Shown: one piece after another, positions 1-64,000 of the stretch
Layout of the letters: each line of letters opens with the position of its first letter
Position numbering within the stretch: the stretch's first letter is position 1
From: an uncultured Pirellulaceae bacterium
Lineage (GTDB): Bacteria; Planctomycetota; Planctomycetia; Pirellulales; Pirellulaceae
Assembly: GCA_937921995.1 (NCBI GenBank)
Contig: CAKZVF010000055.1
Span: 25,783-89,782 of the forward strand
Direction of reading: 5' to 3'
DNA length: 64,000 bases
Notes under the pieces: model-generated
What the model saw: the letters and a program-made list of their open reading frames with translations, nothing else
Database searches by the model: none
Told to the model about the DNA's origin: nothing
Translations under genes and position numbers: made by a program

Positions 1-1206
1 CCGGTACAACTGCCGAACTTCACACCTCAACAGGCTCAGCCCTTCATCCCCCAAGGCGGCGTGTTGCCAACTCTGGATCTGCCAAGGACGAATTTACCCG
101 ATCCGTCGAACTACAACCTCCAACCATTTCCCGTTTTCCCGAACTTGGGCAACCAGCAGCAGCTGCAAGTCCTTCCTCCACCTCCGCAGCAATTGCCGCA
201 GAACTTCAACCTGCCCCAACCGGCGTTTGGCCAACCGCAGTTTCAACAACCTCAGTTTCAGCAGCCCAACTTGGGATATCAAGGCCAATACAATCCGTAT
301 CAAAACCGGTGGCCCTACCAAGGCACCGGTACGGACTGGCTCCCAGCGATTGATTGGTCCTGGCCGCGCGCCCAGTGGCAGCGTTTCCAAACGGAATTCC
401 TTCCGCGCGTGTTGGAGCGACCACGTTTTCGACACACCTACCTCCACGGCAGCAACCGCAGCGGCGTCGACGGCAACGAATTGGACATCAACGACTTCGA
501 AGTAGCCACGACGCTCACCCGACCGAATTTTCTCGGCAGCGGACAACCCTTGCGTGTCAGCCCCGGTGCCGTTTTCTCTTACTGGGACGGGCCACAAACA
601 CCCTCCACCGGATTCGACTTACCGTCGAAAGCCTTTGGATTGTATCTCGGTTTCGATCACGTTACCGATCTGACCAAAACGGCAGGCTTTGAAACCAACT
701 TTACCGTTGGCGTCTACAGCGACTATCAAAACTTCTCCTCAGATTCCCTTCGGCTGACCGGCCGTCTGTTGGGCTGGCAACGCATCAACTCCTACACCGT
801 CGGAAAACTGGGCATCGAATATCTTGATCGCGTCCGTATCAAAATGTTGCCGGCGGTGGGATTGTTTATGTCCCCCAATCCAGACATGAAATTGGATTTG
901 TATTTCCCCCGCACCAAACTATCGCATCGTATTCCCAACCTGGGCGAATACGAAGCATGGGCTTACGTCGGTGGCGAATACGGCGGCGGCAGTTGGGCCA
1001 TCGAACGCATTGACGGATCCAATGATCAAGCCGACATCAACGACGTCCGCGCCTATGCTGGCTTGGAATGGATCGGACCGCGGCGCGTCACGGGTTTCGT
1101 CGATTTCGGGTATGCGTTTGAACGAGAGATCGTTTACCGTTCCAATCCGATCGACGATCTGAACCTGCAAGACACGTTGTTCGTTCGGACTGGCGTGGCG
1201 TTTTAG
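1..1206 (+). CDS. Hypothetical secreted/outer-membrane protein, 5'-partial; Pro/Gln-rich N-terminal part, beta-barrel-like C-terminal part
   Basis: Frame is open from base 1 through the listed ORF (61..1206), so the gene probably starts upstream of the window. Q/P-rich repeats (FGQPQFQQPQFQQPN), then alternating strands ending in aromatic ..FVRTGVAF. Confidence 0.7.
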   Translation, partial: PVQLPNFTPQQAQPFIPQGGVLPTLDLPRTNLPDPSNYNLQPFPVFPNLGNQQQLQVLPPPPQQLPQNFNLPQPAFGQPQFQQPQFQQPNLGYQGQYNPYQNRWPYQGTGTDWLPAIDWSWPRAQWQRFQTEFLPRVLERPRFRHTYLHGSNRSGVDGNELDINDFEVATTLTRPNFLGSGQPLRVSPGAVFSYWDGPQTPSTGFDLPSKAFGLYLGFDHVTDLTKTAGFETNFTVGVYSDYQNFSSDSLRLTGRLLGWQRINSYTVGKLGIEYLDRVRIKMLPAVGLFMSPNPDMKLDLYFPRTKLSHRIPNLGEYEAWAYVGGEYGGGSWAIERIDGSNDQADINDVRAYAGLEWIGPRRVTGFVDFGYAFEREIVYRSNPIDDLNLQDTLFVRTGVAF

Positions 1207-1232
1207 GTAACCATCGCCGACCGTCCCGTCTT

Positions 1233-2717
1233 CTACGTCGTGCGTTCTTCCACGCGCTGGTAAAACTCTCGCAAACGAGCTTTCACACGCATCGTCGTTT
1301 CGTCGGTTTGGACATATTCGCCCGAGTTCTCTCGAACCATTTCGATCGGCACTGGCTCTACCTCCAGAAACTCAAACACTTCTCGCATCACCGCGGTAGG
1401 CGCTTCGTTGAGTTCCTCAAGTTGCAACACCATCAACTGATCGGCACCAAAACGTTTTCTCCATCGGCGCAGCAGCAGTTCGTACAATCCAAGAATAAGA
1501 AACATGTTGCAGTTGGTTCTGCTTCGGATTTTCTCTAGCAGCGCGTCCTCGGCACGTTCGGGATCATCACAAATCATCCTTTCCAGTTCGTCGATGTCTC
1601 TGATGGTCGCGCGGACGTCGACCGAACTGAATCCGATACGATTGTTGTGGCGGAGATGGGAAATGGCGCGGTCCGCTGGGTCCCGCTGGATAAACAGCAA
1701 TTTGACATCCGGAATCATTTCCGCAATGCGTTGAACAATATCAAACGCGTAGTACCCCGGACTGGCGTCGCCGGTAAAGTAGCCCCCGGATTGATCAAGC
1801 CGCGGAAAATGGTCGAGATACCAGTCCCGCTGAAGCGATGAGAACTGGAAAAACTGTATCTCCTTTTCGATTGGAGCCACAAACTTCGGATGGCTTGCGA
1901 TCAACTGATGCAGCGTCGTTGTACCGCATTTCATCGCGCCAATGATCAAGAATTTAGGTGGCAGCGGCGGTCCATTTTCAACCAAAGGAAGCTTGCGACC
2001 GGACGCTGCCAAAGACTGCGCAGTGGCTTTTTGAATGTTGCGGCGGCTCGATTCAAAATCGCCACACTTGGAATCGAAAATGCTGAGCAATTTAAAATAG
2101 AATTTGGGAGCACCACCGCGATAGTCAAAATCCACCAACCATTTCCGCGACGCTTCGGCCGCCGCAAGCGCACATTCCTCGACCGCGCGTATCACCGCCC
2201 CCCAACTGGCATCTTCGCCGTGAGCGACAGAGCGCGTGAAAAGTTCAACCGCTTCGTCGTAGTCTCGGTCGTCTAATGCCTGCATCGCGAGCGCTTTGGA
2301 CGCCGCCGAAAAATGGCGTGCTTCATCAAGGTGTTGCAAAAACCGTTTGGCCAGTTCGTTGCCTCCTGCCTGCTGCAGCAACAACGATGCTTCAAAGAGC
2401 AGATGTTCTGGGGCCGCTGATAGATTCGAAATCCCAGACAGCGATTCCGAAACCGCGTCATGGTTTTGCAGCGCCGATTGGACTTTGGCGTACAAAATGA
2501 TCACGGTCGGGTTGGCCGAATACTTATGACGCGTTCTGCTTGCGATCTCCTCCGCAGCAGGCAGGTTGCCTTGTGCCAGCAAGCGGCTGATCTTTCGAGT
2601 GCAGCGCACGCGCGGATGGAAACCCTTCAGATATTTCAAAAATGATTTTAGCATCCGAGATTCTACGAGGTCGTTCCGTTTCAGTTGGGAAGCATAGTAA
2701 AAGTATTTGAGCGTCAC
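1233..2717 (-). CDS. Sulfotransferase family protein with N-terminal TPR-like helical region
   Basis: PAPS-binding type motif FLIIGAMKCGTTTLHQLIASHP and 3'-phosphate-binding type segment LLFIQRDPADRAISHLRHN; helical repeats in N-terminal half. Confidence 0.85.
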   Translation of the reverse strand: MTLKYFYYASQLKRNDLVESRMLKSFLKYLKGFHPRVRCTRKISRLLAQGNLPAAEEIASRTRHKYSANPTVIILYAKVQSALQNHDAVSESLSGISNLSAAPEHLLFEASLLLQQAGGNELAKRFLQHLDEARHFSAASKALAMQALDDRDYDEAVELFTRSVAHGEDASWGAVIRAVEECALAAAEASRKWLVDFDYRGGAPKFYFKLLSIFDSKCGDFESSRRNIQKATAQSLAASGRKLPLVENGPPLPPKFLIIGAMKCGTTTLHQLIASHPKFVAPIEKEIQFFQFSSLQRDWYLDHFPRLDQSGGYFTGDASPGYYAFDIVQRIAEMIPDVKLLFIQRDPADRAISHLRHNNRIGFSSVDVRATIRDIDELERMICDDPERAEDALLEKIRSRTNCNMFLILGLYELLLRRWRKRFGADQLMVLQLEELNEAPTAVMREVFEFLEVEPVPIEMVRENSGEYVQTDETTMRVKARLREFYQRVEERTT

Positions 2718-2742
2718 TGAAGAAGGGTCGAAAACGGTATAA

Positions 2743-2766
2743 GGTAGTGGACGAGGCCACGAGTCC
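2743..2766 (+). repeat. Dispersed 24-mer repeat family A (consensus GGTAGTGGATGAGGCCACGAATCC)
   Basis: ggtagtggacgaggccacgagtcc; other copies at 2859, 18441, 20103, 30443, 30602, 61169, 61429. Confidence 0.85.
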
Positions 2767-2858
2767 GGCCCCTACATTACCCTTTGATCTTTACGTCATA
2801 ACTCCGTTTCATTCCGGCACCCAATACATCGTTTAGGGCGTCGTTGAATGCAGATGCA

Positions 2859-2881
2859 GGATTCGTGGCCTCATCCACTAC
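2859..2881 (-). repeat. Dispersed repeat family A, inverted relative to 2743-2766
   Basis: ggattcgtggcctcatccactac; identity with the 61169 copy extends through the flank (gaatgcagatgca / tgcatctgcattc). Confidence 0.85.
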
Positions 2882-2915
2882 AATAACTGACTTTGCGCGG
2901 CACTGATCAGAACGA

Positions 2916-3761
2916 TCACCATGGTTCATCGTAACCTTGGGCGATTAACTCTTCCCCCGCCTCTTCCTTGAACCACTTCGTCGCCGCGGGGGTGAAGTAA
3001 TTTTTCCAATCACCGACGGCACCTTTTCGCAGAAACTCGTTGGGCCGCTCCTTCTCAAAACCGGGACTCAGATCGCCCTCGATCGGACCGCACCGTTTCG
3101 GGTCGACGCCCAGAAACTCAAACAGCCGCGCACGTTCGCCTTCGGTGTCGGCGTGCAAATCTTCATACCTAACAAAACACGTTTTAAGATTTGGATACCG
3201 CTGGGCTGCCGTTTTGTCCCCAATGACATGGTCGCGCCACCAGATGGCACTTTCGCGCACCATCACTTCATGACACATCAACTGATCAGGGTTCTTTTGG
3301 AAGTAGAAAGCGTCTTGCTTGAACAATTCAAACGTTTTCGCCATCGCAGGAATGCGTTTGAACAGGCGATGGGCCTGCGGGTTGTTGTAGAGATGAAACG
3401 CGCGGCTGACCAGAACATCCCGCCCGTCACGGACGATGCAAATGTGAGGCACGCCGCGCAGAGTGACCGGTTCGATCGAATGGGGCGTTCGTTCACCGAT
3501 GACACGAGCGTCAGGATGCGCCTTTTTCTTGAGCACATCTTTAATCAGCGCATCAAATTTGGCACGGGTAAATTCGCGATATTCGGGATCGGAGTAAATC
3601 GGCTGAGAATGCAGAAGCGGATTGAGTTTGCCGACGATTTCTTGCCAGTGATATTCGCCAATACAGTCGACTTCTTCATGACTGCTGAGTAAACTGCCCA
3701 GCCAGTTGGTGCCCGACTTCATAAAGCCGCGCAAAGAGAAAAAGGTTGGGTCCTGCATCAA
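2916..3761 (-). CDS. Sulfotransferase domain protein
   Basis: FFSLRGFMKSGTNWLGSLLSSHEEV (5'-PSB-like) and HICIVRDGRDVLVSRAFHLYNN (3'-PB-like). Confidence 0.85.
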   Translation of the reverse strand: MMQDPTFFSLRGFMKSGTNWLGSLLSSHEEVDCIGEYHWQEIVGKLNPLLHSQPIYSDPEYREFTRAKFDALIKDVLKKKAHPDARVIGERTPHSIEPVTLRGVPHICIVRDGRDVLVSRAFHLYNNPQAHRLFKRIPAMAKTFELFKQDAFYFQKNPDQLMCHEVMVRESAIWWRDHVIGDKTAAQRYPNLKTCFVRYEDLHADTEGERARLFEFLGVDPKRCGPIEGDLSPGFEKERPNEFLRKGAVGDWKNYFTPAATKWFKEEAGEELIAQGYDEPW

Positions 3762-3878
3762 TTATCCAAGTTCCAAAACATTGCTGTGGTTTTTCGTAAA
3801 ATCTCCGATCAGCAATTACACCACATTGGCGGCAAACAATCTACGTTCGTCGCCCACAAAGTTAAAGGCTTCGCCACA

Positions 3879-4109
3879 ATGGCTTCAGAAAATCCAGAAC
3901 CAACCTCGGGCTCAGCCGAACCCACCATCCAATTGGATCATTTCCTGCAATCCTGTGGCGTTCCCACCGGCGGACAAGCGAAACTGCTGATCCAAGCGGG
4001 CGAGGTGATAGTCAACGATAAGGTGGAAAAGCGTCGCAAGATGAAGCTGAGACTGGGCGACGTCGTCCTTTTTGACGGTGAAGAATACGAGGTCGCGCTC
4101 GGCGAGTGA
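3879..4109 (+). CDS. S4 RNA-binding domain protein (YbcJ/YaaA-like)
   Basis: IQLDHFLQSCGVPTGGQAKLLIQAGEVIVNDKVEKRRKMKLRLGDVV is a typical S4 fold; internal ATG at 3879 preferred to the listed 3786 start. Confidence 0.8.
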   Translation: MASENPEPTSGSAEPTIQLDHFLQSCGVPTGGQAKLLIQAGEVIVNDKVEKRRKMKLRLGDVVLFDGEEYEVALGE

Positions 4110-4145
4110 CCCGATAAGCTGTGGTCGGCTGTCCTGGTCTGGTGA

Positions 4146-4279
4146 GGTAGTGGAGCCTTGTTAAAGCTCCTGGATGCCGATCCATGGCCTGTTGGTCAGT
4201 CAACAATCACCGAAATGGTGCAAAGAGATGGAGCGTTTGAAAGCAGCCGCAACAAGGGATTTTTAACAAAATCCACTAC
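4146..4279. repeat. Intergenic inverted repeat (family D)
   Basis: ggtagtggagccttgttaaagctcc (4146-4170) against gggatttttaacaaaatccactac (4256-4279), near-complementary arms. Confidence 0.7.
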
Positions 4280-4329
4280 GGCTTAGGTCCATTGAATAAG
4301 TAGTCGGCACTTAGCCGCCATGCCGCTGT

Positions 4330-6312
4330 CTACTTGGAACTCAGCGGCCGAGCGTCGCGGGCAACCGTCGCTTCTAGCGTCTCTAACAACTGCTCCAGTC
4401 GGAACGGTTTATAAAGGACCGCATTGGTTCGCAGGCCTTCTTCTCTGGCTTTGGGGATCGTGTGGCACGGATCATAGCCATAACCGGTCATCAGAATCAA
4501 AGGCGGATCCCCATAGAAATCCTTCAGCTGCTTCATCAGCTCGTACCCTTTAATATCCGGCAACCGAATGTCAGCGATCAGCGCGTCATACTCGCCCGTC
4601 TTCGCGCTCATTCGGCGCACCATCATCATGGACTCACGACCGGTATGAGCCGTCTCCACCACGCAGCCGTAGCGTTCGAGCAAAAGATGGGCCGATGTGC
4701 GAACGTTCTCATCGGCGTCAATCACCAAGATGCGTTTATTCCGTAGGGAAGGGCGAGGCTCAATTTGCACGCAGGTCGGCAGGACCGCTTCGGGGGCCAT
4801 TTCGCTTTCAACGTTGCAGATCGCGCGCTTGATCGCGCGAGCATGTTCCAGCACCGTCTCCAACCGCTCAATCACCTCGGGGTCTTGCCCGATGAAACTT
4901 TCGATTGACTGCACAGTGTGGTTCAGGATCTCATCGACGGGCATCCCGACGGCGTTGCGAATCGCCGAAACACTTTGCAAGGCGGCGTCCGTGCGTTGGG
5001 CGTTCAACAGCTCCAACGTGTTGAGCGCGATCGCGATATACCGCGCGAAAGATTCCAAGAACACCACGTCATGCGTGGTAAAACGGTTCGTCTCCGGGCT
5101 TTCGACATTGAACGTCCCCACAATTTCATCGTGGTACTTCAGCGGCACCGTCAGAGAGCTTTTGGCCCCCATCAACCCGTCCATGTAAAGGTCGTCGTCG
5201 GTGGTGTCTTCGCAGAGATAACTTTTCCCCGTCGCCGCAACAAAACCGGTCACGCCGTTATCGGTGCGGCTGGCAAACAGCGTCCGGTGCGTGATTCCTG
5301 AATCCATCCCCACCGACAGCAACGGACGGAGCTCTTTGGTTTCCACATTCAGCACACGAATTTCAACGACATCGAAATTCAGAAGATCCTCCGTATAGTG
5401 AAGGATGTTCTGCTTGAGTAATTCGATGCGTTCCTCAAAGCCCATCTGATAGATTTCTTCCGGACGCAAATCCGTCAGTTCCGAACCGGCTTGATGCAGC
5501 GCGTCCAGTTTCTGCCGCTGGATCACCTGATCGGTGGACTCCCGCAGCGTCACCACCATTTGCTCGCAGACGCCCGCAGAATTGAGCACCGGCGTCGCAA
5601 ACATCGTGAAAAATCGGTCGCCGACTTTTAATGTTGCTTTGACGGCCACCTTCTTCGCCATCGCGGAACTGAGCGGGCTGGGGTCGTCGCCGACGATGTT
5701 CGTTTCGCCAAGGCAATCGTAGAAAGGTTGACCGGTCAAGTCGGTCGAATCCAAAGCCTCCAACAAACGGCGGTTGGCTCTGATGATGCGTTTCTGAGAA
5801 TCCAACAGAGCGATGCCAAAAGGCACACAATCCAAAATCGAATCGCTCTGCAGAATCCTTTTCAGCGATTGATTGCCTTGCTTTGAATCGCACAGATAAA
5901 GTGCGTCAAAATCCTGATCGGCGAGCAGTTCGATGGCGTTGCCGGTCGAATTCGTTTCGACCACCTGAGTTGCATCGTCAAAATGCGGAGCCGAGACCTT
6001 TGAGTCTCCGGCATCGTTCACGATAAGAACTTTCGGCACGGGAGATCGCCTTAACGGGTGTGCTTTGTGTATCGGACCGGCTAATAAATATCCGACTGAT
6101 TCAATGTTATCCAACTCTTTTGTTTCGGCAACGCAGACTCGATGATTTAACGCCAGTTTTCCAACATTCTTTGATTCAAAAATCAGATTAATCCGAACCC
6201 CGTTTCTAACGGGCTCTGGCTTCTCCGAACCGGGCTCAATGTTGACACTTACCACGCTCATCGGCGACATCCGATGTTTCGATAAAGGCAAATCACAATT
6301 CACTACACGCAA
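4330..6312 (-). CDS. Signalling protein: degenerate receiver-like N-term, PAS, GAF and C-terminal receiver (REC) domain; no kinase or output domain seen
   Basis: PAS-like ILDCVPFGIALLDSQKRIIRANRRLLEALD; GAF-like HYTEDLLNFDVVEIRVLN..SLTVPLKYHDEIVGTFNVESPETNRF; REC KRILVIDADENVRT..ALIADIRLPDIKGYE..LILMTGYG..VLYKPF. Confidence 0.8.
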   Translation of the reverse strand: MRVVNCDLPLSKHRMSPMSVVSVNIEPGSEKPEPVRNGVRINLIFESKNVGKLALNHRVCVAETKELDNIESVGYLLAGPIHKAHPLRRSPVPKVLIVNDAGDSKVSAPHFDDATQVVETNSTGNAIELLADQDFDALYLCDSKQGNQSLKRILQSDSILDCVPFGIALLDSQKRIIRANRRLLEALDSTDLTGQPFYDCLGETNIVGDDPSPLSSAMAKKVAVKATLKVGDRFFTMFATPVLNSAGVCEQMVVTLRESTDQVIQRQKLDALHQAGSELTDLRPEEIYQMGFEERIELLKQNILHYTEDLLNFDVVEIRVLNVETKELRPLLSVGMDSGITHRTLFASRTDNGVTGFVAATGKSYLCEDTTDDDLYMDGLMGAKSSLTVPLKYHDEIVGTFNVESPETNRFTTHDVVFLESFARYIAIALNTLELLNAQRTDAALQSVSAIRNAVGMPVDEILNHTVQSIESFIGQDPEVIERLETVLEHARAIKRAICNVESEMAPEAVLPTCVQIEPRPSLRNKRILVIDADENVRTSAHLLLERYGCVVETAHTGRESMMMVRRMSAKTGEYDALIADIRLPDIKGYELMKQLKDFYGDPPLILMTGYGYDPCHTIPKAREEGLRTNAVLYKPFRLEQLLETLEATVARDARPLSSK

Positions 6313-6388
6313 ATACCGCTGCTGATGGCATAATTAGGTGCAGGGCGGGCTAAAGCTGTTATGCTGTTGTGGTCAATTCATTGCAACG

Positions 6389-7576
6389 ATGCGAGTCCAA
6401 GTGGCGAAAAAGAAGAAGAACAAATCGAAGATCCGCGCCAATTTCCGCAAACGCCAGAACACGCGCGTGCGGAAGACCGATTTCACCAAGGACTTCAAAG
6501 ACGACGCGGAATCGCTGGAAAATACGGTCTCGGGCGAACGGCTCTCGGGCAAGGGGAATCTTTCCCGTAAACGCACCGTCATCGGTACGACCTCCGATCA
6601 AACCGAATCCGGCTTCGAAGTCGATCTTGATATTGATTCCGAACATTCGCGGCCGGGACGCGTGCTGTCGGTTCATGGGCTCAATAGCTTCGTCAAAATC
6701 GAAGATGGCCAAGTCTACGAATGCACGGTTCGAGGCATTTTGAAGTCGCTGGCGACAGATTTACAGCACGTCGTGGTCGCCGGTGATTTTGTGACCATCG
6801 AAATTGATCCCGACGCCGAGGAGAATTGGGGCGTCATCGTGCGCGTTAACGCGCGGCGAAATCAAATCAGCCGCACCAGCCGCAAACGCCAGCAGATTAT
6901 CGCCGCCAATATTGATCTTGCCTTTATCGTCTCCAGCGCCGTTGAACCGGCGCTCAAGCCAAACCTAATCGACCGGTTTCTGGTCTCCGCCGAAAAATCA
7001 AACATTCAACCGATCATCATCATCAATAAAATTGATCAAGTGAACCTGATCGACTTACAACCGCTGGCCGGCGTCTGGAGCCAATTGGGCTATCCCGTCG
7101 TCATGACGTCGACGATTACCGGAGAAGGAATCAGCCGACTACGCGATCTTGTTCTTGGGCGCGACTGCGTTGTGGCTGGGCAAAGTGGCGTAGGAAAATC
7201 ATCCATTCTCAATTCGATCGAACCGGGACTGGCGCTCAGGGTCAGCCAAGTCTCACAGGAGAATCAAAAAGGGCGACACACAACGACCGCAGCCCGGCTG
7301 ATTCCCTTAGCCAGCAACAACGGCGACGATTCGGCAGGCGGGCACCTCATTGATACGCCCGGGATTCGATCGTTTCAGTTGTGGGACGTCATCCCCGAGG
7401 AGGTTGCCGGGTACTTTCGTGAGATCCGGCCCTTCATCAATGATTGTCGCTTCCCCGATTGCACGCACACTCACGAAGAAGACTGCAGCGTCAAATGGGC
7501 GGTTGCCGACGGCAAGATCGACGCGCGGCGGTACGAGAGCTATTGCCAGATGCGCATCAATGATGAGTATCTGTAG
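6389..7576 (+). CDS. rsgA: Ribosome small subunit-dependent GTPase A
   Basis: Circularly permuted GTPase order: INKID (G4-like), GQSGVGKSSILNSI (G1), DTPGIRSF (G3), then Zn motif CRFPDCTHTHEEDC. ATG at 6389 preferred. Confidence 0.92.
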   Translation: MRVQVAKKKKNKSKIRANFRKRQNTRVRKTDFTKDFKDDAESLENTVSGERLSGKGNLSRKRTVIGTTSDQTESGFEVDLDIDSEHSRPGRVLSVHGLNSFVKIEDGQVYECTVRGILKSLATDLQHVVVAGDFVTIEIDPDAEENWGVIVRVNARRNQISRTSRKRQQIIAANIDLAFIVSSAVEPALKPNLIDRFLVSAEKSNIQPIIIINKIDQVNLIDLQPLAGVWSQLGYPVVMTSTITGEGISRLRDLVLGRDCVVAGQSGVGKSSILNSIEPGLALRVSQVSQENQKGRHTTTAARLIPLASNNGDDSAGGHLIDTPGIRSFQLWDVIPEEVAGYFREIRPFINDCRFPDCTHTHEEDCSVKWAVADGKIDARRYESYCQMRINDEYL

Positions 7577-7628
7577 CGGGGATTGGACTACTGATTGGAT
7601 TGGCCGGTTCCGAATTGCATCAAAAATG

Positions 7629-7661
7629 AAACGCCCGTTAGGCAGTGCCTGACGGGCGTTT
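7629..7661. terminator. Hairpin terminator between convergent genes
   Basis: aaacgcccgttaggca-g-tgcctgacgggcgttt: 16-bp stem with one wobble, flanked by A/T runs on both sides. Confidence 0.75.
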
Positions 7662-7711
7662 ATCGCTTCTTCGTCACCTGAGAACTTCTTACTAAGTCCA
7701 CAAGAGAAGTA

Positions 7712-9679
7712 CTATCGTTCAATGCCTAAGGCGAGCCTGTAGTTGGCAAGGAATTGGTCGTAATCTGTTCTGTCGACAACTCCATCTCCGTTAGTGTCCA
7801 AGTCCTCTCGGTAGCCACCACTTTTTGTCGTCTGGCGAAACAGGCTGACGTAAGCGCGAGTATCCCTCTTGTCTACAACACCATCTCCATTGAAGTCTGC
7901 GGAGGTCGTTGGAGGAGCAGGATCCGGAGTAGGATCTGGTGCAGGCGCCGGATCTGGTTCTGGAGTAGGTTCTGGAGTAGGTTCCGGTGCCGGAGTTGGC
8001 GCTGGTGCCGCTAGGGCAGCCCTGTAGTTGGCAACATATAAGTCATAGTCGCTCCTATCGACAACTCCATCTCCGTCGGTGTCCAAGTCCTCTCGATAGC
8101 CGCCACTTTTTGTCGTTTGGCGAAACAGGCTGACGTATAATTTTGAATCAGTCCTGTTAACGACGCCATCCCCGTTGAAGTCCGCTGAATTAGTAGTGGG
8201 CGCTGGTCCCGGATCTGGAGTAGGCGCTGGTGTTGGATCTGGTGTTGGATCTGGTGTTGGATCCGGAGTTGGAGTTGGAGTTGGAGTTGGAGTTGGAGTT
8301 GGATCTGGTGTTGGATCTGGTGTTGGATCTGGTGTTGGATCCGGAGTTGGCGCAGGCGTTGTTGCAGCAACGGTGATCACAACCTGTCCCGACGTGCTAC
8401 CATCAAAACTCGATGTCACGTCATAGTCGCGTCCACCGTGCGTTACAGTGACTTGATACTCACCCTTGAAACCTCTCGCCAAGTACTGGCCGCTTTGACC
8501 TGTCTGTCCAGATTCGTCGGTCCACCATTGGCCGAATACCAGATTGCGGTAAGCATCCAAGGCCGGACGTTCAGTCCAGTCTGAGTTGAACAGGGCGGCT
8601 TCGGGCAACCAGTGAGCCCCTTCCCAGAAGCCCCACATCGTGATTCCTTCTAACGCCGGATGACTAAACATGCTAATCAAATAATCATTCATCAATCGCG
8701 CGTGTTCTTGTGCGTCGTAGCTAATCAGATTTCCGTCGGTGTCGAAAACACCGACATCAATATCGAACTCCGTCAGCTGCAAACGAGGAACAATTGCTGA
8801 AAACCGCTCAAGTTGATCGTAAATCCGCTCGGCTGTATCCGGATTGTTGCGTCCCCATGAACTTTTGAAGTGACCCTGAATTCCGATCCCGTCGGGAGTC
8901 TGTCCAGAAGCTTTTAAGTTGTTTAGTACCTGCTCGTATTGATCAGAGACCGAGCCACCGTTGAGGATATCGTCTTCATTCATCCACAGTTCCGTACCGG
9001 CGGGTGCCAGATTACGTGCGATGGAAACGATCTCGGGATAAATGTCGGGACCATAGAGATCTTGGTAGGTCGTAAGGCCCCAGCCAATCGGATGATTGAT
9101 AACATCCCATTCCTTGATCCTGGGCCCAACAGTCGCAAGCTTGTCAGCCATATGAGCGAACAAATCGCCTTCAATCCGAGCAGGGTCAGCATCCGGATTA
9201 TCAGGCCCCCATGCATCAGGGCCACTTAGTGTTGCCCAAGACAAGTAGTGACCACGCACGGGCAGGTTATTGGAATCGCACCAGTCCAATGCAAGTTCCG
9301 CTTGCCCCCAACCAAAGTAAGTTCCCCAGAGACCTCCCCAAGCCGGCCACTTGACCGAATTTTCGATTGCGGTTGAATTAAAATTCTGGAGAACGTTCTG
9401 CTTATAAATCAAATTGTCTGCTGAAACGTTGTCGTTGATGCGATGGGAAACAATCGCCGTTCCCCATCGAAAAGCATGACTCCGCATACTTAATTCAACT
9501 TGTGCGTCCGGGACTGGCTGGCCATTGGTGTCGACGACGACGACCGAGATATCGGTCTTGCGATGTTGTTCAATTCTCTGTTGGGCGTCAGCGAAAAAAT
9601 TCTGGTATGCAAAGGACGCATCCGAGGTGCACAAAACCAAAATGCAAACAAAGGGGAAGGCTCTTTTGAAGATACTCAT
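7712..9679 (-). CDS. Secreted GH10 (endo-1,4-beta-xylanase-like) protein with two C-terminal dockerin-like EF-hand modules
   Basis: Signal peptide; GH10 features ([41 protein letters not shown]); two copies of [30 protein letters not shown](D/N)GDGVVDR joined by PTPDP linkers. Confidence 0.85.
8215..8350. repeat. 12-bp/6-bp tandem repeat encoding the PTPDP/PTPTP linker
   Basis: Iterated ggatctggtgtt and ggagtt units on the + strand. Confidence 0.9.
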
Positions 9680-10151
9680 AACGATCCTAACAAGGAGGGT
9701 GTGGAGGGAAAACTGGGGAGAAAATCAATGTGAATTCGATCGACAGATGACTCGGACTAGATTTCTCCGGGAGAGAATAAAATTTTACTCCCTCTCAGCA
9801 CCAAACAAAAGGTGGGTCAGCCCAGCAGTATATACACCACGTTTTCGGCTGTAACCCTCGAAATTGAGCCAATCAAAACGGGCCTTAAATGGAGATGGTC
9901 GTCACAACGTTGACGCTTTCGATGACGTTTGTCGTGGATACTCAAACATCGTCAAACAGCGCGAGCGCCAGGCAATTCGAGGGGGCGAGGTTCCGCACGA
10001 GACGCTGTGAATTTCGTAGGTTCCGAAACGGAGCCTCAAACTCCCGGTTCATGCGAAAATCGGCCTTGCAGTTCTGCTGAGCCGAAGCAAGGAGATGGTC
10101 CTGAAACGTTTTGACTGGTAGGGTTGAGAGCCCGACTTACGGGCGGGCGGT

Positions 10152-10796
10152 TTAGTATCTGATGCTGGGCTGTTGACCGTAATTTTCGGCAGCGCGAATT
10201 GGCGGTTGGTTCAGCGGAACGTTGCCGCTGGGCTTGAGCCAATCCAGCGCTCCGCCAGCGCTTTGAAGTAAGCCATTGCCCTGCCCTCCAGGAGACGCTT
10301 GCGGCTTGAGCCTGTCCAAAGCTCCCGAAAACATCTTTGAGGTCATCTGTTGCTTCTTTTGCTGAGCCCACTGTGTGGTGCGGTCGATGGCGTCTTTAGA
10401 TTTTTGGTTCATGCGGCTGAGCAGGTCCGTTTGGCCGGTCGGGACGGCATTGCCACCCAAGTTGGGTAAACCTTTGCCAAAGAGATTCTGCAAGCTCGAG
10501 AATGGACTTGGCGACGAACCAATGTTCTGATTCCCTCCCAGTATTCCTGATACATCGGGAAGGCCTTGAATGCCCTTCGTACCCGGGATGCCTTGCACAC
10601 CTGGGATACTTTGAATGCCCGGGATGTTTTGAGGAACTTGAAAATTGTTGGGCGTGCGATCGCCGGTGATTCCTTGGAGGATTTTGTTCCATCCGCCGCC
10701 GAAGCCTTGCGTTTGGCCGTGGCTTGGGTGTGCGATCGCTACCAAGAAGAGAATCGCAATCAGTGGGGTCAGTGGTCGCATATTCATTTTCCGCAT
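10152..10796 (-). CDS. Hypothetical secreted protein with short collagen-like IPGxxxIPG repeats
   Basis: Signal peptide PLTPLIAILFLVAIAHPSHG; repeats NIPGIQSIPGVQGIPGTKGIQGLP. Confidence 0.65.
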   Translation of the reverse strand: MRKMNMRPLTPLIAILFLVAIAHPSHGQTQGFGGGWNKILQGITGDRTPNNFQVPQNIPGIQSIPGVQGIPGTKGIQGLPDVSGILGGNQNIGSSPSPFSSLQNLFGKGLPNLGGNAVPTGQTDLLSRMNQKSKDAIDRTTQWAQQKKQQMTSKMFSGALDRLKPQASPGGQGNGLLQSAGGALDWLKPSGNVPLNQPPIRAAENYGQQPSIRY

Positions 10797-10955
10797 CCAA
10801 AATCTACGATTCGTTGAAAGTAAACGTTGCGGAGTCTTTCAAATTTGGCAACTGAGGTCTAGGCAACTTTCGGGTTGATAGCATTTTTGCCATAATCGGT
10901 AGCCTAGGGAATTGTCCTGAATTGGACTCTTAGTAGAGTTTCAGCGATAAATCCC

Positions 10956-11022
10956 AACCCGAACGCGTGAGCGAGGGGTTGCCGAACGAGGTAACGCAAT
11001 CCCTCGCTCACGCGTTCGGGTT
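10956..11022. repeat. Long intergenic hairpin (family F)
   Basis: aacccgaacgcgtgagcgaggg (10956-10977) is the exact reverse complement of ccctcgctcacgcgttcgggtt (11001-11022); the stem extends to about 27 bp with one G-T pair. Confidence 0.9.
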
Positions 11023-11103
11023 ATGAAGTCAGAATACTGCTTTGCGACTGTTGCTAAGGCACTTTTTACACAAACTTTCCCAAGCTAAAGCGTGGCGTTC
11101 TCA

Positions 11104-11922
11104 ATGACAACTATTGGATTTATCGGAGCCGGCCAGATGGCCCAAGCGCTCGCCAGCGGCATCTCTTCAGCCGATTCCTCAATCAAATTCGAGATCGCCG
11201 ATCCCAGCCAAGCCTCTCAGGACGCTTTCAAGAAAAAGATTTCAGCGCCGATCGAAATCCGCTCCGACAACGCTCAGCTATTCGCGGCCTGCGACATTGT
11301 CTTTCTATCGGTCAAACCGCAGTACCTAGGTGATGCCGTTGACGCGGCGGCGATCGCCAAGGCACTGTCCGCATCCGAACGATCGCCATTGATTGTTTCG
11401 ATCATGGCGGGCGTCACCATCGAGAAGATCACCGAGGCAACTGGGCTCGACCGCGTCGTGCGCGTCATGCCCAACACGCCCAGCCTGATCATGGAAGGCG
11501 CATCAGGAATCGCGTCTTCGCCCGAAGTCACCACCGAAGAATTAGAGACCGTTTCTAAACTATTATCTTCGGTCGGATGCGTCACGTCAGTATCGGAAAC
11601 ATTACTGGACGCGGTGACGGGACTGTCGGGGTCTGGGCCGGCCTACGTGTTCACGTTCATCGAAGCGCTGGTCGACGGTGGCGTCCTCAACGGGCTTCCG
11701 CGCGACATCGCGCGCGAATTAGCCATTCAAACGGTCATCGGTTCGGCGAAGCTGGTGCAACAGTCCGGCGAACATCCGGCGGTTCTGCGTGATCGCGTCA
11801 CCAGCCCCGGCGGCACAACCATCGAAGCCCTAAAAGTTCTGGAGATGAACGACTTCCGCGGCACCATCATCCAAGCCGTCGAATCGGCAACGCGGCGGTC
11901 GAAGGAACTCGGAGCGTCTTGA
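11104..11922 (+). CDS. proC: Pyrroline-5-carboxylate reductase
   Basis: MTTIGFIGAGQMAQALASGI Rossmann start; VRVMPNTPSLIMEGASGI; AVTGLSGSGPAYVFTFIEALVDGGV; TSPGGTTIEAL. Confidence 0.95.
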   Translation: MTTIGFIGAGQMAQALASGISSADSSIKFEIADPSQASQDAFKKKISAPIEIRSDNAQLFAACDIVFLSVKPQYLGDAVDAAAIAKALSASERSPLIVSIMAGVTIEKITEATGLDRVVRVMPNTPSLIMEGASGIASSPEVTTEELETVSKLLSSVGCVTSVSETLLDAVTGLSGSGPAYVFTFIEALVDGGVLNGLPRDIARELAIQTVIGSAKLVQQSGEHPAVLRDRVTSPGGTTIEALKVLEMNDFRGTIIQAVESATRRSKELGAS

Positions 11923-11957
11923 AATTATTTTCAGCCCAGAGGGCGGCACACATACTG

Positions 11958-11977
11958 CCGGTGGCATAAGCCACCGG
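11958..11977. repeat. Palindromic unit (family E) ccggtggc-ataa-gccaccgg
   Basis: Perfect 8-bp arms; related sequence at 12012-12035 and 12192-12217. Confidence 0.7.
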
Positions 11978-12062
11978 AATCGGTTGGGGCTATTATTTAC
12001 TTTATCGCTGGTCCGGTGGCTGACGCTCAATGCCACTCATTTTTAGCAGGCACCGGACAACA

Positions 12063-12135
12063 GTTTAACGACAAGCCGGCAGGCGACCGTGTTTGGTGGG
12101 GCAAAACGAGGTCGCCTGCCGGCTAATCGTTAAAC
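12063..12135. repeat. Dispersed ~73-bp palindromic repeat family B, copy 1
   Basis: gtttaacgacaagccggcaggcgacc...ggtcgcctgccggctaatcgttaaac; other copies at 30485 and 61274. Confidence 0.9.
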
Positions 12136-12262
12136 AGACCAATGATCAACCCAGCAAAAAAATGTCTCTCGAACATCATAAATCCAAAATAAGTGGCATC
12201 GGGCTGACGCCACCGGCAGTTCTTGTTTCGTCCTCTGGACTGCAGTGAGTATAACTCTCAAC

Positions 12263-14956
12263 CTACATTCCCAGTTCATCCTTATCGAACCACTTACCGT
12301 TTAGGTTGTACTCAAAATCAATCGACTCAAGATCGTACGCCGCAATCGCTGCCTCGACGGCGTTTGCTTCAATGCTGTCGACGTCAGTAAATTCGGCCGT
12401 GTGATTTCTTAAAACGGCACGCGCCTGGTCGCCGATCGCACTTAGCAGATCCAAGTTTTGCACGTCGTTGATTTCGACGCGATCTTCACCGCCTCCACCA
12501 TCGAATCTGCTATTTTCGACATTGGTCAACCGTAACAGTTGCAGCGTCGTTTCGAATTCTGCATCATCAAAATTGATTCGCAATGATTCGTTTTGCTGGC
12601 CGCCGCGAAAGGCGATCGCGTCATCTCCGCCGCCACCGTCAATGCTGGTTTCTCCAAACCCGATCGCTCGCACCGTGTCCCCGTTGCGCGCGGTCGATTG
12701 CGTTGTGTTGACGTTCGCAAAATATGCCTCGCGCTGATCGCTGCCGGTAAACTCAGCCGTATCGTTTCCGCCAGTCGATCGCCCGACCACCAGATCGTAG
12801 CCCTTGATCGCAATTTTACCTTCGGCATTCTCAAGCACAGTTGCATCAGCAGTGTGCTGGAGATGATCGTCACCCGCGGATCCCAACAGATACGCCTCGT
12901 CGTTACCCTCCGAAGCGTTCACCGTGACGTTGCTGATGTTGCTGACGTAGTTTGAAAATTTTTCGCTGACCAAGATCGCCGAATTGTTCTTCGAATGAAG
13001 CGTCTCATCCCCATCAGACCCATTCAAGGTCACTCGGTCTTGGGCATCGGTATTGATGACGTTGGTACGTTCGAAGCCTTCGATCGAAGCATCGGTGCGT
13101 CCGCCGGTGACGACCGCCGCATCTTGATCGACGTCAATCTGGTCCCGGGCTGAGGTGCCAATAATGTTGGCAATATCCGCTCCGCCTTTGCCGTCAGCGG
13201 TTACGTTTTCGAAACCTTTGGCGATCAATTCTAATTGCTGCGACCGCAGAAAAGTACGTTCTTCGGCGTGCGCGAAACGGTCCTCTTGGTCGCTTCCTTC
13301 TAGCTCGATCAAGTCATTTCCCAGTGCGCCCAAGACGTAGGCGCTTCGAAATGCACCGCCACTGACCGCGAACTGCTGGTTCTGAAACAACACCGATTTG
13401 CCGCTGGCTTTGACGACGTCGTCAAACTGAGATCCCTCGATGTAGAGCGAATCATTGCCGTCGCCGTTGTCAAGGTCCACGTTTTCAATTCCACGTGCGC
13501 GGAGCGTGAACTGTTGATTGCGAATTTCAATTCGATTCTGCAGGATCTGTACCTGATCATCAGTCCCGCTTAGGTTCACCTCGACAGCGTCATCGCCGTC
13601 TTGGCCGTTGAAGATAATAAACTCGACCGCACTTTCATCGAATCGCTGGCTCTGCCCGTTGATCGAAACCGAAATCTGCTGGTTCTCCACGGCCGTCACG
13701 CTGACGTGATCGTCTGCCGAAGAGCCGTGGATCTTCAACACGCCATCGTTCAGCTCTAACTCAACCACGCCTGTGCTGACGGGCGCGGTCTGAACCGGAG
13801 AAGCGTCAGGCCTTGCCGCGTTATCGGTCGGATCAGGCGTCACCGGCGACGCGTTCTCTCCCAAGACCGAATCGAGTGCCGCGGCGAGGTTGATCTGGGC
13901 ATAGCTTTGCCGGGTCGCCGAATCGTAGATACTGTCGGCGGTGCTGATGAATTGATCGTAAAGCAGGTCCTGATCAATGTCGGCCACGCCCGCGATCTCA
14001 TTCGCTTGACGCAGCAACGCACTGGCGGCAGCCACATAAGGAGCGGCTTGACTGGTGCCGCTGGTGCCCAGGAATGAATCGCTGCGCGAACCGAAGAACA
14101 AGTGGTCAGGAACAGTACTGGTGATGCTTTCCCCCGGTGCGGTCAGCACGTGCGAGGCGCGTTGGCTGAAGTCGCTTAAATTTCCACTGCCATCGTGACT
14201 GGCGACAGGCACCACGAATTCACTGCTGGCGGGATAAGCCAATTCCTCCGCGCCGTCCTCTCCAAACGAATTGCCCGCGGCCACGCTGATGAAAACGCCT
14301 TCCTCTTTTAATTGCTGAAGTTCATCGTTGAGCACTTCCAAGTAGGTTTCATTGGGCGACGTTCCTAACGACAGGTTCACAGTCGTGATAGGATTTTCGA
14401 AGGAATCAAGATTGTCGTGTACCCACTGCAATGATTGTTCGATCCATTCCAGCTCCGTGTTGCCGGCGTCGTCAAACACGCGCAGCGCCACCAGATCAGC
14501 GCCGGGAGCCACTCCGCGATATTTCAGGTCGTTGCTGCCAACGATTCCGGCGACGTGAGTGCCGTGGAACCCGGTGCTGCCGTCGTCGTAAGGGTTGTCA
14601 TCGTTTTCCGCGAAGTCGTAGCCGCCGACGACTTGGTGGCCTTCGCCGAAACCGCCTCCTAATGCGATGTGATCAAACGCGATGCCGGTGTCGATGATCG
14701 CGATCGTCTGTCCGGTGCCATCAAGCCCGTAGCTTTCGCCGATCGCTGCGGCGGCGGTGGTTGTGGAAAGATTGGTGGTCTGCGAATCCGCGAAAGTCGT
14801 TACGTTTACTTGGTCCACAGGCTGTACCGTAGACGTTGCCGTGTCAAACTCAGGCAAAACGCTGGCGACGGCCTGAGCCGACATGACCAACCGTTTTTCA
14901 AATTCTTCGAACCTACGTAATCGCGATTGGCGATTGGGGCGGGAGGATCGTGACAT
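12263..14956 (-). CDS. Secreted subtilisin-like serine peptidase (S8) with C-terminal repetitive Asp/Gly-rich region
   Basis: Catalytic triad motifs TIAIIDTGIAFDH, GFHGTHVAGIVG, GTSGTSQAAPYVAAASA; N-terminal RRFEEFEKRLVMSA (LEPR-XLL-like); C-terminal GNDS/GGNDT repeats. Internal ATG at 14956 preferred. Confidence 0.9.
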   Translation of the reverse strand: MSRSSRPNRQSRLRRFEEFEKRLVMSAQAVASVLPEFDTATSTVQPVDQVNVTTFADSQTTNLSTTTAAAAIGESYGLDGTGQTIAIIDTGIAFDHIALGGGFGEGHQVVGGYDFAENDDNPYDDGSTGFHGTHVAGIVGSNDLKYRGVAPGADLVALRVFDDAGNTELEWIEQSLQWVHDNLDSFENPITTVNLSLGTSPNETYLEVLNDELQQLKEEGVFISVAAGNSFGEDGAEELAYPASSEFVVPVASHDGSGNLSDFSQRASHVLTAPGESITSTVPDHLFFGSRSDSFLGTSGTSQAAPYVAAASALLRQANEIAGVADIDQDLLYDQFISTADSIYDSATRQSYAQINLAAALDSVLGENASPVTPDPTDNAARPDASPVQTAPVSTGVVELELNDGVLKIHGSSADDHVSVTAVENQQISVSINGQSQRFDESAVEFIIFNGQDGDDAVEVNLSGTDDQVQILQNRIEIRNQQFTLRARGIENVDLDNGDGNDSLYIEGSQFDDVVKASGKSVLFQNQQFAVSGGAFRSAYVLGALGNDLIELEGSDQEDRFAHAEERTFLRSQQLELIAKGFENVTADGKGGADIANIIGTSARDQIDVDQDAAVVTGGRTDASIEGFERTNVINTDAQDRVTLNGSDGDETLHSKNNSAILVSEKFSNYVSNISNVTVNASEGNDEAYLLGSAGDDHLQHTADATVLENAEGKIAIKGYDLVVGRSTGGNDTAEFTGSDQREAYFANVNTTQSTARNGDTVRAIGFGETSIDGGGGDDAIAFRGGQQNESLRINFDDAEFETTLQLLRLTNVENSRFDGGGGEDRVEINDVQNLDLLSAIGDQARAVLRNHTAEFTDVDSIEANAVEAAIAAYDLESIDFEYNLNGKWFDKDELGM

Positions 14957-15347
14957 CGTTGCACTTTGTCGCGCGAGACCATGCGGCTTGTCAGTCGCGC
15001 TGACGCACAAGCCGAACCATCCTGGTCAATTTTGCGCCGTAGATCCCTTGTTGGCGCGGGGAGTATCTGTTCGCTTGGTTGCCGCCAATCCAGCGGTAAC
15101 GGTTGCTGGCAACAGTACGTTTCCCAAGTGCCAGCGGGTTCGAATTCTTCACGAAAATCGCGGTAGATTCGTCAAGCAATCGACTTTAACGATTATGCCG
15201 ATTGCACAGCAATGGAAAGCTGTGGGGAACGATAGAAGCCTTGAGTAGCTATCACCGCGCGGTTGGATTTCCAGAAGTCGCCACCCGATGAGATAGGTAG
15301 ATATTTCTCCCAACCACCGTCGCCATAAAGTCGCTGAGGTCGATCTC

Positions 15348-15905
15348 GTGAAGCCAATTTCTGCGTTGAAGTATTTCCAGATGACTTGGTTAAGCAAACC
15401 CGCGCCTGACCGTTTGATCTACAAACTGATTAAGCAGCGCTGCGTCAGTTCGATCGTAGAGATCGGCATGGCCGATGGGCAGCGCTGCTGCAATATGTTG
15501 GCCGTCGCGCAAAAGTTCAACGGCGACACTAAAATCAAATACACCGGCGTCGACTTGTTCGACGCGCGGGAAGAAGATGAATCGCCCTTGAAACTGATCG
15601 AGATGCATCGGAAGCTGAACGCCATCGACGCAAAGACTCAATTGGTCCCCGGCGATCTTGCGTCAGCGCTGCCACGCATCGCCAACGCGCATGTCCGCAC
15701 TGATATGGTGATCATTTCCGCCGGATTCGAAGAAGAAGACTTCGAAGCGACGCAAATGTTTCTGCCACGCATGCTGCACCCCAGCAGCGTCGTTTTGATC
15801 CAAGACTACGAAGACGAAGAATTCTTCGTCCACAGTCGACTGGAAATCGAGAAGATGGCGGCTCAATCGCCATCGCTAAACTCCGAGTCGAAAAAGGCAG
15901 CTTAA
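15348..15905 (+). CDS. Hypothetical protein with SAM-methyltransferase-like (Rossmann) fold
   Basis: VSSIVEIGMADGQRCCNML (motif I-like) and IKYTGVDLFD; GTG start. Confidence 0.55.
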   Translation: MKPISALKYFQMTWLSKPAPDRLIYKLIKQRCVSSIVEIGMADGQRCCNMLAVAQKFNGDTKIKYTGVDLFDAREEDESPLKLIEMHRKLNAIDAKTQLVPGDLASALPRIANAHVRTDMVIISAGFEEEDFEATQMFLPRMLHPSSVVLIQDYEDEEFFVHSRLEIEKMAAQSPSLNSESKKAA

Positions 15906-16039
15906 GCCCCTCACTGCGTCAGGTTCTAGCAGCTTACGTTTTTACAGATCACGTTTTACCGGATCATGTTTGTAAATCGGCGTAGAGGCCGAGGCACCGA
16001 GTCCCGCACTTCCAAGGAACGTGCGGAAAAAGGCGCAGG

Positions 16040-16095
16040 ACCGGTTCCTACCGGCCACGCCCTGCCTTGATCCAAACGGCCGGTGGGAACCGGCC
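16040..16095. repeat. Dispersed repeat family C inverted pair
   Basis: accggttcctaccggcc (16040-16056) and ggccggtgggaaccggcc (16078-16095); related copies at 20068 and 30311/30375. Confidence 0.8.
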
Positions 16096-16115
16096 CCACG
16101 AATAACGCTCAACGA

Positions 16116-17579
16116 CTAAAGTTCTTTCGCTTTGGCAGGCTCTTTGTCTTTGTCTTTCTCTTTCTCTTTTACCTTCTTCTTTTTGCGTCTGGCAGATTTC
16201 TTAATCTCCCAGTCAATGATCTCCCCGGCACCGACACCCGGACGAGCGACCGGGTAGTTTCCGTCTTCGTCTGGCTTCAGCGGTGCTTCGCTCTCGAGAT
16301 TCTCCAGCGCCTCCAAATTTTCGGCTAACGTGACGTTGGAATTGATTGCAGAAGCCCAATCCAACTCAACGCCGCTGTAGGTCGCCAATCTTCCAAAGAT
16401 CGCCGTCATCGTACTCTTGGCCCCATACTCCGCTTCGTTGGGAAGGATGCCCTGAGCCAGATTTGCGAATAGGTCGTGGTGCTCTTGCTGGTGGCCCAAA
16501 CGTTGCCCCGGCCCTTCGCCACATTTGAAAATCTCTTTGCCTTCGGTGTCAAAAATTCTTCCGGCGCTGATGTCGGCCGAACCTTTGGACCCAACGACGT
16601 GTTCGGACACATTTTTGTAACACTGCGGCATGTGTCGGCACTGGCTGAACATCTTATGACCGTTGGCATAAGTGTACTCGACAAAGTGATGATCAAAGAT
16701 CTGGCCATGATCGACGCCGTTTCGCAACAAACGACCGCCCATCCCTTGGGCCGTTGCAGGATAGTCGTCCATCAGCCAGTTGATCACATCCAAGTTATGA
16801 ATGTGCTGTTCAACGATGTGGTCGCCGCAAAGCCAATTGAAGTAGTACCAGTTCCGCATCTGGTAGGTCAGTTCGGAATCACCGGGCTTACGCGGCCGTT
16901 CCCAAACGCCGTTGCTGTTCCAGTAGACGCGACTGTAAAGCAGATCTCCGATGATGCCGTTTTGCAGTTGCTCGATCGTTTCCCGATAGGCTCTTTCATG
17001 CCGGCGCTGCAGACCGACCTGCACCAGTAAATTCTTCTCGGCGGCCTTTTTACCATTCTCCAGCACCTTCCGCACGCCCGGCGCATCCACAGCAACAGGC
17101 TTCTCCATAAACACGTGCTTACCCGCATCAACGGCCGCTTCGAAGTGCATGGGACGGAAACCCGGCGGCGTCGCCAAAATCACAAGATCCGCATCGGAAT
17201 CCATGACGGATTTGTAGGCGTCCAATCCGATGTAAGAAGTGTCTTCGTTGACGCGGACCTTTTCACCGTGTTCGGTTTTGGCCTGTTCCAACGTCGATTC
17301 CATCCGATCGGCGAACACGTCGCCCACAGCAACCAGTTCCACATTTCCACTGGTCGTGTTCATCGCTTGGATCGCCGCGCCTGCGCCGCGACCTCCACAA
17401 CCGACCAAACCAATTTTCACCGTGTCCGACCCGGCCGCATGAGCAGACTTCGCCAGCGCTAACTTTGGCGTCGCCAAAGCACCAACGGTGGCCGCCGTGG
17501 CCGCAACGGTGGTGCCAGTTTTGAGAAAGTCACGACGAGACTTATTTTGATCGGAATCGTGGTTCATTGGATGTGCCAC
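16116..17579 (-). CDS. Gfo/Idh/MocA family oxidoreductase, Tat-exported
   Basis: Tat motif SRRDFLKTGTTVAATAATVGALA; VKIGLVGCGGRGAGAA NAD-binding; GKHVFMEKPVAVD; low-complexity K/E tail. Confidence 0.9.
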   Translation of the reverse strand: MAHPMNHDSDQNKSRRDFLKTGTTVAATAATVGALATPKLALAKSAHAAGSDTVKIGLVGCGGRGAGAAIQAMNTTSGNVELVAVGDVFADRMESTLEQAKTEHGEKVRVNEDTSYIGLDAYKSVMDSDADLVILATPPGFRPMHFEAAVDAGKHVFMEKPVAVDAPGVRKVLENGKKAAEKNLLVQVGLQRRHERAYRETIEQLQNGIIGDLLYSRVYWNSNGVWERPRKPGDSELTYQMRNWYYFNWLCGDHIVEQHIHNLDVINWLMDDYPATAQGMGGRLLRNGVDHGQIFDHHFVEYTYANGHKMFSQCRHMPQCYKNVSEHVVGSKGSADISAGRIFDTEGKEIFKCGEGPGQRLGHQQEHHDLFANLAQGILPNEAEYGAKSTMTAIFGRLATYSGVELDWASAINSNVTLAENLEALENLESEAPLKPDEDGNYPVARPGVGAGEIIDWEIKKSARRKKKKVKEKEKDKDKEPAKAKEL

Positions 17580-17668
17580 AAAAATCTCCTTGTTGGTCAG
17601 CAGAAATGGAAGTTGTTAACGAATTTAACTCAAATGAATCAGTTTTGTTCTTCTCAAGGCTCAAAATC

Positions 17669-18361
17669 TTAGATTAATTCACCCAAACCGGTCAATCCAA
17701 TCGGCTCGCGCGAGGCAAAGGGTTCACCATACTTGACGCCGATCGACTTCCCCCAATAGCTTGCTTCATCGTGCAACTTGTCCACAAAGGAACCGTTGGC
17801 GTCATCGCGGCCTTGGATGAATTGGCTGTGAAAGCAACGGATCGCCGCAATCTTGCGCTCCCAGTAGTCGCTGATGTCCAAAATAAAGGCGGGCCGAGCA
17901 TTCATTTTCAGATGGACGCAGTAGTAATTGTAGATGCGCTGTGGATGATACCTTTCGCCCTGCATGTCGGTTTTGGATAGCTTGGCCCAGAATCGCGCCG
18001 CTTCGGTCAGTTCGGTCGCGGCCAAATGGTCGGGATGCGCGTCTTCCCAGTAAGGCGCAAAGATCCATTTCGGCTGGTGCAGCCGGAATTGCTCCGCCAG
18101 AAGTTTCCGCGACTCTAGGTCAGCAACCAGACTGCGATTGGGCAGACCCAAATTTTCGCGCCAAGGCAATTTTAGGATCTCTGTCGCGGCCTTGGTTTCG
18201 GCGGCGCGTTTCTCCAGTGATCCGTAAGGCGTCGGTTCACCCGAGGTCAGATCCAGCACGCCGACGACCAGACCGGCATCCAACATCCGCATTATGGCAC
18301 CGCCCATCCCCAATTCCGCATCGTCGGGATGAGGCGCGACAACCATGACGTCAAGTTTCAT
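17669..18361 (-). CDS. bshB1: LmbE/PIG-L family deacetylase, BshB1-like
   Basis: MKLDVMVVAPHPDDAELGMGG; LTSGEPTPYGSLEKRAAETKAA; LGLPNR; PYWEDAHPDHLAA. Internal ATG at 18361 preferred. Confidence 0.8.
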   Translation of the reverse strand: MKLDVMVVAPHPDDAELGMGGAIMRMLDAGLVVGVLDLTSGEPTPYGSLEKRAAETKAATEILKLPWRENLGLPNRSLVADLESRKLLAEQFRLHQPKWIFAPYWEDAHPDHLAATELTEAARFWAKLSKTDMQGERYHPQRIYNYYCVHLKMNARPAFILDISDYWERKIAAIRCFHSQFIQGRDDANGSFVDKLHDEASYWGKSIGVKYGEPFASREPIGLTGLGELI

Positions 18362-18440
18362 CAGCAAGAACTTTCTATGTTGGAGGAGGTAAAATTTCTG
18401 ATTCAACGAAGGGTAAGTACGGCATTTTGCCAAATACTTT

Positions 18441-18464
18441 GGTAGTGGATGAGGCCACGAATCC
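18441..18464 (+). repeat. Dispersed repeat family A
   Basis: ggtagtggatgaggccacgaatcc; matches the consensus. Confidence 0.9.
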
Positions 18465-18503
18465 AGCGGATCCTAGAGACTTGCAGGACTCGGGAACGCT
18501 ATC

Positions 18504-19073
18504 TCACATCACCTTCAGCTTTTGCAGCTCGAAAAAGCACCGCATACACGCCAAGCAATCACTCGACGCATCATGCACGTTCGCAAAATCTTCGTTGAAG
18601 AGTTTCTTATGCAGTTCGGTCAAACGAGGCCATTTGAAACCACGTTTGGACGGGATGCGGCAATAGGTGGCCGCTTCCTTCATTGTACAACGCATCTTTT
18701 TTTGACGAATCGGGTTTGCGACGCTGTTTCGAACACATTCTGCACCGATGACTTTGGTGTCAAATTCAATATTATGTGCGATGACGGTGGTGGCCGCGGC
18801 GACGTCTTGAAGAAAGGAATCGAGCACCGGTTTGAGCGGAACGCCATTGGTTTCCGCGTTCTCTTTGGAGATCCCATGCACGTTGAATGCCCCGCGCGCA
18901 ATATTAAATCCCGCGGGTTTGATCAGATGAACCTGCGGGGTCGCCATGGTCTCCAGCGATCGCCCCACAACCCAAGCAATCTGAACAATGCGCGGCCAGT
19001 TGTGGATGTCCGTTTCGGGCGCGTCAAAGTTCCGCGGCAAATCAGCCGTTTCGGTGTCGAAGAAAAGGTACAT
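18504..19073 (-). CDS. DnaQ-like 3'-5' exonuclease (DEDDh)
   Basis: LFFDTETADLP, NWPRIVQIAWVV, VIAHNIEFDTKVI, HDASSDCLACMRCF. Confidence 0.85.
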   Translation of the reverse strand: MYLFFDTETADLPRNFDAPETDIHNWPRIVQIAWVVGRSLETMATPQVHLIKPAGFNIARGAFNVHGISKENAETNGVPLKPVLDSFLQDVAAATTVIAHNIEFDTKVIGAECVRNSVANPIRQKKMRCTMKEAATYCRIPSKRGFKWPRLTELHKKLFNEDFANVHDASSDCLACMRCFFELQKLKVM

Positions 19074-19184
19074 GTTTGAGATTCTGCGCGTTGCTTAAAA
19101 AAGGCGAATGGCTTACCTGACCGACCGTCATGAGGAACTATCGTATCAGATAAACTTCCCCTGCCCTGCCCCCTAGCGACAGGA

Positions 19185-19901
19185 CTAAACAATCCCCGAC
19201 TTCACGATCCCGCGCGTCGGGTGACGATAAATGGGGCTCTGTTCGGCCGCCGCGTCGGCAATGGCATCCCAGTGCTCCAAGTCATTAACACCAAAGGTGA
19301 AACAGAGAAAAACATAAGGCTCGGATGATTCAAACGGCTCCGTCGAATGGTAAAACCCGCCACCGAAACAGGCCGCCGTGCCGCAGGCGTATTTATAAAC
19401 ACGTTCTTCTTCGTAGGCGTCGTGATAGAGCAAGTTGCCCGCGTCGCCGATTGGCGTGACAGGCGTCATCAGCGTGAACGCGTTGAGCCCGACCTCGGGT
19501 GAGAAATCGAAATGGTAATAGGGCTCTTTGGTGTGGCTCCTGACCACGAAAAAACCGGAGTACATGATCAAGTCACCGCAGTCACCGATGATCGCTTTCG
19601 TTTTTTCGACCACGCCAAGTTTATCGAAGTACCGATCAAAAAAAGCAAACGCCGTTTCGTTGACCGAAGAGATCCATCGCAAATCACCGTTCCAGCCGGG
19701 ACAGAAAGAGCGTAACCCAATGCCGGTGTTTTCGCATTCCTTCACCCCTTCAAAGTAGTCTGCCGATACAATCGCTTCGACTTCTTCGTAGGCGGCGCGG
19801 ACGATGGAGTAGTCGAGCTGCAGCTGGAGGACGTTGTCCGCTTCCAGTTCCTCATTGAATCGTTCGTCAGGATAAGCAGAAATGGAATTCGCCTTTATCA
19901 A
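19185..19901 (-). CDS. Hypothetical protein, possibly 2OG-Fe(II)-dioxygenase-like
   Basis: YYHFDFSPEVG...GNLLYHD...CFGGGFYHSTEPF gives a plausible HxD...H arrangement; family assignment weak. Confidence 0.5.
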   Translation of the reverse strand: MIKANSISAYPDERFNEELEADNVLQLQLDYSIVRAAYEEVEAIVSADYFEGVKECENTGIGLRSFCPGWNGDLRWISSVNETAFAFFDRYFDKLGVVEKTKAIIGDCGDLIMYSGFFVVRSHTKEPYYHFDFSPEVGLNAFTLMTPVTPIGDAGNLLYHDAYEEERVYKYACGTAACFGGGFYHSTEPFESSEPYVFLCFTFGVNDLEHWDAIADAAAEQSPIYRHPTRGIVKSGIV

Positions 19902-20067
19902 TTGAGCATAATGAAGTTGGGAACATAAAACTTATTAATCAATCTAGCACAAATGAATGCATTTGTGAGCAACCTGCCGCGCGCCGTCGGCGTAGCATCG
20001 CAGCCGTTTTACGATGCAGCAGAAAAGGGTTCTTGCCCGTCCAAGATTCTCGATGGCGGCCAAAATT

Positions 20068-20089
20068 GGCCGTTGGGAACCGGCCCTAC
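20068..20089. repeat. Dispersed repeat family C (ggccgttgggaaccggccctac)
   Basis: Near match to the copies at 16078 and 30375. Confidence 0.7.
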
Positions 20090-20102
20090 GATCGCGGCCA
20101 AG

Positions 20103-20122
20103 ATTCGTGGCCTAATCCACCG
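20103..20122 (-). repeat. Degenerate dispersed repeat family A
   Basis: gattcgtggcctaatccacc; diverged copy. Confidence 0.5.
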
Positions 20123-20543
20123 CCCTTAAACAAAGAAGAAACGCTGCGCTAAGAATCTGCTGCAACTCCTTGATACAAGTTGTTTTGATGGTCGATCGAA
20201 ACGCCTTTGCCACCCAATTGAGAACCTCAGCCACGGCCTATTTCCAGCGAAACTGCTAACTGTCCAGCTTGACAAAACGCTGGCCTGCCTCTGCTGTCAC
20301 ACTCGAAATAGCCGCTCAAAATCAACAATTTCCGGCATTCTCCGGCATGTCGCGACCATTTCCCGAAAAACGTCCCCGGGAAGACTCGTTGCTGTGATAG
20401 CAAATTCGTAACATGCAAAGTCAGCGGATTTGTTGTTGACATCCCCCCAAAATCCTTTTCGGTTGCCCGCGCTGTTCATTCCTAAGTAACAGTGCCCCGC
20501 AACCTCCGACCACTTATTTAACTTTTCCACCAAAGGAGACATC

Positions 20544-21248
20544 GTGTCTGCAAAGTATTTGACTGAGTTTATCGGTACGTTTTTTCTCGTCCTGACCATC
20601 GGCCTGACCGTCACCCAAGGCGTCGCCATGGCACCACTGGCGATCGGTTGTTCGTTGATGATCATGGTCTATATGGGAGGCCACGTTTCGGGTGGCCATT
20701 ACAATCCTGCCGTATCATTGGCCGCCGCAATTCGTGGTGCCATGAGCAAAGCGGACCTCGTCCCTTATTGGATTGTCCAGGTTGCCGGTGCTCTTGCCGC
20801 CGCATGGGTGGTCAGCATTGTCATCGCACCGGTGGCAGAAACCGCTGACGCCGCGGCTGTATCAAACTTCTTCGGCCCTGCACCTAGTGCGCCTTACACA
20901 CTAACCAGCCCTGGACCTTGGATTGTCGAGATCTTGTTCACCTTCGCACTTGCTTTGGTGGTTCTTCAAACCGCGACTTCAGCAGGAACCAAGGGCAATT
21001 CGTTCTACGGCTTGGCCATCGGTTTCACCGTCGTCGTGGCTGCGTTTGCCGGTGGCGGAATCTCCGGAGGAGCATTCAACCCCGCCGTTGGCATCGGTCC
21101 TAACGTGATCAAGGGCGTACTTGGCGGTTCACCCGAAGCGATGCAAAACATTGTACTGCACACCGTTGGTCCACTTATCGGCGGAGCTTTAGCAGCCATC
21201 GTTTTCACGGTTCAAGAAATGTACGTCACCAAGCAGGAAAATGCTTAG
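20544..21248 (+). CDS. MIP family aquaporin/glycerol facilitator
   Basis: Two NPA boxes: HVSGGHYNPAVSLA and GISGGAFNPAVGIG; multiple TM segments. Confidence 0.92.
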   Translation: MSAKYLTEFIGTFFLVLTIGLTVTQGVAMAPLAIGCSLMIMVYMGGHVSGGHYNPAVSLAAAIRGAMSKADLVPYWIVQVAGALAAAWVVSIVIAPVAETADAAAVSNFFGPAPSAPYTLTSPGPWIVEILFTFALALVVLQTATSAGTKGNSFYGLAIGFTVVVAAFAGGGISGGAFNPAVGIGPNVIKGVLGGSPEAMQNIVLHTVGPLIGGALAAIVFTVQEMYVTKQENA

Positions 21249-21307
21249 TGCATTGTTAGGATCGTTCAGATGAACGATTCGTTATCGCTCAAAGCGAAAA
21301 GAAATAC

Positions 21308-21342
21308 ACGGCGAAGTCGCACCATTCGGCTTCGCCGTTTTT
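21308..21342 (+). terminator. Rho-independent terminator downstream of aquaporin
   Basis: acggcgaag...cttcgccgt followed by ttttt. Confidence 0.75.
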
Positions 21343-21373
21343 CGTTGCCTACGTGAATGAGAGCTGAACAACT

Positions 21374-21469
21374 TCAGAGCCAAAGATGGGTGTCTTCAAC
21401 AACAATCGTTTGAGCGGAAGACACTGAGCCGAAGGAAATCGCGATGAGGAATATTAACAACGTTCGCAT
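21374..21469 (-). CDS. Putative 31-aa secreted small protein (below the ORF-track length cut-off)
   Basis: Reverse strand cagaGGAGatcaaaccATGCGAACG translates MRTLLIFLIAISFGSVSSAQTIVVEDTHLWL*; Shine-Dalgarno at good spacing, signal-peptide-like N-terminus. Confidence 0.5.
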   Translation of the reverse strand: MRTLLIFLIAISFGSVSSAQTIVVEDTHLWL

Positions 21470-22116
21470 GGTTTGATCTCCTCTGAGAGAAATTCAGGCA
21501 TTTAAAACCCAGCAGACGAAGGATCCACTGTTGGGTCTGGACTCAACTATAAGCCTCAACTCGCGCTGATACGATCTTTTTCCGAGAACTTCGCATCGAA
21601 ACATATAATTTCAACTATTAAGGTCATTTAACGATCCCAGTGGCAACATTTCGTCGATTTCGACTGGGCCTGATTTTCGTTTTGGTACGCCAACGGGACC
21701 AATCATCCTTTCGGTAACCAGCACCAGTGCCGTTCCCGAACCCTTTTCGGCATGTCTCTTGGGATTGGGCGTGTTGACATGCGTTCTCCGTAGTCGTCGA
21801 TAGATAACGACTTAGATCTGTCTTAGATCTTTAGGAACCATCACCGTCGCTATGGCGAGTGGGGTTCGAATGCGTTTCTTAAGCTTGTTAAAACCCAGCC
21901 CTCACGTAGAGGGTTGGGATTTGTGCTTTGCTGCCCAATCAAAAGAAGGCTGTGCTTTGCTGATCTAACGGCCCCACCAACACCCCATCCGTTGCTGCTA
22001 GCGAAACATCAATTGACAGCGGCGGGCAACATTTTTAATGTCGCCCCTTGGGCCGAAAATATACCTACACAAATTTGCCCTCACCGTTCCCCAATAACGC
22101 CACGGAAGGCCGTACG

Positions 22117-23874
22117 ATGGGTTTACTTGAGTCAGAAAATACCGCTTCGCCAGCAACCACCGACTTGGCCGCGATCAGTCGCCGCATCTTTCTCTGCGGA
22201 TTGGTCGTCGCCACCAGCGGGTGCCAGAACTTAGTCAAGCGTGGTCAAAGCCCCGACAATGATGTTGTCGCCGCTTCCGCTGAAAACGCAGTCGCAAAAA
22301 CAAAATACATCGCTTCCATCTGCAAGATGGCGGGCCTGCGCGGCGAAAAGATCGAAGGCATCGCCTTGGTGACTCAGCTCAAATCGACCGGCAGTGCCGC
22401 GAAACCGGGCGAACTCCGAAGACGATTAGAACGAGAACTCGAACGGTTGGACCTCGACGTCGACACCGCCGATCTGATCAAAAGCAAAGACAGCGAAATC
22501 GTATTGTGCCGCAGCTTCCTGCCGCCGGGCGTCCGCAAAGGTGATCGCATCGACCTCGAAATCCAAGCCCTGCGCGACACCGAAGCGACCTCGCTGGAAC
22601 ATGGTTTTGCGATCCACACGCGGCTGTACGACACCGCAAAATTAGGCAACACGGTCAAAGAAGGTCACCTCAAGGCTGTCGGCATCGGACGTGTGTTGAC
22701 CAACGCGACTTTTAAAAGCAACCCAGACGCCACGGGCAAACTCAAGGGCGTCATTCTTGGCGGCGGTCGCGCCAACATTGATCGTGATCTATCATTGTTG
22801 ATGCGGAAAGGCAGCGGATCGGTCAGAACCGCAACACAGATCAGTTCCGCCCTCAACCGCCGTTTCACAATCTCCACCGGCGGTGGACTGAAGAATGTCG
22901 CCGAAGCCAAAACCGATCAAGTGGTCGCTTTGAAGATCCCCAAACAGTACCGCCATAGCGTGGGCCGTTACGCGCAAGTGGTCTCCAATTTGGCGTTCGC
23001 CGAAGATGCCCAAGCCCTGGTCAATCGGCTTGATTTGCTGGAAGAACAAATGGGCGACCCTGTCTCTGCGGGTCTGGCCGCGGTGCGATTAGAAGGCATC
23101 GGGCGGCAAGCGGTACCGACCTTGGTTCGATCGCTGCAGAACCATCAACTGCCCATCCGTTTTTACGCGGCGCAGGCATTGGCGTATCTGGGCAAGGACG
23201 ATGGCGTCTCGGTGCTGCGAGAAGCTGCGCTCGCCGAACCCGCCTTCCGTTGGCAAGCACTCACAGCGCTGGCGTCGATTGACAACGGTCAATCCGAACA
23301 GACGTTGATCGGCTTACTTAGCGAATTAGATGACGAAACACGGTGTGGAGCGTTTCGGGCGTTGCGCTTACAAAACCCAAGCCACCCCGTCGTGCAGAGC
23401 CAGTGGTTGGCTGATGATCATTATCTGAGCATCATCGACAATGAATCCGAACCGCTGCTGCATTTTGCCCGACGAGAACGCGCGGAGATTTTGATCTTCA
23501 ATAATTCGCAAACCTTCAGCGACAAATTTTTATACGTCGAATCAGGTCTGACCGTGAAGTCAAACGGGGACGGGACAGTTTCGGTCGCATCCTATCAGGC
23601 TGACAACACGTCCAAAACCGTTTGTTCGGATCGCGTGTCCGATGTCTTCCAGACGATCGCACAAACAGGCCACGGATATGCGTCGCTGTTGCGATTGTCC
23701 CGCCATGCGATGAACGAAGGGACGCTCAACGCAAGATTAGCCATCGACGCGATGCCCAAAGTCGGTCGACAATACAAGCCAGATGTCGTAAAAAGTGAGA
23801 TCATCTTCAGCGAAGAGTCAGAAGTAAAACAAGCATCCTGGTGGTCAAACGTCAAAGAAAGATTCGCGCGATAA
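22117..23874 (+). CDS. Lipoprotein with FlgI (flagellar P-ring)-like domain and HEAT-like repeats
   Basis: ISRRIFLCGLVVATSGC lipobox; FlgI-like ICKMAGLRGEKIEGIALVTQLKSTG...PPGVRKGDRIDLEIQALRDTEATSLEHGFAIHTRL; HEAT-like RLEGIGRQAVPTLVRSLQNHQLPIRFYAAQALAYLG. Internal ATG at 22117 preferred. Confidence 0.7.
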   Translation: MGLLESENTASPATTDLAAISRRIFLCGLVVATSGCQNLVKRGQSPDNDVVAASAENAVAKTKYIASICKMAGLRGEKIEGIALVTQLKSTGSAAKPGELRRRLERELERLDLDVDTADLIKSKDSEIVLCRSFLPPGVRKGDRIDLEIQALRDTEATSLEHGFAIHTRLYDTAKLGNTVKEGHLKAVGIGRVLTNATFKSNPDATGKLKGVILGGGRANIDRDLSLLMRKGSGSVRTATQISSALNRRFTISTGGGLKNVAEAKTDQVVALKIPKQYRHSVGRYAQVVSNLAFAEDAQALVNRLDLLEEQMGDPVSAGLAAVRLEGIGRQAVPTLVRSLQNHQLPIRFYAAQALAYLGKDDGVSVLREAALAEPAFRWQALTALASIDNGQSEQTLIGLLSELDDETRCGAFRALRLQNPSHPVVQSQWLADDHYLSIIDNESEPLLHFARRERAEILIFNNSQTFSDKFLYVESGLTVKSNGDGTVSVASYQADNTSKTVCSDRVSDVFQTIAQTGHGYASLLRLSRHAMNEGTLNARLAIDAMPKVGRQYKPDVVKSEIIFSEESEVKQASWWSNVKERFAR

Positions 23875-23983
23875 AAAGTTGTTCCTTCGTACCATTGATT
23901 CCGCACCCCGATCGCGCAAGCACGCATTTCCCACCGCGAACGCGTCGAAATCTATTTAACATCCTTACTCATGGAAACGTCGA

Positions 23984-26900
23984 ATGCTAAAGGCACTTGA
24001 GCTCAGTGGCTTCAAGAGCTTTGCTGAAAAAACTCGATTCGAGTTTCCAGCGGGCATCACCGTTGTCGTCGGCCCTAACGGTTCAGGGAAGTCGAACATC
24101 GTCGACGCCATCAAATGGGTGCTGGGCGAACAAAGCGCCAAAAGCCTACGCGGCAAGGACATGTCCGACGTCATCTTCAAGGGCTCCGGCGGCCCCAACG
24201 GACGACGTCCCGCCAACGCGGCTCAGGCCACGATCGTGCTGGAGAACGAGAATCGTCAATTCGACTTCGACGCCGACGAAGTGCACGTCAGCCGACGAGT
24301 CTACCGCAGTGGCGAAACCGAATATCTGATCAACGGCCAAACCAGTCGGCTCAAGGACATCCGCAACATCTTTCGCGGCACCGGCGTCGGCACTGACGCG
24401 TACAGTCTGATCGAACAGGGGAAGGTCGAACGCCTGCTTCAGACCAACGCCAAAGACCGCCGCGCGATTTTTGAAGAAGCCGCCGGCATCAGCCGTTTCA
24501 AAGCGAAAAAAGTCGAGGCTCAGCGCCGTCTGGCACGTGTCGAGGCAAACCTAATCCGTCTGGCCGACATCGTCGAAGAGGTCGGCAGTCGATACCGCAG
24601 CGTTAAGGCTCAAGCGTCCAAGGCCGCGCGATACAAAGAGTACTCCGACCGCCTCAAAGACCTCCGCACCTTCGTCGGCATGAAGGACTGGCGCGATTAC
24701 TCTCAGAAAATGGAAACGGCGAACCAACAAACGGCCGGGTTCGCCGAAGAGACCACCGCCCTCAAAGCGAAACTCGAATCGCAATCAAAACGGGTCGAAG
24801 ATTCCGAAGCGGCGCTGGAAAAGATCCTCAACGATCTTCAAGCCAAACAAGAAACGTCTGCCAAAATTCGTGAACAGCAAACGCAAACGCAGGCTCAGCT
24901 GGAACTCAACCAGACGCGCGTTAGTGACCTTGATGGACGTGAGGCGCAACTGGCCTCTCAGCTGACCCGCACTGAAAAATCATCGACCGAACTAACGAAT
25001 CTGATCCAGTCGCTCGCCAAAGAGCTGGAAGATGCGGAGATAAAATACCGCGACGCGTCGACCGAACTGGAGACGCTGGAATCGCAACACCAAAACGCCG
25101 ATCAGAAACTGGTCGAACTTCGATCCAGCAATGAATCGCGGCGCACAAAATACAGCGCTTTGATGACCATGATCGGTGAGATCGGTCGGCTGGTCAGCGG
25201 CGGCGAATCCCAGATATCCAGCCTCACCGCGGTCACCGAAAAGTCTCAGGACGCGGTTAAGCGATTGACGGCATTGGTGGCCGAACATGAAACGGCCTCC
25301 ATTGAATCCAAGCAACAGATGGAGGCCCTGCAGCGCGAAGCCGAATCCAAAGACAGCGATTTGAAAAAGGCGCGGGAGGAATTCGAAACCACCAAACAGA
25401 ACCTCGAAGGACGCAAGAATCGTCTGGCCGAACTGACCAGCAAACACGCCGGCATGTCCGAACGATACGAGGTCATCCAAGAACTGGAAAAATCGCTGGC
25501 CGGCGTCAATGCGGGTGCGGTCCAGTTACTGAACAAAGTCAAAACTTCCAACGAGGGCTATCTCAGCGAAATCGTGGGGCTCGTTGCCGACCTGGTTCAA
25601 GTCAACGTCCAACACGCCGGTATCGTCGACGTCGCGCTGGGGGAAACGTCACAGTACATCGTGGTTGACGGCCACCAAATGGTGGACCTGATGGCGGCAG
25701 AAAAACTGCAGGTCGACGGCCGCGTAGGTTTGATTCAACTCAATGATCCAACCACCTTGGGTGCTGATCCCCAGGTGAACGTCAATGGAGCTTCCGGCAT
25801 CATCGGACGCGCCGATCGTTTGGTGCAGGTCGAATCGACCTACGTTGATTTCGTCAAACGTATGCTCGGCGGCACTTGGATCGTCAAGACGCTCAACGAC
25901 GCCTTGGCGCTGCAAAATGGGCAAGGCAAAGGGGCTCGATTTGTGACCTTGGACGGCGAAATCGTGGAAGCCGATGGTACCGTCGTGGTCGGGCCCAAAG
26001 CTGTTTCTGCAGGCATCGTTTCGCGCAGGAGTGAACTGCGGGCGCTGAAGTCGTCGCTGGAAAAACTTGACCAAGAGATCACCGAAGTCCGCGCACAGGT
26101 CAAAACGGAAACCAATTCGCAAAAATCTGCCGACAAAGCGATCCAAAAACTGATCGGTGAAAATTCGGAACTCGCCTCGACATTGTCGGAGCTAAAGGCC
26201 CAAACCTCCAACAGCGAAAAACAGTTAAAGCATTACCGCAGCGAACTGGACAAGACAGAAGCGGAATACAACGAAGCCAATTCCCAACTACAAGCGGCCA
26301 ATCTGAAAATCGCCACCGATCGGCAGAGCCTTGGGGAGCAGGAGCTTCAAGTGGCGGCGTTGAACCAATTGATCAACGGCGATCAAAACATCCTCAGCGA
26401 GACCGAAACATTACGCAAGGAGCTGGAACGCAAAACGACCGCGTCAAAAGTTCAGCTGGCGAAATGGGAGCAGCAACTTCACGATCTCGAACAACGACGA
26501 GGCCAGGCGCAGACGCAGTCCGAAGACCAAACCCAGCAACTGGAACAGATCCAACAGCAGATTGACGCCGACCAAGAGGCGCGAAAGACGGCTCAAGAGA
26601 ACATCGAATCCGCAAATAAAGCGCTGGCCGAACTGAAGGTACAGCAGGAGTCATTGGCCGATGAACTTGAGGCGCTGACCAAGAAACGATTGGAGGCCGA
26701 CGCGGAAAGACGCAAGGTCGCGCTGGAACTGACCGAACAACGTGATGGCCTCCGCTTGATCGAGGAGAAGGCTCATCAAGCCAAACTTCAGATTGATCAA
26801 TTGACGATGCAGCGGCAGCAATTGGCCGAACGACTTCAGGAAGATTACGGCATCGAGATCGCTTCGTCGGAGCTTGACGAAACGCTGACGTCGTTGCCGG

Positions 26901-27622
26901 ACGAGGATTTGCAAAAGCGCGAAGAAATCGACGCTGAGATTTCGACGTTGAGGAAAAAATTGGGGCAGATTGGTTCGGTGAATATTGATTCGCTGGTCGA
27001 ACTGGAAGACCTTGAGGCTCGTTATACGAAGATGGACGGGCAGTATCAGGATCTTGTTCAGGCCAAGGAGACGCTGGAAAAGATCATCGTCCGCATCAAC
27101 GCCGACAGCCGCAAGTTGTTTGTCGAAACGTTAGAAGCGATTCGCCAGAACTTTCAAAAACTGTTTCGTCAGACCTTTGGCGGCGGACACGCCGATATCA
27201 TTTTGGAGGAAGGCGTTGATCCGCTGGAGGCGGGCGTCGAGATCATCGCCACGCCGCCTGGCAAACCCGAGTTCAACAACAGCTTACTCAGCGGTGGTGA
27301 GAAGGCGCTGACGGCAGTGTCGTTGCTGATGGCGATCTTCCAGTTCCGCCCAAGTCCGTTTTGCGTTTTGGACGAAGTCGACGCGCCGTTTGACGAAGCG
27401 AATATTGGGCGGTTCATCGACGTACTCAAAAGTTTCCTGGGTTGGACAAAGTTTGTGATCGTCACTCATTCTAAGAAAACGATGACTGCCGCGACGACGC
27501 TGTACGGCATCACGATGCAGGAATCCGGCGTGTCCAAACGCGTCAGCGTGAGGTTCGAAGACGTCAGCGAAGACGGGCACATTTCCGATGACGCCATCAA
27601 CCGCGACGAAGACGCCGCGTAG
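23984..27622 (+). CDS. smc: Chromosome segregation protein SMC
   Basis: VVGPNGSGKSNIVDAIKWVLGEQSAKSLRG Walker A; coiled coils; hinge; LSGGEKALTAVSLLMAIF signature; CVLDEVDAPFDEAN Walker B. Confidence 0.97.
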   Translation: MLKALELSGFKSFAEKTRFEFPAGITVVVGPNGSGKSNIVDAIKWVLGEQSAKSLRGKDMSDVIFKGSGGPNGRRPANAAQATIVLENENRQFDFDADEVHVSRRVYRSGETEYLINGQTSRLKDIRNIFRGTGVGTDAYSLIEQGKVERLLQTNAKDRRAIFEEAAGISRFKAKKVEAQRRLARVEANLIRLADIVEEVGSRYRSVKAQASKAARYKEYSDRLKDLRTFVGMKDWRDYSQKMETANQQTAGFAEETTALKAKLESQSKRVEDSEAALEKILNDLQAKQETSAKIREQQTQTQAQLELNQTRVSDLDGREAQLASQLTRTEKSSTELTNLIQSLAKELEDAEIKYRDASTELETLESQHQNADQKLVELRSSNESRRTKYSALMTMIGEIGRLVSGGESQISSLTAVTEKSQDAVKRLTALVAEHETASIESKQQMEALQREAESKDSDLKKAREEFETTKQNLEGRKNRLAELTSKHAGMSERYEVIQELEKSLAGVNAGAVQLLNKVKTSNEGYLSEIVGLVADLVQVNVQHAGIVDVALGETSQYIVVDGHQMVDLMAAEKLQVDGRVGLIQLNDPTTLGADPQVNVNGASGIIGRADRLVQVESTYVDFVKRMLGGTWIVKTLNDALALQNGQGKGARFVTLDGEIVEADGTVVVGPKAVSAGIVSRRSELRALKSSLEKLDQEITEVRAQVKTETNSQKSADKAIQKLIGENSELASTLSELKAQTSNSEKQLKHYRSELDKTEAEYNEANSQLQAANLKIATDRQSLGEQELQVAALNQLINGDQNILSETETLRKELERKTTASKVQLAKWEQQLHDLEQRRGQAQTQSEDQTQQLEQIQQQIDADQEARKTAQENIESANKALAELKVQQESLADELEALTKKRLEADAERRKVALELTEQRDGLRLIEEKAHQAKLQIDQLTMQRQQLAERLQEDYGIEIASSELDETLTSLPDEDLQKREEIDAEISTLRKKLGQIGSVNIDSLVELEDLEARYTKMDGQYQDLVQAKETLEKIIVRINADSRKLFVETLEAIRQNFQKLFRQTFGGGHADIILEEGVDPLEAGVEIIATPPGKPEFNNSLLSGGEKALTAVSLLMAIFQFRPSPFCVLDEVDAPFDEANIGRFIDVLKSFLGWTKFVIVTHSKKTMTAATTLYGITMQESGVSKRVSVRFEDVSEDGHISDDAINRDEDAA

Positions 27623-27659
27623 CCCTCGCCGCTGAAACGGTTCGGGGCTCAGGTTCACA

Positions 27660-28487
27660 TTGGCATCGACACAGTTACCATTCTCTCAGGACTTAGAATT
27701 GAACCATTCGCTGGACAACGCCGCATCTCCCGCAAAGCAATTCAGTTTGCTCACGCTCGTCGTAATTTTTCTGGGCGTCGCCGTCGCATTGGCCTACACC
27801 GTGAACGTGCCCGCGATTCCCGGACAGCCCAATCCGACCGATTCAACTTGGAAGTTTGTGTTCAAGCTGCAAACATTCGTGACAGTGTTCTGCTGTGTTG
27901 TTGGGTTAGTTCTTGTTTTGAACCATTGGACCAAGGCAAAGCAGTTTGCAGTTCATCCGGGACACTTGTTTACTCTGGCGTCCGGGATCGGCTTCCTCGC
28001 CTATCGAGCCGTCGACCAATGGTACACTATGCATTTCTTAAATCTTGAGTCGCTTCAACAAGAGCCAACGTGGGATCTTTTGCGACAATGGCGATACACT
28101 TCGATTGGAGTTATGGGATTCTCGGCCCTGCTGTTGTCTATTGGACTATTTCGATACTCGTGGCATTGGCGAACCGTCTTCGGGTTGGCCTTCTTCCAAC
28201 ATATCGCAATCGTTTACTCGATTTGGCTATTTCTACAACATGCTAACCCGGCCAAAACCGTTGAGCATCAGCAACTGGTGTTGGTGAATTCAATTGTCAC
28301 GTATTCGTACTTTGCGGTTGGTATTGGGATCTTGATCGCGTGTGTCATTGATCGACTGCGAAAGCACAAACGCGACCGACTGCATTGGTTCGGACTAACA
28401 ATCTGGCTGCTTATTACGTTGCTGCCAATCATCCTGTTAAAGATTGGCCTGCGATACCTGTCACCGAGCGACTTGATCGGGATTTAG
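27660..28487 (+). CDS. Hypothetical polytopic membrane protein
   Basis: Six to seven hydrophobic segments; TTG start; no family recognised. Confidence 0.6.
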   Translation: MASTQLPFSQDLELNHSLDNAASPAKQFSLLTLVVIFLGVAVALAYTVNVPAIPGQPNPTDSTWKFVFKLQTFVTVFCCVVGLVLVLNHWTKAKQFAVHPGHLFTLASGIGFLAYRAVDQWYTMHFLNLESLQQEPTWDLLRQWRYTSIGVMGFSALLLSIGLFRYSWHWRTVFGLAFFQHIAIVYSIWLFLQHANPAKTVEHQQLVLVNSIVTYSYFAVGIGILIACVIDRLRKHKRDRLHWFGLTIWLLITLLPIILLKIGLRYLSPSDLIGI

Positions 28488-28563
28488 TTTCGGAGTTGTC
28501 ATGAAGTTTGGGACGCAAGTTTGTGGTTGGTTCCTTGCAATCAATAATCAGTGGTAACGCTTC

Positions 28564-28779
28564 CTACTTGTGCCCTTCAATGCGATCCAAAATGGCATCC
28601 ATTGCGTCCAATTCGGTGTAGTACATCGCGCTGGGGTCGATGCCTCGATCGTCTAAGAACTTCAATCGTTCCTCAACGACTTTGAACTCGGCGACCCAAG
28701 GAAGGAAAACGCACCAAATTAGTCCAACGCAAACGGCGGCTAAGCAGAAGCGGATTCGAGATTTAATTTTTGACGCCAT
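28564..28779 (-). CDS. Small hypothetical membrane protein
   Basis: One hydrophobic segment (FCLAAVCVGLIWCVFLPWVA); sits directly downstream of the YeiH-like gene on the same strand. Confidence 0.5.
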   Translation of the reverse strand: MASKIKSRIRFCLAAVCVGLIWCVFLPWVAEFKVVEERLKFLDDRGIDPSAMYYTELDAMDAILDRIEGHK

Positions 28780-28797
28780 GACGCACCTTCGCCTTTA

Positions 28798-30207
28798 CTA
28801 AATGAAGTCCCGGAATAAAACGCCAAACATCAAGTACGCCATTGCCAAAGTCAAAATCAGATTCAAAGTTTGCCCGCACAGGTATAACACCAGTGGCTTG
28901 CCACCTCGCATGTAGGGAGCAAGTGCGCTGAATTTTGTCTCCAGTCCAATGGAGACAAACGCGATGCAGAACAGCCAACCGCGAAAGGTCTTGGTCGAGC
29001 CTTTGATCATGCTATCCACGAGTTCAGGTCCATGATTCATAATCGAATGCAACAGCGAAAAAAGAATCGAAGCAGCAATGAACCCCAGCACAAATCGCGG
29101 GAAGCGTTTCCAAATCTCTGAAACGCCGGGACGCGTGCCCGAGTCATCCTTTTCGACGTAGGTGACCCAATAAGTCGCGATTCCAAAGGCAGAGACGCCA
29201 ATCAAAATGTTTTGAATCATCTTAACCGTCGCGGCAACCTCAAGCGCTCGGTCGCCAAGGGTAGCGCCCGCTGCTGCAACAGCACCCGTTGCGTCGATCG
29301 TGCCTCCCATCCACGCACCAGCAATCACTTCGTCCATGCCAATGGCTTTGATAACGATCGGCAGCACCACCATCATGATGACGGTGAACGACAGCGACAT
29401 TCCAATTGCCAGCGTCAGTTCTTCCTTTTTGGCTTTACAAGCCGCTGCCGCAGCGATCGCCGCCGATACACCGCAGACGGACATGTCGGCCGAGATCACC
29501 ATGTTTAGCGACCGAGACTCCATCTTCAGAATCTTTTGGCCGAAGATGTAGGTGCTGATCAAAACGATGGGCGTGACGATCCAAGCCACGCAGACACCCG
29601 GAAGGCCAAGTGCCAACAGGCGTGACATAAGAACTTCCGCCCCTAGCAACACCAGCCCCGTCTTGATGAAGAACTCAGTTCTAATGGCCGGTTTCATAAA
29701 CGATGGTGTGCCAATGGTGTTCGAGATAATCAAACCAACCATCAAGGCCCACAATGCGTATTCAAGGTTGTACGACTTAACGACACTTTGCGCGGCCAAC
29801 ACATAGGCCAGCATCGCTAAAGCAAACACGAGCGCGAACCCTTTTAAAAACTGCAATCCGCTGCCACGTCCATCGCGGAACCGAACTCCGATGGTCAGCA
29901 AAAGTCCCAACGCCAGAAAGCTTCCAAGTACGCCCGTGATTGATGAGTAGTTGGCGACACCGGCATCGCTGTTGGTGACGAGCGAGTCGATCGGACTGCT
30001 TGTCCATTTTGCGGGTTTGGCAATCCAAGGTTTGAGCGGGTTGACGGCTTTGACTGAGCCTTCTGCTTGCCCGCTGCCAAAATCTGACGCCATCCACACA
30101 CCAGCGAATGACACGGCCAGCAAAATAGCGGCACACAACACCGCCAACCAATCATCTGAGATCCTTGGAGCCTTGGGGTTTTCAACTGGAGGGTCTGCGG
30201 TCGCCAT
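28798..30207 (-). CDS. YeiH/UPF0324 family putative sulfate exporter
   Basis: Many TM segments; [72 protein letters not shown]. Confidence 0.8.
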
Positions 30208-30310
30208 CAGAATGTTTCTGTATTGAAAATATTGTAAATAGAAAATGCAAAAGTGATATTTGGCGATGGGTTTGCCGTCGCTTTGTCAGCCTCTCAAATT
30301 TTTGCATAAC

Positions 30311-30393
30311 GTAGTGCCGGTTCCTGCCGGCCGATTGTGTGATTTACCGGTGGCAGGTGTCTGACGATCGGCTCGGCCGGTGGGAACCGGCCC
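30311..30393. repeat. Dispersed repeat family C inverted pair
   Basis: gtagtgccggttcctgccggcc (30311-30332) and ggccggtgggaaccggccc (30375-30393). Confidence 0.8.
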
Positions 30394-30442
30394 TAATTGT
30401 GGTGACCGGTCTTACATGTGGTGATCGTTCAATGGAACTGCC

Positions 30443-30465
30443 GGACTCGGGGCCTCGTCCACTAC
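30443..30465 (-). repeat. Dispersed repeat family A
   Basis: ggactcggggcctcgtccactac; with its upstream flank forms a 35-bp near-identical direct repeat with 30590-30624. Confidence 0.8.
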
Positions 30466-30484
30466 GGTGGTTGTGAGTATCACT

Positions 30485-30556
30485 GTTTAACGGCAAGCCG
30501 GAAGGCGTCGGTGTTTGGTGGTGCAAACGCGGTCGCCTGCCGGCTAGTCGTTAAAC
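30485..30556. repeat. Dispersed palindromic repeat family B, copy 2
   Basis: gtttaacggcaagccggaaggcgtcggtgtttggtggtgcaaacgcggtcgcctgccggctagtcgttaaac. Confidence 0.9.
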
Positions 30557-30601
30557 ATTTTGGTTTTCTGTTTTGCGGATTTTGAGTTTAATGGAAGTGC
30601 C

Positions 30602-30625
30602 GGACTCATGGCCTCGTCCACTACC
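30602..30625 (-). repeat. Dispersed repeat family A overlapping the 3' end of the adjacent gene
   Basis: ggactcatggcctcgtccactacc; contains the TAG stop of the 30621..31442 gene. Confidence 0.8.
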
Positions 30626-31442
30626 GTTTCAATTTTTGCAGGTGCTCTAGCAACCGTTGGTTAGGGTCGTGGACCAGATGGTGAACTTTCGCGGTCCAAG
30701 CGACGCCCGTTTTGTTTTGATAGCGCTGCATTTGCGAACGCACCAGCGCCGCGGTGTGATCCTCGGACAATAAAAAGTGTGTCCACAGCCACGCTTCGGC
30801 GTAATCCGTCTGCGTCAACTTCGTCGGGTCGTACAAACTCTCCATCCGCCCCAGCGATGGCGTCCATGACGCTTGTTCGAATGCCTCGGACAAATGTTGA
30901 ACGTGAGCCCAATTTAATCCATCGGTCCCAGGGCCGACTTCGAAATACTCGGCCAGCCCTTCGTCAATCCAAAGCGGCAACGATGGCGCGACGCTATGCA
31001 GGTAACCGTGCGTCACCTCGTGCCGCAGATCCTCTGCGGCGCGGTCTCCCCAAACGGCGTAAACGTTCAGCATCGAATCGCTCTTCACAAAGAACGCGCG
31101 TCGATCGGCAAACGCTGCATTGGACTTCGACATGAAATTGCCGAACGAATCTCGGTCACGGAAAAGATAGACGTCGATCGGAATCCGAGCAAAAGAAAAC
31201 GTCAGCCCGGTTAACTCAGCCAGTCTCAGCTTCTGATCGCCCAACTCTTCAATCAGCGGGTGGTCCAACGGCAACGCAAAATCTGAATGGATGCGCAGTT
31301 CGTCGCTGGCGATAATCTCATTGTCGTCGAATCCGCGACCAACCATCGGTGAACTGCAACCAACGAAGCTTTGGCAACTCGCAACCACCAAAAAGCAGCC
31401 AATGACAATGCATTGTTTCAAATTGGCAGGGGAAAGTTTCAA
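30621..31442 (-). CDS. Lipoprotein with gluzincin-type zinc metallopeptidase motif
   Basis: Lipobox-like VVASCQSFVGC; RHEVTHGYLHSVAPSLPLWIDEGLAEYFE (HExxH plus downstream Glu). Confidence 0.7.
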   Translation of the reverse strand: MKLSPANLKQCIVIGCFLVVASCQSFVGCSSPMVGRGFDDNEIIASDELRIHSDFALPLDHPLIEELGDQKLRLAELTGLTFSFARIPIDVYLFRDRDSFGNFMSKSNAAFADRRAFFVKSDSMLNVYAVWGDRAAEDLRHEVTHGYLHSVAPSLPLWIDEGLAEYFEVGPGTDGLNWAHVQHLSEAFEQASWTPSLGRMESLYDPTKLTQTDYAEAWLWTHFLLSEDHTAALVRSQMQRYQNKTGVAWTAKVHHLVHDPNQRLLEHLQKLKR

Positions 31443-31662
31443 TTTTTGAAATCAATCTGAGAAAAGAAATTTTGCAAAAACACGACGCAGGCCGGACGTG
31501 ACCACGATCGAATACAGTAGCAAATATTGTCGTTTCCCAGAACATCAATGCGCAGCGGCACGTTCTTCTTGGAGCGTAGCACTCCTTCGCATTTTGATCG
31601 AAAATCACTAACATACGTTCCGGCAGTTCACTCACCAGTTCACCCAGAGTCACCTTCGGTCG

Positions 31663-34098
31663 ATGTCATCGTCTTCGCCTAAAATTGAAAGCACCAACAT
31701 TCGGCGGCTGCTGTCAGCGGTGCGATGGCGCATCCGATGGTTGGTGTTGCTGGAGGGGATCGCACTGGCGTTGATTTGCTTCGTGGTGCTGTTTTGGATT
31801 GCGCTGGCTGCGGATTACCTGCCGGTCAAATTTGGATTCGAGGAACTTTCCAAGACCGCCCGGACGATTATCTTGGCCGTCAGCGGTTTGGCCCTGCTGG
31901 TTATCTTTTATTCTACGATTCTCAAACGCATTTTTGTCTCGCTTCACGATCGCAGTTTGTCGTTGCTGGTCGAACAGAAGCACCCCCAGTTCGCCGAAAG
32001 TTTGATCACGACCGTTGAATTCGAATCCGGCAAGAGCGAGCTAAGTCAGCAACCGTCCTTGCTGGAATTATCGCGCGAGAAAGCCAACCGGCTGGCCGCC
32101 GACGTCGACGCGCAATCGGTGCTCAATGATTCGCATGTGCGGCGATACGTTTACGGGGCAGGCATCGCGCTGCTGTCGCTGATTGTTTTTGCGATTGCCA
32201 GCCCGACGGCGGTGCGGACGGCGTTCGCGCGGTTGTATGTGCTGGATCAGCAACGGTGGCAGCGCGAGAGCCAACTGCAGTGGGTGGCTTTGAAAGCAGA
32301 GTATGATGCGCCTGTTTCGGGTATCCCCGAATTCGACCAGCCCATCGCCCCGATCGAAGCCCCCCCCGGGCAGCCGACGACGCTACGCGTGGCCAAGGGG
32401 ACGACGCTGAATCTGACGATCAGAGCGCGGTCATCCGACCGGCTACCAACCGGCAACGCGCCGCCCAAAAAACTGCCTCGGTCGTGCAAACTTCACTTCG
32501 AAACCGCTGACGGTAATTACGGCAGCCAAACACTGAACAAAGCCGGCGGCGTTCGTGAGGGTTGGCAGACGTACCGTTTACAAGGTGCTCCGCTGTCTGC
32601 CATGACCAAGGACCTTTCTTTCTCGATACTCGGCGGAGATTTTCGCTTGGGCCCGTACCGCATCTCTGTCGTTGATGAACCGATCGTCACCCAAACGGAG
32701 CTGGACTGCGAGTTTCCCAAATACATGCAAGACGAAAACTCGATGCGGGGCAGCGCTCGAACGATTTCGTGGCTGGGGAAAACTGAATTGCCGTTTGGGA
32801 CTGAGATCAACATGCGTGTCGCCTGTAGTAAGCCACTTCAAAAGGTCTACGTCGTGGACAACCAATCCGCTGGCGATGATGACTCCGACGAAACAGACGC
32901 AGCCGAACCGGCCTATCAGATGGCCACGATCACGGATACAGGGTTCGAATTCGCCATCGACGAATTGGTAGACTCAACCGCGATTCAGTTTTACATGGTC
33001 GACACCGACGGCATTTTGTCTCAGACGCCACACACGGTGTCCATTTCACCCATCGCCGATCAACCGCCGGTTGTGGAAGCGGTTTTGGTCGGAATCGGAT
33101 CCTCGATCACGCCCAGCGCGGTCCTGCCGATTCGGGGAACGGTTGAAGACGACTACGATGTCGACGCGGTGTGGATGGAAATAGAAACGCCCGTCACCGA
33201 TACGCTGCGCACCGACGTTGCGTTCACTAGAGCCGGTGATTTGGAAGCCAGTTTTGATTTCCAAGAGATGGCGATGATGGAAGGCGGGTTTGTGCTGCCG
33301 ACGTCGGGGGCTGAGATTTCTTTGGTGACCAAGGCGTCGGATCGTTTTGATCTGGGTGACCGAGCGCACGTCGGGATCGGCGACGCCTATACCTTAACCG
33401 TGGTTTCGGCAGCCGAATTACTGCAGATTTTGGAGCAGTTGGAAGTCGGTCAACGGAAACGGTTGGAGCTGATTTTCAACGAGGTCTCAGACGTGCGGGA
33501 ATATCTGATTCGCACTCGCAAACAGAACCAGCGTTCACCGATCGAACTCCAACCGGGCGAAACCTCTGCGTCCGCCAGCCCAGACGTCGCCGACGATTCT
33601 GACCAGCACACACAGCAGCGGAACGACCTCCGCAAATTGTTTGCTCAACGTGCTATTTTGCAGATCGACAAATCTTCCAAGGAGATCATTGGCGTTGCGG
33701 AATCGTTTGACGACATTCGGTTGCAGTTGATCAACAATCGCGTTGATTCCGAAGACCGAAAAATTCGATTGGCGAAGAAGATCGTGGCACCCTTGCGCCA
33801 GATCCCCGCCGGCGTGATGACGGAGTTGCGTGCGGTGGTGACGCAACTAGAAAACGCCCTGCAGCCGCAGATGAATGAATCGACCGATGCCAACACCTTC
33901 GGCCTGACCGAATCTGCGATTCAGTTGACCGACAAAACGCTGATCGCGATCGACGACGTGCTGTCGATCTTGGTCAAGTACGAAACACAGAACGAGTTGC
34001 TGGACATCGTTCGCCGGATGATCGCCGAACAAGAAGAGTTGCTGGACCAGACCAAGAAACTGCGTCAACGCGAAGCGTTTGATGATCTTTTTGAGTAG
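31663..34098 (+). CDS. Large hypothetical membrane-anchored protein (DUF4175-like)
   Basis: Two N-terminal TM segments, long extracytoplasmic region, Glu/Gln-rich helical C-terminus. Confidence 0.6.
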   Translation: MSSSSPKIESTNIRRLLSAVRWRIRWLVLLEGIALALICFVVLFWIALAADYLPVKFGFEELSKTARTIILAVSGLALLVIFYSTILKRIFVSLHDRSLSLLVEQKHPQFAESLITTVEFESGKSELSQQPSLLELSREKANRLAADVDAQSVLNDSHVRRYVYGAGIALLSLIVFAIASPTAVRTAFARLYVLDQQRWQRESQLQWVALKAEYDAPVSGIPEFDQPIAPIEAPPGQPTTLRVAKGTTLNLTIRARSSDRLPTGNAPPKKLPRSCKLHFETADGNYGSQTLNKAGGVREGWQTYRLQGAPLSAMTKDLSFSILGGDFRLGPYRISVVDEPIVTQTELDCEFPKYMQDENSMRGSARTISWLGKTELPFGTEINMRVACSKPLQKVYVVDNQSAGDDDSDETDAAEPAYQMATITDTGFEFAIDELVDSTAIQFYMVDTDGILSQTPHTVSISPIADQPPVVEAVLVGIGSSITPSAVLPIRGTVEDDYDVDAVWMEIETPVTDTLRTDVAFTRAGDLEASFDFQEMAMMEGGFVLPTSGAEISLVTKASDRFDLGDRAHVGIGDAYTLTVVSAAELLQILEQLEVGQRKRLELIFNEVSDVREYLIRTRKQNQRSPIELQPGETSASASPDVADDSDQHTQQRNDLRKLFAQRAILQIDKSSKEIIGVAESFDDIRLQLINNRVDSEDRKIRLAKKIVAPLRQIPAGVMTELRAVVTQLENALQPQMNESTDANTFGLTESAIQLTDKTLIAIDDVLSILVKYETQNELLDIVRRMIAEQEELLDQTKKLRQREAFDDLFE

Positions 34099-34358
34099 CC
34101 AAGAGCTCGGTCTTTACATCCGGTGTGCATCAAGCAGTTCGTCGGGGCCGTTTCGCCAAACGAACGGGAAAACCAATGTTTTCAGCCGCTCAATCTAACG
34201 AATCCCCAAGTCAGCAAACGTCACTCCGAGCTTGATCGCTACAGACTGCCTGATTGCTCTTCCCGCCGTCACTGAGTTTTCCTTCAAAATCGTTGCAATT
34301 GACAACCATTTGATTAAGTTTAACTCGTTTTAAATTTGCAAATCTGAGGGGATGATCA

Positions 34359-37300
34359 ATGAATCGCAAAAAAATTGCGCAACGAGCGAAACTAAATTTC
34401 GAGAAATTGGAGGACCGAAAGTTACTGGCGGCAGTAACCAGCACGAGCGAGATAGTACCTTTTGGGGACTTGAATTACGGAGGCCGTTTCGGGTCTGGTG
34501 TTGATATTTCTGGCGACTTCGCTGTGATCTCTGCTCGCCCGGCAAGCAACGGCGGAGTTTCTGCGAGTTCTGACGGAGGCGAAGTATTTCTTTACCAACG
34601 AGATGACCAAGGGAATACCGATCCCCTCGACGACCAATGGTCCGAACTCGTCCAACTCCCTCGCCCAGAAGAAATCAATGCTTGGGGAGACAGCGTCGCG
34701 ATTGATGGCAACCGTTTGGCCGTTTCGGCCTACGAAAAAGTTTTCATCTACGACTTTGATGGGACATCATGGAACTTAAGCGCGTCGGTTGAATCCCCCT
34801 CCGCGAGCCTCGATTTCCAATACTTCGGCACAGAGGTCGACTTGTCCGGCGAAACATTAGCGGTCGCAACTCCTAACGCCACTAGTGGCGGTCGGGTCGA
34901 TGTTTTCAAACTTGATGCTGGCAACTGGAACCTTGAAACATCTTTTGAAGAAACCGCTGCCGGTGCCAATCAGACAGCGAACAATCTGACTGTTGAGGGG
35001 GATACTATTTCGTTTATCTCCCGAGCCATTGGCGAAACGTCATTTTCTGGTTCTGTTTACGCTCGCGACGCGTCTGGCCAATGGCAACAAGCGTTGTTGT
35101 TCCTCGATTCAAACCAAACCGTCAACATCGACTTAAATAGTGGGGGCAATGAATTAGTTGTAGGCGCTAACGGAAATCTGGAAACCTACGTGCGTCAATC
35201 GGACGGTAGCTTCGCACAAGCAGAGCTCGTAACGACCTACGGGATTCAGTCTGGCGAACTGACCATTGATGGCGATATCATTGTCAGCCGAAGCGGAAGT
35301 AATGGTGTAGCAACTAGGGTTTTTTATAGAGACGCAGGTGGTCAGTGGAATTTTGATTCCACCCGTGCTATTATCAACAATCAAGGGCAAAACGCCTTTG
35401 CAATCGACGGCAACACAATCCTGGAAGGAGATCAAACGTTCGCCAATGATTACGGCCGGGCTACGTTCACCGCAGTGGATCCATTGACGTCAGAAACCAC
35501 GGAACTAGTGTCCGTCCGACCACAAGCAGATTTTGGTTTTGGAGCTAATGCACGTGGGTTTTTCGGACGCTCCACTGCAGTTGGTGATGGCTTTGTTGCC
35601 GTGTCGAGCTACAACAGAGCCACAACTGATGATCAGGGGCGTGTTGGTTTTGTCACGATCTACACGCGCGATGATCAAGGAACCAACGACAACTCAGATG
35701 ATACCTATACCTATTTTGGGCAGGTGGAAGCCGAACCGGACGCCGATTCCTTCGGCATTATGATTGACGCTCAGGGGGATGAGCTATACGTACGATCAAG
35801 AGAAAATCTGTTTGTTTACCAATTCGATGGGACGGATTTCAGTCTCCAGCAAACGTTAAGCTTCGGAAATGTTCGATTTAACGGGCTGACCCACCAGTTT
35901 CGTGTAGATGGTGACGCAATGGTGATCACCAACACTAGAACAGTCTTCGACGTCGCCGCAGACGCCACTATTTTGGAGAGAGTTGGCGGACAATGGCAGG
36001 TCACGGCTGAGTTTGCATTTGAAGACTTGTTGACAGCTGTTGGAGATGGTTTTTCCGACGAATTTATAGATGTTGATATATCGGGAGATCGAGTTCTTCT
36101 TGCATCCCAAAAAGACGAGGCTGTCGTGCTTGCCAAGGACGCCGGCGGTAACTGGTCAGCTCAGCAAACGCTTTCACTTCCATTTCTGAGACACGGGACA
36201 ATTGATGGTGATCGGATTGTGTTGGGTACCAATGATGAATTGCACTTCTATCAATTCGACGGAACTTCCTTTGCACTGACGCAGACCGAATCGGTACCTT
36301 TGGCTGAAGCTACGGCGTCACGTGACCTCGAACTGCGTGGAGATCAACTCGTTTCAGTGACTCATTCACAGCAGTTACAAGCCTTAGTCACCACATTATG
36401 GGGTAACAATGGCAGCCAATGGGGCGTGTCATCTAATGAGCTAGAGACTCAAGGAGCTGAAAATTACAGATTTATTCACATTGACTTGGTGGGAGATGAG
36501 TTACTCATCGGCACAAATCGAGGAACAGGCATTGCGTTTGTTAAAACTATCGGAAACCAAATTTCAGTTGCCCAAGACGCCACCTTTGACTTGAGCGAGG
36601 ACAGTCCAACGGGTACGGTCGTTGGATCTGTGGAAGCGTTTGATTCAGATTTCGAAGATGCGACGACGATCACGATTGTCTCTGGCAACGAAGCGGGCGT
36701 TTTTGCGATTGATTCCGATGGTCAAATCACTGTCGCTGACGCGTCGCAATTAGATTTTGACTCGACCAACCAGTACTTTCTCGAGTATCAAATCAGTGAC
36801 GGCCAAGCGACAGCAACTGCGTCTGTGACGGTCAACATCATCGACGTCCAATCGCCTGCCACAATCGGTGGCGACTTAAACTTAACCACCACCGAAGATG
36901 CCAGAGTCTCCGGAGCGCTTACCATCAGCGATCCCGATGGAGCAGCTGAAGAAGCCTTTCTTTTCGGACTTCGTACTGATGGCATTTATGGTCGGTTCAA
37001 CATGAGTGCACAGGGCGATTGGACTTACACTCCGTCGTCATCAAACCCTCTTACCCAAGGACTGCGAGAAGGTGAAGTTGTCACTGAGACATTCACGGTG
37101 GGCTCGATAGATGGAACTTCAGCAGAAGTTGTTGTAACGATAATTGGGGTCAACGATCAAGCAACCTTTCCCAACGTTATCCCCGTCTCGGTCGACGAAG
37201 ACGCAACAGCGCCCATAACAGGACAAATCACAGTCGTTGATCGTGACGCAGGAGAATCTGAGATTGTTGCCAGCCAGCAGGTAGGAAGCTTGGGAACATT

Positions 37301-38744
37301 TGAGATCAACGCCGATGGACAGTGGAACTATACAGTTGACAATGCGGCGGCCGATTCACTTCGGGACGGCGAAGACTTCGGAGACTTTTTCATCGTAACT
37401 TCACTTGATGGAACTGAACAGGATTTTCTTGTCAGCGTTATCGGTGTCAACGATTCAGCCATTATTTCTGGCATCCAGTCCGGGACTACTGACGAAGACG
37501 CAACGGCGCCCATCCAAGGGCAGTTAAATGTAATCGACGTTGAGGATGGCCAATCACGCTTCGTAGCCGACTCGTTCTTTGGAGAATTTGGAACGCTCGA
37601 TATTGATTTCAATGGAAATTGGGATTACGTGCTCGATAACGCTTTGGTGCAAGATCTGGTAGATGGAGAGTCGGTCGTCGACAACTTTACCGTTTCAACA
37701 GTAGACGGTACCACTATCGAGGTGACCGTCACCATTTCAGGAAACAATGATGTTGCTACGTTCGTTGGAACAACTACCGGCACGACCACCGAAGATGCGA
37801 CGACGGATGTTACGGGCACGGTTACAGTAAGCGATGTCGACTCTGGACAGCAGGCAGTACAAACCCAATCCAACGTTACGGGTAACTACGGCACCTTCAG
37901 TGTCGATGCTAACGGTGTCTGGACGTTTGAAATCGACAATGCGGCAGTGCAGGGACTCGATGAGGGACAATCCGTCACCGACACTTTCAATGTCGTGTCT
38001 CTTGATGACTCTGCAACGGTCGCGATCACTGTCACCATCACTGGAATCACTGACGAAACACCAGTAACGGAAGACCCCAACTTTGTTGAAGCTAACGTGA
38101 ACGATTGGGGCAGTGGATTTCAGGTCACGTACGACTACACCGTTACCGAAGACTCGATCCTGGACGGCAACCTCCAGGCGTGGATCATCGACAGCGGTTA
38201 CTCAGGGCCAGGAACCCTTGTTGGTGCCTGGGCCAGTAACTTCAATGGTCCAACCTCTACGACACCTTCCTTTGCGGTTACCAACGCCAACGCTGGATAC
38301 CAACCAGAACTACAACCCGGCGATACTTTCTCGGTAACGTTCCAGGTCAATGGTGCTGGCTACAGTGCTGATGACTTCTCTTCTAGCTTCCTAGACATTG
38401 ATCCTCCACCGGTAGTCATTTCTGCTTCTGATATCGACATTTCCACAAGTACAGGCAGCCAGTGGAATGCAGGATTCGTTCAAAACGTAACCATTTCGAA
38501 CCAATCTCAGGATACGACCGATGGTTGGTCCATCCTTCTCGATGTTCCCGATGGCGTAGATTTCACATTGGTCGGTGTTTGGAACGCGAACTTTGAAGTG
38601 CTTGCCAACGGAGATATTCTGTTCACATCCAAGGACTACAACTCAGCCATCGGACCAAACGGATCTGTAAACTTTGGCTTCCAAGCTGCTAAGTCCAGTT
38701 CCGCTACGGTCAACCTGTTTGACGAATTCTTTTCTTGGGTCTAG
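34359..38744 (+). CDS. Very large secreted protein: LEPR-XLL-like N-terminus, beta-propeller/FG-GAP-like repeats, cadherin-like domain, VCBS-type repeats, C-terminal CBM2-like modules
   Basis: N-term AKLNFEKLEDRKLLAA; repeated GDxxxV..VFxYxFDGTxWxL units; VCBS-like TTEDATxxVxGxxTVxDxDxGxQ...GTFxxxxxGxWxYxxDNAxxxxLxxGExVxDxFTVxSxDGT; CBM2-like NDWGSGFQVTYDYTV and GSQWNAGFVQNVTISNQS. Confidence 0.85.
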   Translation: MNRKKIAQRAKLNFEKLEDRKLLAAVTSTSEIVPFGDLNYGGRFGSGVDISGDFAVISARPASNGGVSASSDGGEVFLYQRDDQGNTDPLDDQWSELVQLPRPEEINAWGDSVAIDGNRLAVSAYEKVFIYDFDGTSWNLSASVESPSASLDFQYFGTEVDLSGETLAVATPNATSGGRVDVFKLDAGNWNLETSFEETAAGANQTANNLTVEGDTISFISRAIGETSFSGSVYARDASGQWQQALLFLDSNQTVNIDLNSGGNELVVGANGNLETYVRQSDGSFAQAELVTTYGIQSGELTIDGDIIVSRSGSNGVATRVFYRDAGGQWNFDSTRAIINNQGQNAFAIDGNTILEGDQTFANDYGRATFTAVDPLTSETTELVSVRPQADFGFGANARGFFGRSTAVGDGFVAVSSYNRATTDDQGRVGFVTIYTRDDQGTNDNSDDTYTYFGQVEAEPDADSFGIMIDAQGDELYVRSRENLFVYQFDGTDFSLQQTLSFGNVRFNGLTHQFRVDGDAMVITNTRTVFDVAADATILERVGGQWQVTAEFAFEDLLTAVGDGFSDEFIDVDISGDRVLLASQKDEAVVLAKDAGGNWSAQQTLSLPFLRHGTIDGDRIVLGTNDELHFYQFDGTSFALTQTESVPLAEATASRDLELRGDQLVSVTHSQQLQALVTTLWGNNGSQWGVSSNELETQGAENYRFIHIDLVGDELLIGTNRGTGIAFVKTIGNQISVAQDATFDLSEDSPTGTVVGSVEAFDSDFEDATTITIVSGNEAGVFAIDSDGQITVADASQLDFDSTNQYFLEYQISDGQATATASVTVNIIDVQSPATIGGDLNLTTTEDARVSGALTISDPDGAAEEAFLFGLRTDGIYGRFNMSAQGDWTYTPSSSNPLTQGLREGEVVTETFTVGSIDGTSAEVVVTIIGVNDQATFPNVIPVSVDEDATAPITGQITVVDRDAGESEIVASQQVGSLGTFEINADGQWNYTVDNAAADSLRDGEDFGDFFIVTSLDGTEQDFLVSVIGVNDSAIISGIQSGTTDEDATAPIQGQLNVIDVEDGQSRFVADSFFGEFGTLDIDFNGNWDYVLDNALVQDLVDGESVVDNFTVSTVDGTTIEVTVTISGNNDVATFVGTTTGTTTEDATTDVTGTVTVSDVDSGQQAVQTQSNVTGNYGTFSVDANGVWTFEIDNAAVQGLDEGQSVTDTFNVVSLDDSATVAITVTITGITDETPVTEDPNFVEANVNDWGSGFQVTYDYTVTEDSILDGNLQAWIIDSGYSGPGTLVGAWASNFNGPTSTTPSFAVTNANAGYQPELQPGDTFSVTFQVNGAGYSADDFSSSFLDIDPPPVVISASDIDISTSTGSQWNAGFVQNVTISNQSQDTTDGWSILLDVPDGVDFTLVGVWNANFEVLANGDILFTSKDYNSAIGPNGSVNFGFQAAKSSSATVNLFDEFFSWV

Positions 38745-38779
38745 TCTTTTAAGATCTGAGACTCGCTTGAACCTAATAG

Positions 38780-38809
38780 CACGCGGCCGATATTCGGTCG
38801 CGTGTTTTT
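38780..38809 (+). terminator. Rho-independent terminator after the large secreted protein
   Basis: cacgcggccga-tat-tcggtcgcgtg followed by ttttt. Confidence 0.8.
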
Positions 38810-38958
38810 CCGTTTTGCCAGGGAGGCAGATACGGATGGCACTGCCACTTCTCGCGTAAATAGTTACGTCACGCAACGGTGATCAACTCTGCTTTCACAA
38901 TACGTCTTGGCTTAGCAGCCTGAAGGTTTACTGTGCATAAAGTGAAAGTCGGCTTGCA

Positions 38959-40188
38959 CTACTTGAGCGGCTGGAACTTCCAGTAGCTGAGCGATCGCCA
39001 GAGCCATTCGAAGGGACCGAACCGAAAATGTCTCAGCCAGATCGGTGATAGGATCAATTGCACCCACCAGATCGCGATCACGACGCCGATCAACTGAGGC
39101 CGGTTGAGATAACCAAACCAGCCCAACCCGTGGCCGTAAAAGATGGTTGTGCAAACGATCGTGTGCATCAAGTAATTCGTCAGCGCCATTTGGCCAACTG
39201 CGGCGAGTGATGTTTGGAATTTTGGTAGCCATTGTCTTTTATGAGCCAGCACGACGAAGCAAACGTAGGCGAGGCTGATCAGAATGCTTCCCCAGTAGTT
39301 AAATTGACTGCCGAGAAAGAACGAGTATTCAATCTTCCATTGATTGACTTCGTGATAGTGCACACCCATCAGCACGATCCCCAACCCAACGATCATGGCA
39401 CACGCACCGCCAATCCAATAAAAACGTTCAGGCCTCGATCCGCTCAACACGCCCAGTTTGAACAGGCTCATTCCAATCAACATCAATCCGCTGATTCGCC
39501 AGACGAACATGAACAGGAAAACAAACGTTTCCATTTCAAAAGCCGACGCGCTGCGATGGGGCTGAGCCTCCAGCCAGCTGCCTCGGTAGATCTCAAGGTC
39601 ACGGGCGATCTGCGATTCGGTCGGTGCCCAACCCTTCAGTAGATCGGCAACTTCATGATCCGGCCACTGAGGCATCGATAGCCCCGCCATGATAGAAATC
39701 CAAGACCCCATCATCAGTAGCGCGACGGCGATTAGGATCAGCCAACGCACACGAAGGCCGCTGATCCAAAACAGCAACATTCCGCAGACGGCGTAAGCGT
39801 AAAGAATATCTCCGACCCAAAGAAGGTGGGCGTGGGCCAGCCCCAACAGTAATAGCCAGAACATTCTTGAGTAGTGAAGTTTGGAAAAGCTCCTTCCGGC
39901 GGATCTTGCGCGTTCGCTCATCAGCACGATGCCAGCCCCGAACAACATCGAAAACATCGCCATGAACTTCATGTCGAAGAACACGTGAGCGCACCACCAG
40001 CACCAATAGGAGGCAGTGGACAATTCGCCCGTCGCGGTTGGGTTAAAATACTTGGCGTCGATCAACCCAAACGATTGGATGTTCATCACCAGAATCCCAA
40101 GCAACGCAAAACCGCGTAGTAAATCTAATGACTTGATTCGGTCTGAGCTGCCGACCGGACCAAGCAGTTCGGTTTGGCGTTGAGGCAT
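38959..40188 (-). CDS. DUF418/YeiB family membrane protein
   Basis: RIKSLDLLRGFALLGILVMNIQSFG; C-terminal QMALTNYLMHTIVCTTIFYGHGLGWFG. Confidence 0.85.
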   Translation of the reverse strand: MPQRQTELLGPVGSSDRIKSLDLLRGFALLGILVMNIQSFGLIDAKYFNPTATGELSTASYWCWWCAHVFFDMKFMAMFSMLFGAGIVLMSERARSAGRSFSKLHYSRMFWLLLLGLAHAHLLWVGDILYAYAVCGMLLFWISGLRVRWLILIAVALLMMGSWISIMAGLSMPQWPDHEVADLLKGWAPTESQIARDLEIYRGSWLEAQPHRSASAFEMETFVFLFMFVWRISGLMLIGMSLFKLGVLSGSRPERFYWIGGACAMIVGLGIVLMGVHYHEVNQWKIEYSFFLGSQFNYWGSILISLAYVCFVVLAHKRQWLPKFQTSLAAVGQMALTNYLMHTIVCTTIFYGHGLGWFGYLNRPQLIGVVIAIWWVQLILSPIWLRHFRFGPFEWLWRSLSYWKFQPLK

Positions 40189-40493
40189 CTTTGAATCCGC
40201 GATAAGGCACCTCGTTGTTAATACGAAGACGGCGAGCTATACGTCCGAGGAAGCAATGGTCGTATCTTGGCTGAGATTCTTGGAGATAAAATTCGCGCAA
40301 CTTTCAATTTTTCGAAAAATTCGCGTTGGCAAAATCTAAGCGGCGCAACGCAAGCCGCCCGGTTTCGCTACTGTTGAACCCGCGGCGACCGGAGGACTTG
40401 GGGCCCAACCGCTGAGATGGAGAAACGATTTCATTGGGCTGACAGCTCGTCGAACGACCTCTATAATCTTGGGCTCACCGCGCTTCAACATGG

Positions 40494-43484
40494 ATGATCT
40501 ACGTGAGCAGTAACTCAAACGAACGAATTTTCTTGGGGCTTCAACGGCCGCCGCTGCGCACTGCGGCAGAAACCATCATCACGCGTTATCAGCAGTCCAG
40601 CTCTGGCAATCCGGAGGCCGACCTATCGAATACGCTGATCGTGTTGCCGACGTTGCGATCGTGCCGGCGTTTGTTGCAATTGCTGATCGACGCCGCCAAG
40701 GAGCAATCGGTCGTTTTCACGCCGCCGCAGATCATTACCGTTGGCGATCTGCCTGAACAGCTTTACTCCGTCGACAAACTGCCGGCAAACGATCTGGCCC
40801 AGCAAATCGCTTGGTCCAAAGCACTCGACCAATCGCCACCAGAAATCATCCAAACGCTCACCGGCGTTGCCGCCGAAGAGATGGACGACGAACAACTGCA
40901 AGACTGGCAACCGATGGCGCAGCTGATGGTGCGGCTGCATACGCGATTGGCCAGCGACATTTGGAGCTTCCGCAGCGTCGCCCGCGAAGTCAAAAAACTA
41001 AAGAACTTCTTGGCTCAGGAACAAAAACGCTGGGAAGCGCTCGAACAGATCCAAGATCGCTACTACAAGATCCTTGAATCGGTCGACCTTTGGGACCGTC
41101 AGGCCGCTCGCAGCTTTGCCGCCGCAGGCCATCGGCTGAAGAAACGACGATGCTTCACCAACAAAGACATCCTGTTGATTGGCGTTGCCGATCTCAACCG
41201 CAGCCTCACCGGCATGCTGTCTCAAGTCGCCGACAAAGTAACGTGTTTCGTGGCCGCGGATGAAACGATGGCCGACCGCTTCGACGCGCTCGGCAGTCTC
41301 ATCGCCGACCGCTGGTTGGACGCACCGATCCTGATCGACGATGACAACATTCTGGTCGTTGATAAACCGGTAGATCAGGCTCAGGCGGTCGTTCATCACC
41401 TGCAACATTTGGGCTCCGGGAAAAAGGTGGCGACGGATCAAGTCACCATTGGCGTTCCCGATCCGACAATCATCCCGCAGATCGAACGCGGACTCAACGC
41501 GGCCAAGCTTCCGCACCGCAGCTTGGCCGGACGGTCATTGGACGAAACAGCGCCCGTGAAACTGATGATGGCTTGTCGCGATTACTTGCGATTAAAGAAC
41601 TATGATTCCTTTGCGTCGCTGATTCGTCATCCCGATGTGTTTGACTGGATCAGTGCAAACGTCGGCGACGATCAGTTTCTCTCCGACTTTGATGCCTATC
41701 AGAATGCCCACCTCCCCGACAAAGTCCCGGTGACCAAGGACCTTCCCTTTGGCGATCCCAAAACGATCGAAAGCACCTTTGACACCAAGGATCCCAATGC
41801 CAAGAACCGCGCTGCCGCCGACGCCAAACGATGCCGACGGCTGAACGAGATCCACGCGCTATTTGGGCCGCTGTTGAAGCCGCTGTCCGAAGGTGTGCGA
41901 CCGCTGGGCGAGTGGGGGCAATTTTGGACGACTGTTTTATTGACCGTTTATGGTGAGCGTAAGTTGGATAGAAACGATGCCAGCGACCGGCAGACGATCG
42001 CGGCATGTGAAGCGATCAGCAATGCTTTGGGGAACCAGCAGGAAGTGCCTGACGGTTTTGGCATCGTCACCAGCGCGGCCCAAGCACTTCAATGGGCGCT
42101 CGACGCGGCGACCGAGCAGCGCGTTGTGGCCAACCCGCAGGCCGACGCGATCGAGCTGGCCGGTTGGTTGGATTTGATGCTGGATGATGCTGACGTTTTG
42201 ATCGTGACCGGAATGAATAACGAAAACGTTCCAACGTCTGAAACGGGGCATCAGTTCCTGCCCAATGCGCTGTGTGAGGAACTGGGCATCTTGGACAACA
42301 ACCGGCGTTACGCCCGTGATTGTTACGCGCTGACGGTGATGACGGCCGTTCGAAAAGATTACTTGTTAATCGCCGGTCGAAACGATCAAAGCGGCGAACC
42401 CAAAAAGCCCAGCCGTTTGCTGTTTGCCGATACGGCGGAGATCGCCGCGGTGCGGGCGCGAGCGTTCTTCACGTATTCTGATTCGCAGGAATCCGCGCTG
42501 TGGCTGGGCACCGACAGCGAAGCCCCCGGCGATCAACAGCTGCCCATCCCCTACCCTATCTGCGATGAGATCCCGACGCGTTTGAGCGTCACGAAGTTCA
42601 AAGAGTATTTAAAATGCCCTTTCCGGTTCTACCTGAACATCATCATGAAGCTCAACCCGGCCACCGATGATTGGCGCGAGATGACCGGCGGCACCTTTGG
42701 CGATCTGGCTCATAATGTGCTCGAAGCGTTCGCCGAAAGTGATGTCAAGGATTCGACACGCGCCGATCGGATCTACGATTTCCTGACGGCGGAACTTGAC
42801 CATCAAGCCACCCAAATCTTTCTTGGTTCGAACCTTCCAGCGGTAAGGCTTCAGATCGAACAACTGCGAGTGCGATTGGAACGGTTCGCCGGGTGCCAAG
42901 CCGAACATCGCAAGTCGGGCTGGCGGATTGTGAGTACGGAGGAATTACTGGCGCATGAACTGGAGGTGGACGGTGAGATTTTCACGGTCACCGGAAAAAT
43001 TGATCGCGTCGACCAACACGAGGAGACTCGCCAAGTCGCGATCTGGGACTATAAAACCTCCGACAAAGGCGACGGTCCGTTTAAGGCTCATATTAAAGGC
43101 CGCGGCAAGAACCAGAAGTGGCAGGATTTACAGCTGCCGTTGTATCGGCATTTGGTGAAAGAAGTCGACGTCGTGAAGAATGAGAATCTGTCGACGTTGA
43201 AGCTGGGTTATGTGTTGCTTCCGCGCGATCTGGACAGCATCAAATTTGAAGAAGCTGAATTTGAAACGGACATGCTCAAGGAAGCCGATGAACTGGTCTT
43301 CGACTGCATCCGTAAAATCCGCAAAGGAATCTTCTGGCCGCCGGCGGATCCGCCACCGATGTTCTCCGAAGATTTTGCCGGCATCTGTCAGGACTTCGTT
43401 GCGGAGCCTTTTGACATTGCCAACAACACGCCGGCCGAAATGGCGACTGAGTCCAAAGACACCGTTGTGGAGTTGCCATGGTAG
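40494..43484 (+). CDS. AddB/RexB-like PD-(D/E)XK nuclease protein
   Basis: C-terminal LSVTKFKEYLKCPFRFYLN...FTVTGKIDRVDQHEETRQVAIWDYKTS; degenerate helicase-like N-terminus; stop overlaps the AddA-like start. Confidence 0.8.
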   Translation: MIYVSSNSNERIFLGLQRPPLRTAAETIITRYQQSSSGNPEADLSNTLIVLPTLRSCRRLLQLLIDAAKEQSVVFTPPQIITVGDLPEQLYSVDKLPANDLAQQIAWSKALDQSPPEIIQTLTGVAAEEMDDEQLQDWQPMAQLMVRLHTRLASDIWSFRSVAREVKKLKNFLAQEQKRWEALEQIQDRYYKILESVDLWDRQAARSFAAAGHRLKKRRCFTNKDILLIGVADLNRSLTGMLSQVADKVTCFVAADETMADRFDALGSLIADRWLDAPILIDDDNILVVDKPVDQAQAVVHHLQHLGSGKKVATDQVTIGVPDPTIIPQIERGLNAAKLPHRSLAGRSLDETAPVKLMMACRDYLRLKNYDSFASLIRHPDVFDWISANVGDDQFLSDFDAYQNAHLPDKVPVTKDLPFGDPKTIESTFDTKDPNAKNRAAADAKRCRRLNEIHALFGPLLKPLSEGVRPLGEWGQFWTTVLLTVYGERKLDRNDASDRQTIAACEAISNALGNQQEVPDGFGIVTSAAQALQWALDAATEQRVVANPQADAIELAGWLDLMLDDADVLIVTGMNNENVPTSETGHQFLPNALCEELGILDNNRRYARDCYALTVMTAVRKDYLLIAGRNDQSGEPKKPSRLLFADTAEIAAVRARAFFTYSDSQESALWLGTDSEAPGDQQLPIPYPICDEIPTRLSVTKFKEYLKCPFRFYLNIIMKLNPATDDWREMTGGTFGDLAHNVLEAFAESDVKDSTRADRIYDFLTAELDHQATQIFLGSNLPAVRLQIEQLRVRLERFAGCQAEHRKSGWRIVSTEELLAHELEVDGEIFTVTGKIDRVDQHEETRQVAIWDYKTSDKGDGPFKAHIKGRGKNQKWQDLQLPLYRHLVKEVDVVKNENLSTLKLGYVLLPRDLDSIKFEEAEFETDMLKEADELVFDCIRKIRKGIFWPPADPPPMFSEDFAGICQDFVAEPFDIANNTPAEMATESKDTVVELPW

Positions 43485-46400
43485 ACCCAAAAACGATCGA
43501 CCAAGAACTGAGCGATTTGCTGCCCAACGAGATTATTCGTGCTTCGGCGGGCACCGGGAAAACACATGCGCTCTCCAATCGCTATCTGGTATTGCTGGTT
43601 TCGGGCGTCGATTGCCAAACGATTCTGGCGACGACATTCACGAAAAAGGGTGCCGGCGAAATCCTCGACCGAATCGTACAACGTCTGTCCGCGGCGGCGC
43701 TGTCGGATGCAGCGGCGGAGCAACTGACCGACGAAATAGATTTTAAAGTCTCGCGCAGCCACGCGACCAAGGTCCTGCATGATTTACTGAAGAACCTACA
43801 CCGCTTGGAGATTAGTACGCTTGATGGGTTCTTTAATCGAGTCGCCAAAGCGTTCAGCATGGAACTTGGCCTTCCGCCCATTTGGGATTTGGTGGATGAA
43901 CAACAGATCCAAATGTTGCGTGCTGAGGCCGTGCAGGCGGTGCTGCAGTTCGAGGAACTGGAGACGCTCAGGCATCTGATGGACAAGGGCGAATCCAACC
44001 GCAGAATTCAATCGCTGCTGTTGGAGACGGTTGAGGATCTGTACGAAGATTATCGCAATTCAAATCATGATGCTTGGGATCAGTTGGGCGAAGCCAACGG
44101 TTGGCTGACGTCGACGGAACTTGAAACGATCTGCAGGGAAGCCGAAGCACGTGAATACGAAAAGAATAAAAAGGCTTGGGACAAGTTTCATCAGCTGATC
44201 TTCGATGAGAACTGGGCGGAGATGGCCGAATCGACGATGATGCAGAACGTTCTGGACGGGAACTTCAAATTCGGTCGTTCACCACTTCCCGAAGACGGTT
44301 TGCAAATGGTTCAGCGACTGATCCCGCACTGCCGGTCATGGATCATCCAGCGTCTACAACTTCGGAATCTGGCAACGCGTCAGTTACTGAAGTCTTTCGG
44401 CGATGAATTTGAGAGCGCGAAATCGCGTTTGGGACAGTTGTTCTTCGACGACATTTCGGACCGTTTAAAGAACTTTGTCAAAGGCGGCACGACCGAGCAG
44501 TTTTCGTTTCGTTTAGACCACCAAATCCAGCACCTGATGCTGGACGAATTTCAGGACACGTCTCCAATCCAGTGGTCGATCATTGCTCCCTTTGCGCATC
44601 AAGTCACCCGCGATGGCGAACCGGGCCGATCGTTTTTCTGCGTCGGTGATATGAAACAGGCGATCTATGGCTGGCGTGGCGGTGTGGCCGAAATTTTCGA
44701 TGTGGCGGGGAAGAGCCTTCCCAATCTGAAGCAGGCAGAAGCGCTGGTGAAAAGCTACCGCAGCAGTCCGGTGGTGATTGATTTCGTCAACGAGATGTTT
44801 GGGAAGTTGAACCGGTTTGTAACCGACAATGAGGTGACCAACAGCGCCGTTCACGGCTGGAGCGACTGGTTCGAACCTCACCAAACTCAGCGCACTGATT
44901 ACCCTGGCCACGTGACGATCGAATACGCGGCCAACTGCGATGACCAACTGGCCAAAACGAATTCGGCTTCCAAAGATTCTGTTCGAAACCAAAACGTCGT
45001 CGAATCGGTTGTGGATCGGGTTAAACATTTAACCGAAAACATGCCCGCCGGACGTTCGATTGGTGTGCTCACGCGCACCAACAAAGACGTTGGTGCGATC
45101 ATCTTTGCGCTCCAGTCGGCCGGGATCGCTGCCAGTGAAGAGGGCGGCAACCCGCTGACCGATTCGGCGGGTGTGGAAATGATCCTGTCAGCGTTTCAAT
45201 TGGCAGACCATCCCGGCGACGATATCGCGCGCTATCACGTTTCTCATGGACCGCTGGCGGACCTGTTCGATCTCAATCCCGAAGGCGACTCCAATCGGAA
45301 AGAGAACTGCAAAGCCGTCGCCGCCGGTGCGGCAGCGGTGCGCCGAATGATTCTCGACCAGGGCTTTGGCCCCGCGGTAGAAGCGATGGCAAATCGGTTG
45401 GCTCCGCATTGTACCCGGCGCGAACGTTTGCGTTTGCAGCATTTGGTCGAGATGGCCTACGCCGATCCGCAGGACGAGCAGCGGTGGGCGCTGCGACCGC
45501 GCCGATTTGTGGAATACGTGCGTGAGAAAAAGGTGGCCGATTCGTCGGCGGCTCAGGTGCGTGTGATGACGATTCACAAGTCCAAGGGTTTGGAATTTGA
45601 TTCGGTGGTGCTGCCGATGTTCAAGTCCGGCAGCGTGGGGTTGGCCGGTCAATCGCCCAAGATCGTCATTGATCGTGACGGGCCCGCGGAGCCAGCAAAA
45701 ATGGTGACGCGGCACATCAACCAAAAACATCAAAAGTTTCTTTCGGCCGATATTCAAGAAGCGTTTGCAAATGAACAACGACGCCGAGTGCGCGAGGCGA
45801 TGTGTTTGCTGTACGTTGCGGTGACGCGGGCGGCGCATTCGCTGCACGTCGTTGTTTCGTGTGGCGTCAAGCCCGATGGGAATAGCAGTGGCAGCGTAAT
45901 TTTGGCGACAATGACCGAGGATGCCGATCGTGAGAAAGGCGTGATCTACGAATCGGGAGACGCCCAGTGGTTCGATAAACTTTCACAACCCGCACCGGAG
46001 GCCACTGAAGAAGAAACTGATTTGGCGAAATTTTACATTTCATCACGGGTCGGTCGCCGCGAGAACGCCGTCGAGGTCCGTCTTGAATCGCGCCGCGGCA
46101 TCACCAACATCGCACCGTCGGCAATGGAAGGCGGTGATCTGGTCGATCTGCGCGACGTTCTCTCTGCCGGCGAAGACGTGATGGCCATGGAACGGGGGAC
46201 GCTGCTGCACGCGTGTTTTGAAAAGGTGCAGTGGCTCGATCAAGCGGTCCCCACCGAAGAAGAATTGCTTGCCCATCTTGAGAAAACGTCAGCCACGTCG
46301 GTCCTCAAGCGGAAGGCGGTCAAAGAATTCTTCAATGCGATTGAGAAAGGCTCGTTTGTTCAACTGCTGAATTTCCAATCGTACCGCGAACAATACTTGG

Positions 46401-47020
46401 TGCAGTTCAGCGACGCCCGCAACCGCATGGAGGTGTTCACCGAACGGCGCTTCGCAGCAACCATTCCGGGCTCTGAAACCACTTCGGTGATCGAGGGTGT
46501 CGTTGATCGTCTGGTGTTGGTTTATGAAAACGATGCTTTAGTGGCGGCGGATGTGATTGATTTCAAGAGCGACGCCATAGGTCAGCATGAACTGGCGGCA
46601 AAAGTGGCAACCTACAGCCCACAATTGTCGGCTTACCGGCAAGCGATCAGCATCAGTCTTGGCATTCCGGAAACCTCGATCGCAACACGGTTGGCTTTCA
46701 TCAGCACAGGCGACGTTGTGAACCTAGACATGATCGAAGCAACCGTCGACAAATCGACTGAACTGAACCCTCGATCTGCGCGGCGGCCTACGTCACCAGC
46801 GCCGAAAGAAGCACCAAAGAAGGCGGCCAAACGAATCGTCAATCAACCCAGCAGCGGTGATACACCGGCCTCAAAGCGCGTGGTCAATCAAGTCACCGAT
46901 GCTAGTGCGGATGGTGCTGCTGAGGAAACGAAGGGGAATCGCCCTTCTGAAACCAAAACAGCGCGTCGAAAGAAATCGTCCAAACCGGATCCAGCGCAGA
47001 AGACGTTGTGGGATCAGTAG
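43478..47020 (+). CDS. UvrD-type helicase-nuclease, AddA/RecB-like
   Basis: IIRASAGTGKTHALSNRYL Walker A; LMLDEFQDTSPIQW; VMTIHKSKGLEFDSVVLP; VAVTRA; C-terminal EGVVDRLV..AADVIDFKSD nuclease motif. Confidence 0.9.
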   Translation: MVDPKTIDQELSDLLPNEIIRASAGTGKTHALSNRYLVLLVSGVDCQTILATTFTKKGAGEILDRIVQRLSAAALSDAAAEQLTDEIDFKVSRSHATKVLHDLLKNLHRLEISTLDGFFNRVAKAFSMELGLPPIWDLVDEQQIQMLRAEAVQAVLQFEELETLRHLMDKGESNRRIQSLLLETVEDLYEDYRNSNHDAWDQLGEANGWLTSTELETICREAEAREYEKNKKAWDKFHQLIFDENWAEMAESTMMQNVLDGNFKFGRSPLPEDGLQMVQRLIPHCRSWIIQRLQLRNLATRQLLKSFGDEFESAKSRLGQLFFDDISDRLKNFVKGGTTEQFSFRLDHQIQHLMLDEFQDTSPIQWSIIAPFAHQVTRDGEPGRSFFCVGDMKQAIYGWRGGVAEIFDVAGKSLPNLKQAEALVKSYRSSPVVIDFVNEMFGKLNRFVTDNEVTNSAVHGWSDWFEPHQTQRTDYPGHVTIEYAANCDDQLAKTNSASKDSVRNQNVVESVVDRVKHLTENMPAGRSIGVLTRTNKDVGAIIFALQSAGIAASEEGGNPLTDSAGVEMILSAFQLADHPGDDIARYHVSHGPLADLFDLNPEGDSNRKENCKAVAAGAAAVRRMILDQGFGPAVEAMANRLAPHCTRRERLRLQHLVEMAYADPQDEQRWALRPRRFVEYVREKKVADSSAAQVRVMTIHKSKGLEFDSVVLPMFKSGSVGLAGQSPKIVIDRDGPAEPAKMVTRHINQKHQKFLSADIQEAFANEQRRRVREAMCLLYVAVTRAAHSLHVVVSCGVKPDGNSSGSVILATMTEDADREKGVIYESGDAQWFDKLSQPAPEATEEETDLAKFYISSRVGRRENAVEVRLESRRGITNIAPSAMEGGDLVDLRDVLSAGEDVMAMERGTLLHACFEKVQWLDQAVPTEEELLAHLEKTSATSVLKRKAVKEFFNAIEKGSFVQLLNFQSYREQYLVQFSDARNRMEVFTERRFAATIPGSETTSVIEGVVDRLVLVYENDALVAADVIDFKSDAIGQHELAAKVATYSPQLSAYRQAISISLGIPETSIATRLAFISTGDVVNLDMIEATVDKSTELNPRSARRPTSPAPKEAPKKAAKRIVNQPSSGDTPASKRVVNQVTDASADGAAEETKGNRPSETKTARRKKSSKPDPAQKTLWDQ

Positions 47021-47219
47021 ATTGTTGCTCTAGCGAAACTTCTGCGTCGGATCATAGGACTAATCTTGCAGCTCGTCGTCATGCGTAAGAGGGACAAGAT
47101 GCCCCACCGTGGTTCTCTTGCCGCTGATTAGCTTCGATCCAGGCTGTCAAATCGCTTTACTTAGCATCTTCTTCATTTGGCGTCGCCACCTACCGGTGGT
47201 AGACTTAAACTACGCGGAA

Positions 47220-49682
47220 ATGGGTCCGCTTTGTTGTGCACGACAAGTTGCGAGCTATTTTGTGAGTGATACCGAAGACGACGATTTTGAAGGCAATCCG
47301 GACGATTCCGGGGAAGAATCCCCTACGCTCGGTGGTCAAGATGACACGTTGAATTCCTATTCGAGTTCAGGGCGGCGGAGTGGTGCGCGGCCTGATGCAT
47401 CTGACGCGTTAGATGAACCTGATGAATCCGCAGGAGTTGAAGACGGTCCCCAAACCATTGGCAATAGCGACCTCACTGAAAAGGGGAATCGGAGCAACGC
47501 TTCCGTTGCGTCCGCGATCACCTCTGGCAGTCCAATAGAGAGCGCTGTAAACCTAAGCGGCAACGACGCCACGGTGAATGCAAATTTGGCCGAACTTGCT
47601 GGTGTTCCCGACGATGCGATTCGCCCACTATCAGGCCGCTTCGCGCTGGTTTCGAAACTGGGCAAAGGCGGTATGGGTGAAGTTTTTGCCGCGCGGGATG
47701 GTATGCTCAATCGCCAAGTCGCGGTGAAGGTGTTGGCAAGCGGCGGCGGGGAGGGGCTGGCGCGATTTGTGCGAGAAGCTCAAGTCACCGCCCAGCTTTC
47801 TCATCCCAATGTTGTGCCCGTGTACGGTTTGGAGGAAACCGACCAGGGCAGCCCAGCGCTCACGATGAAATTGGTAGATGGAATGACCTTTGCTCATTAC
47901 ATCAAACAATGTTCAGCGGTGATAGGAACGCCTGATTACGATCAGCAAAGGCACAGCGAGAAAGGTCGAATCGAACATTTCTTGCGCGTTTGCGATGCGA
48001 TTTCGTACAGTCACAGTCGAGGCGTGATTCATCGGGATTTGAAGCCCGGTAATTTGATGATCGGTACCTATGGCGAGGTCTACGTCATGGATTGGGGGAT
48101 CGCGCATCTGCAGAATGAGCCAGACGATGATTTGTTCGCTAGTTCCTTCGAGGTGGTGGTTGGAGCGGAGCTAGAGGACGAATCAGAGGAAACACCAGAC
48201 GATGTTTCGGTCAGCACCGACGGAATGAGGACGCAACTGGGCGCGATCCTCGGTACGCCCAGATACATGTCTCCCGAACAGGCGGCCGGAGAGCGCGTTT
48301 GCCCCAAAAGCGATCAGTTTTCCTTGGCAATGGTGCTGTTCGAAATGCTCACATTCACCGCCCCGCGTGAGATAAGAAGCAAGAAGGAACTGATTGAAAA
48401 GGTACAGTCCAATAGTCGCCGTAGCTTTTCTGAAACGAAGCAGGGGCAATCGGTTCCGCTTGCCTTGCAAGCGATTGTGGAGCGCGCGACTTCGAAAGAT
48501 CCTGCCGACCGCTATCCTTCGGTTGAGGATTTTTCGGACGATTTGCGAAGGTACGTTCATGGTGAGGAGGTACAGGCCAGGCCAGACAATGTTTTTCGCG
48601 CCTGGTGGCGTCGCGTGCAACGTCACCCTGTCGCGGTGATGTCGGCGCTGTTGATTACGATTGCCACCGCCGCGGCGATTACAACCTTCAGCTTGTATCG
48701 CGGCCTGGAAACCGAACGCAACGCAGCGGCCAGAGGACAGAAACTATCTCAATTGGTTGCTGCGGTCAGTCAACGCGTCAACGAATTTGACACCTTGCTT
48801 TTTGAAGTGGAGGGATTGCTTGAAGGCGTTGCAACGTCCAGTCGTGAGCAACTTGAACACGCACCGGTGGAGCCCTATAAGATCTATCAACCCGACGACA
48901 TCCGTAAGTCGTCGGAATTTCTGGAGCGATATAAACAGCGCGTTAGTTACGACAATTTCGTTGTTGTGTTACCGCCTGATACCGAGATAGTTGATATCCA
49001 AGATCAAGTGCATCAACTGGGCGGGTTGAGATTCGTACTTCGAGACGCCATGTTTCGTAGTGCCCACATCGACGCGAGCGAACTGGACAAAAAGAAAGCC
49101 GAAGCGATTCTGAGGGCAGGCACGCCTGTTCATTGGGCTTACATTGCCCTTGAGAATGGCGTGATGATCAACTACCCCGGGAACGAAACGTATCCTCCGG
49201 ATATTGACGCGCGGAAGCGGCCTTGGTTCATTTCGGCGATGTCCAAAAAGAATGAGGCTGTCTGGGGAAATATCTATCCGGATTCAACAGGATCGGGATA
49301 CCAAATGCCCTGCAACCAGTCGTTCTATGATCGTTCGGGGAATTTCCTTGGCGTTGCTGGTTTGGATATTTCCATGGATACCGTCATCCAAGAAATGGAA
49401 ATGCTGGAGGTTGATGGCGTGAAGGAAACGTGGATGATGGACGGCGGCGGTCGCGTCGTTTTGAGCTCGCAAGAGAGAGGGCAAAAGACAGAGGTCGACA
49501 CTTTAGATAATAAGAGCAAAGAACTGGGGGTCTTAGGTATCCCCGAACTCGAAGCACACGCCAGAAAAGGGACGACTTCTGGATTCGTAATGGATCGGGG
49601 CGACGTGTTGGTTTTCGCCAGACTCAAAGCGGTGTCTTGGATTTTGGTGGCTCGAATTGATGCCGATTCTCACGGCCTGTAG
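47220..49682 (+). CDS. PknB-type Ser/Thr protein kinase with TM segment and C-terminal Cache-like sensor domain
   Basis: VSKLGKGGMGEVFAARD, VAVKVLAS, VIHRDLKPGNLMI, MDWGIAHL, GTPRYMSPEQAAGE; TM AVMSALLITIATAAAITTFSLY; Cache-like YPPDIDARKRPWFISAMSKKNEAVWGNIYPDSTGSGYQMPCNQSFYDRSGNFLGVAGLDIS. Confidence 0.88.
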   Translation: MGPLCCARQVASYFVSDTEDDDFEGNPDDSGEESPTLGGQDDTLNSYSSSGRRSGARPDASDALDEPDESAGVEDGPQTIGNSDLTEKGNRSNASVASAITSGSPIESAVNLSGNDATVNANLAELAGVPDDAIRPLSGRFALVSKLGKGGMGEVFAARDGMLNRQVAVKVLASGGGEGLARFVREAQVTAQLSHPNVVPVYGLEETDQGSPALTMKLVDGMTFAHYIKQCSAVIGTPDYDQQRHSEKGRIEHFLRVCDAISYSHSRGVIHRDLKPGNLMIGTYGEVYVMDWGIAHLQNEPDDDLFASSFEVVVGAELEDESEETPDDVSVSTDGMRTQLGAILGTPRYMSPEQAAGERVCPKSDQFSLAMVLFEMLTFTAPREIRSKKELIEKVQSNSRRSFSETKQGQSVPLALQAIVERATSKDPADRYPSVEDFSDDLRRYVHGEEVQARPDNVFRAWWRRVQRHPVAVMSALLITIATAAAITTFSLYRGLETERNAAARGQKLSQLVAAVSQRVNEFDTLLFEVEGLLEGVATSSREQLEHAPVEPYKIYQPDDIRKSSEFLERYKQRVSYDNFVVVLPPDTEIVDIQDQVHQLGGLRFVLRDAMFRSAHIDASELDKKKAEAILRAGTPVHWAYIALENGVMINYPGNETYPPDIDARKRPWFISAMSKKNEAVWGNIYPDSTGSGYQMPCNQSFYDRSGNFLGVAGLDISMDTVIQEMEMLEVDGVKETWMMDGGGRVVLSSQERGQKTEVDTLDNKSKELGVLGIPELEAHARKGTTSGFVMDRGDVLVFARLKAVSWILVARIDADSHGL

Positions 49683-49867
49683 TCGGCAATCTCTAGCCGG
49701 AAATACGAAAAATCCTCTCAAAACAGCCTCTTTGACCGTATTCGGCGGTACGCATGTCCTGAAACGTCGGCGATCACGTGATCAACAGTACGGTAATTTA
49801 CTAATAAAGCACCGCCAATGAAATTTAACCTTACAGTTCAGCCCACGACCAAATTGGGAGTTAACAA

Positions 49868-50668
49868 ATGTCTCTAAATCGTTCCATGTTGGCAGTCATC
49901 GTTTTGGCGATTGCCCTTATTTCTTCGGAGTCTTTCGCCCAACGCGGTGGCGGGGGAGATCGAGGCCGCGGCAGAGGTGGCCCCGGCGGCATGATGGGGG
50001 ATTCACCGCTGACGCTGATCAATGACAAAAACGTTATTGACGAGTTGGAGCTGGTCGATGATCAAGTCGAAGCACTCAATGATCTGCAAGATGACATGAG
50101 AAATGTCTTCCGTGAAAGTTTTTCTGGGATGAGAGATAAATTCCGCGACCCAGATGTTGATCGCGAAGCGCTGATGGACGAAATCCGCGAAAAGATTAAA
50201 TCTCAAATGGGAGGGGTTGAAACGGAGCTGAATGAGATTCTTCTTCCCCATCAAGTGGCACGATTGGATGAGCTGTATTTTCAGATGCAAGCCAGCCGAT
50301 CCGGCACCGATGGGATGCTGAGCAATCCCAAGGTCAAAGAACGGCTTGGTTTGACCGACGAACAGATCGAAGAGGTGAAGGCGAAGGCTGAAGAAGTCCA
50401 AGAGGACCTCGAAGAAGAGATTAAAAAGCTACGCGAATCGGCGCGTGAGGAAATTTTGTCTGTCCTGACCAGCGATCAGCAAAAGCAGATCAAAGAAATG
50501 ATGGGCGATAGTTTTAATTTTGAACGTAACGGTCGCGGTCGCGGTGACCGAGGCGGTCCCGGCGGCGATCGCGGTGGCCCTGGTGGAGACCGCGGCGGTC
50601 GAGGCGGTCCCGGTGGAGATCGAGGCGGCAAAGGCGGCCCCGATGGGGGAAGACCCGATCGTGACTAA
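49868..50668 (+). CDS. Secreted Spy/CpxP-like helical protein with GGPGGDRGG-repeat tail
   Basis: Signal peptide; two LxLTDEQxxxVKAKAEEVQ-like helical stretches; low-complexity Gly/Asp/Arg C-terminus. Confidence 0.6.
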   Translation: MSLNRSMLAVIVLAIALISSESFAQRGGGGDRGRGRGGPGGMMGDSPLTLINDKNVIDELELVDDQVEALNDLQDDMRNVFRESFSGMRDKFRDPDVDREALMDEIREKIKSQMGGVETELNEILLPHQVARLDELYFQMQASRSGTDGMLSNPKVKERLGLTDEQIEEVKAKAEEVQEDLEEEIKKLRESAREEILSVLTSDQQKQIKEMMGDSFNFERNGRGRGDRGGPGGDRGGPGGDRGGRGGPGGDRGGKGGPDGGRPDRD

Positions 50669-50717
50669 TCGTCGCCCTCGGGCGATGCGTTTGAATGATT
50701 GAATTGATTTTCGAAAC

Positions 50718-50761
50718 ATACACGGTCATTTATCGGTACAGCCGTTAATGGCCGTGTATTC
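50718..50761 (+). terminator. Hairpin terminator-like element
   Basis: atacacggtcatt (50718-50730) pairs with aatggccgtgtat (50747-50759). Confidence 0.6.
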
Positions 50762-50981
50762 GATTATGTCAGATTCCATCATTTATCTAGGGCTCAGCAG
50801 CATTGCTGCAGCTCAGATTTAACTATGAAGTAAAATTTAGTGATCGGAAATTTGGAACCTTTGTTCGGCAAAACCACTTCGGTAAACCAATTAAGTAAAC
50901 CACTCGCGCTTAACTGAGCCCTTAGGTTTTGCTCCCCCACGACCGGCCACCTAGAATCGCGCCCATCACATCACGGCAGCT

Positions 50982-52679
50982 ATGGAAATTGGAAACATCT
51001 TGTTAGAGAACGGCTTGATCAATCAGGATCAGCTTCAGTCCGCTACTCTGTCGGCACCGTCGCAGAGCCCGGACGCGGTGTTGGCTCAACTGGTCAGCAG
51101 TGGTGCCGTCGACAAACATGCCGCGCTAACGGCTTGGGCCAAAGAAGCGGGCGTCGATTTCGTGGACCTTACGGATATGGAGATTGACCTTTCTTTGCTG
51201 GAAGGCTTTCCCCAAAAAATCATCTATCGTCAGATCCTGTTTCCGATCCGCCGAACCGAAGACACGATCGTTGTCGCCACCAATGAACCGCTGAACTTCT
51301 ATCCGCTGGATGAGATCAGCGCCGCGACGGGCCTGATCGTAGAACCGGTTCTGGCCGAAAAAAGTGAAATCGCCAAACTGATCAAGAATCACTTGGGCGT
51401 CGGTGGCGAAACCATCGACGGGCTGATCGAACAGCGCATCGAAGACAATGGCATCGAGTTGCTCGAAGAATTGGAACTCGACGGCAGCGAACTTTCGGAG
51501 ATGGCTCAAGAGGCCAGCGTCGTCCGCTTGGTGAACGAAATTCTCATGGAAGCGATCGAATCGCGCACCAGTGACGTTCACATCGAATCCCAACAAAACG
51601 GCATTGTCATCCGCTACCGCATCGACGGAATCTTGCACACTCAGCCCGTCCCGTCGGAGATCAGCCATTTCCGCTCCGCGATCGTCAGCCGCCTCAAGAT
51701 CATGGCCAAACTGAACATTGCCGAAAAACGATTGCCGCAGGACGGACGTATCAAGATCCGCGTCAAAGGACGCGACGTCGACGTGCGGATGTCGGTGATT
51801 CCCATGATTCACGGCGAAAGCTTGGTGATGAGGATCCTTGACAAAGGCGCGATGGTTTTTGATCTCCAAAGTTTGGGCATGTCCGAGGAAACGTACAACA
51901 CCTTCAGTCGGCTGATTCGTCAACCGCACGGAATCGTGCTGGTGACTGGGCCAACGGGTTCGGGTAAAACGACCACGCTGTACAGTTCGCTGATCGAGAT
52001 CAACGATGCGGCAACAAAAATCATCACCACCGAAGATCCTGTCGAATATCAGTTGGACGGGATTAACCAAATTCAAGTCCATGCCAAGATCGGGCTGACG
52101 TTTGCCCATTCGCTGCGCAGCATCCTCCGTCACGACCCTGATGTGGTGCTGGTCGGTGAGATTCGTGATCTTGAAACGGCCGAAAACGCTATCCAAGCCT
52201 CGCTGACGGGCCACATGGTTTTCAGCACACTCCACACCAACGATGCCGCCGGAGCTTTCACGCGGATGGCCGACATGGGCGTCGAACCGTTCTTGGTCGC
52301 CAGTACGGTCGAGGCCGTCATGGCTCAGCGTCTGGTGCGGCGGTTGTGCGACTGTAAGAAAGCGGTCGTTCCATCGCGCGACGATGTTCCTTCAGATTTT
52401 CCTTTCGAGCAACTCGGGTCGTCTCCGATCTACGAAGCCGTCGGTTGTCGCGAATGTCGCAACGTCGGTTACAGCGGCCGACTGGGTGTGTATGAGCTGC
52501 TGGTGGTGGACGATAAATTGCGGGAACTTGCACACGAAGGCGTTAGCACGTGGGAGATCAAAAAGGCCGCGATCGCCGGCGGCATGAAAACATTGCGTGA
52601 CGACGGTTGGCGTAAAGTCATCTCCGGCCAAACGTCCATTGAAGAAGTTCTTCGTATTACCAAAGGTGATCGAACGTAG
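50982..52679 (+). CDS. gspE: Type II secretion/type IV pilus assembly ATPase GspE/PilB
   Basis: GPTGSGKTTTLYSSL Walker A; TTEDPVEYQLDGINQIQVHAKIGLTFAHSLRSILRHDPDVVLVGEIRD; zinc motif-like CDCK..CREC. Confidence 0.95.
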   Translation: MEIGNILLENGLINQDQLQSATLSAPSQSPDAVLAQLVSSGAVDKHAALTAWAKEAGVDFVDLTDMEIDLSLLEGFPQKIIYRQILFPIRRTEDTIVVATNEPLNFYPLDEISAATGLIVEPVLAEKSEIAKLIKNHLGVGGETIDGLIEQRIEDNGIELLEELELDGSELSEMAQEASVVRLVNEILMEAIESRTSDVHIESQQNGIVIRYRIDGILHTQPVPSEISHFRSAIVSRLKIMAKLNIAEKRLPQDGRIKIRVKGRDVDVRMSVIPMIHGESLVMRILDKGAMVFDLQSLGMSEETYNTFSRLIRQPHGIVLVTGPTGSGKTTTLYSSLIEINDAATKIITTEDPVEYQLDGINQIQVHAKIGLTFAHSLRSILRHDPDVVLVGEIRDLETAENAIQASLTGHMVFSTLHTNDAAGAFTRMADMGVEPFLVASTVEAVMAQRLVRRLCDCKKAVVPSRDDVPSDFPFEQLGSSPIYEAVGCRECRNVGYSGRLGVYELLVVDDKLRELAHEGVSTWEIKKAAIAGGMKTLRDDGWRKVISGQTSIEEVLRITKGDRT

Positions 52680-52697
52680 AACCGCTACTTTTTCCTC

Positions 52698-53903
52698 ATG
52701 CCTGAATTTACCTACATCGCGCGCAGCATCGACGGGACGAAAGTCTCAGGAAAGATGACTGCAAACACCGAACGAGATGTGATCGGTGCGCTTTCGAAGG
52801 ATTCCCTGTTCCCGATCAAGGTTGAGGCTCCCGTTGAAAAGAAACCGATCACCTTCGGTTCGGGCGTGTCACCACAGAAAATTTCAGTGTTCTACGAACA
52901 ATTGGCATCCTTGCTGACCAATGGTGTGCCGCTGCTGCGATCGCTGACGATCCTACGTGACCAAACCAAAATTGAGACGCTCAAAACGACGCTGAATGAT
53001 GTGATCCGGCGCGTTGAGGACGGCGAAAATCTGTCTGATGCGTTTCAGCGTCATCCAAAGATCTTCAACGACATGGCCGTCAACATGGCTCGCGCCGGTG
53101 CTGAAGGCGGCTTTCTTGAGGACGCTCTTTCGCGCGTGGCCAAATTTACCGAACAAGCGGCCGAACTTCGGGGACGCACGATCGGGGCCATGATCTACCC
53201 TGCGGTATTGTTCAGCATGGGCAGTGTCATCGTGGCGGTGCTGTTGGTTTACTTCGTGCCAAAATTCGAATCCATGTTTGACACGTTGCGAGCCACCGGT
53301 CAATTGCCGTGGGTGACCGAAATGCTGCTGGCCTTTAGCACACGCATTCAGTTTTGGGGCCTGCCTATTTTGATCCTGATGCTGATCGTCTTTTTTGTGC
53401 TGCGTTATCAGATACAAACGCCGCGTGGCCAGATGGTTTTTGACGGCATAAAGATTAAAATACCGATGTTGGGAAGCATCTTTTTGAATCTATCGGTGGC
53501 ACGATTTTGCCGCGTGCTGGGAACGCTGCTAAAAAACGGCGTGCCGATTCTCAAAGCGCTTGATATCAGCCGCGATGCCGCGGGCAACAAAGTTCTCTCC
53601 GCGGCGATCGCCAAAGCGTCGGAGAACATCACCGCCGGTGAATCGTTGTCGGTGCCGCTGAAGAAATCAGGCCACTTCCCGCACGATGTTACCGAAATGC
53701 TCAGCGTCGCCGAAGAGTCCAATTCGTTGGATTCGGTGCTGATCAATATTTCCGATGGATTGGAAAAACAAACCATTCGTCGGCTCGATTTGATGGTTAA
53801 GCTGATCGAGCCTCTGATGTTGATGGTGATGGCGGCCGTTGTTTTGGTCGTCGTCGTTGCTCTGCTGCTGCCAATCATGAAAATGGGTAGTGCGATCGAG
53901 TAA
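52698..53903 (+). CDS. gspF: Type II secretion inner-membrane protein GspF/PilC
   Basis: FYEQLASLLTNGVPLLRSL and FCRVLGTLLKNGVPILKALDISRD tandem GspF domains. Confidence 0.95.
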   Translation: MPEFTYIARSIDGTKVSGKMTANTERDVIGALSKDSLFPIKVEAPVEKKPITFGSGVSPQKISVFYEQLASLLTNGVPLLRSLTILRDQTKIETLKTTLNDVIRRVEDGENLSDAFQRHPKIFNDMAVNMARAGAEGGFLEDALSRVAKFTEQAAELRGRTIGAMIYPAVLFSMGSVIVAVLLVYFVPKFESMFDTLRATGQLPWVTEMLLAFSTRIQFWGLPILILMLIVFFVLRYQIQTPRGQMVFDGIKIKIPMLGSIFLNLSVARFCRVLGTLLKNGVPILKALDISRDAAGNKVLSAAIAKASENITAGESLSVPLKKSGHFPHDVTEMLSVAEESNSLDSVLINISDGLEKQTIRRLDLMVKLIEPLMLMVMAAVVLVVVVALLLPIMKMGSAIE

Positions 53904-53988
53904 CCGACTTGACCGTGACTTTAAGTGTTTGCAACTTTGAAGTTTTTTATCATTGAACCCAATTGAGTTTTTGAGGAACGAGTTAGAA

Positions 53989-54438
53989 ATGAGTAATGTA
54001 AAAAATAGTTTTCGCAAAAGAACCGCGCTGCACCGGCATCGTCGTTCCGGTTTCACACTGTTGGAGCTGTTGCTTGTGATGGCGATTTTGGTCATCCTCG
54101 CCTCGCTGTCGACGGTTGCCGTTTTGAATCTTCAGTCGAGCTCGCAATCTCGAGCCGCGTTCGCGCAGATTAAAATTCTGAAGAACGCCTGCACGATGTA
54201 TAAGCTCAACGGGAATCCCTATCCCAAAACACTGGAAAATCTCATCGCACTGCCACCGGGCATGAACTCCGCGACTTGGGGCGGACCTTATTTAGAAGGC
54301 AACTCGATTCCGCTCGATCCGTGGCAAAACCCGTTCAAGTACTCTGCCAACGATGCGGCCCAGCAGGTTTTCATCTCGTCCGCTGGCAAAGACGGCCAAC
54401 ATGGAACCGCGGACGACATCCCCGGCAACAATGGCTAA
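53989..54438 (+). CDS. gspG: Type II secretion major pseudopilin GspG-like
   Basis: RRSGFTLLELLLVMAILVILASLS prepilin motif; GPYLEGNSIPLDPWQNPFKY..DGQHGTADDI. Confidence 0.92.
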   Translation: MSNVKNSFRKRTALHRHRRSGFTLLELLLVMAILVILASLSTVAVLNLQSSSQSRAAFAQIKILKNACTMYKLNGNPYPKTLENLIALPPGMNSATWGGPYLEGNSIPLDPWQNPFKYSANDAAQQVFISSAGKDGQHGTADDIPGNNG

Positions 54439-54549
54439 CCGATTCTTCTCCACTGTTGAACGCACGGCTATTTGCTAAGTACGTGCCGCGCGATTGTCGC
54501 GCGGTGCTTCGATGCTCACACGCGGTCAGCGTTTCAGCTTAATTTATCA

Positions 54550-55128
54550 ATGACAGCAACTCGTCCCCACCATCGAAATGCGTTCTCCTTGATCGAATTG
54601 ATTCTGGTGATGGGGGTCATCGTCATGATTTTTTCGCTGGCGATTCCACTGGCAACACGGGCACTTGGATCGCACGCGCTTAGGCAATCCGCCGACCGCG
54701 TGCGTGTGGCGATGGGCAAGGCGCGCGTTGAAGCGATCAAGTCTGGGAAGATTCACGCGCTGTTTCTACAGACCAACAGCGATTGGTTCAACGTCGCTCC
54801 GTTTTCTCAGATTTCGGCGCAGCAAGGCCTCGCGGCCAGACAGACGCAGCTCAATGCCAACCAGATCCGAACCGACCTCGAAGACAACCAACTGCCCAAA
54901 GGCATTTTCTTCGCCGAAGGGATTACCTCAAACGATGGGAGGTCGGCCGACGCGTTCAGCCAAAACGGCGGCGGTGGTAATTCACAGATTAAACCCATTT
55001 TGTTTTACCCAGACGGAACGGCCCAAGACGCCAGAGTTTTTCTCAGGGATGAACAAGCAAACATGACGTCGGTTCAGCTTCGTGGGCTGACAGGCATCGC
55101 AAAGACAGTGAAGACCCAGCAAAACTGA
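54550..55128 (+). CDS. Pseudopilin, GspH-like
   Basis: RNAFSLIELILVMGVIVMIFSLAIPLATRAL prepilin N-terminus; ATG at 54550 preferred to 54472. Confidence 0.8.
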   Translation: MTATRPHHRNAFSLIELILVMGVIVMIFSLAIPLATRALGSHALRQSADRVRVAMGKARVEAIKSGKIHALFLQTNSDWFNVAPFSQISAQQGLAARQTQLNANQIRTDLEDNQLPKGIFFAEGITSNDGRSADAFSQNGGGGNSQIKPILFYPDGTAQDARVFLRDEQANMTSVQLRGLTGIAKTVKTQQN

Positions 55129-55240
55129 CGGGCTTTTCTCGCCGCCCATGAGGAAGAAATTTGCGGAAGACAGCTCCAGCACAGAGGCCAGGATTTGAAC
55201 GGCTGCTTTCAAAAATCGTTTCTACCAACGAAACACCATT

Positions 55241-55648
55241 ATGAAACATCACCATCGACACAACAAAAAACGCAACCGGAGCGGGCTGAGCCTGCTTGAG
55301 GTGATTTTGTCGATCGCGATTCTTGGGACGTCGATGGCGATAATAGGGCAATTTTTCTATCTCGGTTACCGCGCGGCCGACCGAGCACGTCGTCAGTTCG
55401 ATGCGACCTTGATCTGTGATTCGGTGATGGCCGAACTCGCCGCTGGCGTGATTGAACCCCAGTCCATCGGCGGCGCAGAAGCCCCCAACAATCCGCGCTG
55501 GCAATATTCGGTCGACGTCGTGAATTCAGATATCAACGGGCTGCTATTGGCGACCGTATCGGTGCGTCAACGCAACGAAGATAACATCGAAATGTCATTG
55601 GTGCGGTTGCTGCCGGATCCTGACTATCTACCGGGGGAAGAATTTTGA
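55241..55648 (+). CDS. Pseudopilin, GspI-like
   Basis: RSGLSLLEVILSIAILGTSMAIIGQF. Confidence 0.8.
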   Translation: MKHHHRHNKKRNRSGLSLLEVILSIAILGTSMAIIGQFFYLGYRAADRARRQFDATLICDSVMAELAAGVIEPQSIGGAEAPNNPRWQYSVDVVNSDINGLLLATVSVRQRNEDNIEMSLVRLLPDPDYLPGEEF

Positions 55649-56652
55649 AAACTTCTTCACTCAAACAAACTAATACGGCGGGAGCACGGCCTGCCTTTAC
55701 GTTGCTGGAACTGTTATTGGCGCTGGCGTTGACGGTGGTCGTCATCAGCACTATCGCGACGGCGATCCAAGTCAATCTGTTCTCGCTCACGCGTGCCCAG
55801 GCAAACATAGAACGCAAACAAATCGCGCGTAGTGTCATGGCCATGATCGGCAACGACATCCGCGCCGCGGTACAGTTTCGCGCGGCCGATTTTTCGGGAC
55901 TTGAAGAGGTCTTGCTGTCGCAGCAAATGATCGCCGGCATCCAACCCACCGACATCAGCAGCGCTTCAGCCGACGAACTTTCGCCCGATTCCATCACCGT
56001 CGATGCCATCCAATCAGCGGTGGAAGCACAACAGGCTCAATCGCAAACGCAATCACAACCAGACACCGAAGAATTCACTTCCTCCGACGATGTTTCCGAC
56101 GAAGAAGAAGTTGACTGGTCGGTGGGTTTGGTGGGCGACGCGAACTTCATCATGCTGGACATCAGCCGACTCCCGCGTATCGACCAATACCATCCGCTGA
56201 TTCAAACCGCTCAAGATGCCGTGACAACAGGTTCGGACATTAAACAGGTCGTCTACTATGTCGCTGCCGTCGGCGGTCAGACCGGTGCGAACAACGTGCT
56301 TGTGGACGAATCTAATGTGAATCGGCGAGGGTTGTTTCGGGACGAAATTGATCGCGCGGTGGCCTTCTATCAGGGCGGCACCAACCCGGGAACGCCCAAG
56401 GATTATTCGCAATTGATTGCCACCGAAGTGGTTCAGATTCAGTTTCGCTATTTTGATGGGACCGATTGGCAATCACAGTGGGATTCCACAGAGAACGCGG
56501 GCTTTCCCTCGGCCGTCGAGATCAACATCGTCGTGGACACCAGCCCGCTGGCCGACCCGACCAACGCCTATCAAAATGACGGTCGATTTGAAAACTATCG
56601 TAGCGTCGTTCATCTTCCTCTGGCCGAGATCGAGGAGGAAGAAGATGAATAG
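55645..56652 (+). CDS. Pseudopilin, GspJ-like
   Basis: RPAFTLLELLLALALTVVVIST; TTG start overlapping the upstream TGA. Confidence 0.8.
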   Translation: MKTSSLKQTNTAGARPAFTLLELLLALALTVVVISTIATAIQVNLFSLTRAQANIERKQIARSVMAMIGNDIRAAVQFRAADFSGLEEVLLSQQMIAGIQPTDISSASADELSPDSITVDAIQSAVEAQQAQSQTQSQPDTEEFTSSDDVSDEEEVDWSVGLVGDANFIMLDISRLPRIDQYHPLIQTAQDAVTTGSDIKQVVYYVAAVGGQTGANNVLVDESNVNRRGLFRDEIDRAVAFYQGGTNPGTPKDYSQLIATEVVQIQFRYFDGTDWQSQWDSTENAGFPSAVEINIVVDTSPLADPTNAYQNDGRFENYRSVVHLPLAEIEEEEDE

Positions 56653-58219
56653 TCGCCGTGGAAAACTCCGCCAACGCAATGATGGTTTTTTGCTGATCAT
56701 TGTTTTGGTCACGATCGTGATGATGACGTTGGCCGCCTATACATTCACGTCTTTGATGCAGATCGAATTTCAAGCGTCGCGCGTGTTGTCGCGGCGCGTC
56801 CAATCGAAATACTTGGCCGATTCGGGCGTCGATTACGTTCGGTTGTTTTTGGCATCGGAGCGTCAAGAAATCCACGCCAATGGCGGGCTGTGGGATAACG
56901 CTGACATGTTCCAAGCCGTCCCCGCAGCGGTCGACGTGAACAACCTTGAATTGGTGGGGCGTTTTTCGATCGTCGGTCCGAACCTTAACGACGATGGGAT
57001 TCCTGAAGGCTATCGTTTTGGGTTGGTCGATGAATCCAGCAAAATCAACGTTAACGCTTTGCCGTATTATGACAGCTGGCAACCCGGCAGTGCGCGCCAA
57101 ATCCTGATGGCGCTGCCTTCGATGACCGAAGAAGTTGCCGACGCGATTCTCGACTGGGTCGACAGCGACGACGACATCCGGGAATTCGGCACCGAAGGAT
57201 CGTTCTACCGCGGGCAGTCGCCGCCGTACGATGTGAAAAACGGGCCGATGGACAGCTTGGACGAAATGTTGCTTATTCGTGACATCACGCCGGATTTGCT
57301 GTTTGGTTTGGACATCAATCGAAACGGCGTTTTGGATGACGTTGAGACCGTCGGCACCAATGCTTCCTCTTTGGAGGCCGACATGTATTTGGGATGGGCC
57401 AACTACATTACGCTGTTCAGCAAAGAAACGAACCAAAATGGCGAAGGGCTGACGCGTATCAACATCAATGGCCAGGACCTTGACCAGCTGCAAGATGATT
57501 TAAAGTCGGCGTTCAACGACGAGTGGACCAACTATATTATTCATTACCGAATTTCGGGACCGGCCTCGATCGTGCCCACGCCCATCGACAACACCATTGT
57601 CTCAGCGGCCGAAGTTGATCCGAATCTGACCGGCGAAGAAACAGGCGGGTTTACTTTTTCCAGCGTCGTAGATTTGGTTGACACTTATGTTGAAACCACC
57701 GATGAAGAGGGAGAAACCGTTTACCTTCAATCGCCCATCAATGTTCAATCACTGGGCGTTGCCATGACCACCGCAATGAAAAGCTTGACGGTGTACGAAG
57801 GCGAATCAATTCCTGGCCGCATCAATATCATGCAAGCCCCGCGCCGGACGCTCGAAGGCATCCCCGGCATGGATTCCGAATTAATCGACACCATCATTCA
57901 GGTACGCGAATACGAACTGGACGATCCCGATTTTCTGGATATCAATCGCAATTACGAGACGTGGTTGCTGACTGAATTTCTGGTCGATGTGCCAACGATG
58001 CGGTCGTTGATGCCGTTCATCTGTGTCGGTGGTGACGTTTATCAGGCGGAGGTGATCGGATATTTCGGCGACGGGGTTGGAACCTCGCGGGCTGAGGCGA
58101 TTATTGATGCCACCGCAGATATCCCTAAGCTAATATTTTGGCGAGACAAAACGCATTTGCAGGGCACATTCTCGGTCGATGTGCTCGGCGGCGACTTTGG
58201 TTCGGGCAGCGATTTTTGA
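56645..58219 (+). CDS. General secretion pathway protein K-like
   Basis: RNDGFLLIIVLVTIVMMTLAAYTFTSLMQIEFQASRV; helix-hairpin-helix-like RRTLEGIPGMDSELIDTIIQVRE; start at 56645 overlaps the upstream stop. Confidence 0.85.
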   Translation: MNSRRGKLRQRNDGFLLIIVLVTIVMMTLAAYTFTSLMQIEFQASRVLSRRVQSKYLADSGVDYVRLFLASERQEIHANGGLWDNADMFQAVPAAVDVNNLELVGRFSIVGPNLNDDGIPEGYRFGLVDESSKINVNALPYYDSWQPGSARQILMALPSMTEEVADAILDWVDSDDDIREFGTEGSFYRGQSPPYDVKNGPMDSLDEMLLIRDITPDLLFGLDINRNGVLDDVETVGTNASSLEADMYLGWANYITLFSKETNQNGEGLTRININGQDLDQLQDDLKSAFNDEWTNYIIHYRISGPASIVPTPIDNTIVSAAEVDPNLTGEETGGFTFSSVVDLVDTYVETTDEEGETVYLQSPINVQSLGVAMTTAMKSLTVYEGESIPGRINIMQAPRRTLEGIPGMDSELIDTIIQVREYELDDPDFLDINRNYETWLLTEFLVDVPTMRSLMPFICVGGDVYQAEVIGYFGDGVGTSRAEAIIDATADIPKLIFWRDKTHLQGTFSVDVLGGDFGSGSDF

Positions 58220-58254
58220 TTTCATTTGCTGAACGAATTATTGCACCACGAACT

Positions 58255-58345
58255 GATTCAAAACGAACTGATTCAAAACGAACGATTCCCCAACCGACGA
58301 TTCCCCAACCGACGATCCCCCAACTAACGATTCCACTCCAACGTT
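58255..58345 (+). repeat. 15-bp tandem repeats between the gspK-like and pilM-like genes
   Basis: Two copies of aaaacgaactgattc-type and three copies of cgacgattccccaac-type units. Confidence 0.8.
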
Positions 58346-58355
58346 TGAAGACACT

Positions 58356-59882
58356 ATGGCTTTTGTTGCAATCGAAATTTCAGAAGATCAATTGCTGGTG
58401 GCGATCGCGCAAAAATCGGGACTGCGATGTCGCATCGACAACGTCTTCGACTTGGACACCTCCGATAGCACCGATGAACAATCTGGCGAAGCCGTTAAGG
58501 AGAAACTGAATTCTTTGGGCGTGTCGAAGTCCGTTGCCATCGCCATCGTCAGTCGTTCTTTGGCAGAGATCCGGGAGGTTACCGTTCCGCCTGCTCCGGA
58601 CAACGAACTGCCGGACATGATTCGGTTCCAAGCACGTAACGAATTCGCGTCACTCAACGATCAGTGGAAACTGGACTACGTCACGCTGACCGACGATCCG
58701 ACGTCGCCACGGAAAGTACTGGCAGCGGCGATTTCGCCTGATTTAGAAAATAAGATCCAAACGATCTGTCAACATGCGGGGCTTAAGCTCAAACGTGTTG
58801 TCTTGCGTCCCTTCGCGACGTTGGATCTGTTGAAGCCGCATCTATCCAACGACGCGCTTTCGTTGATCGTGGATCAGAACACCGATTCGACGGACATGAG
58901 CATTGTCAAAGGTGACATGCTGCTTTCGACACGCACCGTACGACTTCCCGACTCGCTGACGCCGGAACAGTCCTCGAAACAACTGATCACCGAAGTCCGC
59001 CGCACGGTGGCCTCGCATAAGATCTCCGCCGACAGCGACGCGATCCAGGACATCGTCGTTCCCGGCCAAGAGGTCCAACACCGGCATCTCAAAGGCAACC
59101 TCGAAGGGCAATTGGGAATGAACGTGAAGTTCTTGTCCCCCTTCGACCTCGCCGACGTCCAGAGTGGACTGGACAAAGACAGTGCTGTTAGCCCGGCGCG
59201 GTTTGCGTCTTTGTTTGGTGCGTTGGAAACCGAAGTTGCCGGCGAGCAGCCTCGTCTGGATTTCGTGAACGTGCGAAAAACAGAGGAAATCAAAACCGAT
59301 TATTCGAAGCTGTATTTCTACGGAGCGCTAGCGGCGGCAGTCGCCGTCGTCGGAATGTTTCTCGCGTGGATGATCCTTAGATCTCAAGCTTCAGCGATTG
59401 AAACCGCCAAGGCGAATTTGCTCGCCGCGGTCGAGGTGAATCAGGGCAACGGCACGATTCCGCCGGTTGAACAACAGCTGAAAGACGTTGGCGTGATCGA
59501 CCAGTGGAAAACAGAAGAAATCAACTGGCTGACAGAGCTTTCGCAATTCAGCCAACGATACCTATTGCCCGATGATGTCATCGCTGATTCGTTCACCGCA
59601 TCGGTCCAACGCGACGGGACTCCCAAGATCGAACTATCGGGCCGTATCGTCGATGATCTGGAAAAAACGGACCAACTGATTCGGGAACTGAACAAACGTC
59701 CCTACGAAGTTCAAACCATTGACACCGGAACGGCTCCTCCAGACCAGCAAAGCGAATACCCTTCGACGTTTGTTTACCATTTTCAATTACCTGATTCAGC
59801 GCTAACGAATCTGAATATTTTGAACCGGCGGGCTTCCCAATTCGGTAAAACGGCAACCTCAAAATCAGGGAGCCAGCCATGA
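58356..59882 (+). CDS. PilM/GspL-like assembly protein
   Basis: MAFVAIEISEDQLLVAIAQKSGLRCRID actin-like N-term; TM segment LYFYGALAAAVAVVGMFLAWMIL followed by a periplasmic PilN-like part. Confidence 0.75.
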   Translation: MAFVAIEISEDQLLVAIAQKSGLRCRIDNVFDLDTSDSTDEQSGEAVKEKLNSLGVSKSVAIAIVSRSLAEIREVTVPPAPDNELPDMIRFQARNEFASLNDQWKLDYVTLTDDPTSPRKVLAAAISPDLENKIQTICQHAGLKLKRVVLRPFATLDLLKPHLSNDALSLIVDQNTDSTDMSIVKGDMLLSTRTVRLPDSLTPEQSSKQLITEVRRTVASHKISADSDAIQDIVVPGQEVQHRHLKGNLEGQLGMNVKFLSPFDLADVQSGLDKDSAVSPARFASLFGALETEVAGEQPRLDFVNVRKTEEIKTDYSKLYFYGALAAAVAVVGMFLAWMILRSQASAIETAKANLLAAVEVNQGNGTIPPVEQQLKDVGVIDQWKTEEINWLTELSQFSQRYLLPDDVIADSFTASVQRDGTPKIELSGRIVDDLEKTDQLIRELNKRPYEVQTIDTGTAPPDQQSEYPSTFVYHFQLPDSALTNLNILNRRASQFGKTATSKSGSQP

Positions 59883-61138
59883 TCGAAAACATGACGCAAA
59901 GAGAAAAAACGCTGGCGGGAGTAACCGTCGGCGCATTGGTTGTCGCGCTGCTGTTTGGAATATTCTTTTGGTTCCTCAATAGTTACAACAGTAACGCTGC
60001 CGTTTTGCAGGGAATTGATTCACGCATCAGCGACCAAGAAAATCTTACATTGCAGGGCATGCAGGCGGCCACACGGAAGCGTTACTATGTTCAGACCAGC
60101 CCTACCAGTAAGATCTCGGACGCAAAAAACCAATACATCGCGTGGCTGAACAAAACACTCCGCGAAGACATCGGTGTCAATCTGACTGGCGTCGACCCTG
60201 GCAGGAATCTAACGCTCAAATCCGACACGAAAGTTGTGGCGGAGCAAATGTTGTTTACGATTCGCCCCAAGTTGAAGTTGAAACAGTTGGTTGAATTTTT
60301 AAACGCGTTTTACTCTGTCGATACGCTGCATCGGATAAAGTTATTGAAGTTGACGCCGCTCACTGAATCCACAGGAAAGAAAGCTGCACGAACGCGCACG
60401 GGCGAACTTTCAGCGCAGATTCAGATCGAAGTCTTGGTGCTCAAGGACGGTGTTGAACGCGACCAAATTGCGAACGTCTATCGAGATGCTGGCATTCCAA
60501 TCGAAAAAGCCATGGAAACGATTGTACGCCGTGACGTTTTCGGTGCGGCCAATAATGCACCAACGGTTAAGGTGAACAAAAGTTCGTCTTATGTATCTGG
60601 AAAACCTGTTTCCATTAACGTCACCACCAGCGACGCAGACGAAGAAGACTTGCTGACGATGGAGCTGATCGAATCCGAAGTGGAAGAAGCAGAATTGAAA
60701 CCTGACGCAAAAGGGAAGAAGGCAAAATTGACGATCCCTGGGCAGACTGCTGGGAAATATAAATTATTGATTCGCGTTACCGACAATGGCTTGCCCGCGA
60801 AATCGTCCGAGCAAAAGGTGGAGCTTACTTTCAAGGATCCTCCCCCAAAAAAGAAAGCTCCTCCAAAACCCAAAAAACCACCGCCACCTAAAAATGCACC
60901 GAAGACTTTTATTACCAGCAACCTGAAAGCGGATGGCATCTGGCGTGTACTGATTACATCGCGAATGGATGGTAAGAAGTATCGTTTGACCGAAGGCGAA
61001 AGTTTCGAGCTGGATGGACGCGAATGGGAAGTGATGGAAATTACGCGCGATTCAGCAACATTTTCTGTCGATGGACAAGAGGTAGAACTTGAACGTGGCG
61101 TTCCGTTCTCCGAAGCCGACTTGGAAGATGACGAGTAA
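59879..61138 (+). CDS. PilO/GspM-like protein with Ig-like middle and PilP/GspC-like C-terminal segment
   Basis: N-terminal TM LAGVTVGALVVALLFGIFFWFLNSY; periplasmic coiled/ferredoxin-like region; KPVSINVTTSDADEEDL Ig-like; PPPKKKAPPKPKKPPPPK linker; GIWRVLITSRMDGKKYRLTEGESFELDGREWEVMEITRDSATFSVDGQEVEL. ATGA overlap with the upstream stop. Confidence 0.65.
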   Translation: MIENMTQREKTLAGVTVGALVVALLFGIFFWFLNSYNSNAAVLQGIDSRISDQENLTLQGMQAATRKRYYVQTSPTSKISDAKNQYIAWLNKTLREDIGVNLTGVDPGRNLTLKSDTKVVAEQMLFTIRPKLKLKQLVEFLNAFYSVDTLHRIKLLKLTPLTESTGKKAARTRTGELSAQIQIEVLVLKDGVERDQIANVYRDAGIPIEKAMETIVRRDVFGAANNAPTVKVNKSSSYVSGKPVSINVTTSDADEEDLLTMELIESEVEEAELKPDAKGKKAKLTIPGQTAGKYKLLIRVTDNGLPAKSSEQKVELTFKDPPPKKKAPPKPKKPPPPKNAPKTFITSNLKADGIWRVLITSRMDGKKYRLTEGESFELDGREWEVMEITRDSATFSVDGQEVELERGVPFSEADLEDDE

Positions 61139-61168
61139 TCACCAAATTCGCCGGCGTTCGTGACGTAT

Positions 61169-61192
61169 GGTAGTGGATGAGGCAACGAATCC
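61169..61192 (+). repeat. Dispersed repeat family A
   Basis: ggtagtggatgaggcaacgaatcc, followed by tgcatctgcattc shared with the 2859 copy. Confidence 0.85.
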
Positions 61193-61273
61193 TGCATCTG
61201 CATTCAAAGTCGCCAAAAATCCCGCGGCGTTGTAGTGCCCTCAAGCACTCATTTTATACAAAGATCGGACAGC

Positions 61274-61346
61274 GTTTAACGACGAGCCGGCAGGCGACCG
61301 TGTTTGGCGGAGCGAGACACCGACGCCTGCCGGCTAGTCGTTAAAC
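61274..61346. repeat. Dispersed palindromic repeat family B, copy 3
   Basis: gtttaacgacgagccggcaggcgaccgtgtttggcggagcgagacaccgacgcctgccggctagtcgttaaac. Confidence 0.9.
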
Positions 61347-61428
61347 TGACCCGAAATAGTTGAGGTCAAAGAAACTAAGTCTGAACCTTTTGAAGCCTAA
61401 AATGAGTTCCATTGACCTTTTTCCCGCT

Positions 61429-61453
61429 GGATTCGTGGCCTCATCCAACTACC
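61429..61453 (-). repeat. Dispersed repeat family A, inverted relative to 61169
   Basis: ggattcgtggcctcatccaactacc, one-base insertion relative to consensus. Confidence 0.8.
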
Positions 61454-61478
61454 CCGGGGAATGAGACGTCACGCGGAA

Positions 61479-63002
61479 CTAATTCAATGCCTCTTCGATC
61501 TGTTGATGAGCGGCTACTAACGTTTTGTAGCGCTGGAAAACAGCTTCGTATTGTTCGACTTTCTCCGCGTCGGGTTCGAATTGCGTTTGATCGTCCGCTT
61601 TGTACTGAGCCAAAAATTCGGCCCAACCTACGTCCTTGCCTTCAATCTTTTGGTGACGAAATTTCGCCATCAGCGCTGCGCCCCACGCACACCCTTCTTC
61701 GGCACTGGCCAACAGCGTGACTTTCGTTGCGAAAACATCGGCTAAGACTTGTGCCAATTCGGGTGTTTTCGTTAAACCGCCCGAAAGAACCAGTTCGGAG
61801 CGCGGGTAGCCTTGGCTGTCCAACACCGCGCTGCCCAACTTCAGATTGAACATGGTCGACAGCAAGGCCGCTTTGGCCGCGTTGCCGGGTGTCGCGTTGG
61901 TGCTGTTGAAGCCTACGATCAGCGCTGATCCGGCAAGGCTAACGCCAAGCCCAGGTTCGTCATCCATAAAAGGCAGCGCCAATAAGCCGCCACAATCAGG
62001 ATCCGCCTCCAGAACTTTGGGCATCGTCACCGCGAACCCTTCGTCTCTACCGCCGCCGGTCGCTTCCCCAAACATTTCGACGATACTGTTCATGTAAGTC
62101 GTGCCGTTACGTAAGAACACCATGTTGATCGGTTTCCCGTCAGCGGCGCAGAAATGATCGACCGCGGGACTGACGCCGGAGAAAGCACGATCGCCGACGG
62201 AGTTTGCACAAACCGAAGTTCCGAAACTGCAGGAAACCATGCCCGCTTCTCCAATCAACGAACCAGCCAAGGACGCGGGTTGGTCACCTTCGGCCGGCGC
62301 GACAGGAATCCCAACCGTCAGCCCCAGCATTTCGGCTCCTGATGCGTCAAGCGTTCCACCATCGGCACCTGCCTGGCAGACTTGCGGCAGAAGCGATTCA
62401 AGTGCGACCGACGCATTGGCGATGCTGTTGAATTGACCGATCAACTTTTGATCATAGTCCATCGTGGATTGATCAATCGGAAACATTCCCGAAGCATCTC
62501 CGACGCCCAGGTTCCACTGCCCGGTCAACCGGTAGGCAATCCATCCGGCAGGTGTGGTCATGTGCGCGGCTTTAGCGGCCAACGCCTGTCGGTTGCGGAT
62601 CGTCCACAGCCATCGGGCGGCGGTGATGCGTTTGGGCATTTTCACGCCCAAGGCCTCGGTCAGTTCATTGCCTTCGTTTTCGTTGCGACTATCGCACCAC
62701 AGGCGTACCGGGCCCAAAGAATTCCCATCCGCATCGGCCAGTACCTCGCCATGCATCTGCCCGGAGATACCGATCGCCAGCACCTCTATTTCGCCACCGA
62801 TTTTCGAACGAAGATCGGACATCGCGGCGACCAAAGCCGCCTCCCAATCGGACGGAAGCTGTTCGTAGCAACCTTCCTCCAAGCCCGGGATCATGTCGTA
62901 GCTGCCGTCGCCGGTGGCAATGACTGCCAAGTTTTCGTCAGTAAAAACGACGGATAATCCCTGCGTGCCGGCGTCGATTCCGAGATAGCCTTTTCGTGCC
63001 AT
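61479..63002 (-). CDS. xylB: Xylulokinase (FGGY family)
   Basis: MARKGYLGIDAGTQGLSVVFTDEN; AIGISGQMHGEVL; VLSGGLTKTPELAQVLADVF; ASAEEGCAWGAALMA. ATG at 63002 preferred. Confidence 0.88.
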   Translation of the reverse strand: MARKGYLGIDAGTQGLSVVFTDENLAVIATGDGSYDMIPGLEEGCYEQLPSDWEAALVAAMSDLRSKIGGEIEVLAIGISGQMHGEVLADADGNSLGPVRLWCDSRNENEGNELTEALGVKMPKRITAARWLWTIRNRQALAAKAAHMTTPAGWIAYRLTGQWNLGVGDASGMFPIDQSTMDYDQKLIGQFNSIANASVALESLLPQVCQAGADGGTLDASGAEMLGLTVGIPVAPAEGDQPASLAGSLIGEAGMVSCSFGTSVCANSVGDRAFSGVSPAVDHFCAADGKPINMVFLRNGTTYMNSIVEMFGEATGGGRDEGFAVTMPKVLEADPDCGGLLALPFMDDEPGLGVSLAGSALIVGFNSTNATPGNAAKAALLSTMFNLKLGSAVLDSQGYPRSELVLSGGLTKTPELAQVLADVFATKVTLLASAEEGCAWGAALMAKFRHQKIEGKDVGWAEFLAQYKADDQTQFEPDAEKVEQYEAVFQRYKTLVAAHQQIEEALN

Positions 63003-63223
63003 AGTTATTTTCTGGATAATTCTTAGTTTTGGTTGCTTAACGTTGTTCAATTATCATAGCCGATTGGTAGCTCAGGTGCATCTGAGAGGCTGAAACTGGG
63101 CACGACAAAGGTTATCATTTTCGATAAAATGGCAACCGCAAATCTGATCTGTGGCCAATGCGAAGTTACCGCGGAGCAGCACCAGAGAATCGCCAAACTC
63201 CTGAACCTCCAACGACAAAACAA

Positions 63224-64000
63224 ATGTCAAACAAGAATGACTTCCCACCCGAATCGCGCTCGCTGGCGGTTCGAAAGAAGATTCATGAGATCATTTTCGG
63301 AGCCGACACTCCGATGGGCGCATTGTTTGACATCATCCTGCTGATCGCCATCGTGATCAGCGTCGTCATCACCTGCTTGGCGACCGTGGAAGACTATAGA
63401 GGAAAAGCGTGGATCGAGAACGCGTCATGGTTTTTCACCGCCCTGTTTACGGTCGAGTATCTACTTAGGATTTACTGCGTTCAGAAACCCAAGAACTACA
63501 TTTTCAGTTTCTGGGGAATCATAGATTTGTTTTCGGTTCTGCCAGACTACTTTCTGTTCTTTGGCAGCAACGAGCGCGCGTTTTCGGTCATTCGATCGCT
63601 GCGGCTGTTACGTGTCTTCAGGATTTTCAAGCTTGGTTGGTTTCAATCAGAAGCCGATGACCTGGGAGGGGCCGTTTACCGAGCACGCGCGAAGATTATC
63701 GTCTTTTTGACCGTCGTGATGATCATTGTGACCGTGACGGGAACGTTGATGTACGAAATCGAAAACATCTGGCGCCCAAATACAGAAACGTTAGAAAACG
63801 GAAAAATCGTAAAGGCCGAGGAGGGAAAGGGGAATGACTTTGATTCGATTCCCGAAGGTATCTACTGGGCGGTGGTCACCATGACGACCGTCGGTTTTGG
63901 CGACACCGTTCCCAAATCACCGCCAGGAAAGTTCCTTTCGGCGATCTTGATTCTGTTAGGTTACAGCCTGATCATCGTCCCCACAGGTTTTGTTTCAGCA
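63224..64000 (+). CDS. Voltage-gated potassium channel (Kv/KvAP-like), 3'-partial
   Basis: Translated by hand from ATG 63224; S4-like SVIRSLRLLRVFRIFKLGWF, selectivity filter TMTTVGFGDTVP; runs off the window end, which is why it is absent from the ORF track. Confidence 0.88.
   Translation, partial: MSNKNDFPPESRSLAVRKKIHEIIFGADTPMGALFDIILLIAIVISVVITCLATVEDYRGKAWIENASWFFTALFTVEYLLRIYCVQKPKNYIFSFWGIIDLFSVLPDYFLFFGSNERAFSVIRSLRLLRVFRIFKLGWFQSEADDLGGAVYRARAKIIVFLTVVMIIVTVTGTLMYEIENIWRPNTETLENGKIVKAEEGKGNDFDSIPEGIYWAVVTMTTVGFGDTVPKSPPGKFLSAILILLGYSLIIVPTGFVSA

Follow-up and report, generated by a model that had tools for sequence, protein, structure and literature searches.

A few fusions of PilO with PilP have been reported in type IV pili (T4P), for example Q88CU9 of Pseudomonas putida, and such fusions were earlier used to argue for a 1:1 ratio of the two proteins (PMC3169554). 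In the type II secretion system (T2SS), GspL has been described as a PilM-PilN fusion (PMC10191384), which offers a precedent for neighbouring platform subunits in one chain, though with another subunit pair than the one considered here. Regarding GspC, its contact with the N-domains (N0) of the secretin has been shown for ETEC GspC–GspD (PMC3169554), and GspC proteins differ in their second periplasmic region (PMC11981180). In T2SS, the number of GspC copies per GspM/L is unsettled, the Klebsiella machine having 12 GspC copies compared with six of GspL/M and 15 secretin subunits (PMC11981180). A published T2SS detection model treats gspC as mandatory, and the main text of that paper does not mention Planctomycetes (PMC6668835).

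The product of the gene described here is very probably a natural fusion that joins GspM (PilO-like) to GspC (PilP-like) of a planctomycete T2SS and has one Ig/cadherin domain within its GspC moiety, placed after an RNxF motif and before the HR domain. Similar to the PilO-PilP fusions of T4P, two homologous connectors are joined in the same order; unlike those few cases, for which no Ig domain is mentioned, it belongs to a T2SS-type operon, contains an inserted Ig/cadherin domain and is near-universal in the sampled family. The PilO–PilP fusion in T4P is thus known already, and what appears new is that GspM and GspC are joined in a T2SS operon, together with the Ig insert, no description of either having been found in the literature searched, which took in few subscription papers.

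Operon and domain layout

The window, a stretch of 64,000 nucleotides from an uncultured Pirellulaceae bacterium, holds an intact ORF at 59879-61138 on the + strand, whose first 4 nt overlap the end of gspL. As the first-pass annotation had proposed, it closes a T2SS-like operon, in which profile matches and order give gspE-F-G-H-I-J-K-L upstream of it:

50982..52679, + strand, gspE (T2SSE 3.7e-136)
52698..53903, + strand, gspF (T2SSF 1.5e-57)
53953..54438, + strand, gspG (TIGR01710 above the curated cut-off; coordinates are those of the ORF start, the true start being probably internal)
54472..55128, + strand, gspH-like (GspH 0.0038, under the Pfam cut-off; N_methyl; gene order; ORF start given, true start probably internal)
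55241..55648, + strand, gspI-like (TIGR01707 1e-7, under the curated cut-off; gene order)
55645..56652, + strand, gspJ (T2SSJ 8e-7)
56645..58219, + strand, gspK (T2SSK_1st 6.3e-14; T2SS_GspK 2.4e-22)
58356..59882, + strand, gspL, PilM/PilN-like (pilM 5.5e-13)
59879..61138, + strand, predicted GspM-Ig-GspC fusion gene, 419 aa, ATG start, last gene of the gsp operon

The T2SS gene set is therefore represented by gspE, gspF and gspG, the minor pseudopilins H to K (H and I by weak profile and order) and GspL. No gspC, pilP or secretin gene lies inside the gsp cluster, in agreement with the earlier reading, and the sole secretin that Pfam detects in the assembly (4.8 Mb, 77% complete) is on contig C266. 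A prepilin peptidase (Peptidase_A24) is on contig C98, so that secretin and prepilin peptidase are both encoded in this genome, which also has a separate PilB/PilT cluster elsewhere.

The encoded protein is divided as follows:

59909..59977, + strand, the only transmembrane helix, near the N-terminus, about residues 11-33 (seen in the sequence as the hydrophobic run LAGVTVGALVVALLFGIFFWFLN; helix 7-73 in the model)
60101..60448, + strand, periplasmic PilO/GspM-like domain, about residues 75-190 (strands and helices of the model; Foldseek match to the PilO chain 3jc8_Oa; GspM_XpsM in 20/43 and T2SSM in 7/43 members)
60527..60556, + strand, RRDVFGAANN motif at residues 217-226 (consensus ILxRNxFGPPN, with R218 invariant and N225 at 90% or more)
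60554..60838, + strand, Ig/cadherin-like domain, residues 226-320 (He_PIG, Big_9 and Cadherin of Pfam; PDB cadherins by profile and fold)
60839..60889, + strand, Pro/Lys-rich linker, residues 321-337 (read from the sequence)
60890..61111, + strand, C-terminal GspC-HR/PilP-like beta domain, residues 338-411 (AF2, Foldseek, hhalign)

The full-chain AF2 model, built from an alignment of 43 homologues, has a pLDDT of 91.4 and consists of a long N-terminal helix that includes the membrane segment, a PilO-like α/β domain (up to about residue 190), the RxxFG motif on a short helix, the Ig/cadherin sandwich at 226-320 and a seven-stranded C-terminal domain at 338-411. Pfam He_PIG, Big_9 or Cadherin are matched by 15-19 of the 43 members each. 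In relatives with a stand-alone GspC, the mature part of that protein starts at the counterpart of RRDVFGAANN (ERNIF, TRNIF and ERSMF in L108, L106 and L104, respectively), and consequently the GspC moiety of the fusion begins near residue 205, having the Ig domain inside it. The first-pass annotation had described a single transmembrane segment with a PilO-like periplasmic part, an Ig/cadherin-like segment, a Pro/Lys linker and a small C-terminal beta domain; these segments and their order are borne out, and the refinement concerns the GspC moiety, which starts upstream of the Ig domain and not after the linker.

Identity of the GspM and GspC moieties

Regarding the N-terminal part, the PilO of the Myxococcus pilus machine (3jc8_Oa) was found at rank 28 (E 1.3e-4) in the Foldseek search with the whole model, which was dominated by cadherins. 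The NCBIfam profile GspM_XpsM matches 20 of 43 family members, with a best E of 6.6e-6 (its curated cut-off is 60 bits, and passing of this cut-off was not reported), and T2SSM of Pfam matches 7 of 43; searched singly, the window's own protein gave no GspM/PilO profile match. In common with GspM of the XpsM type and PilO (3jc8 chain O), the protein has an N-terminal transmembrane segment, a coiled helix and a ferredoxin-like periplasmic domain, as seen in the model and by the PilO fold match, and its gene follows gspL, with the same order in the windows read from relatives; in contrast to them, it has about 230 additional residues, which include the Ig and HR domains.

Since cadherins dominated the whole-protein search, the C-terminal domain was modelled alone (AF2 pLDDT 91.2) and compared with 350,542 PDB chains. 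The top three Foldseek matches were PilP (3jc8_Pa), the GspC HR domain (3oss_C) and PilP (2ivw), each with a probability of 1.00 and an E of only 0.017-0.078, and a further PilP-containing entry and the PulC HR domain stood at ranks 23 and 32. Because these E values are modest, independent support was sought. By hhalign, the HR set of the target aligned with seven stand-alone GspC-like HR domains with an E of 2.1e-10 and a score of 51, compared with a maximum score of 16.4 in 30 column shuffles. The matches to the single E. coli proteins GspC (E 0.003) and HofP (0.14) are weak and not significant, and thus it is the fold, the gene order and the planctomycete intermediates that link the domain to proteobacterial GspC. 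In addition, the NCBIfam profile GspC_delta matches 3 of the 43 fusion members. Neither T2SSC nor PilP of Pfam matched the target itself, and PilP gave no match anywhere, controls included, so its absence carries no information. With the target as a single sequence, searches of the PDB and of protein families returned weak matches only. As a guide to fold, the PDB profile search with the C-terminal domain was set aside, being misled by designed repeat proteins.

The same profile search meets several small beta folds before GspC (3oss_C at an E of only 0.52), which, together with Foldseek E values above 0.01, could point to a generic small beta barrel (SH3, CsrA or L21-like) unrelated to GspC, the protein then being a lengthened GspM whose periplasmic domains serve adhesion or bind the cell wall. 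This reading is highly improbable, as GspC and PilP fill the leading fold ranks, the stand-alone homologues placed between gspM and gspD match GspC profiles, and three fusion members match GspC_delta themselves. The resemblance to PilP and GspC-HR that had been proposed from the letters alone is therefore upheld by the structural comparison, in which no unrelated fold ranked higher.

The GspC moiety of the fusion shares with GspC (PulC, OutC, EpsC; 3oss, 6hcg) the all-beta HR fold, the Pro-rich linker and, in relatives, the place between gspM and gspD, and it differs by the Ig domain that precedes HR and by the absence of two hallmarks, an own N-terminal transmembrane segment and a C-terminal PDZ or coiled-coil region. 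The transmembrane segment is borrowed from the GspM moiety, and the chain ends right after HR. For this reason, the protein is filed as a GspM-GspC fusion and not as a canonical GspC.

The nature of the operon itself has to be weighed, as gspL obtains its profile match from pilM, the fold at the C-terminus is similar to both PilP and GspC, T4P offer precedents for joined PilO and PilP (PMC3169554), and the orphan secretin is kept in genomes without the operon. These features would also suit a type IV pilus-like filament system, with a PilO-PilP fusion acting in pilus assembly or polysaccharide uptake. Such a system is unlikely, considering that GspG lies above the T2SS equivalog cut-off, that GspK, GspJ, GspI-like and GspH-like pseudopilins are all present, that the best-matched connector profile across members is GspM_XpsM and that the genome has its own PilB/PilT cluster apart from the operon.

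Conservation and gene order in relatives

Homologues are present in 115 of the 119 sampled genomes of the family, most of them aligned over the full length, and this conservation rules out a chance ORF or a mis-assembly. In the windows read, gspL is succeeded by the fusion gene within one operon, and in most cases the two overlap by 4 nt. All four genomes without the fusion also lack a gspK match, and for this reason the operon and the fusion appear to be retained, or lost, as a unit.

In the assembly of the window, an HR profile that included the stand-alone types gave one hit, the target (2.9e-23), and no second HR domain, the next match having an E of 0.12 over 27 residues. The separate gspC or pilP that would have spoken against the first-pass annotation was thus not found in this assembly; the case that the genome has no other gspC is strong but not final, because at 77% completeness a gspC could have been missed. 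Among 60 family genomes, T2SSC of Pfam had no match in 58, with its controls working, and the HR search gave only a handful of matches in short ORFs (about 150-254 aa). A few relatives, such as G022 and G063, do have a separate short HR protein, located in another operon. This is a third, rarer T2SS-type operon of the family, where the GspC gene is separate and adjoins the GspL gene:

L069:131-2007, - strand, third operon type in G022, separate GspC (T2SSC 5e-8)
L051:3139-5483, - strand, third operon type in G063, separate GspC (weak T2SSC, 0.03)

The L051 locus also has a further small membrane-protein gene that is GspM-like in position. As gspC is hidden inside another gene, and as it is mandatory in one detection model (PMC6668835), planctomycete T2SS may escape detection.

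In five distant Planctomycetota genomes (L104-L108), gspL is followed by a stand-alone gspM (180-195 aa), a stand-alone GspC-like gene and an STN/secretin ORF. The GspM of L104 matches GspM_XpsM with 2e-11, and the secretin of the same locus has the N0 and secretin pore domains of Pfam. The stand-alone GspC-like proteins have an RNIF/RSMF-type motif and an HR domain; GspC_delta matches four of their genes (E 9e-9 to 2e-4), and that of L106 also matches T2SSC (1e-4). The window's protein represents these M and C parts joined in the same order as the separate gspM-gspC of the relatives. Domain folds, GspM_XpsM and GspC_delta matches and this shared order together favour the initial proposal of one chain merging the two inner-membrane connectors.

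The fusions themselves vary in length. Many family genomes have a second gspE-L operon ending in an Ig-free M-C fusion of about 280-380 aa (L054-L065), and Ig-free M-C proteins are also found in the same class or beyond it (L112-L115). Fusions with one Ig domain have about 390-460 aa, and in versions of 560-640 aa, whose insert is longer, one or two Ig domains can be recognised (L110, L111, L116, L121). Fusions without Ig, with one Ig and with a longer insert form a natural series. In a tree of the PilO domain, stand-alone GspM falls outside the main fusion group, and the tree does not separate a single gain of the Ig domain from its loss in the M-C paralogues.

Directly 3' of the Ig-free M-C fusion in one second operon is a gene for a small secreted protein of no clear family (L054:8024-8725, - strand). 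Two other loci (L118:1778-3178 and L119:4068-5480, both on the - strand) encode PilO proteins of 467-471 aa whose long C-terminal extension closes with a small stretch that looks rich in beta structure, in L118 with a secretin gene just downstream. To judge by their sequences, these may be a PilO-PilP-like fusion of independent origin, in a T4P-type cluster where PilN is separate.

Probable secretin partner and proposed arrangement

The first-pass annotation had named a secretin gene elsewhere in the genome as a check, and the only secretin recognised by Pfam is an orphan of 1302 aa (G000:C266:6067-9975, L033), probably the partner of the gsp operon, with relatives in 60 of the 60 family genomes searched. 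Its repeat-like N-terminal extension, about 640 residues in length, precedes an N0/STN-like stretch at about residues 700-775, seen by eye and by a match of 0.57 to an STN-type signalling domain in the PDB; Pfam does not recognise an N0 domain in this secretin. The C266 type is kept in G014 and G054, both without the fusion and gspK, and consequently it is not exclusive to the gsp system. Considering this retention and the PilB/PilT cluster of the own genome, type IV pili may use the orphan secretin as well, or it may serve more than one system.

Contigs C172 and C271 were considered as second secretin candidates of the genome and rejected, as they encode VWA proteins without a full pore domain. 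The protein on C172 (L142:4634-9010, - strand, 1458 aa) has an STN/N0-like stretch and a part similar to the N-terminal region of secretins, with no pore domain.

The domain layout suggests how the fused protein might be arranged. The N-terminal helix would anchor the chain in the inner membrane, and the PilO/GspM domain would sit in the platform, pairing with GspL. The Ig domain and the Pro-rich linker could then form a strut across the periplasm, with a spacer role, and the HR domain is predicted, by analogy with GspC–GspD in ETEC, to dock on the periplasmic N-domains (N0) of a secretin from another locus, which is probably the C266 orphan. With both connectors in a single chain, GspM:GspC would be fixed at 1:1.

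It can be asked if the HR domain still addresses a secretin, as the N0 of the orphan is too divergent for Pfam and Ig domains are often carbohydrate-binding. HR could be vestigial or retuned to a non-secretin target, such as peptidoglycan or an inner-membrane partner, with the Ig domain making the envelope contact. This is quite unlikely, since HR is found in nearly every family member and it is the Ig part that differs in length and that the M-C paralogues lack.

Returning to a secretin-docking HR domain, we tentatively suggest that the T2SS platform of this family could be built on a covalent 1:1 GspM-GspC chain, where the Ig modules (none, one or more in relatives) would act as a length-adjustable periplasmic strut. 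Symmetry and spacing between platform and secretin would then be set differently from the Klebsiella machine, which has twice as many GspC as GspM, a possibility that we hold with some doubt. In any case, the family-wide fusion provides a T2SS where the encoded ratio of GspM to GspC chains can only be 1:1 and can be imaged.

In some relatives, the secretin gene comes directly after the fused gene (L117, L120). The ORF of L117 has at least eight Secretin_N repeats, and in genome G383 a secretin of 3575 aa with 34 Secretin_N repeats lies directly 3' of the fused M-C gene (L131:5898-16622, - strand). The secretins of L131 and L117 represent unusually long periplasmic stacks.
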